Below, piece by piece: positions 1-64,000 of a stretch of DNA of 64,000 nucleotides. The number at the start of each line of letters is the position of its first letter. The stretch's first letter is position 1. The notes under the pieces were generated by a model that searched no databases, had not been told where the DNA came from, and saw nothing but the letters and a program-made list of their open reading frames with translations. A program made the translations under genes and the position numbers. Source of the stretch: Streptomyces albofaciens JCM 4342 (lineage in GTDB: Bacteria > Actinomycetota > Actinomycetes > Streptomycetales > Streptomycetaceae); contig NZ_PDCM01000002.1 in assembly GCF_008634025.1 (NCBI RefSeq), positions 3,745,001 to 3,809,000 on the forward strand, written 5' to 3'.

Positions 1-166
1 CAACATGAGCAAGCAGACGTACCAGGTCGTGCCCAACGCCGACCAGCTCTTCGTCAACCAGCAGACCCGCAGCCTGGCCGACTCCACCGTGGTGTCCGTC
101 GTCGCCTCCAAGGGCGGCAAGTACACCGGCGTGTGGAACGTCAAGCTCAAGCGCGCCGAGTCCTGA
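1..166 (+). CDS. C-terminal fragment of a small secreted or lipoprotein-like protein, probably DUF2771
   Basis: An open frame enters from the left edge and stops at the TGA at 164-166, giving 54 visible residues from NMSKQTYQVVPNADQLFVNQ to VKLKRAES. The fragment has alternating polar and hydrophobic residues, as in a small beta-rich domain. In Streptomyces the gene just before futalosine hydrolase is, as far as I recall, a DUF2771 protein, so I suggest that family on context alone. The start and any signal peptide lie outside the window. It is 36 bp from mqnB on the same strand. Confidence 0.5.
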   Translation, partial: NMSKQTYQVVPNADQLFVNQQTRSLADSTVVSVVASKGGKYTGVWNVKLKRAES

Positions 167-202
167 GCCCGCTGACATCCGCGCGAGGCCGGTGGTGATG
201 AG

Positions 203-961
203 GTGACCGAGATACGGGTCCTGGCCGTCACCGCCGTCCCGGCCGAGCGCGACGCGGTGGTCACGGGCGCGGCCGGGGACGGTGCCGCCGAGGTCGTCGC
301 GCTGCCGGTGGGCGGCTACGCGCTGCACCGGGTACGGGCCGGTGAGCGGCCCGCCGTGGTCCTCGACGTGCTCGCCGCCGGTGTCGGCCCGGCCGCCGCT
401 GCCGCCGGCACCGCCGCCGCGCTGACCGCCGCGGTGTGCGGCGGATCGGGCTACCACCTCGTGATCTCGGCCGGCATCGGCGGCGGCTTCGCGCCCGCCG
501 CCCCGGTGGGCGCGACCGTCGTCGCGGACGAGATCGTCGCGGCCGACCTGGGCGCGGAGACTCCGGACGGCTTCGTTCCGGTGACCGAGCTGGGCTTCGG
601 CACGGTCGTCCACACCCCGCCGCCGGACCTGGTGCGGGCCCTCGCCGCGGCCACCGGCGCGGCGTGCGGCGCGGTGCTCACCGCCTCGACCGTCACCGGC
701 AGCGCCGGGCACGCCGCGCGGCTCGCCGCCCGCCATCCGCGCGCCCTCATCGAGGCGATGGAAGGTTTCGGCGTCGCCGAGGCCGCCGCCGCGCAGGGCC
801 TGCCGGTGCTCGAAATCCGTACGGTCTCCAACCCTGTCGGCCCGCGCGACCGCGCCGCGTGGCGCATCGGGGACGCGCTCGGCGCGCTCTCCGCCGCCTG
901 CGCCGCGCTCCCCCGCGTCCTGACGGCGGCCGGGACCCCGACCTCCTGGAGGACGCCATGA
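203..961 (+). CDS. mqnB: Futalosine hydrolase MqnB
   Basis: This protein of 252 aa has the nucleoside phosphorylase fold. It hydrolyses futalosine to dehypoxanthine futalosine and hypoxanthine in the cytoplasmic futalosine route to menaquinone. Supporting motifs are the glycine-rich VISAGIGGGF near residue 90 and the EAMEGFGVAEAA nucleoside-binding segment near 185, followed by RTVSNPVGPRDR near 208, all typical of MqnB. Length fits the family. The GTG at 203 is the only sensible start, because the ATG at 198 is in another frame. The stop overlaps the start of mqnD by 4 nt (ATGA), so the two are translationally coupled and act in the same pathway. Confidence 0.93.
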   Translation: MTEIRVLAVTAVPAERDAVVTGAAGDGAAEVVALPVGGYALHRVRAGERPAVVLDVLAAGVGPAAAAAGTAAALTAAVCGGSGYHLVISAGIGGGFAPAAPVGATVVADEIVAADLGAETPDGFVPVTELGFGTVVHTPPPDLVRALAAATGAACGAVLTASTVTGSAGHAARLAARHPRALIEAMEGFGVAEAAAAQGLPVLEIRTVSNPVGPRDRAAWRIGDALGALSAACAALPRVLTAAGTPTSWRTP

Positions 962-1809
962 GCGACCCGCTCAAGATCGCCTACTCGCCGTGCCCGAACG
1001 ACACCTTCGTCTTCCACGCGTGGGCGCACGGCAAGGTCCCGGGCGCGCCCGCGCTGGACGTCACCTTCGCCGACATCGACATCACCAACGGCATGGCCGA
1101 GCGCGGCGAGGGCGACATCCTGAAGGTGTCGTACGCGGTGCTGCCGTGGGTGCTGGAGGAGTACGCGCTGCTGCCCTGCGGCGGCGCGCTGGGGCGCGGC
1201 TGCGGCCCGCTGGTGCTCACCAAGGAGCCGGGCGAGGCCAGGGACCTGGCCGGGAAGACGGTCGCGGTGCCCAGCGAGCGGTCGACCGCGTACCTGCTGT
1301 TCCGGCTGTGGGCGGCCGACGAGGTGCCCGGCGGCGTCGGCGAGGTGAAGGTGCTGCCGTTCGACGAGATCATGCCGGCGGTACGGGACGGCCGGGTGGA
1401 CGCCGGACTGGTCATCCACGAGGCCCGCTTCACGTACCGGAACTACGGGCTGAGCTGCCTCGCGGACATGGGCGAGCACTGGGAGCGCACCACCGGACTG
1501 CCGATCCCGCTGGGCGCGATCATCGCCAAGCGGTCGCTGGGCGCCGAGCGGTTGCGCGAGCTGGCCGCGGCGGCCCGCACGTCGGTGCGGATGGCCTGGG
1601 ACGACACCGAGGCGTCGCGCGCGTACGTACTGGAGCACGCGCAGGAGATGGACCCGGCCGTCGCCGACCAGCACATCGGCCTGTACGTGAACGAGTTCAC
1701 CGCCGACCTCGGCGAGGACGGCTACGCGGCGGTCCGCGGCCTGCTCACGCGCGCCGCGGCCGAGGGGCTCGTACCGCCCCTCGGCCGCGATGCGCTGAGC
1801 TTCGGCTAG
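958..1809 (+). CDS. mqnD: 1,4-dihydroxy-6-naphthoate synthase MqnD
   Basis: This protein of 283 aa has a periplasmic-binding-protein-like fold. It converts cyclic dehypoxanthine futalosine to 1,4-dihydroxy-6-naphthoate in menaquinone synthesis. The N-terminal IAYSPCPNDTFVFHAWAHGK and the central VAVPSERSTAYLLF and VIHEARFTY segments are characteristic of MqnD. The longer frame running upstream inside mqnB in another phase is a shadow. The ATG at 958 overlaps the mqnB stop and gives the expected length. The remaining mqn genes are not in the window, as is usual in Streptomyces, where the pathway is scattered. Confidence 0.95.
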   Translation: MSDPLKIAYSPCPNDTFVFHAWAHGKVPGAPALDVTFADIDITNGMAERGEGDILKVSYAVLPWVLEEYALLPCGGALGRGCGPLVLTKEPGEARDLAGKTVAVPSERSTAYLLFRLWAADEVPGGVGEVKVLPFDEIMPAVRDGRVDAGLVIHEARFTYRNYGLSCLADMGEHWERTTGLPIPLGAIIAKRSLGAERLRELAAAARTSVRMAWDDTEASRAYVLEHAQEMDPAVADQHIGLYVNEFTADLGEDGYAAVRGLLTRAAAEGLVPPLGRDALSFG

Positions 1810-1819
1810 CCGCCGGCCG

Positions 1820-2203
1820 TCACACGTCCAGCTGGTCGGCGACCGCGCGCAGCATGCCCGCGATCTTCCCGCCGTGTGCCTTGTCGGGGTAGCGGCCGCG
1901 CTCCAGCTGCTGGGCGACGTTCTCCAGGAGCGTGGTGAGGTCCTGCACGATCGACGCCAGCTCGTCCGGCTTGCGGCGCTGGGCCGCCGCCACCGACGGC
2001 GCCGGGTCGAGGATCGTCACCGAAAGCGCCTGGTCGCCGCGCTGCCCGGCCACCACGCCGAACTCGACGCGCTGGCCCGGCTTGAGTGCGTCCACGCCGT
2101 CGGGCAGCACCGACGAGTGCACGAAGACGTCACCGCCGTCGTCGCGGGAGAGAAAGCCGAAGCCCTTCTCGCTGTTGAACCACTTGACCTTGCCGGTAGG
2201 CAC
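1820..2203 (-). CDS. Cold-shock-domain protein with C-terminal extension
   Basis: This protein of 127 aa starts at a GTG. Residues 1-68 form a CspA-type OB fold with the RNA-binding motifs [14 protein letters not shown] and DVFVHSS. Residues 70-127 are a helical extension ([34 protein letters not shown]) absent from ordinary 67-aa cold-shock proteins but common in a Streptomyces subfamily. It presumably binds RNA or single-stranded DNA, and the role of the tail is unknown to me. A GAGGAC purine run precedes the GTG. It ends only 10 bp from the convergent mqnD. Confidence 0.88.
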
Positions 2204-2407
2204 GTCTGTCCTCGTCCTCGTACTCGTCGGAAAACCACTGGGGTCTGGTTACGGTTTTTAGGGTGTTTCCTGCGGGAAAACAGCTCTGGATAGCAGTGCA
2301 GCGGGCCACCTGACCCGCCACCCCCCAAGGCTAATGGTCCGGTGCCCGGTGACAAGACGTCGCCGGGTGGTTCCACCGCGCTTCTGGCCCGGACTTACCC
2401 TGGTCGT

Positions 2408-2647
2408 GTGTCTGACGAAACTCCCCAGGCCGGGGATCTGCTGGTACGGATCGGCGCGATTGTTTTCCTGATTGGCGCGGTGGCCACACTCGCCACCGTC
2501 ACCCCGCTGTTCATCGGGGCCGATCCGCTGCCGTCCGTCTTCTACTGGGTCTGCATGCTGATGGGCGTCGGCTTCGTCGTCGCCGCGGCCGGAGTGCTGC
2601 GTTCCGTCGCGGCCCAGCGACGGCAGGCGCGCTCCTCGGCGGCGTAA
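2408..2647 (+). CDS. Small two-helix membrane protein
   Basis: This is a predicted 79-aa protein starting at the GTG at 2408 (VSDETPQAGDLLVRIGAIVF). The open frame extends to 2342, but the extra N-terminus (MPGDKTSPGG...) reads like non-coding sequence. Two hydrophobic helices, at about residues 14-37 and 48-67, are separated by a short loop, and a basic tail (RRQAR) follows. I recognise it only as a conserved Streptomyces hypothetical protein that sits next to the cold-shock protein. No clear Shine-Dalgarno sequence precedes the start. It ends 5 bp before the convergent HAD gene. Confidence 0.7.
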   Translation: MSDETPQAGDLLVRIGAIVFLIGAVATLATVTPLFIGADPLPSVFYWVCMLMGVGFVVAAAGVLRSVAAQRRQARSSAA

Positions 2648-2652
2648 CGGAC

Positions 2653-3327
2653 TCAACGGTTCCGCCCGGCCGCGTACCCCTCCAGCCAGGCCGGGAAGCC
2701 GGTCAGGTCGTCGAGGAGGACCTGGGCGCCGGCCGCGCGCAGCTCGTCCGGGGCGCACGGCCCGGTGGCCACCGCCACGGACAGCGCGTCGGCGGTGTGC
2801 GCACCGCGTACGTCACCGGTGTGGTCGCCGACGTAGACGGAAGCGCCGTGCGCGCGCAGCGCCTCGGCCTTGGCCTCCGCCCACAGCGAGCCGATGACGG
2901 CGTCCGCCGGGATGTCCAGGTGCGCCAGGTGCAGCTTGGCGTTGGGCTCGTACTTCGCGGTGACGACGATCGCCCGCCCGCCGTGGCGCTGTACGGCGGC
3001 CACCGCCTCGCGGGCGCCCGGCATCGCGAGCGTCCCGGTGATCGCGTGCGTCGGGTACAGCGACCGGTACAGATCGCTGATCTCCGCGACCCGCTCCTCG
3101 GGGAACCACCGGCGGATCTCCTGCTCCAGCGGCGGCCCGAGCCGGGTGATCGCCGCGTCCGCGTCGATGTACGTCCCCGTCTCGGCCGACAGCGCCTCGT
3201 ACGCCGCCTTGATGCCGGGGCGCGAGTCGATCAGCGTCATGTCCAGGTCGAAGCCGACGGTGAGCGTCTTCGAGGCGCGGGCGACCGTGGGATCGGGAAC
3301 CGGGGTGTGCGAAGCCATGGTGGCCAT
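2653..3327 (-). CDS. HAD-superfamily phosphatase (phosphoglycolate phosphatase-like)
   Basis: A cytoplasmic haloacid-dehalogenase-type hydrolase of 224 aa. The catalytic motif DLDMTLID is at about residues 27-34 (nucleophile is the first Asp), followed by a helical cap, then IVVTAKYEPNAKLHL (motifs II/III) and VYVGDHTGDVRGAHTA (motif IV). It belongs to the Gph/PGP-like group, and the substrate cannot be read from sequence. The first ATG is at 3327 and a second in-frame ATG is at 3318. Neither has a strong ribosome site, so the start is uncertain by three codons. It is divergent from the iron transporter, with a 90-bp gap. Confidence 0.88.
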   Translation of the reverse strand: MATMASHTPVPDPTVARASKTLTVGFDLDMTLIDSRPGIKAAYEALSAETGTYIDADAAITRLGPPLEQEIRRWFPEERVAEISDLYRSLYPTHAITGTLAMPGAREAVAAVQRHGGRAIVVTAKYEPNAKLHLAHLDIPADAVIGSLWAEAKAEALRAHGASVYVGDHTGDVRGAHTADALSVAVATGPCAPDELRAAGAQVLLDDLTGFPAWLEGYAAGRNR

Positions 3328-3416
3328 TGTGGCTGATGTCCGCGGCGGGCGAGCCGTACACTTGCCCCTCCTGACCTGCCCGCCGCCCGCGCCGACGCCA
3401 CCGCGGAACGGAGCCG

Positions 3417-4445
3417 ATGCCAGTCGTCCGGTCCAGCAGCCCCAGAGCCTCCCCGACGAGACGCCGCGCCGGCTGGACCGCCGGGGCGGTGTTCGTGCTG
3501 CTGCTGGCGGTGCTGTTCTCGCTCGCGGTCGGCAGCCGCCCGTTCGCTCCGTCCGAGGTGCTGGACGCGCTGCTGTACGGCGGGGGCGGTGACGCCGCGC
3601 AGGTGGTGCGCTTCCTGCGGCTGCCGCGCACGCTGATCGGCCTGATGGTCGGCGCCGCGCTCGCCCTCGCGGGCACCGCCATGCAGGGCGTCACCCGCAA
3701 CCCCATCGCCGACCCGGGCGTCCTCGGCATCAGCCAGGGCGCCTCGGTGGGCGTGGTCCTCGCGCTGTCCTTCCTCGGGGTGCACACCCTCGGCGGCTAT
3801 GTGTGGTTCGCCTTCGCGGGCGCCGGGATGGCGGCGGTGTCCGTGTACGCGATCGCCTCCAGGGGGCGCGGCGGCGCGACACCGGTGAAGCTGGCGCTGT
3901 CCGGGGCCGCTGTCAACGCGCTGCTCGTCGCCGTGACCATGGCGGTGCTGACGACGAAGGCGGCGGCGCTGGACGAGTTCCGGTTCTGGCAGGTCGGCTC
4001 GCTGACCGGCCGGGACACCGAGGTCGCCGCGCGGATCTGGCCGTTCCTGCTGGCGGGCGCGGTGCTGGTGCTGGCCGTCGCGCGCGGTCTGGACGCGCTG
4101 GCGCTCGGCGAGGACGTGGCCAAGGGGCTCGGGCAGAACGTCGCGGCCGTACGCGTCGTGGCCGGGCTCGGGGCGACCGTGCTGACCGGCGCGGGCGTCG
4201 CGGCGGCCGGGCCGATCGCCTTCGTCGGGCTCGCCGTACCGCACCTCGCCCGCGCGGCCGTGGGCGGCGACCACCGCTGGCTGCTGCCGATGGCGGCGCT
4301 GCTCGGCCCGGTCGTGGTGCTGGTCTCGGACACCGTGGGACGTGTGCTGTTCCCGCCGTCCGAGGTGCCGGCGGGGGTGCTGACGGCGCTGCTCGGGGTG
4401 CCGTTCCTGGTGGCACTGGTACGGCGGAAGGCGGTGCCGGCGTGA
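3417..4445 (+). CDS. FecCD-type iron-siderophore ABC permease, first subunit
   Basis: This is an integral membrane protein of 342 aa with about nine or ten hydrophobic helices. It belongs to the BtuC/FecCD family that forms the channel of siderophore and haem importers. Family hallmarks include GTAMQGVTRNPIADPGVLGISQGAS at about residues 82-106 and PIAFVGLAVPHLAR at 263-276. It heads a permease-permease-ATPase-binding-protein operon. Its TGA at 4443 overlaps a GTG (GTGA) that opens a repeat-encoded mini-ORF leading into the second permease. I saw no IdeR/DmdR-like iron box upstream. Confidence 0.93.
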   Translation: MPVVRSSSPRASPTRRRAGWTAGAVFVLLLAVLFSLAVGSRPFAPSEVLDALLYGGGGDAAQVVRFLRLPRTLIGLMVGAALALAGTAMQGVTRNPIADPGVLGISQGASVGVVLALSFLGVHTLGGYVWFAFAGAGMAAVSVYAIASRGRGGATPVKLALSGAAVNALLVAVTMAVLTTKAAALDEFRFWQVGSLTGRDTEVAARIWPFLLAGAVLVLAVARGLDALALGEDVAKGLGQNVAAVRVVAGLGATVLTGAGVAAAGPIAFVGLAVPHLARAAVGGDHRWLLPMAALLGPVVVLVSDTVGRVLFPPSEVPAGVLTALLGVPFLVALVRRKAVPA

Positions 4446-4544
4446 TCGCGGTACGGCGGGAGGCGGGTGCCGGCATGACCGCGGTACGGCGGGAGGCGGG
4501 TGCCGGCATGACCGCGGCAGGGCGGAAGGCGGTGCCGGCGTGAC
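4434..4544 (+). repeat. 33-bp tandem repeat spanning the permease-permease junction
   Basis: There are three successive copies, starting at 4434, 4467 and 4500 (33, 33 and 32 bp), followed by a partial copy from 4532. Each unit carries GTGCCGGC, then a GTGA or ATGA, then a GGAGGC/GGAAGGC purine run. The sequence looks like a tandem duplication of an original GTGA stop/start junction. Because 33 is a multiple of three, the duplicated region stays open in one frame. Confidence 0.85.
4442..4543 (+). CDS. 33-aa repeat-encoded coupling peptide between the two permeases (putative)
   Basis: A GTG at 4442 overlaps the stop of the first permease (GTGA). From it an uninterrupted frame of 33 codons runs to a TGA at 4541, which itself overlaps the GTG start of the second permease (again GTGA). 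The peptide is three 11-residue repeats of the form (M/V)[14 protein letters not shown] sequences inside the repeats could serve as ribosome sites. It may act only as a translational bridge that carries ribosomes from one permease gene to the next. Expression is not proven, and it could be an accident of the duplication. Confidence 0.4.
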
Positions 4545-5628
4545 AGCGCCGGTCACCGGCCGTGGGGACGGGATACGGCCGGCGGGCGTGCGGCCCGCCG
4601 GGTACGCTCTCGCGCGCGCCGGGCGCGTCTCCTTCCTCGTGCACCGGCGGGCGGTGGCCGTCGCCACCGTGCTCGCCCTGCTGCTCGCGGCCGGCTGCCT
4701 GGCGTACCTGTGCGTCGGCGAGTCCTTCGTGGCGCCCGGCGAGGCGCTGAAAGCCGTCTTCGGGCAGCCCTCCCCGGCGGAACTGGTCGTCGGGACGCTG
4801 CGGCTGCCGCGCATGGTGGTCGGACTGCTCGTCGGCGCGGCCTTCGGGATCGCGGGCGCGCTGATCCAGACCGTCGCCCGCAACCCGCTCGCCAGCCCGG
4901 ACGTCATCGGCGTCACCCAGGGCGCGAGCGCGCTGACGGTGGGCTCGATGACGTTCGGTGTGACCTCGTACACCGTCCTGCCGTACCTGTCCGTCGCGGG
5001 CGGCGTGCTCGCCGCCGCCCTCGGCTACGTCTTCGCCTGGCGCGGCGGCCTGCACGCCACCCGCTTCGTGCTGATCGGCATCGGCTTCGCCGTCGCGCTG
5101 CGCTCGGTCACCCACCTGTTCCTGACCAAGGGCGACCACCTCGTCGCCCAGCAGGCGCAGGTGTGGTTGACCGGCTCGCTCAACGGGCGCGGCTGGGCCG
5201 AGGCCGCGCCGCTGGGCTGGGCGCTGCCGGCCCTGCTGCCCGCCGTCCTGTGGGCGGCCCGCGCCCAGCGCACCGTCTCGCTGGACGACGCCACGGCGAC
5301 CGCGCTCGGCGTACGGCTGAACCGCACCCGGTTCGGCCTGGTCGCGCTCGGCGTGGTGCTGGCGTCGATGGCCACCGGCGCGGCGGGGCCGGTCGACTTC
5401 GTGGCGCTGCTCGCCCCGCAGACCGCCCGCCGCCTGACCCGTACGGCACAGCTCCCGCTGCTGTGCTCGGCGCTGCTGGGCGCGGCCGTGGTCGTGGTCG
5501 GGGACCTGCTGGCCCGCAAGCTGCTGGCGCCGACGGAGCTGCCGGTGGGCGTGCTGACCGCGGCCGTCGGCGCCCCGTACCTGATCCGTCTGATCATCCG
5601 CAGCCGGGCCGTGGGAGGACGCGCGTGA
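4540..5628 (+). CDS. FecCD-type iron-siderophore ABC permease, second subunit
   Basis: This is a polytopic membrane protein of 362 aa from the same BtuC/FecCD family as its neighbour. It has the conserved [27 protein letters not shown] segment at about residues 106-132 and [18 protein letters not shown] near 285-302. About 30 mostly polar residues precede the first helix. The GTG at 4540 overlaps the stop of the repeat mini-ORF. The gene's own stop overlaps the ATPase GTG at 5625 (GTGA), so the transporter is translated as a chain. The pairing of two different permeases suggests a heterodimeric channel. Confidence 0.93.
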
Positions 5629-6554
5629 GCGAGGGCACCGGGGGCGCGGGAGGCCCACGAGGAACGGAAGGCACGGAAGGCACGGGAGGCACGGGAGGCA
5701 CGGGAGGTGCCGGGGATGCGGCACCGGCCGGCAGCCGGCTCGCGGCCCGGGACCTGACCCTGGCCTACGACGACCGCACGGTCGTCGAGGGGCTCGACCT
5801 CGATATCCCGCACGGCGCGGTGACGGTCGTCGTCGGCCCCAACGCCTGCGGCAAGTCCACGCTGCTGCGGGCGCTCGGCCGGCTGCTCGCACCGCGCCGC
5901 GGCGCCGTCCTGCTGGACGGCACGGACCTGGCCCGCATCCCCACCAAGAAGATCGCCCAGGCCGTGGGGCTGCTGCCGCAGACCCCGGTGGCCCCCGAGG
6001 CGATCACCGTCGCCGACCTGGTCTCCCGCGGCCGCCAGCCGCACCAGCGCTGGTGGCGGCAGTGGTCCGAGGCGGACGAGCGGGCCGTCGCCGAGGCCAT
6101 GGCCCGTACGGACGTGACGCGGCTGGCGGACCGGCCGGTGGACGAACTGTCCGGCGGGCAGCGGCAGCGCGTGTGGATCGCGATGGCGCTCGCCCAGGAG
6201 ACCGGCCTGCTGCTCCTGGACGAGCCGACGACGTACCTGGACATCGCGCACCAGGTCGAGGTGCTGGACCTGATACGGCAGCTCAACCACGACCGGGGGC
6301 GCACCGTCGTCGCCGTCCTGCACGACCTCAACCAGGCCGCCCGCTACGCCGACCACCTGGTGGCGATGAAACAGGGCCGGATCGTCGCACAGGGGCACCC
6401 GTCGGCGGTCGTCACGGCCGGGCTGGTGCGGGAGGTGTTCGGGCTGGAGTCGGTGGTCGTACCGGATCCGGTGACGGGCTCGCCCCTGGTGGTCCCGGGG
6501 CGGCCTTGGCAGGCTCCGGGCGGAGGGTCCACGGTCGTTCCCGAGCCGGGTTAG
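5625..6554 (+). CDS. ABC transporter ATP-binding protein for iron-siderophore import
   Basis: A FepC-type ATPase of about 309 aa. It has Walker [10 protein letters not shown] (about residues 72-80), signature LSGGQRQR (about 174), Walker [13 protein letters not shown] (about 194) and the H-loop [16 protein letters not shown]. It powers import through the two preceding permeases. The start is the GTG at 5625, overlapping the previous stop. The first 40 residues are an odd Gly/Thr/Glu-rich tract ([18 protein letters not shown]) encoded by 9-bp tandem repeats. This tract is not part of the ABC fold and is probably disordered. Confidence 0.94.
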
Positions 6555-6614
6555 GACCTGTCGGCGACAGGGCCCGGCCGTCCCGTACGCCCATTCCTGC
6601 CGAAAGGGCCCGTC

Positions 6615-7715
6615 ATGCCGCTCTCCGCAGTTCCCCGTACGGTTCCGTGGACCGGGCGCCGCCGCGCCGGGTGCCGCCGCGCCACCCGCGCCGCGGCCAC
6701 CGCCGTGACCGGCGCCCTGGCCGCTTCCCTGACGCTGGCCGCGTGCGGCTCGGGCGGCTCCGGCGGCCCGTCCGGAACGGGGGGTTCCGGCGCCTCGGCC
6801 AAGCCCGCCGACTGCCCGGCGCAGCCGACCACGACCTGGGCGAAGCCCGTTCCGGGCAAGGGCACGCACCGGGTGCGTACGGCGCGGGGCGAGGTGACGG
6901 TGCCGAACCGGCCGCGGCGGGTGGTCGTCCTGGACACCGCGGAGCTGGACTCCGCGATCACGCTCGGGGTCACCCCGGTCGGCGCCACCCGCTCCGACGT
7001 GGCCGGCGGATTCCTCGGCTACCTGCCCAAGGAGAAGGTCGCCGGCATCAAGGACGTGGGAAAGATCGGCGCCCCGAACCTGGAGGCGGTCGCCGCACTG
7101 AAGCCGGACCTGATCCTGACCAGCGCGGTGCGCGACGGCAAGCGGTACGAGCAGCTGAAGGCCATCGCGCCCACGGTCATGACGGAGACCACCGGCTACC
7201 CGTGGAAGCAGAATTTCGCCACCCACGCCGACGCGCTCGGCAGGATCCCGCAGGCACGGCAGGCGGCCGCCGCGTACGAGGCGCACGCCGGGCGGGTCAC
7301 CGCGGCACTCGGCGGGGCCGCGGCGGCGAAGCGGACCACGACGAACGTCGTCCGCTTCGTCGAGGGCGCCGACACCCGCGTCTACGGCTGCCGCAGCTAC
7401 ATCGGCACGATCCTGAACGACATCGGCACCGGCCCGACCAGCGTGGTGCAGAACGCGCGGGACGGCCTGATGATCGAAGTCAGCGCGGAACAGCTGAACG
7501 AGGCGGACGCGGACGCGCTCTTCTACACGGCCTACGGCAGCCCGGAGAAATCCCAGGAGAAGCAGGTCACCGGCGGGGCGCTGTGGAAGAACATGCGGGC
7601 GGTCAGGAACGGCCGGGCCTTCCGCGTCGACGACGAGCTGTGGATCCAGGGGATCGGCTATACGGCGGCGGGCAAGATCTTGGACCAGGTGCAGGAAAAG
7701 CTGGCGAAGGAGTAG
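6615..7715 (+). CDS. Siderophore-binding lipoprotein of the iron ABC transporter
   Basis: An extracytoplasmic class III binding protein (FecB/FhuD type) of 366 aa. An Arg-rich N-terminus leads to a hydrophobic helix and a lipobox ending LTLAAC, with Cys44 as the lipidation site. The mature part contains the FecB signatures RPRRVVVLDTAELDSAITLG and PNLEAVAALKPDLILTS. It follows the ATPase by 60 bp and completes the importer. The exact siderophore is unknown. The downstream region carries G-rich repeats and a hairpin. Confidence 0.93.
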   Translation: MPLSAVPRTVPWTGRRRAGCRRATRAAATAVTGALAASLTLAACGSGGSGGPSGTGGSGASAKPADCPAQPTTTWAKPVPGKGTHRVRTARGEVTVPNRPRRVVVLDTAELDSAITLGVTPVGATRSDVAGGFLGYLPKEKVAGIKDVGKIGAPNLEAVAALKPDLILTSAVRDGKRYEQLKAIAPTVMTETTGYPWKQNFATHADALGRIPQARQAAAAYEAHAGRVTAALGGAAAAKRTTTNVVRFVEGADTRVYGCRSYIGTILNDIGTGPTSVVQNARDGLMIEVSAEQLNEADADALFYTAYGSPEKSQEKQVTGGALWKNMRAVRNGRAFRVDDELWIQGIGYTAAGKILDQVQEKLAKE

Positions 7716-7721
7716 GCGGCG

Positions 7722-7880
7722 TTGTGGAGGGGGCGGGGGCTGGACGGGGCGGTGGGCGGGAGAGGCGGGGTCCGGACGGGGCAGTGGGCGGGGGCCGGAC
7801 GGGCCGGTGGGGCCACGCACGGGCCGGTGGGGGCGCGGGCGGGCCGGTGGGGCCACGCACAGGTCGGCGGGGCCCCACCA
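7722..7880 (+). repeat. G-rich degenerate tandem repeats between convergent genes
   Basis: Degenerate copies of GGGCCGGTGGGGCCACGCAC and GGACGGGGCAGTGGGCGGG fill the gap between the binding protein and the convergent membrane protein. The plus strand has many runs of three or more G, so it could form G-quadruplexes. No gene is visible here. Confidence 0.7.
7846..7879. terminator. Hairpin between convergent genes
   Basis: GGTGGGGCC (7846-7854) pairs perfectly with GGCCCCACC (7871-7879) across a 16-nt loop. The position suits a bidirectional terminator, but there is no U-tract. Confidence 0.5.
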
Positions 7881-7884
7881 CGGC

Positions 7885-9117
7885 TCAGCGCGGCTGCCGC
7901 CGCATCCGCCACACCAGGAACAGAGCCGAGGCGACAGCCGCGACACGGACCACCACCGGCAGCACCCCGGTCAGCTCGTGCCCCAGCTGCCCCTCGGCGA
8001 TGGGCTCGCCCCACCGCCCGTCGACCCGGCCCCACAGCCACACCACCAGCCCGCCGACGATCACTCCCGGCACTCCCAGCGCCGCGAACTTCGCCTCGCC
8101 CCGGGGCAGCCGACGGGAGGTGTAGGCGAGCACCCATCCCCCGGCGAGCGCGAGCCAGACTCCGGTCACCGCGCCCGCCACCAGCAGGAGGACGGCCAGC
8201 AGCAGGACCGGGCTGAGCGGGGGCCGCGCGACCGGCGCGTACTCCACCGCTTCGGGCTCCTCGGCGTACGGCTCCGGAGCGGTGCCGGACCTCCGCCACC
8301 GCGCGAGCACGCGCGGCAGCACGCCGCGCGGCGCCTCGGCCGCCTCCTCGCCGTGCTCGCCGCCCTCCTCGCCGTCCTCGCCGTCCTCGCCCTCCGCGTC
8401 GTCGTCCCCGCCCCGCTCGCCCTTCTCCAGGGACAGCGGGCCGCCCTCCTCGCGCTCGCCCGGCGGGCGCTCCCGGATCTCGGGGATCTCGATGCCGCCG
8501 ATGAACCCGGGCACCGTCTCGCCGGGTCCGTACGGCCCGTACGGGTCCTCCTGCACGCGCCACCAGTCGGGTTCGGCGCTGCCGTCACCGAGTTCGTCGA
8601 AGCCCGCGAGGTGCGGCGGGGACGCGGTGGGCGGCGGCTCCGGCTCCCGGGCGCGGCCGGAGCGGCGCTTGCCCTCGCGCGGGGCCCCGTCGCGCGGGGC
8701 TCCGTCGCGCGGGGACGGGATCTTTCCGGCGAGGCGTCCGCGCAACCCCTCACCCAGAGCGGAGAGGTTGGGAAGGGCGGGACGGGAGGGGCGGGAGGTG
8801 GGTTTGGCGGGACCATTGGCGGAGATGGTGTCCTGATCGCCGGCGCCGGGGCGCGGCCGTGGCTCCGCCGCACCCGACGGTCCCGGCGAGGCCGGTGGCC
8901 CGCTGCCGCCCGCCGCCTCCACCACCGCCTCGGGCGTGCCGAGCCGGGACAGCACACGTCTGACACCCGGCACCGTGTCCGGCTTCGCCGCGTCCACCTG
9001 GGCCCGCAGCTCGGCCACCAGGCGCATCCGCGCTCCGGAGGACAGCCCGCGCTGCTGGGCCAGATCACCGACCCGGCTCAGATAGTCAAAGACCAGCTGG
9101 TCGCTCTCGATCCCCAC
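7885..9117 (-). CDS. Membrane protein with N-terminal HAAS-like domain and acidic linker
   Basis: This is a predicted 410-aa protein. Residues 1-70 (VGIESDQLVFDYLSRVGDLA, then a Leu/Arg-rich helix pair and SRLGTPEAVVEAA) resemble the HAAS/DUF1700 helical domain found beside membrane segments. Residues 75-270 are low-complexity and strongly acidic (EGEDGEDGEEGGEHGEEAAE). Residues 280-410 hold about five transmembrane helices with a basic tail. I chose the GTG at 9117 because the domain begins there. The open frame runs much further upstream, but only as antisense to the helicase gene. The function is unknown. Confidence 0.8.
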   Translation of the reverse strand: MGIESDQLVFDYLSRVGDLAQQRGLSSGARMRLVAELRAQVDAAKPDTVPGVRRVLSRLGTPEAVVEAAGGSGPPASPGPSGAAEPRPRPGAGDQDTISANGPAKPTSRPSRPALPNLSALGEGLRGRLAGKIPSPRDGAPRDGAPREGKRRSGRAREPEPPPTASPPHLAGFDELGDGSAEPDWWRVQEDPYGPYGPGETVPGFIGGIEIPEIRERPPGEREEGGPLSLEKGERGGDDDAEGEDGEDGEEGGEHGEEAAEAPRGVLPRVLARWRRSGTAPEPYAEEPEAVEYAPVARPPLSPVLLLAVLLLVAGAVTGVWLALAGGWVLAYTSRRLPRGEAKFAALGVPGVIVGGLVVWLWGRVDGRWGEPIAEGQLGHELTGVLPVVVRVAAVASALFLVWRMRRQPR

Positions 9118-9204
9118 GAAATCCCCTGTGGCACAGCCCGGCTCCTCCGGAGACGGTACCGCCGATCGCCCCTCCGGCGGAGGCGGCACAACGCCGCCGT
9201 CGGC

Positions 9205-9315
9205 GTCGGCACGGCGCCGCGCGGCCGTCGGCACGGCACCGCACTTGTCGGCGGTACGGCGCTGCACTCGCCGTCGGCACGGCGGTGCGCCCACCGTCCG
9301 CACGGCGCTGCACCC
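9205..9315. repeat. CGTCGGCACGG-type direct repeats
   Basis: CGTCGGCACGGCG-like words recur about six times in the gap (9118-9349) between the divergent membrane protein and the helicase-like gene. I see no gene in this 232-bp gap. A TACCGT hexamer around 9339 could be the -10 box of a leaderless transcript starting at the ATG at 9350. Confidence 0.5.
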
Positions 9316-9349
9316 GACAACGTCAGCGGCCCCCGCTACCGTGTAGCGG

Positions 9350-12145
9350 ATGAGTGAAACACCCCGCACGCTCGCCGAAGAGCTCCGCACCCGCCCGGAC
9401 AGCGGGCTCGCCGACCTGCTGCGGGCCCGTCCCGACCTCCTCAACCCGGTCCCCGGCGACCTGACCCAGCTCGCCACCCGTGCCGGTACCCGCGCCTCCG
9501 TCGTGCGGGCCGTGGAGCGCCTGAACCGTTTCGCGCTGCAGACCGCCGAGGCGCTGGCGGTGGCGCCGGACCCCTGTCCGTACGAGACGCTGCTCGGCCT
9601 GATGGCGGGGGACGTACCGGCGGATGCCCCGACGGCGGACGCGTCGGACTCGGGCGCGTCCGACACCGGCATGCCGGACCCGAGCACATCCGACACCGGC
9701 ACGTCCGACAAGGGACCACACCTGCCCCCCGGCACCCGCTCCGCCATCGCCGCCGAGCTCCCCCGCGCCGTATCGACCCTGCGCGAACAGGCCCTGGTCT
9801 GGGGCGGTGACGACCGGCTGCGCCTGGTCCGTACGGCCCGCGAACTGCTCGCGCCCGGACCCGCGCACCCCTCCCCCACCGGCCTCGGGCCGACCGTCGC
9901 CGAGGCCACGTCCGGCATGTCGCCCGGCCGCCTCCAGGACATCCTGGCCGCCGCCGGGCTGCCCGCGACCCACGACCCGGTGACCGCCGTCGCCGCTCTG
10001 ACCTCGCTGTTCGAGGACCGTAAGCGGATGGCCGCGCTGCTCGCCGAAGCCCCTGAGGAGGCGCACGGCGTCCTGGCCCGGCTGGTCTGGGGCCCGCCGT
10101 ACGGCGCCGTCACCGACCGGCCCGCCGCGCACCTGCAATGGCTGCTCGACCGGGGCGTGCTGCTGCCCGCCGGGCCGCGCAACGTCGTCCTCCCCCGCGA
10201 GGCCGCCCTGCACCTGCGCGCGGGGCGCGCGCACCGCGTCCCCGAGCCGTTGCCGCCGGCCCTCGCGCCCACCACCGAACGCGATCCACAGCTTGTGGAC
10301 AGCGCCGCCGCGGGCCAGGCGTTCACCGCCCTGGCCACCGTCGATGAACTGCTCAAGGAGTGGGACCTCGGCGGGCCGGGCGTACTGCGGGCGGGCGGGC
10401 TGAGCGTACGGGACCTCAAGCGGACCGCCGCCGCCCTGGACTGCACCGAGCACGTCGCCGCATTCTGGCTCGAACTCGCCTATGCCGCCGGACTGGTGGC
10501 GTCCGACGGCGAGGCCGACGAGCGGTACGCGCCCACGCCCGCCGCCGAGGACTGGCGGCAGCTGCCCGCCGAGGAACGCTGGGCGCGGCTGGCCACGGCC
10601 TGGCTCGCGGCGACCCGTACGGCCGGGCTGGTCGGCACCGCCGATCCCAAGGGCCGCACCCTGTCCGCGCTCGGCCCGAACCTCGACCGCTCCCCGGCTC
10701 CCGAGGTGCGCCACCGGGCGCTCACGCTGCTCGCGTCCCTGGCGCCCGGCACCTCCGTACCGGCCGACGCCGTCCTGGACCGGCTGCGCTGGGAGCGGCC
10801 GCTGCGCGGGGCGGGCGCCTCAGCCGGTGAGCCGGGCGGCGCGCAGACCAGCGGCCCGCAAACAGCTGCCCGCCGTCCGGCCGCCGCCGGCGCCTCCCCC
10901 TCCGACACCAACGCCGCCCGCAACACCGGCGCGGCGGGCACGGCGGGCACCGCGGGCGCTTCCAGTGCCACCGACGACCTGCGCTCCCGCCTCGCCCGCT
11001 GGACCCTCGCCGAGGCCGAACTCCTCGGCATCACCGGCCGCGGCGCCCTGGCCACCCACGCCCGCGCGCTCCTGGGCACGGAGCCCGCGGATACCAAGCC
11101 CACGCACACCAAGTCCACGGACACCAAGTCCCCAGCCACCAAGCCCGCGGACGCCCCCGCCCCCGCCTCCGACCCCGCGGCCGCACGGTCCGAACGAGCC
11201 GCCCGGGCCGCCGCCCTCCTCGCCCCCCTCCTCCCCGAACCCCTCGACCACGTCCTCCTCCAGGCCGACCTGACCGCCGTCGCCCCCGGCCCGCTGGAGC
11301 GCCCCCTGGCCGACGCGCTCGGCATCCTCGCCGACGTCGAGTCCAAGGGCGGCGCCACGGTCTACCGCTTCACCCCCGCCTCCGTACGCCGGGCCCTGGA
11401 CGCCGGCCGGTCCGCGGCCGAACTGCAAAGCTTCCTCGCCACCCACTCCCGCACCCCGGTGCCGCAGCCGCTCGCCTACCTCATCGACGACGTGGCGCGG
11501 CGCCACGGCCGGCTCCGCGTCGGCGCGGCCTCGGCGTACGTACGCTGCGACGACGACGCGCTGCTCGCGGAGATCCTCGCCGACCGCCGCGCCGTCGCCC
11601 TGCGCCTGCGCCGGCTCGCCCCGACCGTACTGGCCTCGGCCGCCCCGCCCGACCAGCTCCTGGAGGTGCTGCGCGCGATGGGCTACGCCCCGGCCGCCGA
11701 ATCCGCCGAGGGCGACGTCCTCATCGCCCGCCCGGACGCCTACCGCACCCCGCCGCGCACCGCGCCCGCCCCGGTCCCCGACGGCCCGCCCGAGCCCGCC
11801 GGCACCCTCCTCGAAGCGGCGGTCCGCGCCATCCGCGCCGGCGACCTGGCCGCCACCGCCGAACGCAAGCCGGTACGCGCTCCCGCGGCCCCGGCCCCCG
11901 GCGGCCTCCCCCGCACCACCTCGGCCGAGACCCTGGCCACCATGCAGGCCGCCGTCCTGACCAACGCCACCCTGTGGATCGGCTACGTCAACGCCGACGG
12001 CGCCGCCAGCCAGCGCGTGATCGCCCCGGTCCGCGTCGAGGGCGGCTTCGTCACCGCCTACGACCACACCGCCGACGAGGTCCGCACATTCCCCCTCCAC
12101 CGCATCACCGGCGTCGCGGAACTGGCGGACGAAACGGCGTCCTGA
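9350..12145 (+). CDS. Large XPB/Ssl2-like helicase-associated protein (Helicase_C_3 family)
   Basis: A protein of 931 aa of the type annotated in Streptomyces as helicase C-terminal (XPB/Ssl2-like) domain protein. The N-terminal 400 residues are winged-helix-like repeats (SGLADLLRARPDLLNPVPGDLTQLATRAGT; LKRTAAALDCTEHVAAFWLELAYAAGLV). Residues 490-640 are Ala/Pro/Thr-rich and repetitive. The C-terminal 250 residues hold the conserved domain (RFTPASVRRALDAGRSAAELQSFLATHSRTPVPQPLAYLIDDVARRHGRLRVG). I see no Walker A or DEAD-box motif, so it is probably not a helicase itself. It is likely a partner of the XPB helicase 1.4 kb downstream. Confidence 0.85.
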   Translation: MSETPRTLAEELRTRPDSGLADLLRARPDLLNPVPGDLTQLATRAGTRASVVRAVERLNRFALQTAEALAVAPDPCPYETLLGLMAGDVPADAPTADASDSGASDTGMPDPSTSDTGTSDKGPHLPPGTRSAIAAELPRAVSTLREQALVWGGDDRLRLVRTARELLAPGPAHPSPTGLGPTVAEATSGMSPGRLQDILAAAGLPATHDPVTAVAALTSLFEDRKRMAALLAEAPEEAHGVLARLVWGPPYGAVTDRPAAHLQWLLDRGVLLPAGPRNVVLPREAALHLRAGRAHRVPEPLPPALAPTTERDPQLVDSAAAGQAFTALATVDELLKEWDLGGPGVLRAGGLSVRDLKRTAAALDCTEHVAAFWLELAYAAGLVASDGEADERYAPTPAAEDWRQLPAEERWARLATAWLAATRTAGLVGTADPKGRTLSALGPNLDRSPAPEVRHRALTLLASLAPGTSVPADAVLDRLRWERPLRGAGASAGEPGGAQTSGPQTAARRPAAAGASPSDTNAARNTGAAGTAGTAGASSATDDLRSRLARWTLAEAELLGITGRGALATHARALLGTEPADTKPTHTKSTDTKSPATKPADAPAPASDPAAARSERAARAAALLAPLLPEPLDHVLLQADLTAVAPGPLERPLADALGILADVESKGGATVYRFTPASVRRALDAGRSAAELQSFLATHSRTPVPQPLAYLIDDVARRHGRLRVGAASAYVRCDDDALLAEILADRRAVALRLRRLAPTVLASAAPPDQLLEVLRAMGYAPAAESAEGDVLIARPDAYRTPPRTAPAPVPDGPPEPAGTLLEAAVRAIRAGDLAATAERKPVRAPAAPAPGGLPRTTSAETLATMQAAVLTNATLWIGYVNADGAASQRVIAPVRVEGGFVTAYDHTADEVRTFPLHRITGVAELADETAS

Positions 12146-12160
12146 GCGGGCCGGACCCGG

Positions 12161-12790
12161 TCACCCGGCTCCCGTACCGCCCCCGGCGCCGTACCGCAGA
12201 CCGTCCACCAGCAGCGCCACCATCCGCCGCGTATGGCCGCCCTCGTCCTCCTGGGCGGGCAGGGTCAGATTGCGCGTGGCGGTCAGCAGGTCCTCGGGAT
12301 CGATGCCGGGGCGGATCTCCCCGGCGCGCACCGCGGCGTCGATGAGCCCGCCGAGGACCGGCATGAAGCGCTGGTCGAAGTACGCGGGCAAGGTGTCGTA
12401 GGCCGGGTCCCCGGAGTGCAGGGCGGCGCTGAGCCCGCGCTTGGCGGCGATGAAGGCCGTGAACCGCTGAAGCCACTGGGAGAGCGCTTCGGCCGGCCCG
12501 TACTGCGCCGCGAGCGACTCCGCGGCATCGGCACAGGCGTCCACCTCGTGCCGGAAGACCGCCGCGATGAGATCCGACCGCTGCGGAAAGTGCCGGTAGA
12601 GCGTCCCGGCCCCCACCCCCGCCCGCGCGGTGATCTGCCGCACGGGCGCGTCCACCCCCGAGGTGGCGAAGATTTCCGCGGCCGCGCTGAGCAGCGCGTC
12701 GAGATTCCGCCGCACATCGGCACGCACGCGCTTGGAGCCCTGCCCTCCGACCGCGTCCGCACCGGCTTCCCGGGTCGTGTCGTCGCTCAC
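12161..12790 (-). CDS. TetR-family transcriptional regulator
   Basis: This regulator has 209 aa. The DNA-binding domain is at about residues 25-75 (NLDALLSAAAEIFATSGVDA, VRQITARAGVGAGTLYRHFPQRSDLI), a classic TetR helix-turn-helix. The C-terminal ligand domain is of the SBD-like type (FIAAKRGLSAALHSGDPAY; LTATRNLTLP). It ends 16 bp from the convergent helicase-associated gene. The flanking genes give no obvious single target. The downstream product and ligand cannot be predicted. Confidence 0.92.
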   Translation of the reverse strand: MSDDTTREAGADAVGGQGSKRVRADVRRNLDALLSAAAEIFATSGVDAPVRQITARAGVGAGTLYRHFPQRSDLIAAVFRHEVDACADAAESLAAQYGPAEALSQWLQRFTAFIAAKRGLSAALHSGDPAYDTLPAYFDQRFMPVLGGLIDAAVRAGEIRPGIDPEDLLTATRNLTLPAQEDEGGHTRRMVALLVDGLRYGAGGGTGAG

Positions 12791-12859
12791 GGGGGTCCCC
12801 TCTTACTGGAACGGGCAGGGGCCATCGTACGAGGAGAACCGCCCCGGCCCGCCACGCCG

Positions 12860-13441
12860 TCAGCGGCGCCGACGCACCAGGGCTCCCGGATCGACCTCGA
12901 CCGGGAACGGCTTCTCGATCAGAGTCGTGCGCCCGGCCTCCGCCACGGCCCGCTCCACATAGCGGCCGTTCTCCAGCTCGCAGACGACCAGGGCCGGCGT
13001 CGGCTCCAGTTCGAGCCGCCACAGATGCTCGATACCGGCTTCCGCGTAGTACGGCGGCTTGAGCAGCCGGTCGGTGCGGCGGCCGGACGACGACGGCGAG
13101 ACGATCTCGGCCACGAGCAGCACGGCCTCGGCGTCGAAATTGACCGGGTCCTGATCGGCAGCGGCGGCGTCCACCACAGCGATGTCCGGGATGAAGAGGC
13201 CGTCAGGCAGAATCACGTTGACCGCCCCCAGCACCTCGGCCGGAGCTCCCACTGAAGCGATGGCAGCATCCAGCAAAGAAGCCAGGCGGAACGACGCCCG
13301 CTGATGCTTGGTTCCCGGTGCCGGCGACAGCAGGAGCGCTTCCCCCACCAGTTCGCGACGCTGTCCCCGGTCCTCCCCCAGAGCCAGGACCTCCTCCACC
13401 GTCCATGGGCCGTAGTGATCTTCATGCGCCACGCTCATCAA
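12860..13441 (-). CDS. Uma2-family (DUF820) putative restriction-like endonuclease
   Basis: This protein has 193 aa. The Uma2/DUF820 signatures are GTKHQRASFRLASLLDAAI (about residues 43-61), LFIPDIAVVDAAA (about 80-92) and LLVAEIVSPSSSGRRTDRLLKPPYYAEAGIEHLW (about 105-140). The Asp, Glu and Lys of a PD-(D/E)XK-like site are present. Streptomyces carry dozens of such genes and their role is unclear. The start is an ATG pair (MM), and the longer of the two is used here. It is divergent from the XPB gene. Confidence 0.87.
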   Translation of the reverse strand: MMSVAHEDHYGPWTVEEVLALGEDRGQRRELVGEALLLSPAPGTKHQRASFRLASLLDAAIASVGAPAEVLGAVNVILPDGLFIPDIAVVDAAAADQDPVNFDAEAVLLVAEIVSPSSSGRRTDRLLKPPYYAEAGIEHLWRLELEPTPALVVCELENGRYVERAVAEAGRTTLIEKPFPVEVDPGALVRRRR

Positions 13442-13580
13442 CTCACCCCCTCAGCCGGAACCATCACCATCAGTGTGGCGCCCGCCACCGACATCGCGCC
13501 GTTCGCTTCGTTCCCGGTCACTCGCCCGAGTGCGCGACACTGGAGGCTTGCCCAAGTCGGACCGTACGGAAGGGCCGCGC

Positions 13581-15224
13581 GTGAACGGACCTCTCATCGT
13601 CCAGAGCGACAAGACGCTGCTGCTGGAAGTCGACCACGAGCAGGCGGAGGCGTGCCGGCGGGCCATCGCGCCGTTCGCGGAGCTGGAGCGGGCGCCCGAG
13701 CACATGCACACGTACCGGGTGACGCCGCTCGGGCTGTGGAACGCGCGGGCCGCGGGGCACGACGCCGAGCAGGTCGTGGACGCGCTGGTGCAGTTCTCGC
13801 GGTACCCGGTGCCGCACGCGCTGCTGGTGGACATCGCCGAGACGATGTCGCGGTACGGGCGGCTGACGCTGTCCAAGCACCCGGCGCACGGGCTGGTGCT
13901 GACCACCACCGACCGGCCGGTGCTGGAGGAGGTCCTGCGGTCGAAGAAGGTGCAGCCGCTGGTGGGGGCGCGGCTGGATCCGGACACGGTGGTGGTGCAT
14001 CCGTCCGAGCGCGGGCAGATCAAGCAGACGCTGCTGAAGCTGGGCTGGCCGGCGGAGGACCTGGCCGGGTATGTGGACGGTGAGGCGCATCCGATCGAGC
14101 TGGACGAGGACGGATGGGCCCTGCGGCCGTATCAGGAGCAGGCCGTGGAGGGGTTCTGGCACGGCGGGTCGGGTGTGGTCGTACTGCCCTGTGGTGCGGG
14201 GAAGACGCTGGTGGGGGCCGGGGCGATGGCGCGGGCCAAGGCGACCACGCTGATCCTGGTGACCAACACCGTCTCGGCGCGGCAGTGGAAGCACGAGCTG
14301 GTCAAGCGGACCTCGCTGACCGAGGACGAGGTCGGCGAGTACAGCGGTACGAAGAAGGAGATCCGGCCGGTCACCATCGCGACGTACCAGGTGCTGACGA
14401 CCAAGCGGAAAGGCGTCTACCCGCACCTGGAGCTGTTCGATTCGCGGGACTGGGGGCTGATCGTCTATGACGAGGTGCACCTGCTGCCCGCGCCGGTCTT
14501 CAAGTTCACGGCCGATCTCCAGGCGCGGCGGCGGCTGGGGCTGACCGCGACCCTCGTACGGGAGGACGGGCGCGAGTCGGACGTCTTCTCGCTGATCGGG
14601 CCGAAGCGCTTCGACGCGCCGTGGAAGGAGATCGAGGCGCAGGGGTACATCGCGCCGGCGGACTGTGTCGAGGTGCGGGTCAACCTGACGGACTCGGAGC
14701 GGCTGGCGTACGCGACGGCCGAGGCCGAGGAGAAGTACCGGTACTGCGCGACGACGGCCAGCAAGCAGAGCGTGACCGAGGCGCTGGTGCGGCGGCACGA
14801 GGGCGAGCAGACCCTCGTCATCGGGCAGTACATCGACCAGCTCGACGAGCTGGGCGAGCACCTGGACGCCCCGGTGATCAAGGGGGAGACGACCAACGCG
14901 CAGCGCGAGAAGCTCTTCGACGCGTTCCGGGAGGGCGAGATCTCCGTGCTGGTCGTCTCCAAGGTCGCGAACTTCTCGATCGACCTGCCGGAGGCGACGG
15001 TCGCGATCCAGGTGTCGGGCACGTTCGGGTCCCGGCAGGAGGAGGCGCAGCGGCTGGGGCGGGTGCTGCGGCCGAAGGCGGACGGGCACGAGGCGCGGTT
15101 CTACTCGGTCGTCGCCCGGGACACCGTCGACCAGGACTTCGCGGCGCACCGGCAGCGGTTCCTGGCGGAGCAGGGGTACGCGTACCGGATCGTGGACGCC
15201 ACGGAGTTGTTGGCGGAGGGGTGA
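13581..15224 (+). CDS. XPB-type DNA repair helicase (SF2, 3'-5')
   Basis: An XPB/Ssl2-family helicase of 547 aa. The N-terminal damage-recognition-like region covers about residues 1-170. Motif I is LPCGAGKTLVGAG (about 200), motif II DEVH (about 299), motif III GLTATLVRED, and the XPB-specific RED motif lies in VREDGRESD. Motif VI is QRLGRVLRPK (about 495). The GTG at 13581 gives the family length, and the 36 codons upstream in frame are unlike the family. Its role in bacterial repair or transcription is not settled. The 931-aa Helicase_C_3 protein upstream is a probable partner. Confidence 0.93.
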   Translation: MNGPLIVQSDKTLLLEVDHEQAEACRRAIAPFAELERAPEHMHTYRVTPLGLWNARAAGHDAEQVVDALVQFSRYPVPHALLVDIAETMSRYGRLTLSKHPAHGLVLTTTDRPVLEEVLRSKKVQPLVGARLDPDTVVVHPSERGQIKQTLLKLGWPAEDLAGYVDGEAHPIELDEDGWALRPYQEQAVEGFWHGGSGVVVLPCGAGKTLVGAGAMARAKATTLILVTNTVSARQWKHELVKRTSLTEDEVGEYSGTKKEIRPVTIATYQVLTTKRKGVYPHLELFDSRDWGLIVYDEVHLLPAPVFKFTADLQARRRLGLTATLVREDGRESDVFSLIGPKRFDAPWKEIEAQGYIAPADCVEVRVNLTDSERLAYATAEAEEKYRYCATTASKQSVTEALVRRHEGEQTLVIGQYIDQLDELGEHLDAPVIKGETTNAQREKLFDAFREGEISVLVVSKVANFSIDLPEATVAIQVSGTFGSRQEEAQRLGRVLRPKADGHEARFYSVVARDTVDQDFAAHRQRFLAEQGYAYRIVDATELLAEG

Positions 15225-15280
15225 GGGAGGAAGGCCCGTGACCGGCCGGCCCTGGTCGGGTGGTTGCGGGTCGGTGGTCG

Positions 15281-16630
15281 TCAGCGTTCGGGGATGCGGG
15301 TGCTCAGTTCGCGGGCCGGACCCACGGCGCGCGGCCTGCGCGGCAGCGGGAAGGGGCGGCGGGCCAGGGTGGTGGGCGGTCCGGCCGGGGTACGGCGTAT
15401 CCACCAGGCGACCGCCGCCAGCAGCGCCAGCCCCAGGAGCGGGTAGGGGGCCGCGAGCGGCTGCTGCCACCAGGGCAGCTCCAGGTCGAGGTCGCCCTGG
15501 TGCGGCACCACCCACATCGTGCGGGCCGTGAAGGCGACCGCCACCGCCGCGACCAGGACGCGGCGCCACCGTACGCCGTGGGTGTGCGCCCCGAGGACGA
15601 CCAGCAGCGGCACGCACCACACCCAGTGGTGGGACCAGCTGATCGGCGAGACGAGCAGCGCCGTCACGGCGGTGCACAGCACGCCCCAGGAGTCCAGGCC
15701 GCGCCGCAGGTACACCCGGCGGGCGACGAAAAGCCCGGCCATGCCGGCCGCCAGCGCCAGGGCCGCCCACAGCAGGCCCGGCTCCGGAGTGTGCAGGACC
15801 CGGGTCAGCAGGCCCTGGAGGGACTGGTTGTCGACGATCCACGCCTTGCCGACCCGGCCGGTCTCGAACATCCGTCGCGTCCAGAACTCCACGCTCGCGG
15901 CCGGCAGCACCAGCAGCCCGAGCAGGGCGGAGACCGCGAACCCGGCCAGGGCGGTGCAGGCGGCGCGCACCCGGCCGGTGATCAGCAGGTAGACGGCGAA
16001 GACCGCGGGGGTGAGCTTGACGCCGGTCGCGACGCCGATGGCGAAGCCCTTGAGGCGGGCGCCGTCCGGGCGGGCCAGGTCCCACAGGACGAGGCAGGTG
16101 AGGGCGAGGTTGATCTGCCCGAACGCGATGGTCTGGAAGACCGGTTCGAGCCAGATGGCTAGCGCGGTCCCGGCGAGGACGACGGGCAGTGTGCGCGCGG
16201 CGCTCAGCCGGGCCGTGCCGCCGCGGTCAGCGGTGCCGGGGGTGTACGCGGCCTTGTACGACAGGTGCAGCAGCACCGGGATGAGGGCCACGTTGACGAG
16301 GACGGAGACGACCTTGAGAGCGCCGAGCGGGAGCCAGGTCGTCGGGATGAACAGCAGGGCGGCGAAGGGCGGGTAGGTGGCGGGCAGCTTCCACTCGGTG
16401 ACGGTGAAGCCGTACAGGTCGCCGCCGCTCGCCGCGGCCTCGCCTTCGGCCCGGTAGACCGCTATGTCCGACATGGACAGCGAGACCAGCCGGAACACGG
16501 CGGCCAGCGCGCCCGCGGACGACACCACCAGCAGCAGTACGGCGGTGATCGTCTTCCTGTCGGGGCGCGTGATGTGACGCACCCACGGCCGTCTCTGTGG
16601 TACCGGTCGCGTCCCCTCGGCGGCAGACAC
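15281..16630 (-). CDS. GT87 (DUF2029) polyprenol-phosphate mannosyltransferase-like membrane protein
   Basis: A GT-C fold membrane glycosyltransferase of 449 aa with about ten helices. SLSMSDIAVYRAEGEAA near residue 50 contains the conserved Asp in the first extracytoplasmic loop. The LPATYPPFAALLFIPTTWLP motif and the SHHWVWCVPLLVV segment are typical of GT87. Relatives add mannose from polyprenyl-phosphomannose to cell-envelope glycolipids or glycans. The GTG at 16630 has a strong AGGAGGGG ribosome site nine bases upstream. It converges on the XPB gene. The exact acceptor is unknown. Confidence 0.85.
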   Translation of the reverse strand: MSAAEGTRPVPQRRPWVRHITRPDRKTITAVLLLVVSSAGALAAVFRLVSLSMSDIAVYRAEGEAAASGGDLYGFTVTEWKLPATYPPFAALLFIPTTWLPLGALKVVSVLVNVALIPVLLHLSYKAAYTPGTADRGGTARLSAARTLPVVLAGTALAIWLEPVFQTIAFGQINLALTCLVLWDLARPDGARLKGFAIGVATGVKLTPAVFAVYLLITGRVRAACTALAGFAVSALLGLLVLPAASVEFWTRRMFETGRVGKAWIVDNQSLQGLLTRVLHTPEPGLLWAALALAAGMAGLFVARRVYLRRGLDSWGVLCTAVTALLVSPISWSHHWVWCVPLLVVLGAHTHGVRWRRVLVAAVAVAFTARTMWVVPHQGDLDLELPWWQQPLAAPYPLLGLALLAAVAWWIRRTPAGPPTTLARRPFPLPRRPRAVGPARELSTRIPER

Positions 16631-16764
16631 TTGTTTGGCCCCTCCTCGTCGCCGAACGCACGCTGTCTGCGGCGACGCTAGTCGATCGAGACCGACTGTT
16701 TGTAACGGTTTCCGGTCATCCGGTTGCTGAACAGGGTCGATCGAGGGCCGGGACGCGGAATGGT

Positions 16765-16829
16765 GGTCGGGACTGCGGGAGGCGGGTCAGTAGGAGGCGG
16801 GCCAGTGGGAGCGGGCCAGTGGGGGCGGG
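16765..16829. repeat. 15-bp tandem repeat
   Basis: About four copies of a unit like GAGGCGGGTCAGTAG lie downstream of the small gene at 16830-17024, between it and the upstream end of the GT87 gene. They do not appear to code for anything. Confidence 0.65.
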
Positions 16830-17024
16830 TCAGTCCTCCGCGTACTCCCCGAGGAGGACGACGCTGACCGCGGCGGCGGCGAAGACCTTCACCGCGCGGA
16901 AGACGTTGCCAACTATGTGGCGCTGGTCGTGGGAGCGGGGCGCGCGGTCGGCGGCGTCCGGGCCGAGGGCGGTGGCGCCGTGGGTCGGGTGCAGGGTGCC
17001 TGGGGTGATGGTTGCGCTGCTCAT
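16830..17024 (-). CDS. Small conserved actinomycete protein of unknown function
   Basis: A peptide of 64 aa, MSSATITPGTLHPTHGATAL to KVFAAAAVSVVLLGEYAED. The ATG at 17024 is preceded by ATGGAGGAC, giving a perfect GGAGG at good spacing, so I chose it over the longer frame from 17060. The C-terminal half (VGNVFRAVKVFAAAAVSVVLLGEYAED) looks like one amphipathic or membrane helix ending in an acidic tail. I recall similar short proteins in many Streptomyces, but I know no function. It is divergent from the HelD-like gene. Confidence 0.7.
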   Translation of the reverse strand: MSSATITPGTLHPTHGATALGPDAADRAPRSHDQRHIVGNVFRAVKVFAAAAVSVVLLGEYAED

Positions 17025-17205
17025 GTCCTCCATCATGGTTTTCCCGGCGGCACGGCACATCGGCCCACGGGCCCATCCCTGCCCCGGCTTTGGTCAGTCC
17101 GTGGTCCCATACCGTCCCCTACGGGAGATGGAGGCCGCCGGGCCGAAGGATCAGGGTCGGGCCGGGGAGGGCTCCCGCGGGGCGCCCTCCCCCGCTCGAA
17201 ATTCG

Positions 17206-17235
17206 TTGGCGCCCCTGAAACCTGCTGGATACAAT
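17206..17235 (+). promoter_or_regulatory. Candidate vegetative promoter of the HelD-like gene
   Basis: TTGGCG (17206-17211) and TACAAT (17230-17235) are separated by 18 bp. Both are good matches to sigma-70-type boxes and stand out in very GC-rich sequence. The start would be about 140 nt upstream of the GTG at 17382. Confidence 0.45.
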
Positions 17236-17381
17236 CGCCGGTCTTCCCGCCTCCCGCAGCGGAGTGCCACCGGCCGCACGGAAACCGGCCGGCTTCCTGT
17301 GTCACGCAGCCGCATACGTCACGCCCAGGGCTACGTCCGCCGTCAGGCCCGTACGTAGCCGGACCCGCCGGAGGCAACACC

Positions 17382-19469
17382 GTGCCCACGCACGCCCATG
17401 ACCAAGCGCACGCCCATGACCGCACGCCCGGCCGACAGGACCCCCTGGAGCGCGAACGCGCCCACCTCGCCGCCTCCCGGAAGGCGCTGCGCGCCATGCG
17501 CCGCGACGCCGAGGCGCTCAACATCGCGGACGTCACCGCGAACTGGGTCAACGCCGAAGTGCTCCAGGGCGAGGTGGAGGCCCGGATCAAGGCGCTCGCC
17601 GACCTGGCCGACACCCCGCTCTTCTTCGGCCGCCTCGACTACCTGCACGCGCCGGGCACCGACCTGGCCGAGGGCGCGGCGGGCGAGAACTTCTACATCG
17701 GCCGGCGGCACGTCCACGACGCCGACGGCGACCCGATGGTCATCGACTGGCGCGCCCCGGTCTCCCAGCCGTTCTACCGGGCCTCCAAGAAGGACCCGAT
17801 GGACCTCCGGCTGCGCCGCCGCTTCGGTTACACGGGCGGGCAGCTGACCGCGTACGAGGACGAGCACCTGACCGACCCGGCGGAGGCGGAGCAGCACAGC
17901 AAGCTGCTCCAGGACGAGATCGAGCGGCCGCGTGTCGGCCCGATGCGCGACATCGTCGCGACGATCCAGCCCGAGCAGGACGAGATCGTGCGCGCCGGGA
18001 TCGGCGGCACGGTGTGTGTCCAGGGGGCGCCGGGCACCGGAAAGACCGCGGTGGGCCTGCACCGCGTCGCGTACCTGCTGTACGCGCACCGCGAGCGGCT
18101 GGCCCGCTCCGGCACCCTCGTCATCGGCCCGAACCGCTCGTTCCTGCACTACATCGAGCAGGTGCTGCCCGCGCTGGGCGAGCTGGAGGTCAAGCAGGCC
18201 ACGGTCGACGACCTGGTGGCGCACGTCGAGGTGCGGGGCACGGACGACGCCGCGGCGGCGACGGTCAAGGGCGACGCGCGGCTCGCGGAGGTGCTGCGGC
18301 GGGCGGTGTGGTCGCACGTGCGCAAGCCGGCCGAGGCGTGTGTGGTGGTGCGCGGTTCGCGGCGCTGGCGGGTGCCCGCGTACGAGATCGAGGAGATCGT
18401 CGACGAGCTGCTGCGCCGCGACATCCGGTACGGCGCGGCGCGGGAGGCCCTGCCGCAGCGGATCGCGCACGCGGTGCTCGTACGGATGGAACAGGCGGGC
18501 GAGGCGCCGGACGACCGGGTGCAGGACGCGGTGGCGCGCAACGCGGCGGTCAAGGCCGTGGTCAAGGAGGTCTGGCCGCCGGTCGACCCGGCCAAGCTGG
18601 TGCTGCGGCTGCTCGGCGACGCGGAGTTCCTGGCCGCGCAGGCGGAGGGCATCCTGACGCCGGAGGAGCAGAAGACGATCCTGTGGGCGAAGCCGGCCCG
18701 CAGCGTGAAGAGCGCCAAGTGGTCGGCGGCGGACGCGGTGCTGATCGACGAGGCGGCGGACCTGGTCTCCCGTACGCCCTCCCTGGGCCACGTGGTGCTG
18801 GACGAGGCGCAGGACCTGTCGCCGATGCAGTACCGGGCGGTGGGCCGGCGCTGTACGACCGGTTCGGCGACGGTCCTGGGCGACATCGCGCAGGGCACCA
18901 CGCCGTGGGCCACCGACACGTGGGAGGAGGCGCTGGCCCACCTGGGCAAGCCGGACGCCCGGATCGAGGAGCTGACGCTGGGCTTCCGGGTGCCGCGCGA
19001 GGTGATCGCGTACGCCTCGCGGCTGCTGCCCGCGATCGCCCCGGACCTGACCGAGGCCACCTCCATCCGCGAGTCGGCGGGCGACTTCACGATCCGGCGG
19101 GTGCCGGCGGCGGAGCTGGACGCGGCGGTCGTCGCCGCCTGCCACGAGGCGCTGGCCAAGGAAGGATCGATCGGCCTGATCGCGGCCGAGGCCCGGCTGC
19201 CCGCGCTGCGCGCGGCGCTGGACGCGGCGGGCCTGGCCGTCCTGGCACCCGGCGAGGAGACCTCCGCGGAGGCCCGGCTGACCCTGGTCCCCGCCACCCT
19301 CGCCAAGGGCCTCGAATACGACTACGTCGTGCTCGACGAGCCCGCCGCGATCGTCGACGGCGAACCGGACGAGCGCACGGGCCTGCGCCGCCTGTACGTC
19401 TGCCTGACCCGGCCGGTGTCCGGGCTGAGGGTGGTGCACGCGGCGGGGCTGCCGGAGCGGCTCGGATGA
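17382..19469 (+). CDS. HelD-like UvrD/Rep-family helicase (RNA polymerase-recycling type)
   Basis: An SF1 helicase-fold protein of 695 aa. An N-terminal helical hairpin (residues 20-75, ERERAHLAASRKALRAMRRD) precedes the typical HelD segment FFGRLDYL and YIGRRHVHDADGDPMVIDWRAP. Walker A is VQGAPGTGKTAVGLHR (about residue 209), Walker B VVLDEAQDLSPMQ (about 469), and the C-terminus has LAKGLEYDYVVLDEP and LRRLYVCLTRPV. HelD proteins remove stalled RNA polymerase from DNA. The GTG at 17382 has GGAGG eight bases upstream. I searched the upstream region by eye for a rifamycin-associated element and found none, which argues against it being the drug-inducible HelR. Confidence 0.88.
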   Translation: MPTHAHDQAHAHDRTPGRQDPLERERAHLAASRKALRAMRRDAEALNIADVTANWVNAEVLQGEVEARIKALADLADTPLFFGRLDYLHAPGTDLAEGAAGENFYIGRRHVHDADGDPMVIDWRAPVSQPFYRASKKDPMDLRLRRRFGYTGGQLTAYEDEHLTDPAEAEQHSKLLQDEIERPRVGPMRDIVATIQPEQDEIVRAGIGGTVCVQGAPGTGKTAVGLHRVAYLLYAHRERLARSGTLVIGPNRSFLHYIEQVLPALGELEVKQATVDDLVAHVEVRGTDDAAAATVKGDARLAEVLRRAVWSHVRKPAEACVVVRGSRRWRVPAYEIEEIVDELLRRDIRYGAAREALPQRIAHAVLVRMEQAGEAPDDRVQDAVARNAAVKAVVKEVWPPVDPAKLVLRLLGDAEFLAAQAEGILTPEEQKTILWAKPARSVKSAKWSAADAVLIDEAADLVSRTPSLGHVVLDEAQDLSPMQYRAVGRRCTTGSATVLGDIAQGTTPWATDTWEEALAHLGKPDARIEELTLGFRVPREVIAYASRLLPAIAPDLTEATSIRESAGDFTIRRVPAAELDAAVVAACHEALAKEGSIGLIAAEARLPALRAALDAAGLAVLAPGEETSAEARLTLVPATLAKGLEYDYVVLDEPAAIVDGEPDERTGLRRLYVCLTRPVSGLRVVHAAGLPERLG

Positions 19470-19484
19470 GCCGGCGGGTCCGTA

Positions 19485-19575
19485 CGCCGTACGGATCCGC
19501 CCCGTACGCCGTACGGATCCGCCCCGTGCCCGTACGCGCCCGCCCCGTGCTCGTACGGACCCGCCCCGCGCTCCG
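19485..19575. repeat. GTACG-rich tandem repeat
   Basis: Several degenerate copies of a unit like CGTACGGATCCGCCC (21-23 bp period) lie between the convergent HelD-like and cutC genes. They carry no coding potential that I trust. Confidence 0.65.
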
Positions 19576-19592
19576 TTGAACCGGTACCCCCT

Positions 19593-20297
19593 CTAAACCG
19601 GTACTCCCTCCAGCGCCCCCCGCCACTCCGCCACCGCCGCCGCGTCCACCGGGGCGTCCCAGCCGGACGGGCGGGCCGCGCCGCCGATGTGGAAGGCGTC
19701 CACGCCGGCCGCCTGGAGCTGCGGGAGGTGGGCGAGGACTAGGCCGCCGCCGACCAGCAGCCGCGGCTCGTAGCCGGGCTCGCCGTCCGCGGTACGGGCC
19801 CGCTCGGCCAGCAGGGTGGGCAGGCCGTCGGCGACGCCCGCGGGCGAGCCCGCGGTCAGGTACGTGTCCAGGCCGGGCAGCCCGGCCAGTTCCTTGCGCA
19901 GCGCGGCGCGGTCGGCGGCCCGGTCGATGGCCCGGTGGAACGTCCAGCGGCAGCCCTCGACGGCCCCGGCCAGCGTGCGGACGGCGGCCAGGTCGGGCCG
20001 TCCGTCCGCGTCGAGGAAGCCGAAGACGAACTCCTCGGCGCCCTCGGCCCGCAGCGCGGCGGCCGCCGCGCACAGCGCGTCCACCTCGCCGGCCGCGAAC
20101 CCGTCGGCGGCGCGCAGCATCACCCGCACCGGGATGTCCACGGCCGCCCGGACCGCCGCGAAGGTGCGCGGCGTGGGGGTGAGGCCGTCGGCGGCCATGT
20201 CGCTGACGAGTTCGAGGCGGTCGGCGCCGCCGGCCTCGGCGGCCACCGCGTCCGCGGCGTCGAGCGCGATCACCTCCAGGAGTGCGCGCTTGGTCAT
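19593..20297 (-). CDS. cutC: CutC-family TIM-barrel protein
   Basis: A cytoplasmic CutC protein of 234 aa. It has LEVIALDAADAVAAEAGGADRLELVSDMAADGLTPTP at the N-terminus, PVRVMLR, GFLDADGRPDL, TFHRAIDRA and the C-terminal AGVDAFHIGGAARPSG, all diagnostic. CutC is traditionally called a copper homeostasis protein, but its biochemical role is uncertain. The ATG at 20297 is preceded by AAGGAATGGGGA. The leader carries an 11-bp direct repeat (20315-20325 and 20328-20338) and the palindrome TCACGTGA. A strong DasR-type operator lies 86-101 bp upstream, suggesting a link to amino-sugar metabolism. Confidence 0.92.
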   Translation of the reverse strand: MTKRALLEVIALDAADAVAAEAGGADRLELVSDMAADGLTPTPRTFAAVRAAVDIPVRVMLRAADGFAAGEVDALCAAAAALRAEGAEEFVFGFLDADGRPDLAAVRTLAGAVEGCRWTFHRAIDRAADRAALRKELAGLPGLDTYLTAGSPAGVADGLPTLLAERARTADGEPGYEPRLLVGGGLVLAHLPQLQAAGVDAFHIGGAARPSGWDAPVDAAAVAEWRGALEGVPV

Positions 20298-20382
20298 GGG
20301 TCCCCATTCCTTCGACGTGACGACTTCACGTGACGACTGCAGCAGGACGAGACGGGATGCCGACGCGGACAGCGAGAGGACG

Positions 20383-20398
20383 ACAGGTCTAGTCCAAT
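20383..20398. promoter_or_regulatory. DasR-responsive element (dre)-like operator upstream of cutC
   Basis: ACAGGTCTAGTCCAAT matches the dre consensus ACTGGTCTAGACCACT at 13 of 16 positions. It lies between the divergent cutC and HD-domain genes, closer to cutC. DasR is the GntR regulator of GlcNAc and chitin metabolism in Streptomyces. Confidence 0.6.
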
Positions 20399-20487
20399 GT
20401 CCAGGGTACGGGCCGGCCCGCCCCCGTGGTCCACAACGCCCCGCTACTCGACCTGAAACTCCCTCTTGACCGCCGGCCCCGGGCACA

Positions 20488-21228
20488 ATGGCCGGTATGG
20501 CGCGCACGACACCTCCGTCCGGCTCGGCCCACACCCACTTCGGTGGCGGTGCCGATCCGTTCCCGGACCTGCACCACCGCTGGGCCAACGCCGTCGCCGG
20601 GGCCCGGGGCGGCAGCGGCCCCTCGGACCCGGACCCGGCCCCGTACGCGGACAACCTGCTCTCCCGCTGGTCGGAGCCGCAGCGCCGCTACCACACCACC
20701 GATCACCTGCTCGCCGTCCTGGACCGCGTCGACGAGCTGGCGGTGCACGCGACGGACCTGGACGCCGGGGTGCCGGTGGACTGGGACGCCGTCCGGCTGG
20801 CCGCGTGGTTCCACGACGCCGTCTACCGGCCCGAGCGCTCCGAGAACGAGGAGCGCAGCGCGGCGCTCGCCGAGCGCGCCCTGCCCGAGCTGGGCATCGA
20901 CGACGCCTGTACGGCCGAGGTCGCCCGCCTGGTACGCCTGACCGCGACCCACGACCCGGCGCCGGACGACCACAACGGCGCGGCCCTGTGCGACGCGGAC
21001 CTGGCGGTCCTGGCGGGCGCGCCCGAGCAGTACGCGGCCTACGCCGCCGCCGTCCGCGAGGAGTACGTGTTCATTCCGGACCGGGAGTTCCGCGCCGGGC
21101 GTGCGGACGTGCTGCGCCGGCTCCTGGACATGGAGAGCCTCTTCCGTACGCCGTACGGCAAGCAGCAGTGGGAACGGGTGGCGCGGCGCAATCTGACCAC
21201 CGAGCTGGAACTGCTCACGGCCGGGTAG
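20488..21228 (+). CDS. HD-domain metal-dependent phosphohydrolase
   Basis: This protein of 246 aa (or 243 aa if the ATG at 20497 is used) belongs to the COG4339-type HD hydrolases. Key residues are YHTTDHLLAVLDRVDEL (about residue 70), AAWFHDAVY with the HD pair (about 109), RLTATHDPAPDDHNGAALCDADLAVL (about 152) and REEYVFI. The substrate is unknown. No good ribosome site precedes either ATG. It overlaps the end of the convergent CtaG-like gene by 14 bp. Confidence 0.85.
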   Translation: MAGMARTTPPSGSAHTHFGGGADPFPDLHHRWANAVAGARGGSGPSDPDPAPYADNLLSRWSEPQRRYHTTDHLLAVLDRVDELAVHATDLDAGVPVDWDAVRLAAWFHDAVYRPERSENEERSAALAERALPELGIDDACTAEVARLVRLTATHDPAPDDHNGAALCDADLAVLAGAPEQYAAYAAAVREEYVFIPDREFRAGRADVLRRLLDMESLFRTPYGKQQWERVARRNLTTELELLTAG

Positions 21229-22024
21229 CGGCGGCGGCCGCGCCGCCGGCCCCCGCGCGCCCCGCGCGGCGCAGGGCGCGGCCCCCGGCCCGGTACCACT
21301 GCCACGCCACGACGGCCGCCAGCGCCAGCTCGACCGCGTCACCGCCGTAGTACATGACCTGGGATGCCAGGTGCAGGTCGGCCGTGCCGAAGGAGGTGCC
21401 GGGCGGGCCCGCCGCGTACAGGGACTTGGCGAGGACGGCGTGGGCCGTGCCCGCGGTCAGCAGTACGACGGCCCGCAGCCCGTAGCCGGGGCGGTGGCGT
21501 ACGGGGTCCAGGGCCAGCACCCCGAAGGAGAACAGGACGCCCGCGAGCAGGATGTGGACGTGCACGAGCGTGTTCAGCCAGGGGCTGTGGTGGCTGACGG
21601 ACAGCAGCGGGGTGCGGTAGAGCAGCCACAGCCCGCCGAAGTCGAGCAGGGCGGCCACCGGCGGCAGGGCCGGGACCGTCGCCCAGCGCGATCGGGTCAG
21701 CGCCACCAGGCCGCGGCGCAGCGGTACGGGCGCGGTGCGCAGGAGCAGCGTCAGCGGGCGGCCGAGCACCAGGAGCAGCGGGGCGAGCATGCCGACGCAC
21801 AGGTGCGTGAGCATGTGCGCGGTGAACGGCGGCGCGGTGCCCCAGGGCTCGGCGACGCCCGCGACCAGCACCGCGCCGCCCGCGGCGACCAGCGCGTCGC
21901 GCCCGTACGGCCAGGCGTCGCCGCGGGCCCGCAGCCGGGCCGCGGCGGTCAGGTAGGCGAGGCAGCCCAGGACGGTGGCGGTGGCGACGGCCACGGTGAA
22001 GGGTGCGGGCAGGGCGGACGTCAT
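21215..22024 (-). CDS. CtaG-like cytochrome c oxidase assembly membrane protein
   Basis: This is an integral membrane protein of 269 aa with about seven helices, of the caa3-oxidase assembly (CtaG_Cox) family. Conserved features include FTAHMLTHLCVGMLAPLLLVLGRPLTLLLR (about residues 70-100) and the histidine-rich SVSHHSPWLNTLVHVHILLAG (about 145-165). It presumably assists copper-site or oxidase assembly in the cytoplasmic membrane. The ATG at 22024 overlaps the stop of the DUF2243 gene (ATGA), so the two are translated together. Confidence 0.88.
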   Translation of the reverse strand: MTSALPAPFTVAVATATVLGCLAYLTAAARLRARGDAWPYGRDALVAAGGAVLVAGVAEPWGTAPPFTAHMLTHLCVGMLAPLLLVLGRPLTLLLRTAPVPLRRGLVALTRSRWATVPALPPVAALLDFGGLWLLYRTPLLSVSHHSPWLNTLVHVHILLAGVLFSFGVLALDPVRHRPGYGLRAVVLLTAGTAHAVLAKSLYAAGPPGTSFGTADLHLASQVMYYGGDAVELALAAVVAWQWYRAGGRALRRAGRAGAGGAAAAATRP

Positions 22025-22491
22025 CGGGTGCGGGACGGGGTGCGCGGTTCCGTACGCGGGGCGGCGCGTGACGGCGTACGGGAGGCGCGGACGAGCAGCA
22101 GCGCGCCGACCACCAGGAGGAGTACGGCGATCCCGTTCCACGTCCAGTCGTACGGCGCCAGGTCCACGCCGTAGCGGATCTGGTGGATGCCCAGGCCCTT
22201 GTGCTGGAACGTGCCGTCGTAGAGCTGGAAGCCGCCCAGCCCCAGGAACAGCCCGCCCCACCACTTCCGGGGCACCAGCGTCCCGCGGCGCCGCACGTCC
22301 GCGTACAGGACCAGGCCGGCCACCATGGCGAGCCAGCTGCCCGCGTGGAACAGCCCGTCGGAGACCAGACCGATGTCCGTGGTGGACTTGTCGTAGAAGT
22401 GATGCCAGTGCAGCAGCTGGTGGAACACCGTCTCGTCGATGAACGCAGCCGTGCCGATCCCCGTGAGTACGCCACTGAGCACCGACCGCAT
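22021..22491 (-). CDS. DUF2243 membrane protein
   Basis: This 156-aa protein has four predicted helices. The signature residues are IDETVFHQLLHWHHFYDKST (about 18-37), LVSDGLFHAGSW (about 43-54) and GLGGFQLYDGTFQHKGLGIHQIRYGVD (about 85-112). The many conserved histidines suggest metal or haem contact, but this is inference. It is transcribed first in a two-gene unit with the CtaG-like gene, an arrangement I remember from other actinomycetes. The Arg/Thr-rich tail is variable. Confidence 0.88.
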   Translation of the reverse strand: MRSVLSGVLTGIGTAAFIDETVFHQLLHWHHFYDKSTTDIGLVSDGLFHAGSWLAMVAGLVLYADVRRRGTLVPRKWWGGLFLGLGGFQLYDGTFQHKGLGIHQIRYGVDLAPYDWTWNGIAVLLLVVGALLLVRASRTPSRAAPRTEPRTPSRTR

Positions 22492-22628
22492 GGGACCTCC
22501 TCGCTTCGTGGGCCGGGCGGAGCCGCCGGGGTACCCCTGGCCCGGACGGCGAAACGCCGGTGCGACGCGACCCGGCCACGGGTGCGGAACCGGCCGGTAC
22601 CGTTGCGGGGTTTACGGCCCGGCCGGGA

Positions 22629-22663
22629 ATGTCAGGCGCGTCGGTGCTGTTCGTGCCTGACAT
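22629..22663 (+). promoter_or_regulatory. Inverted repeat over the start of the MFS exporter
   Basis: ATGTCAGGC (22629-22637) and GCCTGACAT (22655-22663) are perfect 9-bp arms separated by 17 nt. Each arm contains an in-frame ATG. The structure could be an operator or an mRNA hairpin that hides the start codon of the exporter gene. Confidence 0.5.
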
Positions 22664-23948
22664 GCCAGACCATCCCGCTCCCACTTCTGCCCCTGCCACC
22701 CCACCCGCCCCTGCCCGCACCCGTATGCCCTTGGCCGTCTACGTCCTCGGCCTGTCCGTCTTCGCCCTCGGGACCAGCGAGTTCATGCTCTCAGGCATCC
22801 TCCAGCCGCTGGCCCGGGACATGGGGGTGTCCATTCCGCAGGCCGGGCTGCTGGTCTCCGCCTTCGCGATCGGCATGGTGGTCGGCGCGCCGGTGCTCGC
22901 CGGGGCCACCCTCCAACTGCCGCGCCGCACCACGCTGATCGCGCTGCTCACGGTCTTCGGGCTCGGACAGGTGGCGGGCGCGGTGGCGCCCTCGTACGGC
23001 GTGCTGTTCGTCTCGCGTGTGGTGAGCGCGCTGGCCTGCGCCGGGTTCTGGGCGGTCGGCGCGGCCGTCGCGGTGTCGCTGGTGCCGGTCACGGCGCGGG
23101 CCCGGGCGATGGCCGTGATGGTCGGCGGGCTGAGCATCGCCAACATCGCGGGCGTCCCGGCGGGCGCGCTGCTCGGCCAGCACGCGGGCTGGCGGTCGGC
23201 GTTCTGGGCCGTGGCGGTCCTGTCGGCGGTCGGCCTGATCGGCGTGATCGCGCTGGTGCCCCGTACGGCCGTGCCGACCGGTGACGATCGTCCCGCGCTC
23301 CGCCGCGAACTGAGCATCTACCGGGACAAGCAGGTCTGGCTGGCGCTGATCGGCACCGCGCTGAACGGCGCGGCGGTCTTCGCGCTGTTCTCCTACCTGG
23401 CGCCGCTGCTGACCGACACCGCGGGGCTCTCCGAGGGCAGCGTGCCGACCGTGCTGGCGCTGTTCGGCGTGGGCGCGCTGATCGGTACGTTCGTCGGCGG
23501 GCGCATCGCGGACGCGCACCCGTTCGGGACGATCCTCGGGGGCATCGGCTCCTCGGCGACCGTGCTGGCGCTGCTGGCGCTGACCGCGCACAGCCCCGTC
23601 GCCGCCGTCACGCTCTCGCTGCTGCTCGGCGTGACCGCGTTCGCCACCGCGCCGGCCCTGAACGCCCGGATGTTCAACGTGGCGCACGCCGCGCCCACGC
23701 TGGCCGGGGCGACCACCACGTCGGCCTTCAACATGGGCAACACCATCGGGCCGTGGCTCGGCGGGCTCGTCATCGGCGCCGGCTGGGGCTACCCGGCGGT
23801 CGCGTGGACGGGCGCGCTGCTCGCGGCGCTGGGCGTCGGCACCACGGCCGTCGCCCTGCGGCTGCACCGTACGCGCAGCGCTTCCCGCCTGGTGGCCTCG
23901 TCGGAGGACGCACGGCGCGCACCGGTCGAGGCGGCCCACCGGGGCTGA
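22662..23948 (+). CDS. MFS drug exporter of the Cmx/CmlR chloramphenicol type
   Basis: This is a 12-helix major facilitator of about 428 aa. The N-terminal MPLAVYVLGLSVFALGTSEFMLSGILQPLARDMGVSIPQAGLLVSAFAIGMVVGAP closely follows the Cmx/CmlR/PbuE pattern of drug-proton antiporters, and AGATTTSAFNMGNTIGPWLGG near residue 350 is typical motif C-region sequence. The substrate is not proven, and chloramphenicol-like drugs are a guess from the family. The start is uncertain: ATGs at 22629 and 22662 are in frame, and both lie in the arms of an inverted repeat. No Shine-Dalgarno sequence is obvious. A strong hairpin follows the stop. Confidence 0.88.
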   Translation: MPDHPAPTSAPATPPAPARTRMPLAVYVLGLSVFALGTSEFMLSGILQPLARDMGVSIPQAGLLVSAFAIGMVVGAPVLAGATLQLPRRTTLIALLTVFGLGQVAGAVAPSYGVLFVSRVVSALACAGFWAVGAAVAVSLVPVTARARAMAVMVGGLSIANIAGVPAGALLGQHAGWRSAFWAVAVLSAVGLIGVIALVPRTAVPTGDDRPALRRELSIYRDKQVWLALIGTALNGAAVFALFSYLAPLLTDTAGLSEGSVPTVLALFGVGALIGTFVGGRIADAHPFGTILGGIGSSATVLALLALTAHSPVAAVTLSLLLGVTAFATAPALNARMFNVAHAAPTLAGATTTSAFNMGNTIGPWLGGLVIGAGWGYPAVAWTGALLAALGVGTTAVALRLHRTRSASRLVASSEDARRAPVEAAHRG

Positions 23949-23953
23949 CCCCC

Positions 23954-23978
23954 GGGGTCCTGCCCCGGGCAGGACCCC
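23954..23978 (+). terminator. Hairpin terminator after the MFS exporter
   Basis: GGGGTCCTGCCC and GGGCAGGACCCC are perfect 12-bp arms around a single C, starting six bases after the stop. The stem is very stable, but no U-tract follows. Confidence 0.65.
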
Positions 23979-24053
23979 GCCCTACCGGCTCGCCTGCCCG
24001 CTCCCCCCCCCGGATGGCCACCGCCCCACCTGCCGGATCGTCGGCCGGCTCGG

Positions 24054-24326
24054 CTACCTGCTCGTCTCCCGGCTCTTCGGCCTGCGCAGCCCCGCCGCCC
24101 GCAGCCGGTGGACCAGTTCCCTGCTGCCGATCTCCGCGGCGCCCGCGCGCACCGCGGCGCCGTACCGCTCCGCCGGTATGTCGTAGTGATCGCGGTCGAA
24201 GGCCTTGCGCGGGCAGCCCAGGCGCTCCGCGAACGCGTGCAGTTCCTCGAACGAGGCGTCGCTGACCAGGTGGGACCACATCCGGCCGTGGCCCGGCCAG
24301 GTCGGCGGGTCGATGTAGAGCGCCAT
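24054..24326 (-). CDS. DUF4031 protein
   Basis: A 90-aa protein with the diagnostic MALYIDPPTWPGHGRMWSHLVSD start and RLGCPRKAFDRDHYDIPAERY in the middle (about residues 35-55). The conserved Asp, His and Tyr residues suggest a small enzyme or binding module, but no function is known to me. It begins one base after the stop of the preceding minus-strand gene, so they form one unit. A basic tail (RRPKSRETSR) ends the protein. Confidence 0.85.
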   Translation of the reverse strand: MALYIDPPTWPGHGRMWSHLVSDASFEELHAFAERLGCPRKAFDRDHYDIPAERYGAAVRAGAAEIGSRELVHRLRAAGLRRPKSRETSR

Positions 24327-24327
24327 G

Positions 24328-24690
24328 TCAGCCTCCCGAGGCGGCGCCCAGCGAGCCGACCCGCGCCACCGATACGGCCGTCTCGGGACAGACCCAGTGC
24401 GGGTCGGGGCCCAACTCGGGCTGCACGTCCAGGGCGTGGGGCTCGCCGCCGTGCAGGCACACCGGGCACAGGGGCCAGCGGCCGTACCGTTCCAGCAGGG
24501 CGTCCTGCACGTCCTGCGCTATCAGCCCGGCCACATACGCGGCGCCCTCGGGCCACTGCTCGACCCACCATCGGCGGTGCGTCACGGAGTCCTCGACGAG
24601 CGAGACGATCTCCGCGTCGGCGACTTCGCCCGCCACCAGGTCCGCGAGGACCAGCGCACGGGCCGCGTGCAGTGCCTGTTCGAGCTCCAT
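24328..24690 (-). CDS. Conserved hypothetical protein with C-terminal zinc-ribbon-like motif
   Basis: This is a predicted 120-aa protein starting MELEQALHAARALVLADLVAG. I used the ATG at 24690, which follows a GAATGGGGGC purine run, and not the frame start at 24741. The first 70 residues are helical (RRWWVEQWPEGAAYVAGLIAQDV). The C-terminal part has CPVCLHGGEPHALDVQPELGPDPHWVC, with three cysteines and two histidines that could bind zinc. It is followed one base later by the DUF4031 gene. Confidence 0.75.
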   Translation of the reverse strand: MELEQALHAARALVLADLVAGEVADAEIVSLVEDSVTHRRWWVEQWPEGAAYVAGLIAQDVQDALLERYGRWPLCPVCLHGGEPHALDVQPELGPDPHWVCPETAVSVARVGSLGAASGG

Positions 24691-24766
24691 GCCCCCATTC
24701 TCTCCCGCACCACCGACAACCGCTCCGGCGTCACCGGTCACGGGCGCCGCGGCTGTCCACAGGGTA

Positions 24767-24795
24767 TTGACGCGGACCGGCCGTGAAATTACTTT
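24767..24795 (+). promoter_or_regulatory. Promoter of the rpiR-murQ-PTS locus
   Basis: TTGACG (24767-24772), a 17-bp spacer and TACTTT (24790-24795) place the transcription start at about 24802, exactly the GTG of the regulator. The transcript is therefore probably leaderless. The -10 box lies inside the first operator. Confidence 0.6.
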
Positions 24796-24798
24796 TCA
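24784..24798. promoter_or_regulatory. RpiR-type operator, copy 1
   Basis: TGAAATTACTTTTCA is a 15-bp inverted repeat of the form TGAAA-N5-TTTCA and overlaps the -10 box. It resembles binding sites reported for RpiR/MurR regulators. Confidence 0.55.
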
Positions 24799-24801
24799 GC
24801 T

Positions 24802-25749
24802 GTGCGCCCAGATGTGAAGGAAACTTTCAAGGACTCCGGTGCCGCGCTCCGGCCCGCCCCGAGCCCGCCCGCCCCCGCGGCCCTGGCCGCCAAGGTGCGC
24901 ACGCTCGCGCCGTCCATGACCCGCTCCATGCAACGGGTCGCGGAGGCCGTCGCGAGCGACCCGGCCGGGTGCGCCGCGCTCACCGTCACGGGCCTGGCGG
25001 CGCGCACGGGCACCAGCGAGGCCACCGTCGTGCGCACCTCGCGCCTGCTCGGCTACCCCGGCTACCGCGACCTGCGGCTCGCCCTGGCCGCCCTCGCCGC
25101 CCAGCAGGCCACCGGCCGCGCGCCCGCCGTCACCGCCGACATAGCGGTCGACGACGCGCTCCCGGACGTGGTCGCCAAGCTGGCCCAGGAGGAGCAGCAG
25201 TGCCTGGCCGACACCGCCGCCGGGCTGGACCTGACGCAGCTGGAGGCGGCGGTCGGCGCACTGGCCGCCGCCCGGCGCATCGATGTGTACGGCATAGGCG
25301 CCTCCAACCTCGTCGGCCAGGACCTGGTCCAGAAGCTGCTGCGGATCGGCCTGATCGCGCACGCCCACTCCGACCCGCACCTCGCCGTGACGAACGCGGT
25401 CCAGATGCGCGCCGGTGACGTGGCCATCGCGATCACCCACTCCGGGCGCACGACCGATGTCATAGAGCCGCTGCGGGTGGCCTTCGACCACGGCGCGACG
25501 ACCATCGCGATCACCGGCCGCCCGGACGGCGACATCGCCTCGTACGCCGACCACATCCTCACCACGTCCACCGCCCGCGAGAGCGAGCTGCGCCCCGCCG
25601 CCATGTCCTCCCGGACGAGCCAACTGCTGGTGGTGGACTGTCTTTTCGTCGGCGTGGCACAGCGTACGTACGAGACCGCCGCGCCCGCCCTGTCCGCCTC
25701 CTACGAAGCGCTCGCCCACCGCCACTCGCCCCGCGCCCCCACCCGCTGA
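24802..25749 (+). CDS. RpiR-family regulator of the MurNAc locus (MurR-like)
   Basis: This regulator has 315 aa. The N-terminal RpiR helix-turn-helix is at about residues 32-105 (VRTLAPSMTRSMQRVAEAVA; LTVTGLAARTGTSEATVVRTSRLLGYPGYRDLRLAL). The SIS sugar-phosphate domain is at about 150-280 (IDVYGIGASNLVGQDLVQKLLRIG; AITHSGRTTDVIEPLRVAFDHGATTIAIT). It lies upstream of murQ and a PTS permease, so MurNAc-6-phosphate is the likely ligand. The GTG at 24802 coincides with the predicted transcription start, supporting leaderless translation. A second operator falls within its first codons, which suggests autoregulation. Confidence 0.9.
   Translation: MRPDVKETFKDSGAALRPAPSPPAPAALAAKVRTLAPSMTRSMQRVAEAVASDPAGCAALTVTGLAARTGTSEATVVRTSRLLGYPGYRDLRLALAALAAQQATGRAPAVTADIAVDDALPDVVAKLAQEEQQCLADTAAGLDLTQLEAAVGALAAARRIDVYGIGASNLVGQDLVQKLLRIGLIAHAHSDPHLAVTNAVQMRAGDVAIAITHSGRTTDVIEPLRVAFDHGATTIAITGRPDGDIASYADHILTTSTARESELRPAAMSSRTSQLLVVDCLFVGVAQRTYETAAPALSASYEALAHRHSPRAPTR
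24815..24829. promoter_or_regulatory. RpiR-type operator, copy 2
   Basis: TGAAGGAAACTTTCA is a second 15-bp inverted repeat whose centre is 31 bp, about three helical turns, from the first. It lies just downstream of the predicted transcription start, inside the first codons of the regulator. Confidence 0.5.
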
Positions 25750-25851
25750 CCCCGGGCGCGGCCCGCCCCCGGCCACCGCCCGCCGCTCCTCCTCCCCCGT
25801 CTCCGTCCCCCCGTACAGAGCCGTACGAGCCCGGAAAGAGCCGCCACCGCC

Positions 25852-26811
25852 ATGACCTCCCCCGCCGAGTACGCCCGGTTGCGCGCGCAGCTGGACACGC
25901 TGACCACCGAGGCCTTCCGGCCAGACCTGGCCGAGATCGACCGGCTGTCCACCCTGGAGATCGCCCGCACGATGAACGGCGAGGACGCCACCGTGCCCGC
26001 CGCCGTCGCCGACCAGCTGCCCGCGATCGCCGCCGCCATCGACGCCACCGCCGAGCGGATGGCCCGCGGCGGACGGCTGATCTACGCGGGCGCCGGTACG
26101 GCCGGGCGCCTCGGCGTGCTGGACGCGAGCGAGTGCCCGCCCACCTTCAACACCGACCCGGCCGAGGTCGTGGGCCTGATCGCGGGCGGCCCCGCCGCCA
26201 TGGTCGCGGCCGTCGAAGGTGCCGAGGACCGCCCGGACCTGGCCGCCGCCGACCTGGACGCACTGGGCCTGACCGGCAACGACACGGTCGTCGGCATCTC
26301 CGCCTCGGGCCGTACGCCGTACGCGGTCGGCGCCGTCGAGCACGCCCGCGCGGCCCGCGGCGCGCTGACCATCGGCCTGTCCTGCAACGCTGGCTCCGCG
26401 CTGGCCGCGGCCGCCGACCACGGCATCGAGGTCGTCGTCGGCCCCGAACTCCTCACCGGGTCCACCCGGCTGAAGGCCGGCACGGCGCAGAAGCTGGTCC
26501 TCAACATGCTCTCGACGATCACCATGATCCGGCTGGGCAAGACGTACGGGAACCTGATGGTGGACGTCCGGGCCTCCAACGAGAAGCTGCGGGCCCGTTC
26601 CCGCCGGATCGTGGCGCTGGCCACCGGCGCCGGGGACGCGGAGATCGAGGCCGCGCTCGCCGCCACGGACGGGGAGGTCAAGAACGCCATCCTCGTCGTG
26701 CTCGCCGGGATCGACGGGCCGGCGGCGGCCCGCCTGCTGGCCGAATCCCGCGGCCACCTCCGGGCCGCCCTGCACACCGCCCTGCACACCCCGCCCCTTC
26801 AGGACGGCTGA
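25852..26811 (+). CDS. murQ: N-acetylmuramic acid 6-phosphate etherase MurQ
   Basis: A cytoplasmic SIS-domain enzyme of 319 aa. It cleaves the lactyl ether of MurNAc-6-phosphate to give GlcNAc-6-phosphate and D-lactate. Motifs are IYAGAGTAGRLGVLDASECPPTFNTDP (about residues 80-106, with the catalytic Glu in SECPP), VVGISASGRTPYAVGAVEHARA and AGTAQKLVLNMLSTITMIRLGK. Length is normal. It follows the RpiR gene by 102 bp and precedes a PTS permease by 56 bp. Its product would enter the NagA step, and nagA lies 17 kb away in the same window. Confidence 0.95.
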   Translation: MTSPAEYARLRAQLDTLTTEAFRPDLAEIDRLSTLEIARTMNGEDATVPAAVADQLPAIAAAIDATAERMARGGRLIYAGAGTAGRLGVLDASECPPTFNTDPAEVVGLIAGGPAAMVAAVEGAEDRPDLAAADLDALGLTGNDTVVGISASGRTPYAVGAVEHARAARGALTIGLSCNAGSALAAAADHGIEVVVGPELLTGSTRLKAGTAQKLVLNMLSTITMIRLGKTYGNLMVDVRASNEKLRARSRRIVALATGAGDAEIEAALAATDGEVKNAILVVLAGIDGPAAARLLAESRGHLRAALHTALHTPPLQDG

Positions 26812-26867
26812 TCCACGCGCTTCCCCGCCCGTCCCGTCCCGGCACGCACAGCAAGGCAGCACCACTC

Positions 26868-28442
26868 ATGTCCGACGACAAGAACCGCGCCACCGCCGCC
26901 GCGCTCCTCCCCCTGGTCGGCGGCGCCGCCAACGTCACCTCCGTCACCCACTGCATGACCCGGCTCCGCCTCGGCGTCCGGGACCGCTCGCTGGTCCGGG
27001 ACGCGGCGCTGAAGGCGCTGCCCGCCGTGCTGGGCGTGGTGGAGGACGACACGTACCAGATCGTGCTCGGCCCCGGTACGGTCGCCCGCGTCACGCCGGA
27101 GTTCGCGGCGCTGGTGGAGGCGGGGGCCGATGGGGCGGAAGCCGGCACGGCGGCGGCCGGAGAGACGGCAGCCGGAGAGGCCGGGAGCGCCCCGGCCACC
27201 GACACCACCGCACCCGCTACCACCTCCGCCTCCACCGCCCCCGCCACCGCCGACGAACTGGCCGCCCAAGGCGCCACCCTGAAAGCCCGCCAGAAAGCCC
27301 GCAACGCCACCCCGGTCAAGCTCTTCCTGCGCCGGATCGCCGACATCTTCGTCCCGCTGATCCCCGCCCTCATCGGCTGCGGCATCATCGCCGGGCTGAA
27401 CGGCCTGCTGACCAACTTCGGCGTGCTCCCCGCCCTGGTCCCGGCGCTGGCCGCCATCGCCTCCGGCTTCATGTCGCTGATCGCGGTCTTCGTCGGGCAC
27501 AACACCGCGAAGGAGTTCGGCGGCACGCCCGTGCTGGGCGGCGCGGTCGCCGCGATCATCGTGTACGTGGGCGTCGCCAAGGTCACCGCCTTCGGGCAGC
27601 AGCTCTCGCCGGGCCAGGGCGGCGTCCTGGGCGCGCTCGGGGCGGCGCTGCTCGCCGTACAGATCGAGAAGTGGTGCCGCCGGCACGTCCCCGAGGCGCT
27701 GGACGTGCTGGTCACCCCCACCGTGACCGTGCTGCTGTCCGGCCTGGTCACACTCTTCGGGCTGATGTTCGTGGCCGGTGAGGTCGCCACCGCCATCGGC
27801 ACCTGCGCGAACTGGCTGCTCGCCCACGGCGGCGCCGCGGCCGGGTTCCTGCTCGGCGGCCTCTTCCTCCCGCTCGTCATGCTCGGCCTGCACCAGGCCC
27901 TGATCCCGATCCACACCACGCTGATCGAGCAGCAGGGCTACACGGTGCTGCTGCCGATCCTCGCGATGGCCGGGGCCGGCCAGGTGGGCGCCGCGCTGGC
28001 GGTCTACTTCCGGCTGCCGGGCAACCGCTCGATCCGTACGACCATCAGGTCCGCGCTGCCCGCCGGCCTCCTCGGTGTCGGCGAACCCCTCATCTACGGC
28101 GTCTCGCTGCCGCTGGGCCGCCCGTTCGTCACCGCCTGCGTGGGCGGAGCGTTCGGCGGCGGCTTCGTGGGCCTGTTCAACCAGCTCGGCACGACGGCGG
28201 GTTCGACCGCCATCGGCCCGTCCGGCTGGGCCCTGTTCCCCCTCCTGAAGGGCAACGGGTCCCTCGGCGCGACACTCCTCGTCTACGCCCTGGGCCTGCT
28301 CATCGGCTACGCGGCGGGCTTCCTGGCCACGTACTTCTTCGGCTTCGGCAAGCAGGCCCTGGCGGATCTGAACACCGTCACCCCCGCGCCCGCCACCGGC
28401 GTGCCGGCCGCGTCCCGGCCGGAGGCGCAGGTCAGTCCCTGA
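26868..28442 (+). CDS. PTS EIIBC permease, probably for N-acetylmuramic acid (MurP-like)
   Basis: This membrane transporter has 524 aa. An EIIB domain occupies about residues 1-85, with the phosphorylated Cys29 in THCMTRLRLGVRD. An Ala/Thr-rich linker covers about 88-140. An EIIC domain with ten or so helices follows (KLFLRRIADIFVPLIPALIGCGIIAGLNGL; GVGEPLIYGVSLPLGRPF). There is no EIIA domain, so it must borrow one. The neighbouring murQ and rpiR point to MurNAc as substrate, though beta-glucoside or sucrose-type permeases look similar. The stop overlaps the convergent hydrolase by 11 bp. Confidence 0.85.
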   Translation: MSDDKNRATAAALLPLVGGAANVTSVTHCMTRLRLGVRDRSLVRDAALKALPAVLGVVEDDTYQIVLGPGTVARVTPEFAALVEAGADGAEAGTAAAGETAAGEAGSAPATDTTAPATTSASTAPATADELAAQGATLKARQKARNATPVKLFLRRIADIFVPLIPALIGCGIIAGLNGLLTNFGVLPALVPALAAIASGFMSLIAVFVGHNTAKEFGGTPVLGGAVAAIIVYVGVAKVTAFGQQLSPGQGGVLGALGAALLAVQIEKWCRRHVPEALDVLVTPTVTVLLSGLVTLFGLMFVAGEVATAIGTCANWLLAHGGAAAGFLLGGLFLPLVMLGLHQALIPIHTTLIEQQGYTVLLPILAMAGAGQVGAALAVYFRLPGNRSIRTTIRSALPAGLLGVGEPLIYGVSLPLGRPFVTACVGGAFGGGFVGLFNQLGTTAGSTAIGPSGWALFPLLKGNGSLGATLLVYALGLLIGYAAGFLATYFFGFGKQALADLNTVTPAPATGVPAASRPEAQVSP

Positions 28443-29355
28443 GGAACGGCAGCAGGTGGCCGAGGAGCGCGTCGGGCTGCTCCTCCGGTACGTAGTGTCC
28501 GCAGTCGGGCAGGACGACGCTGTCGAGCCGTTCGGTCACCGGACCGAGGAGAGCGCCGAGACGTTCCCCCTGGCTCCGGTCCCCCGCCACGCCGAGCACC
28601 GGCATGGCGAGCGGCCGCCGCCTGCGCCGGGTGTTCTGGGCGATGTTCTCGTCGGTGGCCCGGTAGTAGTCGAAGCTGGCGCGCAGCGCCTCGGGGTCGC
28701 GGGCGAGGGTTTCGACGTAGAAGTCGACCGCGGAGTCCGGCAGCGGGCGCGCGGCCTTGTGGCGGAACTGGTCGCCGTAATAGATGTGCTCCCGGCGGCG
28801 GACGAGCTGTTCGTTGAGGGACCGCTTGCGGTTGAAGGCGAAGTGCCACAAAAGGTCGTTCTGTGCCTCGGGCCCGAACAGGTCCACCGGCGGCGCGAGG
28901 CCGGGGATGGTGGCGTCGAGCAGGGCGAGGCGTTCGACGGCGTCCCCGTGGTCGGCGGCGAGGGCGTAGCCGAGCCACATGCCGACGTCGTGCCCGGCCA
29001 TCGCGAAGCGCTGGTGGCCGAGCGTGCGCATGAGGGCGGCGAGTTCGGCCGCCACGGTGCCGGTGTCGTAGCCGCCGTGGGGCTTGTCGGAGCGGCCGAC
29101 GCCGCGCGGGTCGACCGCCACGACGCGGAAGTGCTCCGCCAGGCGCGGCATGACGTGGCGCCACACGTACCAGTTCTGCGGCCACCCGCCGACGAGCAGG
29201 AGGGGCCGCCCGGCGCCGCCCTGCACGGTGTGCAGCCCGACCTCGCCGACGCGGACGAGGGTGCTCTCGAAGACGTCCGTGAATCCGTCCGGGAGCCAGG
29301 GGACGCCGGTCACGGTGCCGAAGCCGGTGAGCGGGCGGACGGTCGTCGGGGTCAT
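28432..29355 (-). CDS. Alpha/beta-hydrolase, epoxide hydrolase-like
   Basis: This hydrolase has 307 aa. The nucleophile elbow AGHDVGMWLG (about residue 116) carries Asp, not Ser, as in epoxide hydrolases and haloalkane dehalogenases. Other features are an oxyanion motif GGWPQNWYVWRHVMP (about 56), PRGVGRSDKP and the terminal His in CGHYVPEEQP. Lid tyrosines are present in HIYYGDQF. The ATG at 29355 has an excellent AGGAGGAG ribosome site. Upstream lie two operator palindromes and the divergent CGNR regulator, which probably controls it. Confidence 0.87.
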   Translation of the reverse strand: MTPTTVRPLTGFGTVTGVPWLPDGFTDVFESTLVRVGEVGLHTVQGGAGRPLLLVGGWPQNWYVWRHVMPRLAEHFRVVAVDPRGVGRSDKPHGGYDTGTVAAELAALMRTLGHQRFAMAGHDVGMWLGYALAADHGDAVERLALLDATIPGLAPPVDLFGPEAQNDLLWHFAFNRKRSLNEQLVRRREHIYYGDQFRHKAARPLPDSAVDFYVETLARDPEALRASFDYYRATDENIAQNTRRRRRPLAMPVLGVAGDRSQGERLGALLGPVTERLDSVVLPDCGHYVPEEQPDALLGHLLPFLRD

Positions 29356-29376
29356 GTCTCCTCCTGGACGGTCGTT

Positions 29377-29395
29377 GAACCGTTTCAAGCGGTTC
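29377..29395. promoter_or_regulatory. 19-bp palindromic operator, copy 1
   Basis: GAACCG (29377-29382) and CGGTTC (29390-29395) flank a 7-bp spacer. It lies between the divergent epoxide-hydrolase and CGNR genes, 22 bp upstream of the hydrolase ATG. Confidence 0.6.
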
Positions 29396-29399
29396 ATGA

Positions 29400-29418
29400 G
29401 AACCGATTAAGACGGTTC
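29400..29418. promoter_or_regulatory. 19-bp palindromic operator, copy 2
   Basis: GAACCG (29400-29405) and CGGTTC (29413-29418) again flank a 7-bp spacer, centred 23 bp from copy 1. A half site CAACCG lies at 29432-29437. Confidence 0.6.
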
Positions 29419-29437
29419 GAGTCGCAGAAGTCAACCG

Positions 29438-29467
29438 TTGGCCCGGCCACGGCGGAGCGGCTACCCT
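29438..29467 (+). promoter_or_regulatory. Candidate promoter of the CGNR regulator
   Basis: TTGGCC (29438-29443) and TACCCT (29462-29467) are separated by 18 bp. The implied transcription start is at or next to the ATG at 29476, so the mRNA may be leaderless. Confidence 0.4.
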
Positions 29468-29475
29468 GAACCCCC

Positions 29476-30066
29476 ATGACCGGTTCACCCACCCCCCAGC
29501 CCGCGCAGCGCGCCGCGGACGGCTTCCGGCTCGGGAACGAGATCCTCGCGTTCCGCTTCGTCGCCACGCTCGGCGAGCGGCGCGGCGCCCCGGTGGAGCG
29601 GATCGCCACCCCGGACCGGCTACGGGCCTGGCTCGTCGCCAACGGGCTCGGCGATACGGGGATGCCGGTCTCCGAAGCCCTCCTGCGGGACGCCCGTGCC
29701 CTGCGCGAGGCCGTCCACCGGGCCGGTACCGCCGTCGCCTCCGGCAGCGCCCCGGACCGGGCGGACGAGGAACTGCTCAACCGCTGGAGCGCACGGCACC
29801 GGGCGCGGCTCGTCCTTGAGGGCGGGCAGGCGCGGTGGCACCTCCCGGAAGCCGACCCCGCGCGCGCCGCGCTCGCCGTCGTCGCGCTGGACGCCGTCGC
29901 GACCCTCGGCGGTCACCGCGACGGCGTGGTCAAGCGCTGCGAGCAGGACACCTGCGACGGGCTCTTCGTGGACACCAGCCGCGGCGGGCGGCGGCGCTGG
30001 TGCTCCATGGCGACCTGCGGGAACAAGGTGAAGAAGGCCAACCTCAAGGCGGCCAGGGGCGGGTGA
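29476..30066 (+). CDS. CGNR zinc-finger (ABATE-domain) transcriptional regulator
   Basis: A regulator of 196 aa. The N-terminal ABATE stress-response domain covers about residues 10-140 (LGNEILAFRFVATLGERRGAPVERI). The C-terminal zinc finger spans about 150-190, with KRCEQDTCDGLFVDTSRGG and RRWCSMATCGNKVKKAN, including the CGNR-type signature (here CGNK). It is divergent from an epoxide-hydrolase-like gene, and two identical-core palindromes lie between them. The simplest model is that it binds them and controls both genes. It converges on the AGCS gene with 13 bp between stops. Confidence 0.88.
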   Translation: MTGSPTPQPAQRAADGFRLGNEILAFRFVATLGERRGAPVERIATPDRLRAWLVANGLGDTGMPVSEALLRDARALREAVHRAGTAVASGSAPDRADEELLNRWSARHRARLVLEGGQARWHLPEADPARAALAVVALDAVATLGGHRDGVVKRCEQDTCDGLFVDTSRGGRRRWCSMATCGNKVKKANLKAARGG

Positions 30067-30079
30067 CGCACGCAGCGGC

Positions 30080-31555
30080 TCAGCGCGCGCCCGCGCCCAC
30101 CCGTTCCCCGCGCTCCGCCGCGGGCGCGGGCCGCTCGTCCGGCCAGCACTCCACCCCCTTCAGGTCCGGCATCCGCGAGGCCGTGAAGACCGGGTCGCGC
30201 CCCGCCCGGCGCTGGGCCTGGTAGTCGTCCAGCAGACGGAAGGCGATGGCCGAGAGGGGGAGGATCGCGAGCAGGTTGATCAGCGCCATGACGCCCATGA
30301 ACACGTCGGCGAGGTTCCAGACGACGCCCACCGAGCCCAGCGCGCCCAGGAAGACCACCGCCAGGACGATGGCGCGATAGACGGGCAGGACCCAGGCGCG
30401 CCGCGTCAGGAAGCCGATGTTGGACTCGCCGTAGTAGTAGTTCCCGATCATGGAGCTGAAGGCGAGCAGGAAGACGACGGCCGTCAGCACGTGCCCGGCC
30501 CAGCCGCCGAGCGTGTCGGTCAGCGCGGTCTGGGTGAGGTCGGCGCCCTGCCGGCTGCCCGGCCGCGGGCTCGTCGTCAGGATGATGAAGGCGGTCATCG
30601 AGCAGATCAGCAGGGTGTCGAAGAAGACGCCGAGGGACTGCACGAGGCCCTGCTTGACCGGGTGGGTGACCTCGGCCGCCGCGCCCGCGTTGGGCGCCGA
30701 GCCCAGGCCCGCCTCGTTGGAGAACATGCCGCGCCGGATGCCCTGCTGGATCGCCGCGCCGAGCCCGCCGGCCGCCAGTTCCTTGAGGCCGAAGGCGCCG
30801 CCGACGATGTCGCCGAGGACGCGCGGCAGGTCGTCCAGGTTGAGGAGGACGACGGCGGTGCCCATCAGCAGGTAGACGACGGCCATGACCGGCACGAGGA
30901 CGGTCGTGACCGAGGAGATGCGGCGCACACCGCCGCAGATCGCGATGCCCAGCAGTACGGCCAGCAGCAGGCCGACCGCCGGGGCGAACCACCCCGGCCC
31001 GCCGCCGGACACCGACCCCGAGGCGACGGCCGTGATCGTGTTGGACTGCACGGCGTTGAAGACGAAACCGAAGGTCACGGTGATGGCGACGGCGAACAGG
31101 ACGCCGGGCCAGCGCTTCCCGAGGCCGCGCTGCATGTAGTACGCGGGGCCGCCCCGGTACGTACCCGACCCGTCGCGGTCGCGCACCTTGTAGAGCTGGG
31201 CCAGCGCCGACTCGACGAACGCAGAGGCGCCGCCGATGAGTGCCATCACCCACATCCAGAACACCGCGCCCGCGCCGCCCAGGGTGATGGCGGTGGCGAC
31301 GCCCGCGATATTGCCCGTACCGACGCGCGCCGCCGCCGAGATGGTGAAGGCGCCGAAGGACGAGACCGGCTTGGAGCCGTCCGCCCGGGGCCGCGACCTG
31401 TCCTTGAGCACCCGCAGCATCTCGGGGAAGAGCCGCAGCTGTACGGCCTTGGACCGGACCGTGAAGTACAGGCCCGCGCAGATCACCAGCGGTATCAGCA
31501 GGTAGGACCACAGACCGTCGTTGAGGCCGACGATCAGGGAGTCGAGCGTGCTCAT
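30080..31555 (-). CDS. Alanine or glycine:cation symporter (AGCS family)
   Basis: This sodium- or proton-coupled amino acid importer has 491 aa and about eleven helices. Family signatures are ISAAARVGTGNIAGVATAITLGGAGAVFWMWVMALIGGASAFVESALAQLYK (about residues 67-118) and GMFSNEAGLGSAPNAGAAAEVTHPVKQG near 275-302. The ATG at 31555 follows a CGAGGACGCCC stretch. The earlier frame start at 31648 adds Pro-rich residues that do not fit the family. Two inverted repeats lie upstream and may be operators. A hydrophilic tail of about 35 residues ends the protein. Confidence 0.92.
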   Translation of the reverse strand: MSTLDSLIVGLNDGLWSYLLIPLVICAGLYFTVRSKAVQLRLFPEMLRVLKDRSRPRADGSKPVSSFGAFTISAAARVGTGNIAGVATAITLGGAGAVFWMWVMALIGGASAFVESALAQLYKVRDRDGSGTYRGGPAYYMQRGLGKRWPGVLFAVAITVTFGFVFNAVQSNTITAVASGSVSGGGPGWFAPAVGLLLAVLLGIAICGGVRRISSVTTVLVPVMAVVYLLMGTAVVLLNLDDLPRVLGDIVGGAFGLKELAAGGLGAAIQQGIRRGMFSNEAGLGSAPNAGAAAEVTHPVKQGLVQSLGVFFDTLLICSMTAFIILTTSPRPGSRQGADLTQTALTDTLGGWAGHVLTAVVFLLAFSSMIGNYYYGESNIGFLTRRAWVLPVYRAIVLAVVFLGALGSVGVVWNLADVFMGVMALINLLAILPLSAIAFRLLDDYQAQRRAGRDPVFTASRMPDLKGVECWPDERPAPAAERGERVGAGAR

Positions 31556-31596
31556 GGGCGTCCTCGCGGGGCGTCCGGGGGCGGGGGGCGGCCGTA

Positions 31597-31615
31597 CCGG
31601 AAGATCGTCTTCCGG
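31597..31615. promoter_or_regulatory. Inverted repeat upstream of the AGCS gene, proximal
   Basis: CCGGAAGA and TCTTCCGG are perfect 8-bp arms around TCG, 42 bp upstream of the AGCS start. It may be an operator or a leader hairpin. Confidence 0.4.
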
Positions 31616-31629
31616 GGAGGCTCCGGAAA

Positions 31630-31650
31630 GTATGGCCGCCATCCCCATAC
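31630..31650. promoter_or_regulatory. Inverted repeat upstream of the AGCS gene, distal
   Basis: GTATGG (31630-31635) and CCATAC (31645-31650) form a 21-bp dyad. On the minus strand the left arm reads CCATAC and overlaps a possible -10 box (CATACT). Confidence 0.35.
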
Positions 31651-31723
31651 CAGGACCAGAGGCGCTTACATGCCGTATCTCACAGAAAGCGACATAACGA
31701 CATGACGCCCCGGCGACACCCTC

Positions 31724-32599
31724 TCACAGCGCGCAGCCGTGCAGCCCGCCGTCCACCACCAGGTCCTGCCCGTTGATGTACGACGCCTCGCCGGACGCGA
31801 GGAAGGCGACCGCGTCGGCGATCTCCTCCGGGTGCCCGAACCGGCCCGCCGCCGTCTGCGCCCGCAGCTTCTCCGCCTCCGCCGGATCGATGTCCGAGCC
31901 CGCGAACATCGGCGTGTCGACATAGCCGGGGCTGACCGAGTTGACGCGGATGCCGCGCCCGGCGAGCGCCGCCGCGAGGGTCCGGGCGAGGTTGTGCGCG
32001 GCGGCCTTGGTCGCGGAGTGCAGGGTGGCGTCCGCCTGCCCGCGCTGGAGCAGCGACGAGGCGTTGATGACGACCGCGCCGCCGTCCCGCAGCAGCGGCA
32101 GCGCGCGCTGGACGGTGAAGAAGACGCCCTTGAAGTTCACGCCGACCGCGCGGTCGAAATCCGCCTCGGTGATCTCTTCGAAAGGGGCCGCGGCGTACAT
32201 ACCGGCGTTGGCGAAGATGATGTCCAGGCGCCCGAAGTGATCCCGTACGGCCCGCACGACGGCGTCGAGGTCGGCGACGGAGGCGGTGTCGGCCCGTACG
32301 GCCAGCACCCGGCCGGCGGCCACGCCGGCGACGCCCGTACCGCCGCCGGGGACGCCCGTCGCACCGGCCGCGGCGGCCGGCTCGCCGCCCGTCACCGCCG
32401 CTTCCGCCCGCTCCCTCAGATGCGCGGCGGCCGCGTCGAGCCGGCGCTCGTCGCGCCCGCACACCACCACCCGCGCGCCGTCGTCGAGCAGCCGCCGCGC
32501 GGCCGCCAGGCCCACGCCGCTGCTGCCGCCGGTGATCAGCGCGACGGTGTCCGCGTCGAACCGGTCCGGTCGGGCGGTCCGCCCGTTTCGAGTCGTCAT
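31724..32599 (-). CDS. Short-chain dehydrogenase/reductase with altered catalytic tyrosine
   Basis: A classical SDR of about 291 aa. The cofactor motif is TGGSSGVGLAAARRL (about residue 24), and NAG occurs in IIFANAGMYAAAPFEEI (about 130). The catalytic Ser is in VINASSLLQRG. The expected YxxxK is HSATK: the Tyr is replaced by His (codon CAC), with the Lys kept. A Gly/Ala-rich insert sits at about residues 70-100. The start is uncertain, because ATGs at 32599 and 32614 are in frame and neither has a clear ribosome site. The substrate is unknown. Confidence 0.85.
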   Translation of the reverse strand: MTTRNGRTARPDRFDADTVALITGGSSGVGLAAARRLLDDGARVVVCGRDERRLDAAAAHLRERAEAAVTGGEPAAAAGATGVPGGGTGVAGVAAGRVLAVRADTASVADLDAVVRAVRDHFGRLDIIFANAGMYAAAPFEEITEADFDRAVGVNFKGVFFTVQRALPLLRDGGAVVINASSLLQRGQADATLHSATKAAAHNLARTLAAALAGRGIRVNSVSPGYVDTPMFAGSDIDPAEAEKLRAQTAAGRFGHPEEIADAVAFLASGEASYINGQDLVVDGGLHGCAL

Positions 32600-32700
32600 G
32601 GGCCGATCGTGCACCGATGGCCCGGGGGCGGCGCAAGGACCGCCGTACGGAACCGGCGGACCTCAGCCGTACGAGACCCATGCACGCCGGACGAAAACGC

Positions 32701-32744
32701 CGCCGGGGCGGCACCCCCTGGAAGGAGGGTGCCGCCCCGGCGGT
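32701..32744 (-). terminator. Intrinsic terminator of groEL
   Basis: CCGCCGGGGCGGCACCC pairs perfectly with GGGTGCCGCCCCGGCGG (17 bp) around a 10-nt loop, 24 bp after the groEL stop. On the minus strand it is followed by CGTTTTCG, a short U-tract. Confidence 0.85.
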
Positions 32745-32767
32745 CGAGGACAGGTGATCCGGGAGGA

Positions 32768-34525
<1,758 letters not shown>

Positions 34526-34544
34526 TCACCGAGTCGGTCCTTAG

Positions 34545-34571
34545 CTGTCACTCTCACTCGTAGAGTGCTAA
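34545..34571 (-). promoter_or_regulatory. CIRCE operator (HrcA site), groEL-proximal
   Basis: On the minus strand TTAGCACTC-N9-GAGTGACAG. The left half is perfect and the right half has four mismatches to GAGTGCTAA. Confidence 0.8.
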
Positions 34572-34579
34572 CGCAATGA

Positions 34580-34606
34580 TTAGCACTCGGCACACGAGAG
34601 TGCAAG
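34580..34606 (-). promoter_or_regulatory. CIRCE operator (HrcA site), groEL-distal
   Basis: On the minus strand CTTGCACTC-N9-GAGTGCTAA. The right half is perfect. It is separated from the proximal element by 8 bp. The two GAGTGCTAA/TTAGCACTC perfect halves face each other across the gap. Confidence 0.8.
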
Positions 34607-34795
34607 CGGCTTCGCAGAAGCCTCCTACAGGGGTGGCGGTCGGGCGACGGGAGGGAGCAAGCGGCTTCGCAGGAGCCTCCTCCAGGGGTGGCGGTCGGGC
34701 GACGGGAGGGAGCAAGCGGCTTCGCAGAAGCCTCCTACAGGGGTGGCGGCCGGGCGACGGGAGGGAGCAAGCGGCTTGGGGGAGCCTCCCCGCCG
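34602..34795. repeat. 55-bp tandem repeat with internal hairpin, abutting the CIRCE element
   Basis: Three copies of exactly 55 bp start at 34602, 34657 and 34712, and a partial copy starts at 34767. Each begins GCAAGCGGCTTCGC and contains GGCTTC-GCA-GAAGCC (or the variant GGAGCC), a short hairpin. The first copy begins within the right half of the distal CIRCE. It occupies the space between the cold-shock gene and the groEL control region. Confidence 0.9.
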
Positions 34796-34863
34796 CGTCC
34801 CCGGCGTCAAACCGGGCGGGGCCGGGCGACCCGGCCTCCCCCGCAAGATCCACCCCAACACAG

Positions 34864-34897
34864 AAGGTCCGCGCCCCCACGGGAGGACGCGGACCTT
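34864..34897 (-). terminator. Terminator of the cold-shock gene
   Basis: AAGGTCCGCG (34864-34873) and CGCGGACCTT (34888-34897) pair perfectly around a 14-nt loop, 25 bp after the csp stop. Confidence 0.65.
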
Positions 34898-34922
34898 CGT
34901 ACGCAGCAGTCGGTCGGCGCTA

Positions 34923-35126
34923 TCAGCCGGCCACGCGGACCATGTCCGCCTGCGGCCCTTTCTGGCCCTGCGAGATCTCGAACTCGACCCGCTGACCCTC
35001 CTCAAGGGTGCGGTAACCGTCCATCTGGATCGCGCTGTAGTGGACGAAAACATCCGCACCACCGTCGACCGCGATGAAGCCGTACCCCTTCTCCGCGTTG
35101 AACCACTTGACGGTGCCCTGAGCCAT
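34923..35126 (-). CDS. Cold-shock protein (CspA family)
   Basis: A 67-aa single-domain RNA chaperone. The RNP1 motif is KGYGFIAV and RNP2 is VFVHYSAI, in [20 protein letters not shown]. The start at 35126 is preceded by GGGGAGTTAGGC, while the longer frame from 35156 adds leader sequence. A leader of about 100 nt and a candidate promoter lie upstream. This is the standard short type, unlike the 127-aa protein at 1820-2203. In Streptomyces it sits next to groEL2. Confidence 0.95.
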
Positions 35127-35237
35127 GCCTAACTCCCCTATTACTGGCCCTTGCACAGGACCGCACTCCGCGGACCCGGGTCAGACCTCACCCCCCGACA
35201 GGAGGGGGTGTGCGCCGGAACGCGTCGACCGCCGCTG

Positions 35238-35265
35238 AATGTATCTGTCCAACTGCCCAGCGCAA
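35238..35265 (-). promoter_or_regulatory. Candidate promoter of the cold-shock gene; 35127-35468 otherwise empty
   Basis: On the minus strand TTGCGC (35265-35260), a 16-bp spacer and TACATT (35243-35238), giving a leader of about 105 nt. The 35127-35468 gap is clearly AT-richer than its surroundings and holds no gene I can support. Confidence 0.35.
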
Positions 35266-35468
35266 CAGGTCAATCGGACGAGAATTCTGCTCGCGAACAA
35301 TCGCAAAAATGCGGTTATAAGCCCTTACTCCCGGGCAAGTCGGGCCGGGCAAAGCTCACCAATGGGACGAACCACGTCCGCACTTCGCCCGCAACTTGCC
35401 GGGGTCTCAGATGCGTTCGGCACGGGCTCGACGAGGGGTCACCCCAACTGTATCGCCTTTAACAACAC

Positions 35469-35508
35469 GGAATCGCCCCGTCCGCTTCGCGGTGGACGGG
35501 GCGATTCC
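35469..35508. terminator. Strong hairpin downstream of the thrC-like/carrier operon
   Basis: GGAATCGCCCCGTCC and GGACGGGGCGATTCC are perfect 15-bp arms around a 10-nt loop. On the minus strand the tail reads GTGTTGTTAAAGG, moderately U-rich. Confidence 0.75.
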
Positions 35509-35583
35509 GGCCGTCGGCCCCCGAAAGGGCCGGAAACGATCCTTACGATTTCCCGGCGCTGTTCCCGGTGCTCTGCCCGGCGC

Positions 35584-35862
35584 TCAGCAGCCGCCGGCCA
35601 CCGCCGGGATGATCGAGACGCCCGCGCCGTCCGGCGTCGGGGTCTCCAGGCCCTGCTCGAAGCGCACGTCGTCGTCGTTGACGTAGACGTTCACGAAGCG
35701 GCGCAGCTTGCCGGTGTCGTCCAGGACGCGTGCCGCGATGCCGGCGTGGTTCTTCTCCAGGTTCTGGATGACCTCGGAGAGGGTCGCCCCTTCGGCGGGC
35801 ACCTCGGCCCGGCCGCCGGTGTAGGTGCGCAGGATGGTCGGGATGCGGACGTTGACGCTCAT
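35584..35862 (-). CDS. MoaD/ThiS/CysO-like sulfur carrier protein ending in Gly-Gly-Cys
   Basis: A beta-grasp protein of 92 aa: MSVNVRIPTILRTYTGGRAE, then GATLSEVIQNLEKNHAGIAARVLD, FVNVYVNDDDVRFEQGLETP and a C-terminus of IIPAVAGGC. The diglycine tail is the site where sulfur carriers are activated as thiocarboxylates. Here one Cys follows it and would have to be removed, for example by a JAMM protease such as Mec. It is 64 bp downstream of the thrC-like gene in the same SAM-riboswitch operon, so a role in homocysteine or methionine sulfur transfer is likely. CysO-type cysteine synthesis is the alternative. Confidence 0.9.
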   Translation of the reverse strand: MSVNVRIPTILRTYTGGRAEVPAEGATLSEVIQNLEKNHAGIAARVLDDTGKLRRFVNVYVNDDDVRFEQGLETPTPDGAGVSIIPAVAGGC

Positions 35863-35926
35863 GGTGTTCTGCCTTCCAGGTCGCGGGAGGAGTGGGCGGA
35901 GGGACGGGCGGACCGGGGTCCGGCGG

Positions 35927-37216
35927 TCAGCCCGCCAGGCCGGCCGCGCGGAACGCGTCCAGGCTCGGCCGGATGGTGGCCGTGGGCCCGGTGGTCGGCG
36001 CGACCGCGTCCAGCGTCTTGAGCCCGTCGCCGGTGTTCAGCACGACGGTGGTCAGCGCCGGGTCGAGCAGGCCGTTCTCGATCAGCTTCTTGGTGACGCC
36101 CACGGTCACACCGCCGGCGGTCTCCGCGAAGATGCCCTCCGTACGGGCCAGCAGCTTGATCGCGTCCACCACCTGCGCGTCGTTGACGTCCTCGACCGCG
36201 CCGCCCGTACGCCGGGCGATGTCGAGCACGTACGGGCCGTCGGCCGGGTTGCCGATGGCCAGCGACTTGGCGATGGTGTCCGGCTTCTGCGGCCGTACGA
36301 CGTCGTGACCGGCCTTGAAGGCGGTCGAGACCGGCGAGCAGCCCTCGGCCTGGGCACCGAAGATCTTGTACGGCCGGTCCTCGACCAGTCCGAGCGCGAT
36401 CAGCTCCTTCAGACCCTTGTCGATCTTCGTGAGCTGGGAGCCCGACGCGATCGGGATGACGATCTGGTCCGGCAGCCGCCAGCCGAGCTGCTCGCAGATC
36501 TCGTACGCGAGGGTCTTGGAGCCCTCGCCGTAGTACGGGCGCAGATTGACGTTGACGAAACCCCAGCCCTCGCCGAGCGGGTCGCCGATCAGCTCGGAGC
36601 AGAAGCGGTTGACGTCGTCGTAGGTGCCCTCGATGCCGACCAGCTCGCCGCCGTAGACCGCGGCCATGACGACCTTGCCCGCCTCCAGGTCGTGCGGGAT
36701 GAAGACGCAGGAGCGGAAGCCGGCGCGGGCCGCCGCGGCGCCCACCGCGCCGGCCAGGTTGCCGGTGGAGGAGCAGGACAGGGTGGTGAAGCCGAAGGCG
36801 CGGGCGGCCTCGACGGCGATGGCGACGACGCGGTCCTTGAAGGAGTGCGTCGGGTTGCCGGAGTCGTCCTTGACGTACAGGCCGCCGGTGACGCCCAGCT
36901 CACGGGCCAGGTTGTCGGCCTTGACGAGCTTGGTCAGGCCCGGGTTCAGGTTGGGCTTGTCCGCCACGTCGGCCGGGACGGGCAGCAGCGGCGCGTACCG
37001 CCAGATGCTGTTCGGGCCCGCCTCGATGCGCTGGCGCAGGCCCTCGGGGTCGCCGGCCGGCAGGTCGTACGCCACCTCCAGCGGACCGAAGCAGGCCGCG
37101 CAGGCGAAGATCGGGCCGAGGTCGAAGCGCTCGCCGCACTCGCGGCAGGACAGCGCGGCGGCGGGGCCCAGGGAAACAGTGGGGCGGGTGGTGCTTTCAG
37201 CAGACTGCACAGCCAT
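35927..37216 (-). CDS. Threonine synthase-like PLP enzyme under a SAM riboswitch (possible homocysteine synthase)
   Basis: This fold-type II PLP enzyme has 429 aa. An N-terminal zinc ribbon has CRECGERFDLGPIFACAACFGP (about residues 25-46). The PLP lysine is in NPTHSFKDRV (about 120), with the phosphate-binding SCSSTGNLAGAV (about 141). It is annotated threonine synthase by homology, acting on O-phosphohomoserine. Three facts suggest another product: the leader is a SAM-I riboswitch, the next gene is a sulfur carrier, and no hom or thrB is nearby. Using the same substrate with carrier-bound thiocarboxylate would give homocysteine. The ATG at 37216 follows AAAGGG at 10 nt. Confidence 0.88.
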   Translation of the reverse strand: MAVQSAESTTRPTVSLGPAAALSCRECGERFDLGPIFACAACFGPLEVAYDLPAGDPEGLRQRIEAGPNSIWRYAPLLPVPADVADKPNLNPGLTKLVKADNLARELGVTGGLYVKDDSGNPTHSFKDRVVAIAVEAARAFGFTTLSCSSTGNLAGAVGAAAARAGFRSCVFIPHDLEAGKVVMAAVYGGELVGIEGTYDDVNRFCSELIGDPLGEGWGFVNVNLRPYYGEGSKTLAYEICEQLGWRLPDQIVIPIASGSQLTKIDKGLKELIALGLVEDRPYKIFGAQAEGCSPVSTAFKAGHDVVRPQKPDTIAKSLAIGNPADGPYVLDIARRTGGAVEDVNDAQVVDAIKLLARTEGIFAETAGGVTVGVTKKLIENGLLDPALTTVVLNTGDGLKTLDAVAPTTGPTATIRPSLDAFRAAGLAG

Positions 37217-37233
37217 GGAGGCGAGGCCCTTTC

Positions 37234-37393
37234 TCCTCATCTTCCTCGCGGCGCATCTCGCCACGAGACGGAATTGGCACCTTCCCTAGCCGGGAGCCTC
37301 GCGGGCCGCGTGCGATGCCGCGGCGACGGAGACCGGCTGGAGGGTTGCCGGGGCTTCAACGGGCCGTATCCCTCTGCCCCTCTGGATGAGCGG
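37234..37393 (-). ncRNA. SAM-I (S-box) riboswitch
   Basis: Read on the minus strand, the leader has every conserved block of SAM-I: CTCATCCAGAGGGGCAGAGG, GGCCCGTTGAAGCCCCGGCAACC, then a variable P3 arm, AAGGTGCCAATTCC, a P4 hairpin TCTCGTGGCGAGA and the closing GAGGAAGATGAGG. P1 pairs CTCATC (37390-37385) with GATGAG (37241-37236). The closing strand ends only a few bases before the AAAGGG ribosome site and about 20 nt before the ATG. No U-tailed terminator is visible, so control is probably translational. Confidence 0.93.
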
Positions 37394-37555
37394 TATGGCG
37401 CTGGGCCGGAGCCCAGGCGTTTGTCGCGCCGACCCCGGCATGCCCGGGACGATCGCGTTGTTCAAGACTGTAGCCGAAGGGCCGGGCGGTCGAGACAGTC
37501 GTCCGCACCGCGAGATGGATCACACCGTGGTCCCGGGAACGAAGGAGACGCGCAG

Positions 37556-38503
37556 GTGCTGCAAGAGGTGGAGCGCTGGCTGGGCAGCCGGTCCTGGTCG
37601 GCCGCCGACCGCCCGCTCGACCGGCTGCTGGCCGCCAGGCGCGAGACGGGGCAGACGGTCTCCGTCGTGCTGCCGGCGCTCGACGAGGAGGCGACGGTCG
37701 GCGCGATCGTCGAGACGATCCGCACGGAACTGATGACACCGTCGGTGCCGCTCGTCGACGAGCTGGTGGTGCTGGACTCCGGGTCCACGGACGGCACGGC
37801 CAAGGTCGCGGCCGAGGCGGGCGCGCGGGTGGTCCACCGGGACGAGGTGCTGCCGCGGCTGCCCGCGCTGCCCGGCAAGGGCGAGGTGCTGTGGCGCTCC
37901 CTGCTGGCCACCCGCGGTGACATCGTCTGCTTCATCGACGCCGACCTGCGCGAGTTCTCCGCCACGTTCGTCTCCGGGATCGTCGGCCCGCTGCTGACCG
38001 ACCCGGGCGTGCAGTTCGTCAAGGGCATGTACGACCGTCCGCTGGGCGAGGCGGCCGGACAGGGCGGCCGGGTCACCGAGCTGGTCGCCCGCCCGCTGCT
38101 GAACCTGCACTGGCCGCAGCTGGCCGGGTTCGTGCAGCCGCTGGGCGGGGAGTACGCGGCCCGCAGGTCCCTGCTGGAGCGGCTGCCGTTCCCGGTGGGG
38201 TACGGCGTGGAGCTGGGCCTGCTGGTCGACGCGCTGCACACGGCCGGGCTGGACGCGCTGGGCCAGGTGGACATCGGCGTACGCAAGCACCGCCACCAGG
38301 GCGGTCAGGCGCTCGGCCGGATGGCCGCGGCGATCTACCGCACCGCGCAGCTGCGGCTGGCGCGCGGCCATCTGGTGCGCCCGCGGCTGACCCAGTTCGA
38401 GCGCGGCGAGGCCGGTTTCGTACCGCGCACCTGGGACGTGGACACCGAGGAGCGGCCGCCGATGGCGGAGATCCCGGAGTACGCGGAGCGGCGCGCGGCC
38501 TGA
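37556..38503 (+). CDS. gpgS: Glucosyl-3-phosphoglycerate synthase (GT81)
   Basis: A GT-A glycosyltransferase of 315 aa, transferring glucose from a nucleotide sugar to 3-phosphoglycerate. The nucleotide site is VSVVLPALDEEATVGAIVETI (about residues 40-60), then LVVLDSGSTDGT (about 78), LPALPGKGEVLWRSL and the DxD motif CFIDADLREF (about 127-133). GGEYAARRSLLERLPFPVGYGVELGLLVDA is acceptor-site sequence of this family. The GTG at 37556 has AAGGAG eight bases upstream. It heads a plus-strand pair with otsA, consistent with compatible-solute metabolism. Confidence 0.9.
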   Translation: MLQEVERWLGSRSWSAADRPLDRLLAARRETGQTVSVVLPALDEEATVGAIVETIRTELMTPSVPLVDELVVLDSGSTDGTAKVAAEAGARVVHRDEVLPRLPALPGKGEVLWRSLLATRGDIVCFIDADLREFSATFVSGIVGPLLTDPGVQFVKGMYDRPLGEAAGQGGRVTELVARPLLNLHWPQLAGFVQPLGGEYAARRSLLERLPFPVGYGVELGLLVDALHTAGLDALGQVDIGVRKHRHQGGQALGRMAAAIYRTAQLRLARGHLVRPRLTQFERGEAGFVPRTWDVDTEERPPMAEIPEYAERRAA

Positions 38504-38609
38504 GGCGGGGCCCCGCCCCGGAGGCGCGGCGCCGGGTCCCGCGTAAACCGTGACGTTCCCCCTCCGCTCCGCACGTTTGAGCGGATCGGCGGCGGGCTAG
38601 TCTCGCAGC

Positions 38610-40070
38610 ATGGTCTCCGAGCGTTCTGGTGCCCAGGTTCTCGTCGCGTCCAACCGCGGCCCGGTGTCGTACACGAAGGGGGACGACGGCGCGCTCACCG
38701 CCAAACGGGGCGGTGGCGGGCTGGTCTCCGGCCTCTCCGCCATCGGGTCCGACGCCGGGGCGGTGTGGGTGTGCGCCGCCCTCGGGGACGGCGACCGCGA
38801 GGCGGCCCGGCGCAGCGGCGGCCACCTGGACACCGCCGACACGGGCGGCCAGCACGTACGCATGCTGGACATCCCCGCCGAGGTCTTCACCGACGCCTAC
38901 AACGGCATCGCCAACTCGGTGCTCTGGTTCGTCCACCACATGCTCTACCAGACGCCCCTGGAGCCCTCCTTCGACGAGGCGTTCCGCGCGCAGTGGGCGT
39001 CGTACGAGGCGTACAACGCGGCCTTCGCGGACGCGCTCGCCGACGAGGCCGCGCCCGGCGCCGTGGTGCTGGTGCAGGACTACCACCTCACGCTGGTGCC
39101 GGGCCTGCTCCGGGCCCGCCGCCCCGACCTGCGCATCGGGCACTTCTCGCACACGCCGTGGGCGCCCGCCGACTACTTCCGCATGCTGCCGGACGACGTG
39201 GCCGAGGCGGTGCTGCGCGGGATGCTGGGCGGCGACCGGGCGGCGTTCCTGACCCGGCGCTGGGCCGAGGCGTTCGCGGACTGCTGCGCGGCGGTGCTGG
39301 GCGCCGGGGTGGCGCGCGACGCGGACGGGGAGCTGAGCGTCACGCACGAGGGCCGGACGACCCGGCTGGGCGTGCACGGCCTGGGCGCGGACGCGGAGTT
39401 CCTGCGGGAGCGGGCGCACCGGCCGGACGTGGACGAACGGCTGGCGGCGCTGCGCGAGCAGATCGGCGGCGAGGACCGCAAGACGATCGTGCGGGTGGAC
39501 CGTACGGAGCTGTCGAAGAACATCGTGCGCGGGCTGCGCGCGTACCGGGCGCTGCTGGCCGGCCACCCGGAGTGGCGCGAACGGGTCGTGCACATAGCGT
39601 TCGCCTACCCCTCCCGGCAGGACCTGGAGGTCTACCGCGCGTACACGGACGAGGTCGGGCGGCTGGCCGAGGAGATCAACGCCGAGTACGGCACCCCGGG
39701 CTGGCAGCCGGTCGTGCTGCACGTGAAGGACGACTTCGCGCGGTCGCTGGCCGCCTACCGGCTCGCCGACGTGGCGCTGGTCAACCCGATCAGGGACGGC
39801 ATGAACCTGGTCGCCAAGGAGGTCCCGGTGATCTCGGAGCGGGGCTGCGCGCTGGTGCTGTCCCGGGAGGCCGGGGCGTACGCGGAGCTGGGCGACGACG
39901 CGTTCTGCGTCAATCCGTACGACATCACGGGCACCGCCCGCGCCCTGCACGAGGCGCTGTCCCTGGAGGACGGCGAGCGGGCCGAGCGCACGAAGCGGCT
40001 GGCCGCGGCGGCCACCGCGCTGCCGCCGGACCGCTGGTTCCTCCAGCAGTTGCAGGCGCTGGAGCGGTAG
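38610..40070 (+). CDS. otsA: Trehalose-6-phosphate synthase OtsA
   Basis: A GT20 glycosyltransferase of 486 aa, making trehalose-6-phosphate from a nucleotide glucose and glucose-6-phosphate. Signatures are VASNRGPVSY (about residue 12), NGIANSVLWFVHHMLY (about 98), VQDYHLTLVPGLLR (about 153), HFSHTPWAP, RTELSKNIVRGLRAYRALL (about 299) and NPIRDGMNLVAKE (about 391). The ATG at 38610 is the family start. It converges on otsB with 33 bp between stops. Confidence 0.95.
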   Translation: MVSERSGAQVLVASNRGPVSYTKGDDGALTAKRGGGGLVSGLSAIGSDAGAVWVCAALGDGDREAARRSGGHLDTADTGGQHVRMLDIPAEVFTDAYNGIANSVLWFVHHMLYQTPLEPSFDEAFRAQWASYEAYNAAFADALADEAAPGAVVLVQDYHLTLVPGLLRARRPDLRIGHFSHTPWAPADYFRMLPDDVAEAVLRGMLGGDRAAFLTRRWAEAFADCCAAVLGAGVARDADGELSVTHEGRTTRLGVHGLGADAEFLRERAHRPDVDERLAALREQIGGEDRKTIVRVDRTELSKNIVRGLRAYRALLAGHPEWRERVVHIAFAYPSRQDLEVYRAYTDEVGRLAEEINAEYGTPGWQPVVLHVKDDFARSLAAYRLADVALVNPIRDGMNLVAKEVPVISERGCALVLSREAGAYAELGDDAFCVNPYDITGTARALHEALSLEDGERAERTKRLAAAATALPPDRWFLQQLQALER

Positions 40071-40103
40071 CGGCCGGTCTTCCCGGCGGGGGCCGCCTCC
40101 CGT

Positions 40104-40961
40104 TCAGGCGGGCGGCGCCCCGAGCCGGTCCGCGAGGGCGTGCAGCAGGGCGACCACGCCGGGCGGGCCGTCGACCACGAGGTCGGCCCGGCCCGCCAGC
40201 TCGGCGACCTCCGCGCTGCCGCTGCACACCAGCACCCCGGCCAGGCCGTCCGACCGCAGCTTGTCCACCGCGGAGTAGGCGGCGAGATCGCCGAGGTCGT
40301 CACCGCCGTAGAGGACGGTGGTGGCGCCGGTCTCGTGTACGTGGTCGGCCAGGGCGACGCCCTTGTCCATGCCGGGCGGGCGCAGTTCCAGGACGTAGCG
40401 GCCCGGTTCGACGATCAGGCCGTGCCGCTCGGCGAGCGCGTACAGGGGCTCGCGCAGCAGCTCGAAGGCGGCCTGCGGGTCCGCGGCGCGGCGGGTGTGG
40501 ACGGCGATGGCGCGGCCCTTGTCCTCCACCCACGAGGCGTGCCAGGCGCCCAGTCCGTCCAGCACGCCGGGGAGTTCGGCCTGGACGGCGGCGACGCCGG
40601 GCGGCGGGGCGGGGGCCTGGACCGTGCCCGTGGCCGCGTCCCAGCGCTCGGCGCCGTAACCGCCGAGGACCACCAGCCGCTCCAGGCCCGGCGCGTCCGC
40701 GAAGCCGCCGAGGCGGACCGCGACGCCGGCCGGGCGGCCGGTGATGACCACCAGCGAGCCCAGCAGCGGCGCCAGGCGGGTCAGCGCCGCCACGGCTCCG
40801 GGGTGGGCGCGGGCCTTTTCGGGGTCGGGCACGATACCGGCGAGTGTGCCGTCGAAGTCGAGCGCGAGCACGGCGCGGCCGGGACTGTCCAGCAGCGCGG
40901 CGAGACCGTCCCGGCCCGCTTCGGTGACCGGCGTCGGCAAGGTGTTCGGGGGGCTGCCCAT
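40104..40961 (-). CDS. otsB: Trehalose-6-phosphate phosphatase OtsB
   Basis: A HAD phosphatase of 285 aa. The nucleophile motif ALDFDGTLAGIV lies at about residues 32-43, LVVITGRPAGVAVRLG at about 67, and GVALADHVHETGATTVLYGGDDLGDLAAY with the acidic motif IV at about 207-235. It removes phosphate from trehalose-6-phosphate made by the convergent otsA product. The ATG at 40961 (MGSPPNTLPTPV) was preferred to the frame start at 41060. The tail-to-tail arrangement means the two enzymes are not co-transcribed. Confidence 0.93.
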   Translation of the reverse strand: MGSPPNTLPTPVTEAGRDGLAALLDSPGRAVLALDFDGTLAGIVPDPEKARAHPGAVAALTRLAPLLGSLVVITGRPAGVAVRLGGFADAPGLERLVVLGGYGAERWDAATGTVQAPAPPPGVAAVQAELPGVLDGLGAWHASWVEDKGRAIAVHTRRAADPQAAFELLREPLYALAERHGLIVEPGRYVLELRPPGMDKGVALADHVHETGATTVLYGGDDLGDLAAYSAVDKLRSDGLAGVLVCSGSAEVAELAGRADLVVDGPPGVVALLHALADRLGAPPA

Positions 40962-41062
40962 GGCGACGAGATTACCGGTCGGGCGCGGGCGCGTGCCGGG
41001 GGTACCGGCGCATCGGCGTTCCGTGCCGTCGCCGCCGGGCCGGGCGACCGGCTCCGCCACGC

Positions 41063-41332
41063 TCAGCGGCGGCTGCGCCGGGCCTCGCGGACGCGGCGCA
41101 GCCGGTTGACGGTGACCGGGTCGTGGGCGAGCGCCCGCGGATCGTCCAGCAGGGCGTTCAGCAGCTGGTAGTAGCGGGTCGGCGAGATGCCGAGCCGCTC
41201 GCGGATGACCCGCTCCTTGGCGCCCGGCCGGGGCCAGGAGCGGCGCTCGACACCGAGCACCGCCTCGTCCTGGGGGGACAGTGCTCCTATGTCACCGCCT
41301 CCGGTGCCGCCCCGGGTGCCGTCGCTCGTCAT
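41063..41332 (-). CDS. DUF3263 protein
   Basis: An 89-aa protein. A Gly/Thr-rich N-terminus leads to LSPQDEAVLGVERRSWPRPGAKERVIRERLGISPTRYYQLLNALLDDPRAL (about residues 18-68), which is the DUF3263 helix-turn-helix-like signature. It may bind DNA, but no target is known. The ATG at 41332 fits. The upstream part of the frame is leader. Confidence 0.88.
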   Translation of the reverse strand: MTSDGTRGGTGGGDIGALSPQDEAVLGVERRSWPRPGAKERVIRERLGISPTRYYQLLNALLDDPRALAHDPVTVNRLRRVREARRSRR

Positions 41333-41365
41333 CACCCGTCCACGATAAGGCCGCGGTACGACAAT

Positions 41366-41406
41366 CCCCGCCGCACGCCCGCCCACCAGGGCCGGGTGCG
41401 GCGGGG
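41366..41406 (-). terminator. Terminator of the sugar-binding lipoprotein gene
   Basis: CCCCGCCGCAC (41366-41376) and GTGCGGCGGGG (41396-41406) pair perfectly, 18 bp after the stop at 41424. The loop is 19 nt. Confidence 0.55.
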
Positions 41407-41423
41407 CCGGGCCGCGGGCCGGC

Positions 41424-42698
41424 TCACTGGCCCGCGTTGTCCGCCTCGTTCGCCGTGTTCTGGATGTCGCTGAGCACACCGGCCGGGTTGCCGTTGGCGC
41501 CCACCGCGGTGCCCATCTTGGCCTTGACGGTCTTGCTGACCAGCGGCCAGGAGGTCTTGTTCGCGGGGTAGAACTCGGCGCCGCCCAGCTGGCGCAGGAA
41601 GCTGTGCAGCTTGGCGTACTTGCTGTCGGCGAGCATCGCCTCGGAACCGGAGGTGGTGACGGGCAGCAGGCCGTACTCGCCGGAGAAGTCCATGACGTTC
41701 TTCTCGTTGTAGACGAAGTCGAGGAACTTGCCGACCTGGTCGCGGTGGCCGCCCTGCTTGAAGGCCGTCATCCAGTCGGCGACGCCCATGGTCGCCTTGG
41801 CCTTGCCGTCCACGCCCGGCAGGTCGACGGTGCCGTAGTCGATGCCCTTGGACTCGGCCTGCTTCATCAGGGTGGGGTGGCCGTTGAGCATGCCGACGTC
41901 ACCGGCCGCGAAGGCGTTGAAGGCGTCCTGGCGGTTGAGCTTGGCCGGGTCGCCGCCGGTCAGCCCCGGGCCGACCAGGTTCTTCTTCAGCCATTCGAAG
42001 GTCTTGACGTTCTGCGGCGAGTCGATCGTGTACTTGCCGATGCTGTCGGTGTAGCTGCCGCCGCCGCTGAGCATCCACATCAGCGTCTCGGCCTGCGTCT
42101 CCTCGGGGCCGAGCGGCAGCGCGTACGGCATCTTCACGCCCTTGGCCTTGAGCTTCGCGGCGTCCGCCGCGACGTCCGACCAGCTCTGCGGCGGGTCGGT
42201 GATGCCCGCCTCGGCGAAGAGCTTCTTGTTGTAGAAGAGGCGGCGGGTGCTGGCGCCGAAGGGCATGCCGTACTGGATGCGCTGATACTCCCCCGCCTCC
42301 GCGAGAGCGGGCACGAAGTCGGCGTGCACGGGTATGGAGAGCAGTTGGTCGGCGCTGTAGAGCTTGCCCTCGGCGGCGTAGTCCGCGTACGCGCCGATCT
42401 GTGCCATGTCCGGTGCCTTACCGGACTTGACCATGTCCTCGACCTTCTTGTCGACGTCCTTCCAGCTGTAGACCGAGACCTCGACCTTGATGTTCGGATT
42501 CTGCTTCTCGAAGTCCTTGACGAGCTTGTCCCAGTAGTGCTGGGAGGAGTTCGCCTGGGTGTCGCCGTAGTCCGCCGCGACGAGCTTGAGCGTGACGTCG
42601 CCGCCGTCCGCGCTGCTGCCGCAGGCGGACAGGGAGAGCGTCATGGCCGTGGTGAGTCCCGCTGCCGCCAGGCTCAAGTACCGCCGCTGCACTGCCAT
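41424..42698 (-). CDS. Sugar ABC transporter substrate-binding lipoprotein
   Basis: This is a family 1 extracellular solute-binding protein of 424 aa. A signal peptide ends in the lipobox LSLSAC (Cys at about residue 26). The mature domain has WDKLVKDFEKQNPNIKVEVSVYSWKDVDKKVEDMVKSGKAPDMAQIG and FNAFAAGDVGMLNGHPTLMKQAESKGI. There are no permease or ATPase genes beside it, so it is an orphan that probably works with a remote permease. It is divergent from nagK, and two dre-like sites lie between them, which points to an amino-sugar ligand. Confidence 0.9.
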   Translation of the reverse strand: MAVQRRYLSLAAAGLTTAMTLSLSACGSSADGGDVTLKLVAADYGDTQANSSQHYWDKLVKDFEKQNPNIKVEVSVYSWKDVDKKVEDMVKSGKAPDMAQIGAYADYAAEGKLYSADQLLSIPVHADFVPALAEAGEYQRIQYGMPFGASTRRLFYNKKLFAEAGITDPPQSWSDVAADAAKLKAKGVKMPYALPLGPEETQAETLMWMLSGGGSYTDSIGKYTIDSPQNVKTFEWLKKNLVGPGLTGGDPAKLNRQDAFNAFAAGDVGMLNGHPTLMKQAESKGIDYGTVDLPGVDGKAKATMGVADWMTAFKQGGHRDQVGKFLDFVYNEKNVMDFSGEYGLLPVTTSGSEAMLADSKYAKLHSFLRQLGGAEFYPANKTSWPLVSKTVKAKMGTAVGANGNPAGVLSDIQNTANEADNAGQ

Positions 42699-42803
42699 TA
42701 CCGCCTTTTGTCCCGAATGTTCCGTGCTTGCCGGGGATACCCCGTGGCTTCAGGGGTTCGCCCTCAACCGGCATGAACGCCGAGTCTCCCCCGTTTACCC
42801 ACA

Positions 42804-42819
42804 CAAGGTCTACACCACC
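42804..42819. promoter_or_regulatory. dre-like site, lipoprotein-proximal
   Basis: CAAGGTCTACACCACC keeps the GGTCTA and ACCAC cores of the DasR consensus (11 of 16). It is 106 bp upstream of the lipoprotein start. Confidence 0.4.
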
Positions 42820-42908
42820 CCTCATATCGCTTGCGCATCGGCTGTCACACACGCAGGTCACACCGGTTTGATCAGCACAGTTGCCGGCGGAACCGGACCA
42901 TCCCCGCG

Positions 42909-42924
42909 AGTGGACTAGACCTTT
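42909..42924. promoter_or_regulatory. dre site upstream of nagK
   Basis: AGTGGACTAGACCTTT matches ASTGGTCTAGACCACT at 13 of 16 positions and ends 27 bp before the nagK GTG. DasR control of nagKA is known in Streptomyces coelicolor. Confidence 0.7.
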
Positions 42925-42951
42925 CACGGCGGATCGCGCCAGACTGGTCCC

Positions 42952-43884
42952 GTGAGACACGTCATCGCCCTTGATGTGGGCGGCACCGGAATGAAGGCCG
43001 CCCTGGCAGGCGCGGACGGCACACTGCTCTACGAGGCACGGCGCCCCACCGGCCGGGAACGCGGCCCGGAGGCGGTCGTCGCCACGATCCTGGACTTCGC
43101 CGGGGAACTGCGCGAGACCGGGCGCCGGCGGTTCGGCAGCCCGGCGGTGGCGGCCGGCGTCGCCGTGCCGGGCATCGTCGACGACGCCCGCGGCATCGCC
43201 GTCTACGCCGCCAACCTCGGCTGGCGCGACGTACCGCTGCGCGCCCTGCTCTCCGAGCGGCTGGGCGGCGTCCCGGTCGCGCTCGGCCACGACGTCCGCA
43301 CCGGCGGCCTGGCCGAGGGCCGGATCGGCGCCGGCCGGGACGCCGACCGCTTCCTGTTCGTCCCGCTGGGCACCGGCATCGCGGGCGCGATCGGCATCGA
43401 GGGCCGGATCGAGGCGGGCGCGCACGGCAGCGCGGGCGAGATCGGCCACATCGTCGTCCGGCCCGGCGGGCCCGAGTGCGGCTGCGGGCAGCGCGGCTGC
43501 CTGGAGAAGCTGGCCTCGGCCGCCGCGGTCGGCCGCGCCTGGGCCGCCGCCTGCGGCGACCCGCAGGCCACCGCCGCGGACGCCGCCAAGGCCGTCGAAT
43601 CCGGCGACGAGCGGGCGCGGGCGGTGTGGCAGGACGCGGTGGACGCGCTCGCCGACGGCCTGGTCACCTCGCTGACCCTGCTCGACCCGGGCACCCTGAT
43701 CATCGGCGGCGGGCTCGCCGAGGCGGGCGACACGCTGTTCGAGCCGCTGCGGGCGGCGGTCCGCGCACGGGTGACCTTCCAGCGGCTCCCCCTGATCGTT
43801 CCGGCGGCGCTCGGGGACGCCGCCGGCTGCCTGGGCGCAGGTCTGCTCGCCTGGGATCTTCTCTCCACGGAGGTAACTGCCTGA
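42952..43884 (+). CDS. nagK: ROK-family N-acetylglucosamine kinase NagK
   Basis: A 310-aa sugar kinase. The phosphate loop IALDVGGTGMKAAL covers residues 5-18. The ROK zinc site is GPECGCGQRGCLEKLAS (about 176-192). The sugar/ATP region includes PLGTGIAGAIGIEGR, and the catalytic Asp lies in ALGHDVRTGG (about 112). It phosphorylates GlcNAc to GlcNAc-6-phosphate for the next gene product, NagA. The GTG at 42952 begins the conserved fold, and the stop overlaps the nagA ATG (TGATG). Confidence 0.92.
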   Translation: MRHVIALDVGGTGMKAALAGADGTLLYEARRPTGRERGPEAVVATILDFAGELRETGRRRFGSPAVAAGVAVPGIVDDARGIAVYAANLGWRDVPLRALLSERLGGVPVALGHDVRTGGLAEGRIGAGRDADRFLFVPLGTGIAGAIGIEGRIEAGAHGSAGEIGHIVVRPGGPECGCGQRGCLEKLASAAAVGRAWAAACGDPQATAADAAKAVESGDERARAVWQDAVDALADGLVTSLTLLDPGTLIIGGGLAEAGDTLFEPLRAAVRARVTFQRLPLIVPAALGDAAGCLGAGLLAWDLLSTEVTA

Positions 43885-45092
43885 TGCCGCTGCAACAGTC
43901 CGGGGACAGCGCCCCGAGCCCCCGGCGCACCGTCCTGACCGGCGCCCGGGTCGCCCTGCCCACCGGCGTGGCCGACGGGGGCCGGGTGGCCTTCGAGGGC
44001 ACCCGGATCACCGAGGCCACCGGCGCCGACGCCACCGCCCCGGCCGCCGGGGACCAGGTGGTCGACCTGACCGGGCACCTCGTCGTCCCCGGCTTCGTCG
44101 ACATCCACGTACACGGCGGGGGCGGCGGCTCCTTCTCGTCCGCCGACCCGGAGGAGTGCCTGACGGCCATCCGCACCCACCGGCGGCGGGGCACCACCTC
44201 CATGCTCGCCTCGACCGTCACCGGCGACCTGGACGACCTGGCCCGGCAGGCCGCCGTGCTGTCCGAGCTGACCGAGCAGGGCGAGCTGGCCGGCATCCAC
44301 TTCGAGGGCCCGTTCATCTCCCCGCACCGCTGCGGCGCCCACCAGCCCGAGCTGCTGCGCGACCCCGACCCGGCGGACGTCCGCAAGCTCGTCGACGCCA
44401 CGCGCGGCACCGCGAAGATGATGACCCTGGCGCCGGAGCTGCCCGGCGGCCTGGAGTCCGTACGGCTGCTGGCCGACGCCGGCGTGATCGCCGCCATCGG
44501 CCACACCGACTCCTCGTACGACGCGACCCGCGAGGCCATCGACGCGGGCGCCACCGTCGCCACCCACCTGTTCAACGCGATGCCCCCGCTCGGGCACCGC
44601 GCGCCGGGCCCGATCGCCGCCCTCCTGGAGGACGAGCGGATCACCGTCGAGCTGATCAACGACGGTACGCATCTGCACCCCGCCGTCCTGGAGATGGCCT
44701 TCCGCGACGCGGGCGCCGACCGGGTCGCCTTCATCACCGACGCGATGGGCGCGGCCGGCATGAACGACGGCATGTACCCGCTCGGCCCGATGACGGTCGA
44801 GGTCACGGACGGCGTCGCCCGGATCAGCGGCGGCCCGACCGCCGGCTCCATCGCGGGCTCCACCCTCACCCTCGACCGCGCCTTCAAGCGCGCCGTCACG
44901 ATCGACGGACTGACCATCGGCCAGGCCGTGCGCGCCCTGTCGGCCAACCCGGCCCGGCTGCTCGGCATCGCCGACCGCACCGGCTCGATCGAGCCCGGCA
45001 AGGACGCCGACCTGGTCGTCCTGGACGCGTCGTACGACCTGGTGGGCGTCGTGCGGCGGGGCGAGTGGGTGGTGCGGCCGCAGGGGGTGTGA
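43884..45092 (+). CDS. nagA: N-acetylglucosamine-6-phosphate deacetylase NagA
   Basis: An amidohydrolase of 402 aa. It has PGFVDIHVHGGGGGSF (residues 69-84), GIHFEGPFISPHRCGAHQPE (about 137-156), AIGHTDSSYDAT (about 206), THLFNAM and the catalytic FITDAMGAAGM (about 285). It deacetylates GlcNAc-6-phosphate to glucosamine-6-phosphate, acting on the products of both NagK and MurQ. It is translationally coupled to nagK. Downstream lie minisatellite-like repeats. Confidence 0.95.
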   Translation: MPLQQSGDSAPSPRRTVLTGARVALPTGVADGGRVAFEGTRITEATGADATAPAAGDQVVDLTGHLVVPGFVDIHVHGGGGGSFSSADPEECLTAIRTHRRRGTTSMLASTVTGDLDDLARQAAVLSELTEQGELAGIHFEGPFISPHRCGAHQPELLRDPDPADVRKLVDATRGTAKMMTLAPELPGGLESVRLLADAGVIAAIGHTDSSYDATREAIDAGATVATHLFNAMPPLGHRAPGPIAALLEDERITVELINDGTHLHPAVLEMAFRDAGADRVAFITDAMGAAGMNDGMYPLGPMTVEVTDGVARISGGPTAGSIAGSTLTLDRAFKRAVTIDGLTIGQAVRALSANPARLLGIADRTGSIEPGKDADLVVLDASYDLVGVVRRGEWVVRPQGV

Positions 45093-45099
45093 CGGAGGC

Positions 45100-45370
45100 G
45101 TACGGATGGTGGGGGCGTACGGATGGTGGGGGCGTATGGACGGTGGGAGCGTACGGAGGGGGGACGGCAGGCGGGTATCGCCGGGTTACGGGGACGGTAG
45201 ACGGGTACCGCCGGGACGTACGGGGCGGCAGGCGGACGTACGGCGATGCGCCTGACGGCTACCGCGGGAACGTACGGGAAGGCGGCAGACGGCTACCGCG
45301 GGAACGTACGGGAAGGCGGCAGACGGCTACCGCGGGGCGTACGGGGGACGGCAGGCGGGTACCGCTGGGA
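45100..45370. repeat. Minisatellite-like tandem repeats between nagA and pfkB
   Basis: Two repeat families occupy the first half of the 507-bp gap. The first is GCGTACGGATGGTGGGG, about 16-17 bp, in three or four copies from 45100. The second is a 34-bp unit starting GACGGCTACCGCGGGAACGT, with perfect copies at 45254-45287 and 45288-45321 and a variant from 45322, plus degenerate copies upstream. No believable gene is present. Confidence 0.85.
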
Positions 45371-45448
45371 CGTCCGTACCGCGGTACGGAGCCGGACGGC
45401 CCCGGGCGCCGGAGGCCGGACGGCCCCGTCCCGGTCGTGGCGGTGCGG

Positions 45449-45475
45449 CGGTTGGCCCAAGGGGTGGGCCAACCG
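45449..45475. promoter_or_regulatory. Perfect palindrome between nagA and pfkB
   Basis: CGGTTGGCCC and GGGCCAACCG form perfect 10-bp arms around a 7-nt loop, 125 bp upstream of pfkB. It may terminate nagKA transcription or be an operator for pfkB. Confidence 0.5.
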
Positions 45476-45599
45476 CGGCTCGCAATGACATGATCGCTGC
45501 GCACTCGCGCACCCGCGCGCCTGTCCGTCCCGTACGGGCCCACCGGTCACCGGCCCGGTGTGCCGCGTTCGTCCACGTATGTTCCGGGGAGGGGGAGCC

Positions 45600-46529
45600 A
45601 TGATCCTCACGGTCACGCTGAACGCAGCCCTCGACGTCACCTACCGCGTGCCCCGGCTCCAGCCGCACACCACCCACCGCGTCACCGAGGTCGTCGAGCG
45701 CCCCGGAGGCAAGGGCCTGAACGTCGCCCGGGTGCTGACCGCGCTCGGCCACCCGGCGGTCGCCACCGGCTTCGTGGGCGGCGGCACCGGCGACGCGGTG
45801 CGCGCGCTGCTCGCCCAGGAGACCGCGGTGACCGACGCGCTGGTCCCGGTCGGCGGCTCGACCCGGCGCACCGTCGCCGTCGTGGACGAGTCCACCGGCG
45901 ACACCACGCAGCTCAACGAGCCGGGCCCGACCGTGACGCCCGCCGAGTGGGACACGTTCATGGCCACCTACCGGGAACTGCTCGCCGACGCGCGGGCGGT
46001 GGCCCTGTGCGGCACCCTGCCGCCGGGCGTCCCGGTCGACGTCTACGCGCGGCTGACCCGTGCCGCCCGTACGGCGGGCGTACCGGTCCTCCTGGACACC
46101 AGCGGCGAACCGCTGCGCCGCGGCCTGGCCGCCCGCCCCGACCTCGCCAAGCCCAACGCGGACGAACTCGCCGCCCTCACCGGCTCCACCGAACCGCTGC
46201 GCGCCGCCCGCGACGCGCGCCGCCGCGGCGCGCACACGGTCGCCGCCTCCCTGGGCGCCGAAGGCATGCTGGTGGTCACCTCGGACGGCGCCTGGCAGGC
46301 CGCCCCGCCCCGCCGCATCGCCGGCAACCCGACCGGGGCCGGCGACTCCGCGGTGGCCGGACTGCTCTCCGGCCTGGTCGAGGGCCTCTCCTGGCCGGCC
46401 CGGCTGACCCGCGCGGTGGCCCTGTCGGCGGCGACGGTACGGGCCCCGGCGGCGGGGGAGTTCGACCGGGGGACGTATGAGGATTTGCTGGGGGAGATCA
46501 GGGTTGTGGAGCAGCCGGTAGGGGTGTGA
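45600..46529 (+). CDS. PfkB-family 1-phosphofructokinase-like kinase
   Basis: A 309-aa ribokinase-fold sugar kinase. It has the MILTVTLNAALDVTYRVPRL start, RPGGKGLNVARVLTALG (about residues 38-54), LCGTLPPGVPVDVYARL, KPNADELAALTG and the catalytic NPTGAGDSAVAGLLSGL (about 247-263). The LNAALD and GGKGLNVA motifs match FruK/LacC-type phosphosugar kinases. The ATG at 45600 has a GGGGAGGGGGAG ribosome site. It lies next to nagKA, and tagatose-6-phosphate kinase activity is an alternative. A strong terminator follows. Confidence 0.9.
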   Translation: MILTVTLNAALDVTYRVPRLQPHTTHRVTEVVERPGGKGLNVARVLTALGHPAVATGFVGGGTGDAVRALLAQETAVTDALVPVGGSTRRTVAVVDESTGDTTQLNEPGPTVTPAEWDTFMATYRELLADARAVALCGTLPPGVPVDVYARLTRAARTAGVPVLLDTSGEPLRRGLAARPDLAKPNADELAALTGSTEPLRAARDARRRGAHTVAASLGAEGMLVVTSDGAWQAAPPRRIAGNPTGAGDSAVAGLLSGLVEGLSWPARLTRAVALSAATVRAPAAGEFDRGTYEDLLGEIRVVEQPVGV

Positions 46530-46567
46530 GAAGCGGGGCAGCACCGCCCGGCCCGCCTGGAATGCGT

Positions 46568-46602
46568 GTGCGCCGACCACCCCTGAGGGGTCGTCGGCGC
46601 AC
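46568..46602. terminator. Bidirectional terminator between pfkB and the CBM gene
   Basis: GTGCGCCGACCACCCC pairs with GGGGTCGTCGGCGCAC with one mismatch in 16, around a TGA loop, between two convergent genes. Confidence 0.8.
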
Positions 46603-46617
46603 TCCGCGGCCGGTCCG

Positions 46618-47556
46618 TCAGCCCTTCACATGCCCCGCCTTGAGCTGGACGCGGTCGAGGTTGACCTCGCACTGGTCGCCCTGCTCACAGGAGATCTTGA
46701 GCGTGTTGGTGCCCTTGTTGAGCTTGATCCAACGGTAGGTGAACGTCCAGCCTTTGTCCCAGGCACCTTCGGAGGCATGGGCGAAGTTCGACATGTTGAT
46801 CTTGTCGGGCGACCCGCCGTTCACCGACAGCGATGTCTTCGCGTCCTTGCCCGGGACGCCGTAGTTGATGAGCAGCGTGTAGTCACCGCCGTCGGGGACG
46901 TCGACCGACCAGGTGGCGGCGGCACCGACCTTGTTCAGCGACACATACGCGCCGTTCGCCGCCTTCGCGCCCGGCACCGACTTGTCCGTGGTCGCCTCCG
47001 GGCTGAGCGACAGCGAGGCCGCCGCCTCCTTGGGGAGCGGGGCCTTCGTCGGCTTGTCGGACGGCTTCTCGCTGGGCTTCACGGACTCGCCCGCCGTCGG
47101 CGTCGGGTCGCCGCCGCCCGCCTCGTCCTTCTTGTCACCCTGATTGGTGAGCACCGCCACGCCGATGCCGACGCACACCACCGCGACGACCGCGATCGCG
47201 CCGATCAGCAGCCCCTTGTGGTTGCGCCGGGGCGGACCGTCCTGACCGTGCCCCGGGGGCGGACCCTGGCGGGTGCCGTTGCCGCCCGGGAGCGTCTCGG
47301 GGGCCGCGTAGTGGGCGTTCTGCTGGCCGTAGGGCTGCTGCGCGGGGACCTGCTGCTGGCCGTACTGGCGCTGCCCGTACTGCCGCTCGCCGACCGCGCG
47401 CACCTGGTTGTACGAGGCCCGCGGTACGCCCGGCCGCCGCGCCGCCGAGCCGCCCGCCGCGCCCTGCGCGCCGCTCTCGCCGCCCTCGGAGCGGTAGAGG
47501 TGGGCGAACGGGTCGTCGTCCTCGGGCGTGCCCGCGCCGTTGTTGCCGGCCGTCAT
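46618..47556 (-). CDS. Membrane-anchored carbohydrate-binding-module protein
   Basis: This protein has 312 aa. A disordered, Gln/Gly/Tyr-rich cytoplasmic part covers residues 1-110 (RQYGQRQYGQQQVPAQQPYGQQ). One transmembrane helix is at about 114-135 (LLIGAIAVVAVVCVGIGVAVL). A Pro/Lys/Ser linker follows. The C-terminal beta-domain covers about 185-312 and resembles a CBM35/CBM6-like lectin (VDVPDGGDYTLLINYGVPGKDAKTSLSVNGG; LNKGTNTLKISCEQGDQCEVNLDRVQL). It would display a sugar-binding domain outside the cell. The ligand is unknown. Confidence 0.82.
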   Translation of the reverse strand: MTAGNNGAGTPEDDDPFAHLYRSEGGESGAQGAAGGSAARRPGVPRASYNQVRAVGERQYGQRQYGQQQVPAQQPYGQQNAHYAAPETLPGGNGTRQGPPPGHGQDGPPRRNHKGLLIGAIAVVAVVCVGIGVAVLTNQGDKKDEAGGGDPTPTAGESVKPSEKPSDKPTKAPLPKEAAASLSLSPEATTDKSVPGAKAANGAYVSLNKVGAAATWSVDVPDGGDYTLLINYGVPGKDAKTSLSVNGGSPDKINMSNFAHASEGAWDKGWTFTYRWIKLNKGTNTLKISCEQGDQCEVNLDRVQLKAGHVKG

Positions 47557-47767
47557 TCCGTGTCACTCCCCAGCGGTCTGTACGAGATGGCTGTACTGAT
47601 CTTCAGGCCCCGGCGGCGCCCCGCCGCATCGGCGCAGCCTACCCCGTTCGGGGGATGCCACGCCGAGCCGGAACGTGCCCGCGAGCGCCGCGGACGGCTC
47701 ACGGCCGGCGCGCCGCACGGCCACGTCCCGGCGTGCGCGTCGGCTCGCCCGCCGGCGCGCGCTCCGC

Positions 47768-49456
47768 TCAGCCCGCGCGCCGGCCCGCCTTCGAGCGGGA
47801 CCGCTTTTCCACGTACATCCGCTGGTCGGCGGACTGCAGGACCTCCTCGGCGGACATCCCGCAGGCGGCCCAGCCGATGCCGAAGCTGGCACCGACCCGT
47901 ACCGCCCGGCCGTCCACCCGGATCGGCGGGATGATCCCGTTGCGCAGCCGGACCGCGAGGTCCTGCGCGTCGGCCTTGCCCAGGCCGTCCGCGAGCACCA
48001 CGAACTCGTCGCCGCCGAGCCGGGCGACCGTGTCGCCGTCCCGCACGCCGTTGGTCAGCCGCCGGGCCACCTCGATGAGCACCGCGTCACCCGTGTGGTG
48101 CCCGAACCGGTCGTTGATCGACTTGAAGCCGTCCAGGTCGCAGAAGAGCACCGCGAGCCCCTTGGCGCCGTCGTCCTCCGGCCCGTCCGAAGGTGCGATG
48201 ACGTGCACATGATGGTCGTACGGGCCGGCCGGCACCGCGTCCGGGCCGTCGACGGCGTCGTACCCGTCGAAGACCTCGGAGGTGTCGGAGCCGAAACCGT
48301 GCGCCTCCTGGAACGCGGCGACCGAGGCGGCGGACGCCGCCGAGGCGTACGCGTCCGCGTCCGAGCCGGGCGGGCGCGAACACAGCCGGGCGCCGAGCCG
48401 GGCCCGCAGCTCGGCGCTGTTGGGCAGCCCGGTCAGCGCGTCGTGGCTGGCCCGGTGCGCGAGCTGGAGCTCGTGGCGCTTGCGCTCCTCGATGTCCTCG
48501 ACGTGGGTGAGCAGGAAGCGCGGCCCGTCGGCGGTGTCCGCGACGACGGAGTTGCGCAGCGAGACCCACACGTACGTGCCGTCGCGGCGCGCCAGGCGCA
48601 GCTCGGCGCGCCCGCCCTCGGCGGAGGTGCGCAGCAGCGTGCCGATGTCCTCGGGGTGGACGAGGTCGGAGAACGAGTAGCGGCGCATGGCGGAGGCCGG
48701 GCGGCCCAGCAGCCGGCACAGCGCGTCGTTGGTCCGGTGCAGCCGGCCGTGCTGGTCGCCGCCCATCTCGGCGATGGCCATGCCGCTGGGCGCGTACTCG
48801 AAGGCCTGCCGGAAGCTTTCCTCACTGGCGCGCAGGGCCTGCTGCTCGCGCTCCAGGCGCACCAGCGCGCGCTGCATGTTGGCGCGCAGCCGCGCGTTGC
48901 TGATCGCGATGGCGGACTGGAACGCGTACATCTGGAGCGCTTCCCGCCCCCACGCGCCGGGCCGGCGGCCGTTGCGCGGCTTGTCGACGGAGAGCACTCC
49001 GAGGAGTTCGCCGCCGCCGTTCGCGGCCGTGTACATGGGCGCGAAGAGCCGGTCCATCGGATGCCACTCGTCGGGGAAGCGCGGCTCGGGCCCGGCGGCG
49101 TGCCACTGCGGCACATCGTCGTCGTCCAGCACCCAGCCCTCGGTGTGCGGGATGAAGCACAGGCCGCCCCAGCGCTCGGCCATGTTCAGCCGGCGGTCCC
49201 ACGAGGCGCGGGAGCCGACCCGGCCGGCCATCAGGGCCTCGGCACCGGCGCTGCCGGCCACCGCGGCCACCACGAGGTCACCGTCGGGCCGTACGAGGTT
49301 GACCGCGGCGAGCTCGTACCCGAGCCCCGTGATCACTCCGTCGGCGACGGTCTGCAGGGTGTCTGCAAGGCTGCGTGCGGTGTTCAGATCGGCGACCACT
49401 TGGTGCAGCTGCCGCAGGGTCGCAAGACGGACGTATGGCTCCGACTCGGTCTCCAT
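47768..49456 (-). CDS. cdgB: Diguanylate cyclase CdgB (GAF-PAS-GGDEF)
   Basis: This is a 562-aa c-di-GMP synthase. GAF covers about residues 15-180, a PAS/PAC pair about 200-330 (FRQAFEYAPSGMAIAEMGG), and GGDEF about 335-555, with the intact active site RLGGDEFVVL and an inhibitory RxxD site (RDGD) just before it. A Ser/Asp-rich insert of about 70 residues splits the GGDEF domain between LPNSAELRARLGARL and GLAVLFCDLDGF. Synteny suggests it is the S. coelicolor CdgB orthologue, which controls development. The ATG at 49456 has a GGGGAGAG ribosome site. BldD-like and CRP-like sites lie upstream. Confidence 0.92.
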   Translation of the reverse strand: METESEPYVRLATLRQLHQVVADLNTARSLADTLQTVADGVITGLGYELAAVNLVRPDGDLVVAAVAGSAGAEALMAGRVGSRASWDRRLNMAERWGGLCFIPHTEGWVLDDDDVPQWHAAGPEPRFPDEWHPMDRLFAPMYTAANGGGELLGVLSVDKPRNGRRPGAWGREALQMYAFQSAIAISNARLRANMQRALVRLEREQQALRASEESFRQAFEYAPSGMAIAEMGGDQHGRLHRTNDALCRLLGRPASAMRRYSFSDLVHPEDIGTLLRTSAEGGRAELRLARRDGTYVWVSLRNSVVADTADGPRFLLTHVEDIEERKRHELQLAHRASHDALTGLPNSAELRARLGARLCSRPPGSDADAYASAASAASVAAFQEAHGFGSDTSEVFDGYDAVDGPDAVPAGPYDHHVHVIAPSDGPEDDGAKGLAVLFCDLDGFKSINDRFGHHTGDAVLIEVARRLTNGVRDGDTVARLGGDEFVVLADGLGKADAQDLAVRLRNGIIPPIRVDGRAVRVGASFGIGWAACGMSAEEVLQSADQRMYVEKRSRSKAGRRAG

Positions 49457-49530
49457 CGCTCGCTCTCCCCGAGACCTCGACAGCAACTCCAGGATTGGGT
49501 GTCGTCCGATTGCCACGGCCACTGAATCAC

Positions 49531-49545
49531 AGTGAGCTGTTCACT
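49531..49545. promoter_or_regulatory. BldD-like inverted repeat upstream of cdgB
   Basis: AGTGA (49531-49535) and TCACT (49541-49545) fit the older BldD description AGTGA-N-TCACc. cdgB is a reported BldD target in Streptomyces. The match is short. Confidence 0.4.
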
Positions 49546-49576
49546 CGGTACACAGGGTCAACAATTACTGGCTGCT

Positions 49577-49592
49577 GTGACTCAAGTCACAG
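49577..49592. promoter_or_regulatory. CRP-like palindrome upstream of cdgB
   Basis: TGTGACTCAAGTCACA is a perfect TGTGA-N6-TCACA site. It also fits the GTG-N6-GNCAC motif I remember for Streptomyces Crp. It is 120 bp upstream of the cdgB ATG and 166 bp upstream of the flavin reductase. Confidence 0.55.
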
Positions 49593-49758
49593 AGCGTGGC
49601 GGCTGCTTGATGATCTTCGAATGGGCGCCACTGGAGGGACTTCTACAATTCCTGAACGCAAATCCGGACGCAAGGGAGGGCTCCGCCGCCGGACCTAGGG
49701 CGCGCCTGGTTCCCGAGCCCGATGCGGAGCCGCCACGCCCCCCGTTAGCGTTCATGGC

Positions 49759-50361
49759 GTGTTCACGAAAACCTCCGCCGCCACCTCCGGCAATCGCTCC
49801 GCCGCGCCCGTTCCACCACGCTCCGCGCCCGGTGGAACGGCGATCCCCCATCCTGGTGGGGTGAGTGACGACGAGTTCCGCGCCGCCCTGTCCCGGCTCG
49901 CCGCCGGGGTCGTACTGATCACCGCGCACGATCCGGAGGACGGTCCGCGCGGCGAGGACGTGGGCATGACCGCCACGGCCTTCCTGTCCGTCTCGCTCGA
50001 ACCACCCTTGGTGATGGTGAGCGTTCGCAACGACTCCCGCATGGACGACCTTCTGGAGCGCCAGCCCCTATGGGCGGTTTCGGTGCTGTCGGAAGGGCAG
50101 CGGCACATCGCGGGCCGGTTCGCCATGAAGAACCGCATCAGCGACAGACTGCTCTTCGCGGACATTCCCACGGAACAGGGCGAAGCAACCGGCGCCCCGC
50201 TGATCGGCGGCGCACTGGCACGCCTGGAATGCCGCACGGAACAACGAGTGGTCGCCGGCGATCACACGCTGGTCATCGGCCGGGTACTGACGGCGCACAC
50301 CGCGGAGGAGGACCGGGGGCCGTTGATGTACTTCCGGGGGAAGTATCGGCATTTGGGGTGA
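49759..50361 (+). CDS. Flavin reductase-like FMN-binding domain protein
   Basis: This 200-aa protein has the flavin reductase-like split-barrel. The first 34 residues are Ser/Pro-rich. The domain begins VSDDEFRAALSRLAAGVVLITAH, then VGMTATAFLSVSLEPPLVMVSVRNDSRMDDLLER (FMN site) and QRHIAGRFAMKN, ending PLMYFRGKYRHLG. It may supply reduced flavin to a monooxygenase. The start is uncertain: the GTG at 49759 gives the longest form, and a GTG at 49861 begins the domain after GGTGGG. It is divergent from cdgB. Confidence 0.85.
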   Translation: MFTKTSAATSGNRSAAPVPPRSAPGGTAIPHPGGVSDDEFRAALSRLAAGVVLITAHDPEDGPRGEDVGMTATAFLSVSLEPPLVMVSVRNDSRMDDLLERQPLWAVSVLSEGQRHIAGRFAMKNRISDRLLFADIPTEQGEATGAPLIGGALARLECRTEQRVVAGDHTLVIGRVLTAHTAEEDRGPLMYFRGKYRHLG

Positions 50362-50376
50362 GGGGGGCTTTTTACT

Positions 50377-50500
50377 GGTGAGGGGGCGCTGGCGAGGGGG
50401 GTTCGCTGGCCGCTGGCGAGGGAGCGCTGGCGAGGGGGGCGCTGGTCGCCGGTGAGGGGGAGCTGGCGAGAGGGCTCTTTACTGGTGAGGGGTGGGGGAA
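50377..50500. repeat. G-rich CTGGCGAGGGGG tandem repeats
   Basis: About ten degenerate copies of CTGG(C/T)GAGGGGG lie between two convergent genes. CTTTTTACTGGTGAGGGG occurs at both ends. Runs of five or six G could form quadruplexes. A smaller ATCGG direct repeat follows at 50536-50560. Confidence 0.75.
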
Positions 50501-50577
50501 GGCGCTGGGGGCCGGAAGGTGTACGGCCGGGGGATCAGATCGAATCGGATCGGATCGGCGCGGGCGCGGTCCTTCCC

Positions 50578-51015
50578 TCACGTCCAGTCGCGGCCGGAGC
50601 GCCCGCGCTTGATGTCGCCCCGCTGCTTCTTCTCCCGCAGCCGGCGTTCGTTGATGCCGCGCGGTATGCGCTTCTTGCGCCGCGGCTTGGGCGGCGGCGC
50701 GGTGACCTCGGCGAGCAGGGCGGCGAGCCGCACGGCGGCGGTCTCCCGGTTGCGCCACTGGGAACGGTGCTCCGAGGCCCGTACGGACACCACTCCGCCC
50801 TGGAGCAGCCGCCCGCGCTCGGCCAGCCGCTGGAGCGCCCGCTCCTTCCACACCTCGGGCAGCGCTTCCGTCGCGGCCAGGTCGAAACGCAACTCGACCT
50901 GGCTGTCCGACGTGTTGACGTGCTGGCCGCCGGGCCCCGAGGAACGCGAGAAACGCCACGTCAGCTCGGCCTCCGGGAGAGCGACCGAGCCGCGGATGAC
51001 ATAGGGCCCTGACAT
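50578..51015 (-). CDS. arfB: Peptidyl-tRNA hydrolase ArfB (YaeJ family)
   Basis: A ribosome-rescue hydrolase of 145 aa. The GGQ loop lies in WRFSRSSGPGGQHVNTSDSQVELRFDL (about residues 18-44). A basic C-terminal tail (PPPKPRRKKRIPRGINERRLREKKQRGDIKRG) inserts into the mRNA channel of stalled ribosomes. Length and both regions fit ArfB rather than RF1/RF2. The ATG at 51015 begins the fold, and the longer frame from 51045 is not needed. Confidence 0.93.
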   Translation of the reverse strand: MSGPYVIRGSVALPEAELTWRFSRSSGPGGQHVNTSDSQVELRFDLAATEALPEVWKERALQRLAERGRLLQGGVVSVRASEHRSQWRNRETAAVRLAALLAEVTAPPPKPRRKKRIPRGINERRLREKKQRGDIKRGRSGRDWT

Positions 51016-51088
51016 GCCCCCATGATCTCGCGTCCGCCGGATCACGTCACGTCGTTTTGCGGGGCCGCTCCTGCCGCCCCCGGGATTC

Positions 51089-51210
51089 TGCGCTCGTGGG
51101 CTTGTGCGCTCGTGGGCTTCTGAGCTCGTGGGCTTCTGAGCTCTGGGCTTCCGCGCCCCTGGGGGGCACCTGGGCTCCTGGGCTCCTGGGCTCCTGGGCT
51201 CCTGGGCTCA
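51089..51210. repeat. GCTCGTGGGCTTCTGA and GGGCTCCT tandem repeats upstream of terD
   Basis: A 16-bp unit (GCGCTCGTGGGCTTCT) recurs about three and a half times from 51090. An 8- to 10-bp unit (TGGGCTCC) then recurs five times at 51171-51209. The 51046-51387 gap between arfB and terD contains no gene. Confidence 0.8.
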
Positions 51211-51387
51211 TCGATCCTTGGCTCTTCTGCCGACGTGGGGAGCCGGCGGAAGGATGTGGCATCAGGATTTGGCAAAGAAAGTAAAGGGAGCTGGAACCTG
51301 ACGGTCCCTTCATCACGTTGTCCAGGGTGACGGTAGCTTCGTCCGGAGTACGGAGCCCGACGATTCGACGAGGAAAGGGACATCCCC

Positions 51388-51963
51388 ATGGCTGTAAGCC
51401 TGTCCAAGGGCGGCAACGTCTCGCTCACCAAGGAGGCACCGGGCCTGACCGCCGTCACGGTCGGCCTCGGCTGGGACGTCCGCACCACCACCGGCACGGA
51501 CTTCGACCTCGACGCGAGCGCCATCGCGGTCAACGCGGCCGGCAAGGTCTACTCCGACCAGCACTTCGTCTTCTTCAACAACAAGGTCACGCCGGACCAG
51601 TCCATCGAGCACACCGGTGACAACGTCACCGGTGAGGGCGAGGGCGACGACGAGCAGATCAAGGTCAACCTGGCCGCCCTCCCGGCCGACATCGACAAGA
51701 TCGTCTTCCCGGTCTCGATCTACGACGCCGAGAGCCGCAGCCAGAACTTCGGCCAGGTGCGCAACGCCTTCATCCGCATCGTCAACCAGGCCGGCGGCGC
51801 CGAGATCGCCCGCTACGACCTGAGCGAGGACGCGGCGACCGAGACCGCCATGGTCTTCGGCGAGCTGTACCGCAACGGCGCCGAGTGGAAGTTCCGCGCC
51901 GTCGGCCAGGGCTACGCCTCGGGCCTGGCCGGCATCGCCAAGGACTTCGGCGTCAACGTCTGA
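51388..51963 (+). CDS. TerD-family stress protein
   Basis: This 191-aa protein of the TerD/CABP family has [46 protein letters not shown], with the Asp-rich calcium site (residues 29-46), [24 protein letters not shown] and [12 protein letters not shown] (a second acidic site). Such proteins bind calcium and are linked to tellurite and other stress responses, and in Streptomyces to development. The ATG has an AGGAAAGGGACATCCCC stretch upstream. Short tandem repeats flank it on both sides. Confidence 0.94.
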
Positions 51964-52029
51964 CCTCGTAGCCGTACGCCTTGCCCCGGGCGCGCGGTGG
52001 GCGACTGGTGCCAGGTGAACGATTGATGC

Positions 52030-52150
52030 CCGGTGGGCCCAGTGTCCCCTGTGGGCCCAGTGTTCCCTGCGGGGCTGGTGTCCCCTGTGGGCCTGGTGTT
52101 CTCTGTGCGCCCGGTGTCCTCTGCGCGCCCGGTGTCCTCTGCGCGCCCGG
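52030..52150. repeat. 18-bp tandem repeat downstream of terD
   Basis: About seven copies of an 18-bp unit like GTGTCCCCTGTGGGCCCA follow one another, with the last two (GTGTCCTCTGCGCGCCCG) identical. The 51964-52263 gap holds no other feature. Confidence 0.85.
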
Positions 52151-52263
52151 TATGACGTCGGTCCGTACGGCCTTTCGTGGTCGTGCGGGCCGACGTCGGC
52201 GTTTACAAACGCACACACCAGGGAGATCGCCCGCCGGCCGCCCGCCCCGGCCGCGCCCGTCCA

Positions 52264-52710
52264 TCACTGCTCACCGACCGGTGGCTGACGGGCCAGGAAC
52301 TCGGCGAACGCCGCCGCCTGCTTCGGGTCCATATACCCCTGCCGCCCATGGACCGCCTGCCGCTCCAGCCAGTCGAGCCACCCGGCAGGGCGCAACTCGA
52401 CCACCACCGTCCGCCCCCGGGTGAACGTCATACGCTCGCCGTCCGCATGCACGTATCGTGTGTACGGACCATGCCGCACCGGTCCGGGCGGCCGTTCCTC
52501 AGCCGCGTCCGGCAGTGGTATCGGCGCACCGAGGAACCGCTGCGCCCAGTACTCCAGTTTGGCCAGTTCGGCCGCCGGGAGCAGCACGCTGTGCGGTAGG
52601 TCGCCCTGGGTGAGGAGTACGCGCTCTCCCGTCTGCTCGACGTGAGCGACCAGGTGACCGAAGTCTTCGACGGTGTCCGGCAGTTCAGCGCTTCTCATGG
52701 GTGCCGACAT
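52264..52710 (-). CDS. Phd/YefM antitoxin-like protein with C-terminal extension
   Basis: This predicted protein has 148 aa. Residues 10-60 (VEDFGHLVAHVEQTGERVLLTQGDLPHSVLLPAAELAKLEYWAQRFLG) resemble the Phd/YefM antitoxin fold, in which a short strand-helix unit dimerises and binds DNA. The C-terminal half (YTRYVHADGERMTFTRGRTVVVELRPAGWLDWLERQAVHGRQGYMDPKQAAAFAEFL) is unfamiliar. No toxin gene adjoins it, so it may be an orphan regulator. ATGs at 52710 and 52698 are both possible. Confidence 0.65.
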   Translation of the reverse strand: MSAPMRSAELPDTVEDFGHLVAHVEQTGERVLLTQGDLPHSVLLPAAELAKLEYWAQRFLGAPIPLPDAAEERPPGPVRHGPYTRYVHADGERMTFTRGRTVVVELRPAGWLDWLERQAVHGRQGYMDPKQAAAFAEFLARQPPVGEQ

Positions 52711-52957
52711 TACTGGCCGCCGCCGCCAAAAGATTCGGCCGTGGCCGGAGGGGCGCCGGAGGGTTGCCGGAGCGATGCCGCAGTGGGGGTAGCCCCCTAG
52801 AGAAGGTACCTCTCAGGTGAGGGCATCCCCCTGGTGAGAGCACCTCTCCGGTGGGTGTGTCCCCTGCCGAATCGGGCGGCTGGCCACAGCGCGCCGCCAT
52901 GTGCCCGCAGGCCATGATCCTTCTCAAGCCACCGCGCACAAGCCGAGGACGGACATC

Positions 52958-54616
52958 ATGGCCAAGCACCGGAACCGCGTCAGCCGACGGAGACTCCTGA
53001 CGACGACGGCGATGATCACGCTGGGAGCGGCGGCCCTTGCCCCCGCAACGGCCCAGGCAAATCCGACTCGGGATCCGTCTCCAGCGCCGACTCGGTATCC
53101 GACTCCAGCTCCGGCTCTGTCGTCGGCCTCAATGACCTCATCGGCTTCAAATGCGTCAAATGCCTCAGCCACCTCAACCGCCCCGGCCGCTTCGGTCAGC
53201 GCCTACGGGAACCAGAGCCCCGTCCGTGCCCTGGAGCAGGCAGCCCACCCGCTCCGTTCAACCGGCCCCGGCCGTAACACGGCCGATCTGCGCGCCCTCT
53301 CCGCGATGATCGGCAACGCCAAGGTGGTGGGTCTCGGCGAGGCCACGCACGGCTCGCACGAGTTCTTCACCATGAAGGAGCGTCTCTTCCGCCACCTGGT
53401 CGAGGAGAAGGGCTTCACCACCTTCGCCCTGGAACTGAGCTGGTCCGCCGGTCTTGAGATAGACGAGTACCTACAGACCGGTAAGGGCGACGGCCGCCAG
53501 ATCGCCAAGCGGGCGCTGGCCAACTCGCCGTGGGACCGCGAGGAATTCGTCAGCCTCATCACCTGGATGCGCGACTACAACCGCCGCCACCCCCACCGCA
53601 CCGTCCACTTCATGGGCGACGACATCGGCGCCCCGTCGATCAACGACGCGTTCTTCGCCCGGGTGACCGGCTACGTACAACGCACCCACCCGGAGTCGCT
53701 GCCACGGCTCAACGACCTGTACGCCGGGCTGCGCCCGATCGACGATGTCTTCGCCTACTTCCGCAAGCCGATAGCGGAACGACAGCGGCTGGCCGACAAG
53801 GCACAGCAGGCTCTGAAACTGATCACCAGCCTGAAGGACACCGAGGCCAGGCCCGGGGCCAGCGCTGGAACCAGGCCCGGGTCCGGCTCCGGGGTCCAGT
53901 CCGAGTCCGGCTCCGGGTCCGAGCCCAGGACCGGCTCCGGGGGCCAGTCCGAGCCCGGCTCCGGGGCCGAGCCCAGGACCGGCTCCGGGTCCGGGTCCGG
54001 GTCCGGGTCCGGGTCCGGTGGAGACGCCTACGCGTGGGCCGTGCAGAACGCCCGGTTCATCGCGCAAACCGCCAAGTTCCTCACCATGGACATCAACGAC
54101 CCGGCCTCGGTCACCGCCGCCCAGCGCTTCCGCGACGAGGTGATGGCCCGGAACGTCACCTGGTGGCAACGGCGTACCGGCCACAAGATCCTTCTCTCGG
54201 CGCAGAACGACCACGTCGGCTACGCCGCCGGCGATCCCGAGCTGTACCCCAAGACACAGGGCTCGTTCCTGCGCGACATGATCGGCAGGAACTACCTCCC
54301 CATCGGCTTCACCTTCTACCAGGGCTCTTTCCTGTCGAAGGACGCCGCCCTCACCGGCGATTGGAAGAAGTTCACCGTGGGCGCTCCCAAACCCACCACG
54401 AACGAGTACGTCCTCGACAAGGTCCGCCACCGGGACTTCTACCTCGACGTACGCCACGCCCCGCCGGCCGCCCGCACCTGGCTGAACACCACTCGCCCCA
54501 CGCGCAACATCGGCACCGAGTTCCCCCACCCGGACGCCCACGTCGCGATCGCCCGCTCCTTCGATGTCCTCGTCCACCTCCACAAGATCAACGCGGCCAC
54601 GAGGACAAAGCCGTAA
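52958..54616 (+). CDS. Secreted erythromycin-esterase-family protein
   Basis: This protein has 552 aa. The N-terminus NRVSRRRLLTTTAMITLGAAALAPATAQA is a twin-arginine-type signal peptide. A Ser/Thr/Ala linker follows, then the EreA/B-like domain, with VVGLGEATHGSHEFFTMKERLFRHLVEE (about residues 125-152), SWSAGLEI, HFMGDDIG and SAQNDHVGYA. A Gly/Ser/Arg-rich insert (GSGSGVQSESGSGSEPRTGSG) occupies about residues 295-352 inside the domain. Most family members do not inactivate erythromycin, so resistance is not implied. The ATG at 52958 is best for the signal peptide. Confidence 0.85.
   Translation: MAKHRNRVSRRRLLTTTAMITLGAAALAPATAQANPTRDPSPAPTRYPTPAPALSSASMTSSASNASNASATSTAPAASVSAYGNQSPVRALEQAAHPLRSTGPGRNTADLRALSAMIGNAKVVGLGEATHGSHEFFTMKERLFRHLVEEKGFTTFALELSWSAGLEIDEYLQTGKGDGRQIAKRALANSPWDREEFVSLITWMRDYNRRHPHRTVHFMGDDIGAPSINDAFFARVTGYVQRTHPESLPRLNDLYAGLRPIDDVFAYFRKPIAERQRLADKAQQALKLITSLKDTEARPGASAGTRPGSGSGVQSESGSGSEPRTGSGGQSEPGSGAEPRTGSGSGSGSGSGSGGDAYAWAVQNARFIAQTAKFLTMDINDPASVTAAQRFRDEVMARNVTWWQRRTGHKILLSAQNDHVGYAAGDPELYPKTQGSFLRDMIGRNYLPIGFTFYQGSFLSKDAALTGDWKKFTVGAPKPTTNEYVLDKVRHRDFYLDVRHAPPAARTWLNTTRPTRNIGTEFPHPDAHVAIARSFDVLVHLHKINAATRTKP
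53846..54023 (+). repeat. In-frame Gly/Ser repeat in the erythromycin-esterase-like gene
   Basis: Repeats built on GGCTCCGGGTCC keep the reading frame and encode an insert of about 58 residues. This is a low-complexity expansion inside an otherwise conserved domain. Confidence 0.8.
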
Positions 54617-54736
54617 CGCCCGTCCCCGATCTCTCACCCGACCCCGGCCCCGACCCCACACCCAGCTCCGGCCCAGCCTCGGGCCCGGTTCCGGCTGCGG
54701 CTCCGGCTCCGGCCATGCCGCAGTCGCCGCGGTCCG

Positions 54737-54773
54737 TGCGGCACCGGCCAGGTGGGAAATGGCCGGTGCCGCA
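54737..54773. terminator. Hairpin between the esterase and SGNH genes
   Basis: TGCGGCACCGGCCA and TGGCCGGTGCCGCA are perfect 14-bp arms around a 9-nt loop. CCTCACCCTCACCG repeats follow up to 54890. Confidence 0.7.
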
Positions 54774-54880
54774 TCGGGCCTTACGCCGAACCCGACGGGG
54801 GCCGCGCCCTATCCGCCCCCGGAGAGCGCCACCGCCTCACCACCTCAGCGCCTCACCCTCACCGCCTCACCCTCACCGCC

Positions 54881-56221
54881 TCACAGCTCGTCCAGATCCA
54901 CCGCCTCGGCCATCGCGCGGTACCCCGCGTCGCTCGGGTGCAGGTGGTCACCGGAGTCGTAGGCCGGGGCGAGGCGGTCACGGTCGGCCGGGTCGGACAG
55001 GGCCCGGTCCAGGTCGACCACGGCGTCGTACTCGCCGGAGCTGCGTATCCAGGCGTTGAGCGCGTCGCGCTTGGCCTCGCCGCGCTCGGAGTAGTAGGCG
55101 GCGCCCTTGAACGGTGTGACCGTCGCGCCGATCACCTTCACCCCCGCGGCGTGCGCCTGGCGAATCAACGACCGCTGCCCTTGCACGAGTTGGGCGAGCG
55201 AAACGTCAGGGGCCGAGCCATCGGGCCAATTGGGCGACGCGCTGGCGCCGATGTCGTTGATCCCCTCCAGCACGATGACCGAGCCCACGTTCGGCTCACC
55301 GAGCACGTCGTGCCGGAAGCGGGCCACGCCCTTCTCCCCGGCCCACGACGAGTCCGCGGTGATCCGGTTGCCACCGATGCCCTGGTTGAGCACGCCGCGC
55401 GGGCGTCCGGTGGCCGCGAAGCGCTCGGCGAGCGCGTCCGGGTAGCGGCGGTTCGCATCGGTGGTGGAGCCGTACCCGTCGGTGATGGAGTCGCCGAACG
55501 CCACCACCGCCTTCCGGCGCGCGTCGTCCTTGCCGCCGGAGACCTCGACGCCCGACAGGTAGTACCAGGACTGGGACTTCTCCGTGAAGGCCGCCGCGCC
55601 GGTGTCCGACCGGTGGTCGCCCTTCGCGCGGTAGGTCGTGGCCAGGGCGGCCTGGTGGAAGGTGGCCGGACCGGTCGGCCCGGCCACGTACAGCGTCACG
55701 GTCAGCGAATCCAGCGCCCGGACCTTGAACGGCAGCCCGTCACTGCGCACCTCGCCGCCCGCCGGTACGGTCACCGACCGGTGCCGCCCGAAGTACAGGT
55801 CCCGTACGGAACCATGCTGCACCGACGCCCCCTTGCCCGCTCGGGCGATGGTCGCGCCGGTCACCTTCAGCGGCGTACGGCCGTAGCGGTTGGACAGCTC
55901 GATACGGGCCTTGGTGCCACCCGTGCTGACCCGGACCACCTGCCGGACCGTGTGGTCGGTGAAGCCCGCCACCGACCAGTTGGGCATCAGTGCGTGCGGC
56001 GCCTGCGGCGAGGTGGCCCAGGCGCCCCGCCACCGCTGCCCACTGCCGCGATCACCGGGCGAGGCCCCCTTCTCCCCCGCCCCCGCGCCCGCTGCCGCCG
56101 GTACCGACGGCGACGCGGCCACGGCGGCCGCATCCCGCTCCGTACCGAGCACCGGCAGCGCTATCAGCGCCGCGGCGGCGAACAGTGCGACGCCCGAGCG
56201 TCTGGCCTTGGTACCTGACAT
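54881..56221 (-). CDS. Secreted SGNH/GDSL hydrolase
   Basis: This protein has 446 aa. A signal peptide at about residues 1-33 (RSGVALFAAAALIALPVLG) leads to an N-terminal beta-rich domain, then an SGNH hydrolase. Block I is AVVAFGDSITDGYGST (about 240, catalytic Ser), block III VIVLEGINDIGA (about 315), and block V DSGDHLHPSDAGY (about 425, Asp and His). Relatives are lipases, carbohydrate esterases and rhamnogalacturonan acetylesterases. The ATG at 56221 follows GGTGGGGATGATC. The substrate is unknown. Confidence 0.9.
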   Translation of the reverse strand: MSGTKARRSGVALFAAAALIALPVLGTERDAAAVAASPSVPAAAGAGAGEKGASPGDRGSGQRWRGAWATSPQAPHALMPNWSVAGFTDHTVRQVVRVSTGGTKARIELSNRYGRTPLKVTGATIARAGKGASVQHGSVRDLYFGRHRSVTVPAGGEVRSDGLPFKVRALDSLTVTLYVAGPTGPATFHQAALATTYRAKGDHRSDTGAAAFTEKSQSWYYLSGVEVSGGKDDARRKAVVAFGDSITDGYGSTTDANRRYPDALAERFAATGRPRGVLNQGIGGNRITADSSWAGEKGVARFRHDVLGEPNVGSVIVLEGINDIGASASPNWPDGSAPDVSLAQLVQGQRSLIRQAHAAGVKVIGATVTPFKGAAYYSERGEAKRDALNAWIRSSGEYDAVVDLDRALSDPADRDRLAPAYDSGDHLHPSDAGYRAMAEAVDLDEL

Positions 56222-56275
56222 GATCATCCCCACCCTCTGACTGATCGGATGCACAAATTGCACAAATCTGAGTCC

Positions 56276-56480
56276 GTTGATCCGGTTCGTTGATCCGGTT
56301 CGTCGGTCCAGCTCGTTGACCTGGCCGGTTTCGTTGCTCCGGCCGGTGTCGTCGGTCCGGTCGGTTCCGTTGCTCCGCCCGGCTTCGCTGCTCCGGCCGG
56401 TGTCGTAGCTCCGCCCGGTTTCGTTGCTCCGGCCGGTGTCGTAGCTCCGCCCGGTTTCGTCGCCTCGGCTCGTTGGTCCG
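56276..56480. repeat. 18-bp tandem repeat array upstream of the SGNH gene
   Basis: Roughly eleven copies of a unit like CCGGTTTCGTTGCTCCGG cover 200 bp. Some neighbouring copies are nearly identical (around 56385-56460). The array lies between two divergent genes. It does not look coding. Confidence 0.88.
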
Positions 56481-56579
56481 AGCCGCTACGCGTGTGCCGT
56501 GCCGGTCGGCCGACGCCCCCGGATGCTGCACCGACCGCGGAGGCGCGGACGAACGTACGAGCGTGACACCATCGAGGAC

Positions 56580-57077
56580 GTGATCGACCTCGGCTACTCC
56601 CTTTCCCGCCGTTTTCCGGACCCGCCGCAAACGGACTACCGCTCCGCGGACGTACGGGCCCTGCGCCACGACCTCTTCTGCGGCGACGTCTATCTGGCCG
56701 ATACCAAGGCGGACCGTGAGGTCTCGACCGCCTGGGGCTGGGTGCCGGTGCTGGACTTCGCCTGGGCCCTGTGCGACATCGTGGAACGGATCGACCGCGA
56801 TCCGCTCGGCAACCGCGCCGCTCAGCCGCAGTACGCCGAGCTGGATTTCACCGAATCGGCGGACCGCTTGTACTTCGAGCGCCGCTTCGGCTGGGTGGAG
56901 GTCGACGCCGACTGGATGCCGGCCGACGAGGCCCCGCTCACCTTCCAGCACTCCGAGCTGCGCCGTGAGGCCCGCGACTTCCTGCACGACCTGATCGCCG
57001 ACCTCACCGACATGCACGACGGGCTCGCCGACAACCCGACCGTATGGGACCTCCAGGCCCGCTTCCCCCGTGTGTGA
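56580..57077 (+). CDS. Hypothetical protein, function unknown
   Basis: This is a predicted 165-aa cytoplasmic protein beginning VIDLGYSLSRRFPDPPQTDY. It is rich in aromatic and acidic residues (AWGWVPVLDFAWALCDIVERID; LYFERRFGWVEVDADWMPADEAPLTF) and ends in a helix, LRREARDFLHDLIADLTDMHDGLADN. The frame is open from 56499, but the upstream residues are Arg/Pro-rich and unlike a protein start. A GAGGAC stretch precedes the GTG at 56580 at short spacing. I recognise no domain. It might be an immunity- or contact-type protein, but that is a guess. Confidence 0.65.
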   Translation: MIDLGYSLSRRFPDPPQTDYRSADVRALRHDLFCGDVYLADTKADREVSTAWGWVPVLDFAWALCDIVERIDRDPLGNRAAQPQYAELDFTESADRLYFERRFGWVEVDADWMPADEAPLTFQHSELRREARDFLHDLIADLTDMHDGLADNPTVWDLQARFPRV

Positions 57078-57143
57078 GCCGCGGCCGGGCCGCCCGTACG
57101 GGCGGTCCCGCTCCGCCCCACGCTCCCGTCCCCACCCGTAGCC

Positions 57144-57983
57144 TCATTCGACCCGCACCCCCATCTCCGCCGCGAAGGCCGGAGCCAGATCCATCAGCTG
57201 GGCCGGGCTGATCACCGCGCCCGACAGCCGGTCGATGCCCCGGGCGATGTCCAGGCGGGCGACTCCGCGCAGGTCGACGTCCCGCATCCGTACGGCGCTG
57301 AAATCCACCCGGGACAGCGTGCAGTCGTCGAAGCTCACCCGCTCCAGCTCCGCGCCGGCGAAGTCTGCCTCGACCAGGACGCAGCCCTCGAACGCGACAT
57401 CCTTGAGCTTCGCCTTGCGCAGGTTGAGGAAGTCGGCTTTCCCGCCACGCACCACGACCCGCTCCAGCACCGCTCCGTGCATCTGAACGCCACCGAGCCG
57501 GGCGTCCAGGATCTCCACATCGCGCAGCGATACCTGGGACAGGTCCGTGCCCACGCCGCGTACCCCGTCCAGCACGCTGTCGATGAAGCGCGCCCGGCTC
57601 AGAACCGTGTCGTTCAGCGCGCACCGACGGACCGCGCAGTCCATGAACCGCGCCCCGCGCCCCACCTGCCCCGTCAGGTCGGTGTCCGCGAGCTCCAGCC
57701 CGTCGTAATCCCCCTCGGTCTCCAACTCCGCGCCGGTGTACGGGCTCAGCTCCGGCAGCCGAACCGACGGCCGCCGTACCTCCCGCACGGCGCGCCCCGC
57801 ATCCGTCGTGCGCGCCCCCCGATCGGCAGCCGGCCCCGAACCCGCCGCTCGCCCCGTACGCGCCCCTCGCCCCTCCCGCACTGAACGACCATCCCGTACG
57901 GAACGGCCCTCCCGTACGGAACGCCCCTCCCCCGCCGAACGGCCCTCCCCAGCCGCCCGCCCCATCCGCTTCGCCCGCCCCAT
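57144..57983 (-). CDS. Pentapeptide-repeat protein
   Basis: This predicted protein has 279 aa. Residues 90-255 form a right-handed beta-helix of A(D/N)LxX repeats (LELADTDLTGQVGRGARFMDCAVRRCALNDTVLSRARFIDSVLDG; KADFLNLRKAKLKDVAFEGCVLVEADFAGAELERVSFDDCTLSRVDFSAVRMRDVDLRG). The first 50 residues are a 6-7-residue repeat, GEGRSVREGRS, probably disordered. The start at 57983 is one choice among ATGs at 57983 and 57965. Some relatives protect gyrase, but most have no known role. Confidence 0.82.
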   Translation of the reverse strand: MGRAKRMGRAAGEGRSAGEGRSVREGRSVRDGRSVREGRGARTGRAAGSGPAADRGARTTDAGRAVREVRRPSVRLPELSPYTGAELETEGDYDGLELADTDLTGQVGRGARFMDCAVRRCALNDTVLSRARFIDSVLDGVRGVGTDLSQVSLRDVEILDARLGGVQMHGAVLERVVVRGGKADFLNLRKAKLKDVAFEGCVLVEADFAGAELERVSFDDCTLSRVDFSAVRMRDVDLRGVARLDIARGIDRLSGAVISPAQLMDLAPAFAAEMGVRVE

Positions 57984-58260
57984 TCGCTCCGACCCCTCAT
58001 CGCGTTCCCACACGCCCGCCCACCGCCTTCCTGCCCGTGCCTGCCGCTTCCGCCCGCGCACCGCCGACTGACCCCATCGTGAACCACCCCACTGACAATC
58101 GCCGGAATCAGGCCTCTGACCAGCGCAGATACCCCTCCCCCGCACGCATGTCACAAGCGCGGCCACCCCATTCGTCGCATCCACGAGGGCCACCCGACCA
58201 CCCGGGGCGCCCAGCGACCCGCAGATCCGTCGCTTCACCTCGACCCAAGGAGGACCCACC

Positions 58261-59628
58261 ATGCGACGACCCACCATCACCGTCATCGGAGGCGGCTTCG
58301 CGGGGCTGACCGCGGCCATCTCCTGCGCCGAGGGCGGCGCCGCGGTCACCCTGTACGAGGCGCACCGTTCGCTCGGCGGCCGGGCCCGTACCGCCGACGG
58401 CCCGTACCGTACGAACGAGGGCCCGCACGCCCTCTACAACGGCGGCCCGCACTGGACCTGGCTCAAACAGCGCGGCCTTCTCAAGCCGCTCGCCCCGCTG
58501 CCGCCCCTCCAGGCGTCCCGGTTTCGCTTCCACCGCGACGGCGTGCCGCGCCGCCTGCCTCCCGCCGGCCTCCTCAAGCTGCGCGGACGCAAAAGCGCAC
58601 CGGTTGACCGGGACTTCTTCAGCTGGGCCGCCTCCCAGGAGGGCGAGGCGGCGGCCCGCGCCGCCGCCAACTACGTCGGCGTCGCGACGTTCCACCACGA
58701 CTCCGGCATGCTCTCCGCCGCCTTCGTCCAAGAGCGGCTACGCCGTACCACCTCGTTCCCGCCCGAAGCGCACTACATTCGAGGCGGCTGGGGTGAACTG
58801 ATCGCCCGTATGGCCGAGCACGCGCGCCAGTCGGGCGTACGCATCGAGACCGGAGCCCGCCTCGACACACTGCCCGAGGACGGCCCGGTGATCGTCGCGA
58901 CGCACCTCGAAGCCGCCCGCGCGCTCCTCAAGGACGAGCGTCTGACCTGGGACAGTGCCCGTACCGTGCTGCTCGACGTCGCGCTGCGCTCCCGGCGCGG
59001 CGACCTGTTCGCGATCTCCGGTCTCGACTTCCCCGGCTGGGTCGAACGCTTCACCGCCCAGGACCGCTCCCTCGCCCCGCACGGCGAGGAACTGCTCCAG
59101 TGCCAGGTCGGCATCGGCCCGGACGAGAACCGCGCCGACGGCGTCGCCCGCGCCGAGCGCCTGCTGGACGCCGGTTTCCCACAGTGGCGCGAGCGCCTTG
59201 TCCAGCGCCGCGAAGCGCTTTGCCTCGGCCGTACGGGCGCGGTGGACCTGCCCGGCACCACCTGGCGCGACCGGCCCGCCGTCGAACGCGGCGACGGCGT
59301 CTACCTGGCCGGCGACCAGGTGGCGGCGCCCGGCGTACTCAGTGAGGTCTCGTTCAGCAGTGCCCTGGAAGCAAGCACTCTGGCGCTCCGTTCCGCCAGG
59401 GCCGACCGCGCGAAGCCGTACGCACCTTCCAGCACCGGCCGCGGGACCGGCACCAGCACCGGCACCGGCACCAGCACCGGCACCAGCCCTACTTCAAGCC
59501 CCAGCCCCACCCCCACCACTGGCGGCACCTCCGCCACTAGCGGCACCCCCACCACTGGCCACACCACCACCGGCGACACCGCCAAGGCCGACAACACCGC
59601 CGCCGTCCCGCGTCTCAGCTCGTCGTGA
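58261..59628 (+). CDS. FAD-dependent oxidoreductase (amine oxidase/phytoene desaturase-like)
   Basis: This flavoprotein has 455 aa. The Rossmann dinucleotide motif TVIGGGFAGLTAAISCAEGGAAVTLYEA lies at residues 7-34, followed by SLGGRARTADGPYRTNEGPHALY. The C-terminal FAD motif is GDGVYLAGDQVAAPGVLSEVSFSSALEAS (about 347-375). The last 60 residues are Thr/Gly/Ser/Pro repeats (TGTGTSTGTSPTSSPSPTPTTGG), probably disordered. A perfect AAGGAGG ribosome site precedes the ATG. The substrate is unknown. Close relatives desaturate or oxidise carotenoid-like or amine substrates. Confidence 0.87.
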   Translation: MRRPTITVIGGGFAGLTAAISCAEGGAAVTLYEAHRSLGGRARTADGPYRTNEGPHALYNGGPHWTWLKQRGLLKPLAPLPPLQASRFRFHRDGVPRRLPPAGLLKLRGRKSAPVDRDFFSWAASQEGEAAARAAANYVGVATFHHDSGMLSAAFVQERLRRTTSFPPEAHYIRGGWGELIARMAEHARQSGVRIETGARLDTLPEDGPVIVATHLEAARALLKDERLTWDSARTVLLDVALRSRRGDLFAISGLDFPGWVERFTAQDRSLAPHGEELLQCQVGIGPDENRADGVARAERLLDAGFPQWRERLVQRREALCLGRTGAVDLPGTTWRDRPAVERGDGVYLAGDQVAAPGVLSEVSFSSALEASTLALRSARADRAKPYAPSSTGRGTGTSTGTGTSTGTSPTSSPSPTPTTGGTSATSGTPTTGHTTTGDTAKADNTAAVPRLSSS

Positions 59629-59673
59629 GTCTGCCGTGACGCCCCTCCAGAGGAGCCCGGACAGCAACCGACC

Positions 59674-59704
59674 TTGACCTCAACCAAAGTTGAGGCTCCA
59701 GAGT
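59674..59704 (+). promoter_or_regulatory. SoxR/MerR-type promoter before the quinone oxidoreductase gene
   Basis: TTGACC (59674-59679) and CAGAGT (59699-59704) are separated by 19 bp, the stretched spacing of MerR-type promoters. The palindrome CCTCAACCAAAGTTGAGG (59678-59695) fills the spacer and matches the layout of SoxR boxes. The gene downstream is a quinone oxidoreductase, a known kind of SoxR target. Confidence 0.65.
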
Positions 59705-59830
59705 GAGGGCCATCAGTCCCGGACGGCCACGCCTCTCCAGGCCCCGTCCGCAGGCCGCCGTCCACCAGTCCACCAGTTCACCAGTCCACCTGCCGTACCT
59801 CGCCCTTCCCGCCCCACCCTGGAGACCACC

Positions 59831-60844
59831 ATGCACGCCATCCGCCTGCACGCCTTCGGCCCCGCCGAGAACCTCGTATACGAGCGGACCGAGACCCCGC
59901 TGCCAGGCCCCGGCCAGGTCCGGATCGCCGTGGCGGCGGCCGGCGTCCACCTGCTCGACACGGCGCTGCGCGAGGGCCTCTCGGGCGGCCCGGCCCCGCT
60001 CCCCGACCTGCCGACCATCCCCGGCCGGGAGGTCGCGGGCACGGTCGACGCCCTCGGCGAAGGCACGGATCCCGCGTGGCTGGGCCGCCGGGTCGTCGCC
60101 CACCTGGGCATGAACCCCGGCGGCTACGCCGAGCAGGCCGTCGTCGACGCCGAAAAGCTCCACGACATCCCCGTCAACCTGGACGAGGCCCAGGCCGTCG
60201 CCATGATCGGCACCGGCCGCACCACCATGGGCATCCTCCGTTTCGCCGATCTCACCGCCGAGGACGTGGCCCTCGTCCCGGCTGCGGCCGGCGGCATCGG
60301 CTCGCTGCTCGTCCAGTACGCGAAGAATGTCGGCGCCACCGTCATCGGCCTGGCGGGCGGCCCGGCCAAGGTCGAACGCGTACGGAAACTGGGCGCCGAC
60401 CTCGCGATCGACTACACCAACGCCGGCTGGACCTCGGTGGTGCGCGCGTTTCTGAAGGTACGCGGGATACCGGGCGCCACCGTCGTCTTCGACTCCGTGG
60501 GCGGCGAGTCGGGCCGCGCCGCCGTGGACCTGCTCGCCCGGGGCGGACGGCACCTCGTCTTCGGCTGGTCCTCGGGCGGCCCGCTCACCGGCGGTCCACT
60601 GGAGTTCGCCGAGGGCGAGCTGGCCGAACGCGGCATCACCTCCGAGTCCGTACTCGGCCCCGCCATGCTGGCCAAGGCAGGCGGCGACAATCCGATGCGC
60701 ACCCTGGAGACCGCGTCACTTGCCGAAGCGGCAGCGGGCCGCCTCGTACCGGACGTACAGCGCTTCCCGCTCGCGGAAGCGGCGGCAGCACACCGGGCCC
60801 TGGAGAGCCGGGGAACGATGGGGAAGGTTGTGCTGATTCCGTAG
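59831..60844 (+). CDS. Quinone oxidoreductase-like zinc-type medium-chain reductase
   Basis: An MDR-superfamily protein of 337 aa. The catalytic-domain start is MHAIRLHAFGPAENLVYERTETPLPGPGQVRIAVAAAGVHLLDT. The substrate and cofactor regions are GREVAGTVDALGEG, VALVPAAAGGIGSLLVQYAKNVGATVIGLAG (about 150-182) and DSVGGESGRAAVDLLARGG. The zinc ligands of alcohol dehydrogenases are absent, as in NADPH:quinone reductases. The ATG at 59831 follows GGAGACCACC. The SoxR-type promoter about 130 bp upstream implies induction by redox-active compounds. Confidence 0.9.
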   Translation: MHAIRLHAFGPAENLVYERTETPLPGPGQVRIAVAAAGVHLLDTALREGLSGGPAPLPDLPTIPGREVAGTVDALGEGTDPAWLGRRVVAHLGMNPGGYAEQAVVDAEKLHDIPVNLDEAQAVAMIGTGRTTMGILRFADLTAEDVALVPAAAGGIGSLLVQYAKNVGATVIGLAGGPAKVERVRKLGADLAIDYTNAGWTSVVRAFLKVRGIPGATVVFDSVGGESGRAAVDLLARGGRHLVFGWSSGGPLTGGPLEFAEGELAERGITSESVLGPAMLAKAGGDNPMRTLETASLAEAAAGRLVPDVQRFPLAEAAAAHRALESRGTMGKVVLIP

Positions 60845-60885
60845 AGGTGCTGTGGGGCGGCTGTCCCCTACAGCTGCCCCTCCCC

Positions 60886-60933
60886 TTCCCTGCTCTCTTC
60901 CCTGCTCTCTTCCCTGCTCCCTTCCCTGCTCTC
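60886..60933. repeat. 12-bp polypyrimidine tandem repeat
   Basis: Four copies of TTCCCTGCTCTC (one with CC) lie between the convergent oxidoreductase and M24 genes. Confidence 0.85.
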
Positions 60934-60967
60934 TCCCCGCCCTTCCCCTCCCTCCCGATCGCCTCCC

Positions 60968-62101
60968 TCAGTTCACCACCCCCGCCCCCTCCCGATCGCT
61001 GCCGTTCAGCCACCGTCCGCCGGCATCCGTGCAGGTCACGACATCCCCGATCCGCACGCCGAACCGTCCCGGAAGGTAGATCCCCGGCTCGATCGAGAAG
61101 CACATTCCGGGAACGAGGGGCAGCTGCTCGCCCTCCACGAGGTACGGCGGTTCGTGCGGGACGCAACCGATTCCCCGGCCCGTACGGTGGGTGAAGTACT
61201 CCCCGTACCCCGCCGCCTTGATCACCCTCCGGGCCGCCCGGTCGATCTCCTGGCAGGCCGCACCCGGCCGTACCGCCTCGAAGGCCGCCTGCTGCGCCTC
61301 CCGTACGACCTCGTACACCTTGCGCTCCTCCGCGGACGGCGGCGCCCCCACGCGTACGGTCCGGCCGGTGCTCGAACAGTAGCCGTCCTTCAGGCCGGCG
61401 AAGTCGAGCACGACCATGTCACCGTCTTCGATCACCCGATCGCCCGCCTCGTGCTGCGGATCGGCACCGTTGGGGCCGGACCCCACGACCGTGAAGGCGA
61501 CCACCTCGTGTCCGTTCCCGGTGAGCAACCGCGCGACTTCGGCGGCCACTTCACGTTCGCGCCGCCCGGCGAACCGCAGGCCGAGGGCCGCCTCGTACGT
61601 GGCATCAGAGGCCGCCGCCGCGGCCGCCAGCAGCGCCACTTCGTGCGCGTCCTTGACGGCGCGCAGCATCGGCAGGGCTTCCGTCACCGCGAGATACGAG
61701 GTCCCCGGCGCGGCGCGCTGCAAGGCCAGCAGATCGCGTGCCCATGTCATGTCCGAGATCGCGTAACGCCCATCCGGAACCAGCCAGTTCACCAGTAGGG
61801 CATACGGGTCTGCCGCACCCGGCGCCCAAGCGGTCAGCTCCAGCGCATCCGCGCCAGGAGCCTGCTCCGCGACGGTCTTCTCGTCCGCGGGCACCAGCAG
61901 CCGCGGCCGCCGCTCCGCGGGCCCCGAGCTGATGACCAGCGCGGTGACCAGCCCCCTGACGTGCGCAGGGAGGTACCCGCACAGCCACACCATCAAGGGC
62001 CCAGGCGTCACGATCAGCCCGGCCAGCCCGGCGTCCTCCGCGGCCCGGGCCGCCCGCATCATCCGCCGCTCGTGATCCACACGCCCCGTCGAAGTCACCA
62101 T
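60968..62101 (-). CDS. M24-family (Xaa-Pro peptidase-like) protein with degenerate metal site
   Basis: This protein has 377 aa. An N-terminal creatinase-like domain covers about residues 1-150, and a pita-bread domain about 155-370. Of the five M24 metal ligands, the first Asp (VVLDFAG) and one Glu (FSIEPGIYL) remain. The second Asp is Ser (GYCSSTGRT in place of SDxTRT), the His is Arg (TGRGIGCVPHEPP in place of GHGIG) and the last Glu is Gly (VRIGDVVT in place of RIED). It is therefore probably not a metallopeptidase, and may bind peptide or another partner instead. Confidence 0.85.
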   Translation of the reverse strand: MVTSTGRVDHERRMMRAARAAEDAGLAGLIVTPGPLMVWLCGYLPAHVRGLVTALVISSGPAERRPRLLVPADEKTVAEQAPGADALELTAWAPGAADPYALLVNWLVPDGRYAISDMTWARDLLALQRAAPGTSYLAVTEALPMLRAVKDAHEVALLAAAAAASDATYEAALGLRFAGRREREVAAEVARLLTGNGHEVVAFTVVGSGPNGADPQHEAGDRVIEDGDMVVLDFAGLKDGYCSSTGRTVRVGAPPSAEERKVYEVVREAQQAAFEAVRPGAACQEIDRAARRVIKAAGYGEYFTHRTGRGIGCVPHEPPYLVEGEQLPLVPGMCFSIEPGIYLPGRFGVRIGDVVTCTDAGGRWLNGSDREGAGVVN

Positions 62102-62245
62102 GCCGGTGAACCTACGCCGTCGCGCGTCCGGCGCACCCGATGAAACACGTCACCGATGAGGCCCTGACCGGACCGGGCACGGAATGTCGGGCCCGGCCAC
62201 GTGCGATCTTCCTAACGTGGTGAGCGCAAACAAAGGGAGGCCGGA

Positions 62246-63286
62246 GTGCTGGAGCGGCTGAACGAGGCCCTGGAACACATCGAGAACCACCTCGTCGAGA
62301 CCGACCCCGACCAGCGGATCGAGGTGAGCGAGCTGGCGCGGATCGCGATGACGTCGGAATACCACTTCCGCCGGATGTTCTCCGCGCTGGCGGGGGTCTC
62401 GCTGTCGGAATACATCCGGCGCCGGCGGCTCACCGTCGCGGGTGCCGAGGTGCTCGCCGGCGAACGGACGCTGCTGGAGATCGCGGTGCGGTACGGCTAC
62501 GGCTCGGGCGAAGCGTTCGCCCGCGCGTTCCGGGCCGTACACGGTGTCGGACCGGGTGAGGCCCGGCGGACCGGCGCCGCACTGCGCTCCCAGCCCCGGA
62601 TGTCCTTCCGTCTCATCATCGAGGGGAGCAGCAGCATGCGGTACCGGGTCGTGGAGAAGGAACAGTTTTACGTCATCGGCAAGAAGGCCCGCGTTCCGCT
62701 CGTCCACCAGGGCGTGAACCCGGCGATCGCGGACTTCATCCGCAGCATCGGCCAGGAGACCCTGGACCGGATCACAGCACTGTCCGACCAGCAGCCGGAG
62801 GGACTCGTCGCGGTCTGCGACGACCTCGACCCGAGCCGGGCGGAGGGTACCGAACTCGACTACTACCACGGCGTGGTGAGCCGGTCACCCGCTCCGGACG
62901 ACACGGATGATCCGGGTGCCACGGGTGGCCCAGGTGCCACGGGTGGCCCGGGTGGCCCGGGTGCCCCGGATGCCACGGACGACCCGGATGCCACGGACGA
63001 CCCGCACGGCCTGGGCGACTCGGGCGCCCTAGATGCCCTGGACACCCTGGTCGTCCCGCCCGGCACCTGGGCAGTATTCGAGAACTCCGGCCCGTTCCCG
63101 GAGGCACTGCAGTTCCTCTGGCGCGACGTGTTCACCCAGTGGTTCCCGTCCAACCCGTATCAGAGCCGGCCGGGACCGGAGATCCTGCGCACTCGGCTGT
63201 CAGAGGACGCGTCGGGTACATCGCGGGCGGAGGCGGAGCTGTGGATTCCGGTGGAGAGGGTGAGAGAAACCGGAAGCGGAGCGTAA
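62246..63286 (+). CDS. AraC-family regulator with GyrI-like effector-binding domain
   Basis: A regulator of 346 aa. The AraC double helix-turn-helix is at residues 1-110 (VSELARIAMTSEYHFRRMFSALAGVSLSEYIRRRRLTVAG; LEIAVRYGYGSGEAFARAFRAVHGVGPGEARR). An effector-binding GyrI-like domain follows from about 125 (MRYRVVEKEQFYVIGKKARVP). An Asp/Pro/Gly/Thr-rich insert interrupts it at about 215-262, and it resumes at VVPPGTWAVFENSGPFPEALQFLWRDVFTQWFPSN. The GTG at 62246 has an AAAGGGAGG ribosome site. It may sense a hydrophobic drug, as related proteins do. Confidence 0.9.
   Translation: MLERLNEALEHIENHLVETDPDQRIEVSELARIAMTSEYHFRRMFSALAGVSLSEYIRRRRLTVAGAEVLAGERTLLEIAVRYGYGSGEAFARAFRAVHGVGPGEARRTGAALRSQPRMSFRLIIEGSSSMRYRVVEKEQFYVIGKKARVPLVHQGVNPAIADFIRSIGQETLDRITALSDQQPEGLVAVCDDLDPSRAEGTELDYYHGVVSRSPAPDDTDDPGATGGPGATGGPGGPGAPDATDDPDATDDPHGLGDSGALDALDTLVVPPGTWAVFENSGPFPEALQFLWRDVFTQWFPSNPYQSRPGPEILRTRLSEDASGTSRAEAELWIPVERVRETGSGA
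62900..63040 (+). repeat. In-frame Gly/Asp/Pro repeat inside the AraC-family gene
   Basis: Degenerate 9- and 18-bp repeats (GATGCCACGGACGACCCG, GGTGGCCCGGGT) encode the low-complexity insert without breaking the frame. Confidence 0.75.
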
Positions 63287-63289
63287 GAC

Positions 63290-63400
63290 CAATCCCTAAG
63301 CCGGAGCGCGAGCCCCAAGCCCGGGCCCCAAGCCGGAGTGCGAGCCCCGAGCCGGCACGCGAGCCCCAAGCCCGAGGGCGAGCCCCCCGTTACCCAGCCC
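63290..63400. repeat. GCGAGCCCCAAGCC tandem repeats
   Basis: About six degenerate copies of GCGAGCCCCAAGCCCGG lie between the AraC-family gene and the convergent NTF2-like gene. Confidence 0.75.
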
Positions 63401-63412
63401 CCGGCTATCCAG

Positions 63413-63850
63413 CTACCCGGCCTCCCCCTGCCCGGCCGACCGCAAACGCTCATAACAATCATAGTTACGCTGAGCGATGATCCGGCCATCACGGAACTCC
63501 AGAAAAACCGCGATACGCGCACGCAGTACATGCCCGGAGGGCAGGTCCCCCAACGCCACCGCCAACGTCCCGGCCCAGTCCACCTCAAGGGCCACCTGAT
63601 CACCCACCGCGACAGCGTTGAGCACGTCAAACCTCTGACACCGCAACACACCACGCCCACGCTCGGCCGCCTCAAGAATGGCAGGCAGATCCCGCACCGC
63701 CCCGCCGGGGATGAGGACGTTGGGGTACTCACGCTGCACAACGTCCTCATGAAAGAACCCGGCCAGTTCCTCCCCGACAGCGCCACGAGCAACAGCCTGG
63801 TGATAACGAACCGCCGTCTCCACAAGTGGATGTCGCTGCAGACCAGCCAT
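63413..63850 (-). CDS. NTF2/SnoaL-like fold protein
   Basis: A predicted 145-aa protein of the NTF2-like superfamily. Features are an N-terminal helix (HPLVETAVRYHQAVARGAVGEELAGFFHEDVVQREYPN), a central strand region (VGDQVALEVDWAGTLA) and the typical C-terminal AVFLEFRDGRIIAQRNYDCYERL. Members are often polyketide cyclases or ligand-binding proteins, so no specific reaction can be assigned. The ATG at 63850 was chosen, because the longer frame to 63982 lacks the fold. The 63851-64000 stretch shows nothing else. Confidence 0.8.
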   Translation of the reverse strand: MAGLQRHPLVETAVRYHQAVARGAVGEELAGFFHEDVVQREYPNVLIPGGAVRDLPAILEAAERGRGVLRCQRFDVLNAVAVGDQVALEVDWAGTLAVALGDLPSGHVLRARIAVFLEFRDGRIIAQRNYDCYERLRSAGQGEAG

Positions 63851-64000
63851 ACGCACCAGCCTAGGCCGAACCCCCACCACCAAGACCACACTTCCTCGTC
63901 CCACCTCACCCCGCCCGGTCCCCGCACCCTCCCGAACAGCGAAAACACCCCTCGCAGTCACCCGCCTGGCCAGCGACGACACCCGATGTTCCTGCCGGTG

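Follow-up and report, generated by a model that had tools for sequence, protein, structure and literature searches.

The locus considered here lies on the minus strand of the window, i.e., the whole stretch of 64,000 nucleotides of Streptomyces albofaciens DNA that was analysed, and consists, in the direction of transcription, of a SAM-I aptamer, a ThrC-like gene and a carrier gene. A preliminary description of this DNA had delimited the locus at 35584–37393, which is right to one base. Its features are as follows.

37234..37392, minus strand: SAM-I (S-box) riboswitch aptamer (RF00162, 71.9 bits, E 7.6e-15)
37217..37233, minus strand: 17-nt spacer between the aptamer end and the start codon, with the ribosome-binding region inside; a terminator would not fit
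35927..37216, minus strand: metM, ThrC-like PLP enzyme with an N-terminal Cys4 ribbon, 429 aa, homocysteine synthase by assignment
35584..35862, minus strand: metO, CysO/ThiS-type sulfur carrier, 92 aa, C-terminus GGC (PF02597 match)
35469..35508 (about), minus strand: strong hairpin 3' of metO, probable transcript end (fold -36.4 kcal/mol, z -5.7)

The leader had been called a textbook SAM-I aptamer, and the RF00162 match (37392–37234) is indeed full-length (model positions 1–108) and, at 71.9 bits, exceeds the gathering score of 44.4; at one point, it has 50 nt in place of the 6 nt of the consensus. It is the sole SAM-I match in the entire genome (9.25 Mb searched, in two contigs, 99.99% complete). 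For comparison, we used 35 diverse loci from 25 family codes, selected by hand and not at random (region L126, a 100-base placeholder with guessed coordinates, was left out of these counts), and a set of named loci, the best 80 of a scan, which belong to Actinomycetota by title save for one record titled unverified Bacillus sp. and are biased to the sequence heading the query alignment, which comes from a metO-less locus. A SAM-I aptamer is located directly upstream of metM in all 35 hand-picked loci and within about 90 bases upstream of it in 20 of the 20 named loci tested.

Given that the aptamer ends 17 nt ahead of the start codon, SAM-I control of metM is most likely translational, by hiding of the ribosome-binding site. 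The same is suggested by the relatives, in which the metM start codon, chosen by hand, lies 6–18 nt past the aptamer end in all 35 diverse loci (in several of these, an alternative in-frame start lies within the aptamer, and the first plausible start after it was used), together with the fact that no terminator-like site was found on the minus strand of the window leader. The computed fold of this leader has nearly the same energy with P1 enforced (-88.9 kcal/mol) as without it (-89.1 kcal/mol); there is also a small alternative hairpin with the ribosome-binding region in its loop, and the folding speaks neither for nor against a particular direction of control. SAM-I riboswitches in general turn expression off at high SAM, which is the source of the direction assumed here. 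A literature search for SAM-I translational control in Actinobacteria, judged from the listings, found nothing on point. Matches to c-di-AMP and TPP riboswitches, cut off by the locus end, flank two other metM loci (L096 1–135 and L125 1–99, respectively).

The metM product matches PF00291 and passes the NCBI thrC equivalog TIGR00260 (265.9 bits, cut-off 167.1), but is below the cut-offs of the other threonine synthase models listed. Together with the PF02597 match of metO, this bears out the ThrC-like PLP enzyme and MoaD/CysO-type carrier that the preliminary description placed behind the riboswitch. Among the best 120 of 8000 relatives scored, the closest proteins are 88–93% identical to MetM and come mostly from Streptomyces, and nearly every name is 'threonine synthase'. 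A MetM structure model built from 30 sequences (pLDDT 85.3, pTM 0.87) has the threonine synthase fold by structural comparison, which says nothing on the nucleophile; a single-sequence model (pLDDT 36.6) was set aside. CysM and CysK structures are absent among the 50 structural matches listed for MetM, which by itself excludes neither.

The positions that we take to contact the substrate phosphate in threonine synthase are Thr88, Ser155, Arg160 and Asn188 of Thermus ThrC. In an alignment against the ThrC of the same genome, all the corresponding positions are replaced in MetM: that of Thr95 is Leu in 36 of 36 MetM rows, that of Ser162 is Asn in 35 and Thr in one, that of Arg167 is Tyr in all 36 and that of Asn195 is Ser in all 36, with the PLP lysine (K127) retained in every row. 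Three of the four positions map onto the Thermus residues in a pairwise alignment, with Ser155 falling in a gap; a literature search on these ThrC residues found no paper. Compared to threonine synthase (TIGR00260; 1uim/1v7c, 2d1f, 2zsj and plant 2c2b), MetM is thus set apart not only by the four replaced positions but also by the Cys4 ribbon, which is invariant in MetM and absent from the genome's own ThrC, by SAM-I control and by the carrier gene. It is similarly distinct from cysteate synthase and CapA2 of Alistipes (9k3c), the substrate of which differs from that of MetM: the score to the cysteate synthase model TIGR03844 is only 38.7 bits, with a cut-off of 324.9. MetM most likely adds carrier-derived sulfur to an intermediate of the threonine pathway, giving homocysteine.

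Among solved structures, the metO product is closest to 4n6e, from the ThiS/MoaD family, and to chain C of 3dwg, presumably mycobacterial CysO. The two genes are separated by 64 nt, and because of the strong hairpin that follows metO (stem of at least 15 bp), the operon appears to consist of metM and metO only, as had been proposed. The gene for the carrier adjoins metM in all 30 same-genus loci (L033–L062, the window's own included) and in 27 of the 35 diverse loci, with two genomes common to both sets. In a phylogenetic tree, MetO and CysO are separate clades (support 97/100), suggesting that MetO is maintained for its own use; CysO carriers were recognised by proximity to cysM and mec and by membership in the CysO clade, and the metO product falls outside this definition. 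MetO (C-terminus at 35587–35595 of the window, minus strand) ends in GGC in 14 of these same-genus loci, including the window, and in GG in the other 16, so that the need for trimming would vary from species to species. The CysO encoded in the same genome (L020, about 6435–6740) has an 11-residue tail past Gly-Gly; among 12 relatives, the CysO tail varies from absent to several residues long.

Downstream of metO, the window contains a cold-shock gene (34923–35156) and groEL (32768–34393). Within the available flanking DNA, metM is followed by one or both of these genes in 21 of the 35 diverse loci and in 36 of the best 80 named loci, including some metO-less ones. The divergent neighbours on the other side encode a family 2 glycosyltransferase (37556–38503), which we take to be of the glucosyl-3-phosphoglycerate synthase type, and a family 20 glycosyltransferase (38610–40070), presumably of the trehalose-phosphate synthase type.

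The remainder of the genome was searched for the genes of threonine, methionine and cysteine synthesis. The expectation of a separate hom-thrC-thrB operon is confirmed by a canonical cluster (L021) in which all three genes pass the NCBI models; the ThrC encoded there yields E 5.5e-43 against nearly the same query as that of the metM survey described below. A check for the acylhomoserine genes, which the preliminary description had recommended, gave a best MetX match of 27.4 bits, compared to up to 449 in relatives, and no match for MetA. Of the matches to PLP enzymes of cysteine and methionine metabolism that are over the family cut-off, three are near full length and two are partial; one of the three passes a cystathionine gamma-synthase model (PRK07811 equivalog, 680 vs 513 bits), one passes a cystathionine gamma-lyase model and one passes neither. 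No MetX or MetA was found to supply the usual substrate of the PRK07811 enzyme. The cysO-cysM pair and mec belong to a separate cluster (L020), away from metM-metO, with the one Prok-JAB peptidase match located about 4.5 kb from cysO-cysM. One strong ThiF-type E1 (285 bits) is encoded in a frame that, by eye, runs into a rhodanese-like end, a layout that we take to be that of MoeZ; a second ThiF match over the cut-off is weaker (62.5 bits). This gene content (hom-thrC-thrB, Prok-JAB and E1 present, MetX and MetA not found) provides for the supply of the substrate and, plausibly, for sulfur loading, but lacks the usual acylhomoserine entry. A third ThrC-like protein (L003, G000:C2:353350-354597) is a 418-aa open frame with 30% identity to MetM, N-terminal cysteine pairs and an NPTGSHKDR motif, and one stop is flagged within the matched range.

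A system of this kind is already known. A homocysteine synthase, MetM, has been identified in Streptomyces (Hasebe et al., 2024, Appl Environ Microbiol 90:e01247-24), as described in passages of a 2025 article that discusses this work (PMC12172450); the faint memory of a Streptomyces route from O-phosphohomoserine mentioned in the preliminary description thus goes back to a real paper. According to these passages, MetM converts O-phosphohomoserine to homocysteine and prevents methionine auxotrophy in S. albulus, in which metM has a SAM riboswitch upstream, and a gene similar to S. albulus metO belongs to the sulfur-carrier family (PMC12172450). A literature search on MetM, judged by titles and term counts, found only this article dealing with it. 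The ThrC-like PLP enzyme, the carrier gene and the upstream SAM riboswitch are common to the S. albulus system, as described in the passages, and the window, the two being likened by description and not by sequence, and no difference between them is known. We assign the locus to the published MetM-MetO homocysteine pathway, with a probability of about 0.94. The same source describes a cyanobacterial homologue that is 51.6% identical to S. albulus MetM and encoded beside a metO-like gene, with no SAM riboswitch; in vitro, this protein produced threonine and 2-oxobutyrate, whereas with sulfide nothing but an unidentified peak was obtained, and in vivo it did not raise methionine (PMC12172450). 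Given that this homologue behaved as a threonine synthase/deaminase, as far as the passages describe it, not every MetM relative need be a homocysteine synthase.

The following scheme can be proposed for S. albofaciens. O-phosphohomoserine would be supplied by the homoserine kinase ThrB. The extra C-terminal Cys of MetO would be trimmed, probably by the JAMM peptidase Mec, and the Gly-Gly end would then be activated by the MoeZ-type E1 and converted to a thiocarboxylate. In the published system, MetO is reportedly thiocarboxylated and acts as the sulfur donor. MetM would use PLP to strip the phosphate from O-phosphohomoserine, as threonine synthase does, but whereas threonine synthase lets water add at C-beta, MetM would add the thiocarboxylate sulfur at C-gamma, and hydrolysis would release homocysteine, to be methylated to methionine. 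At high SAM, the riboswitch would shut off metM-metO. By analogy, the scheme resembles CysO-CysM-Mec of Mycobacterium, in which a phosphorylated amino acid, a PLP enzyme and a thiocarboxylated carrier are likewise combined and CysM makes cysteine. Nevertheless, the two systems are distinct, with CysO encoded in its own cluster and belonging to a different clade.

The distribution of metM was surveyed in 393 genomes of the class sampled at ≥90% completeness (thresholds: metM, E ≤ 1e-80; MetX, E ≤ 1e-50; SAM-I, E ≤ 0.001). The MetX model's own cut-off of 500 bits is reached by none of the 393 genomes and none of 14 controls, hence the counting by E-value; given that related genomes are not independent, counts are presented without probabilities. 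MetM is encoded in 243 genomes (75 of 122 genera), with the weakest score at 4.2e-116, MetX in 251, and SAM-I matches are found in 260, 258 of them over the family score. A SAM-I match accompanies metM in every one of the 243 genomes, compared to 17 of the 150 without metM (G002, G021, G027, G056, G071, G226, G233, G243, G250, G258, G274, G293, G318, G325, G332, G336 and G380). The metX gene is present in 108 of the 243 metM genomes vs 143 of the 150 without metM, indicating that the MetM route is not always the sole route to homocysteine. At least one of metM and metX is found in 386 genomes and neither in 7. MetA is present in only 6 of the 393, including two of these 7 (G069 and G250, the latter also with SAM-I); the other five (G007, G010, G071, G180 and G370), with no metM, MetX or MetA at the thresholds used, may be auxotrophs, have assembly gaps or employ another route. 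In the genus of the window, metM and SAM-I are present in 44 of 44 genomes and MetX in 8 of 44, so that absence of the acylhomoserine route is not universal in the genus.

In eight of the 35 diverse loci (those of G008, G012, G058, G073, G082, G019, G105 and G169), no metO gene is found beside metM, which poses the question of which carrier feeds MetM there. All eight genomes encode CysO adjoining mec and cysM, and no MetO-clade carrier was detected among the ThiS-family hits examined, i.e., all but one weak hit in G058, three in G073 and two in G012. The other hits that were opened match neither MetO nor CysO at 1e-4, save for a divergent carrier of G012 (L156, 41% to MetO). In the four comparison genomes that have metO (G014, G036, G055 and G309), MetO is encoded beside metM and CysO beside cysM. 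Among the best 80 named loci, a set drawn towards the metO-less query, 72 have no metO in the available flanking DNA; two of these (L169 and L207) have hardly any DNA past metM, and in the named genomes the search for MetO covered the metM locus only. By title, the metO-less named loci belong mainly to Micromonosporaceae, Glycomyces, Geodermatophilaceae and Frankia. Mapped onto the MetM tree, the absence of metO beside metM requires five changes, at least three of them by well-supported branches, suggesting that metO was gained or lost more than once. The simplest reading of these loci is that MetM accepts CysO, with free sulfide as the alternative. We give even odds to the possibility that MetM needs no carrier of its own and is served by CysO in the metO-less genomes examined, in which case one thiocarboxylate pool would supply both cysteine and homocysteine. 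MetX and MetA are missing as well from three of these eight genomes (G008, G082 and G019), in which CysO-fed MetM would be the only methionine route found. A literature search for CysO with homocysteine, judged from the listings, found nothing on point, and the loci at which metO is missing and CysO is the candidate carrier may be new.

Several observations count against the assignment to the MetM-MetO pathway, namely, the pass of TIGR00260, the ThrC fold, the presence of a PRK07811 gene, the coexistence of metM and metX in 108 of the 243 genomes, the 17 genomes with SAM-I but without metM, and the behaviour of the cyanobacterial relative as far as it is described. From the model match and the fold, MetM could be seen as a second threonine synthase, with the carrier belonging to another pathway and the riboswitch merely balancing threonine against methionine. 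This is highly improbable and was rejected because the genome has a canonical thrC clustered with hom and thrB, the four positions taken to be phosphate contacts are replaced in all 36 MetM rows, no other entry to homocysteine was found without MetM, MetX and MetA being absent, and SAM-I accompanies metM in all 243 metM genomes of the survey. The threonine synthase activity of the cyanobacterial relative favours this reading, but MetM is credited with preventing methionine auxotrophy in S. albulus in the passages cited above (PMC12172450).

The PRK07811 enzyme, well over its cut-off, brings to mind a plant-like transsulfuration in which this enzyme joins O-phosphohomoserine with cysteine and MetM only modulates the pool. 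However, enzymes of this family are known to act with acylhomoserine or in reverse, and the carrier and riboswitch at metM would be left unexplained, making this route barely credible. Plants do join O-phosphohomoserine and cysteine in this way, according to passages of PMC13257386, but the S. albulus work, as described, assigns homocysteine synthesis to MetM (PMC12172450). In a third alternative, MetM would use free sulfide or another donor in vivo, with MetO optional. The eight metO-less diverse loci, the 72 named loci without a demonstrated metO (drawn, as noted, towards a metO-less query) and the eight genomes that encode CysO and whose hits, as far as examined, include no carrier of the MetO clade would fit such a donor; we consider it unlikely, given that metO adjoins metM in every one of the 30 same-genus loci and that MetO forms a clade of its own.

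The O-phosphohomoserine route to homocysteine suggested in the preliminary description is therefore upheld, as a probable assignment, by the gene content, the replaced residues, the SAM-I pairing and the published MetM, as it is described in the passages. Added here to the system published in 2024 are the presence of SAM-I in every metM genome sampled, the replaced ThrC positions and the lineages without metO, for which CysO is a candidate carrier. The MetM-MetO pathway illustrates how methionine can be made in bacteria that lack both MetX and MetA. In 243 of the 393 genomes of the class, a gene that scores over the cut-off of the standard model for threonine synthase probably functions in methionine synthesis, and we suggest, as an annotation rule for the class, that a ThrC-like gene behind a SAM-I aptamer be called metM.
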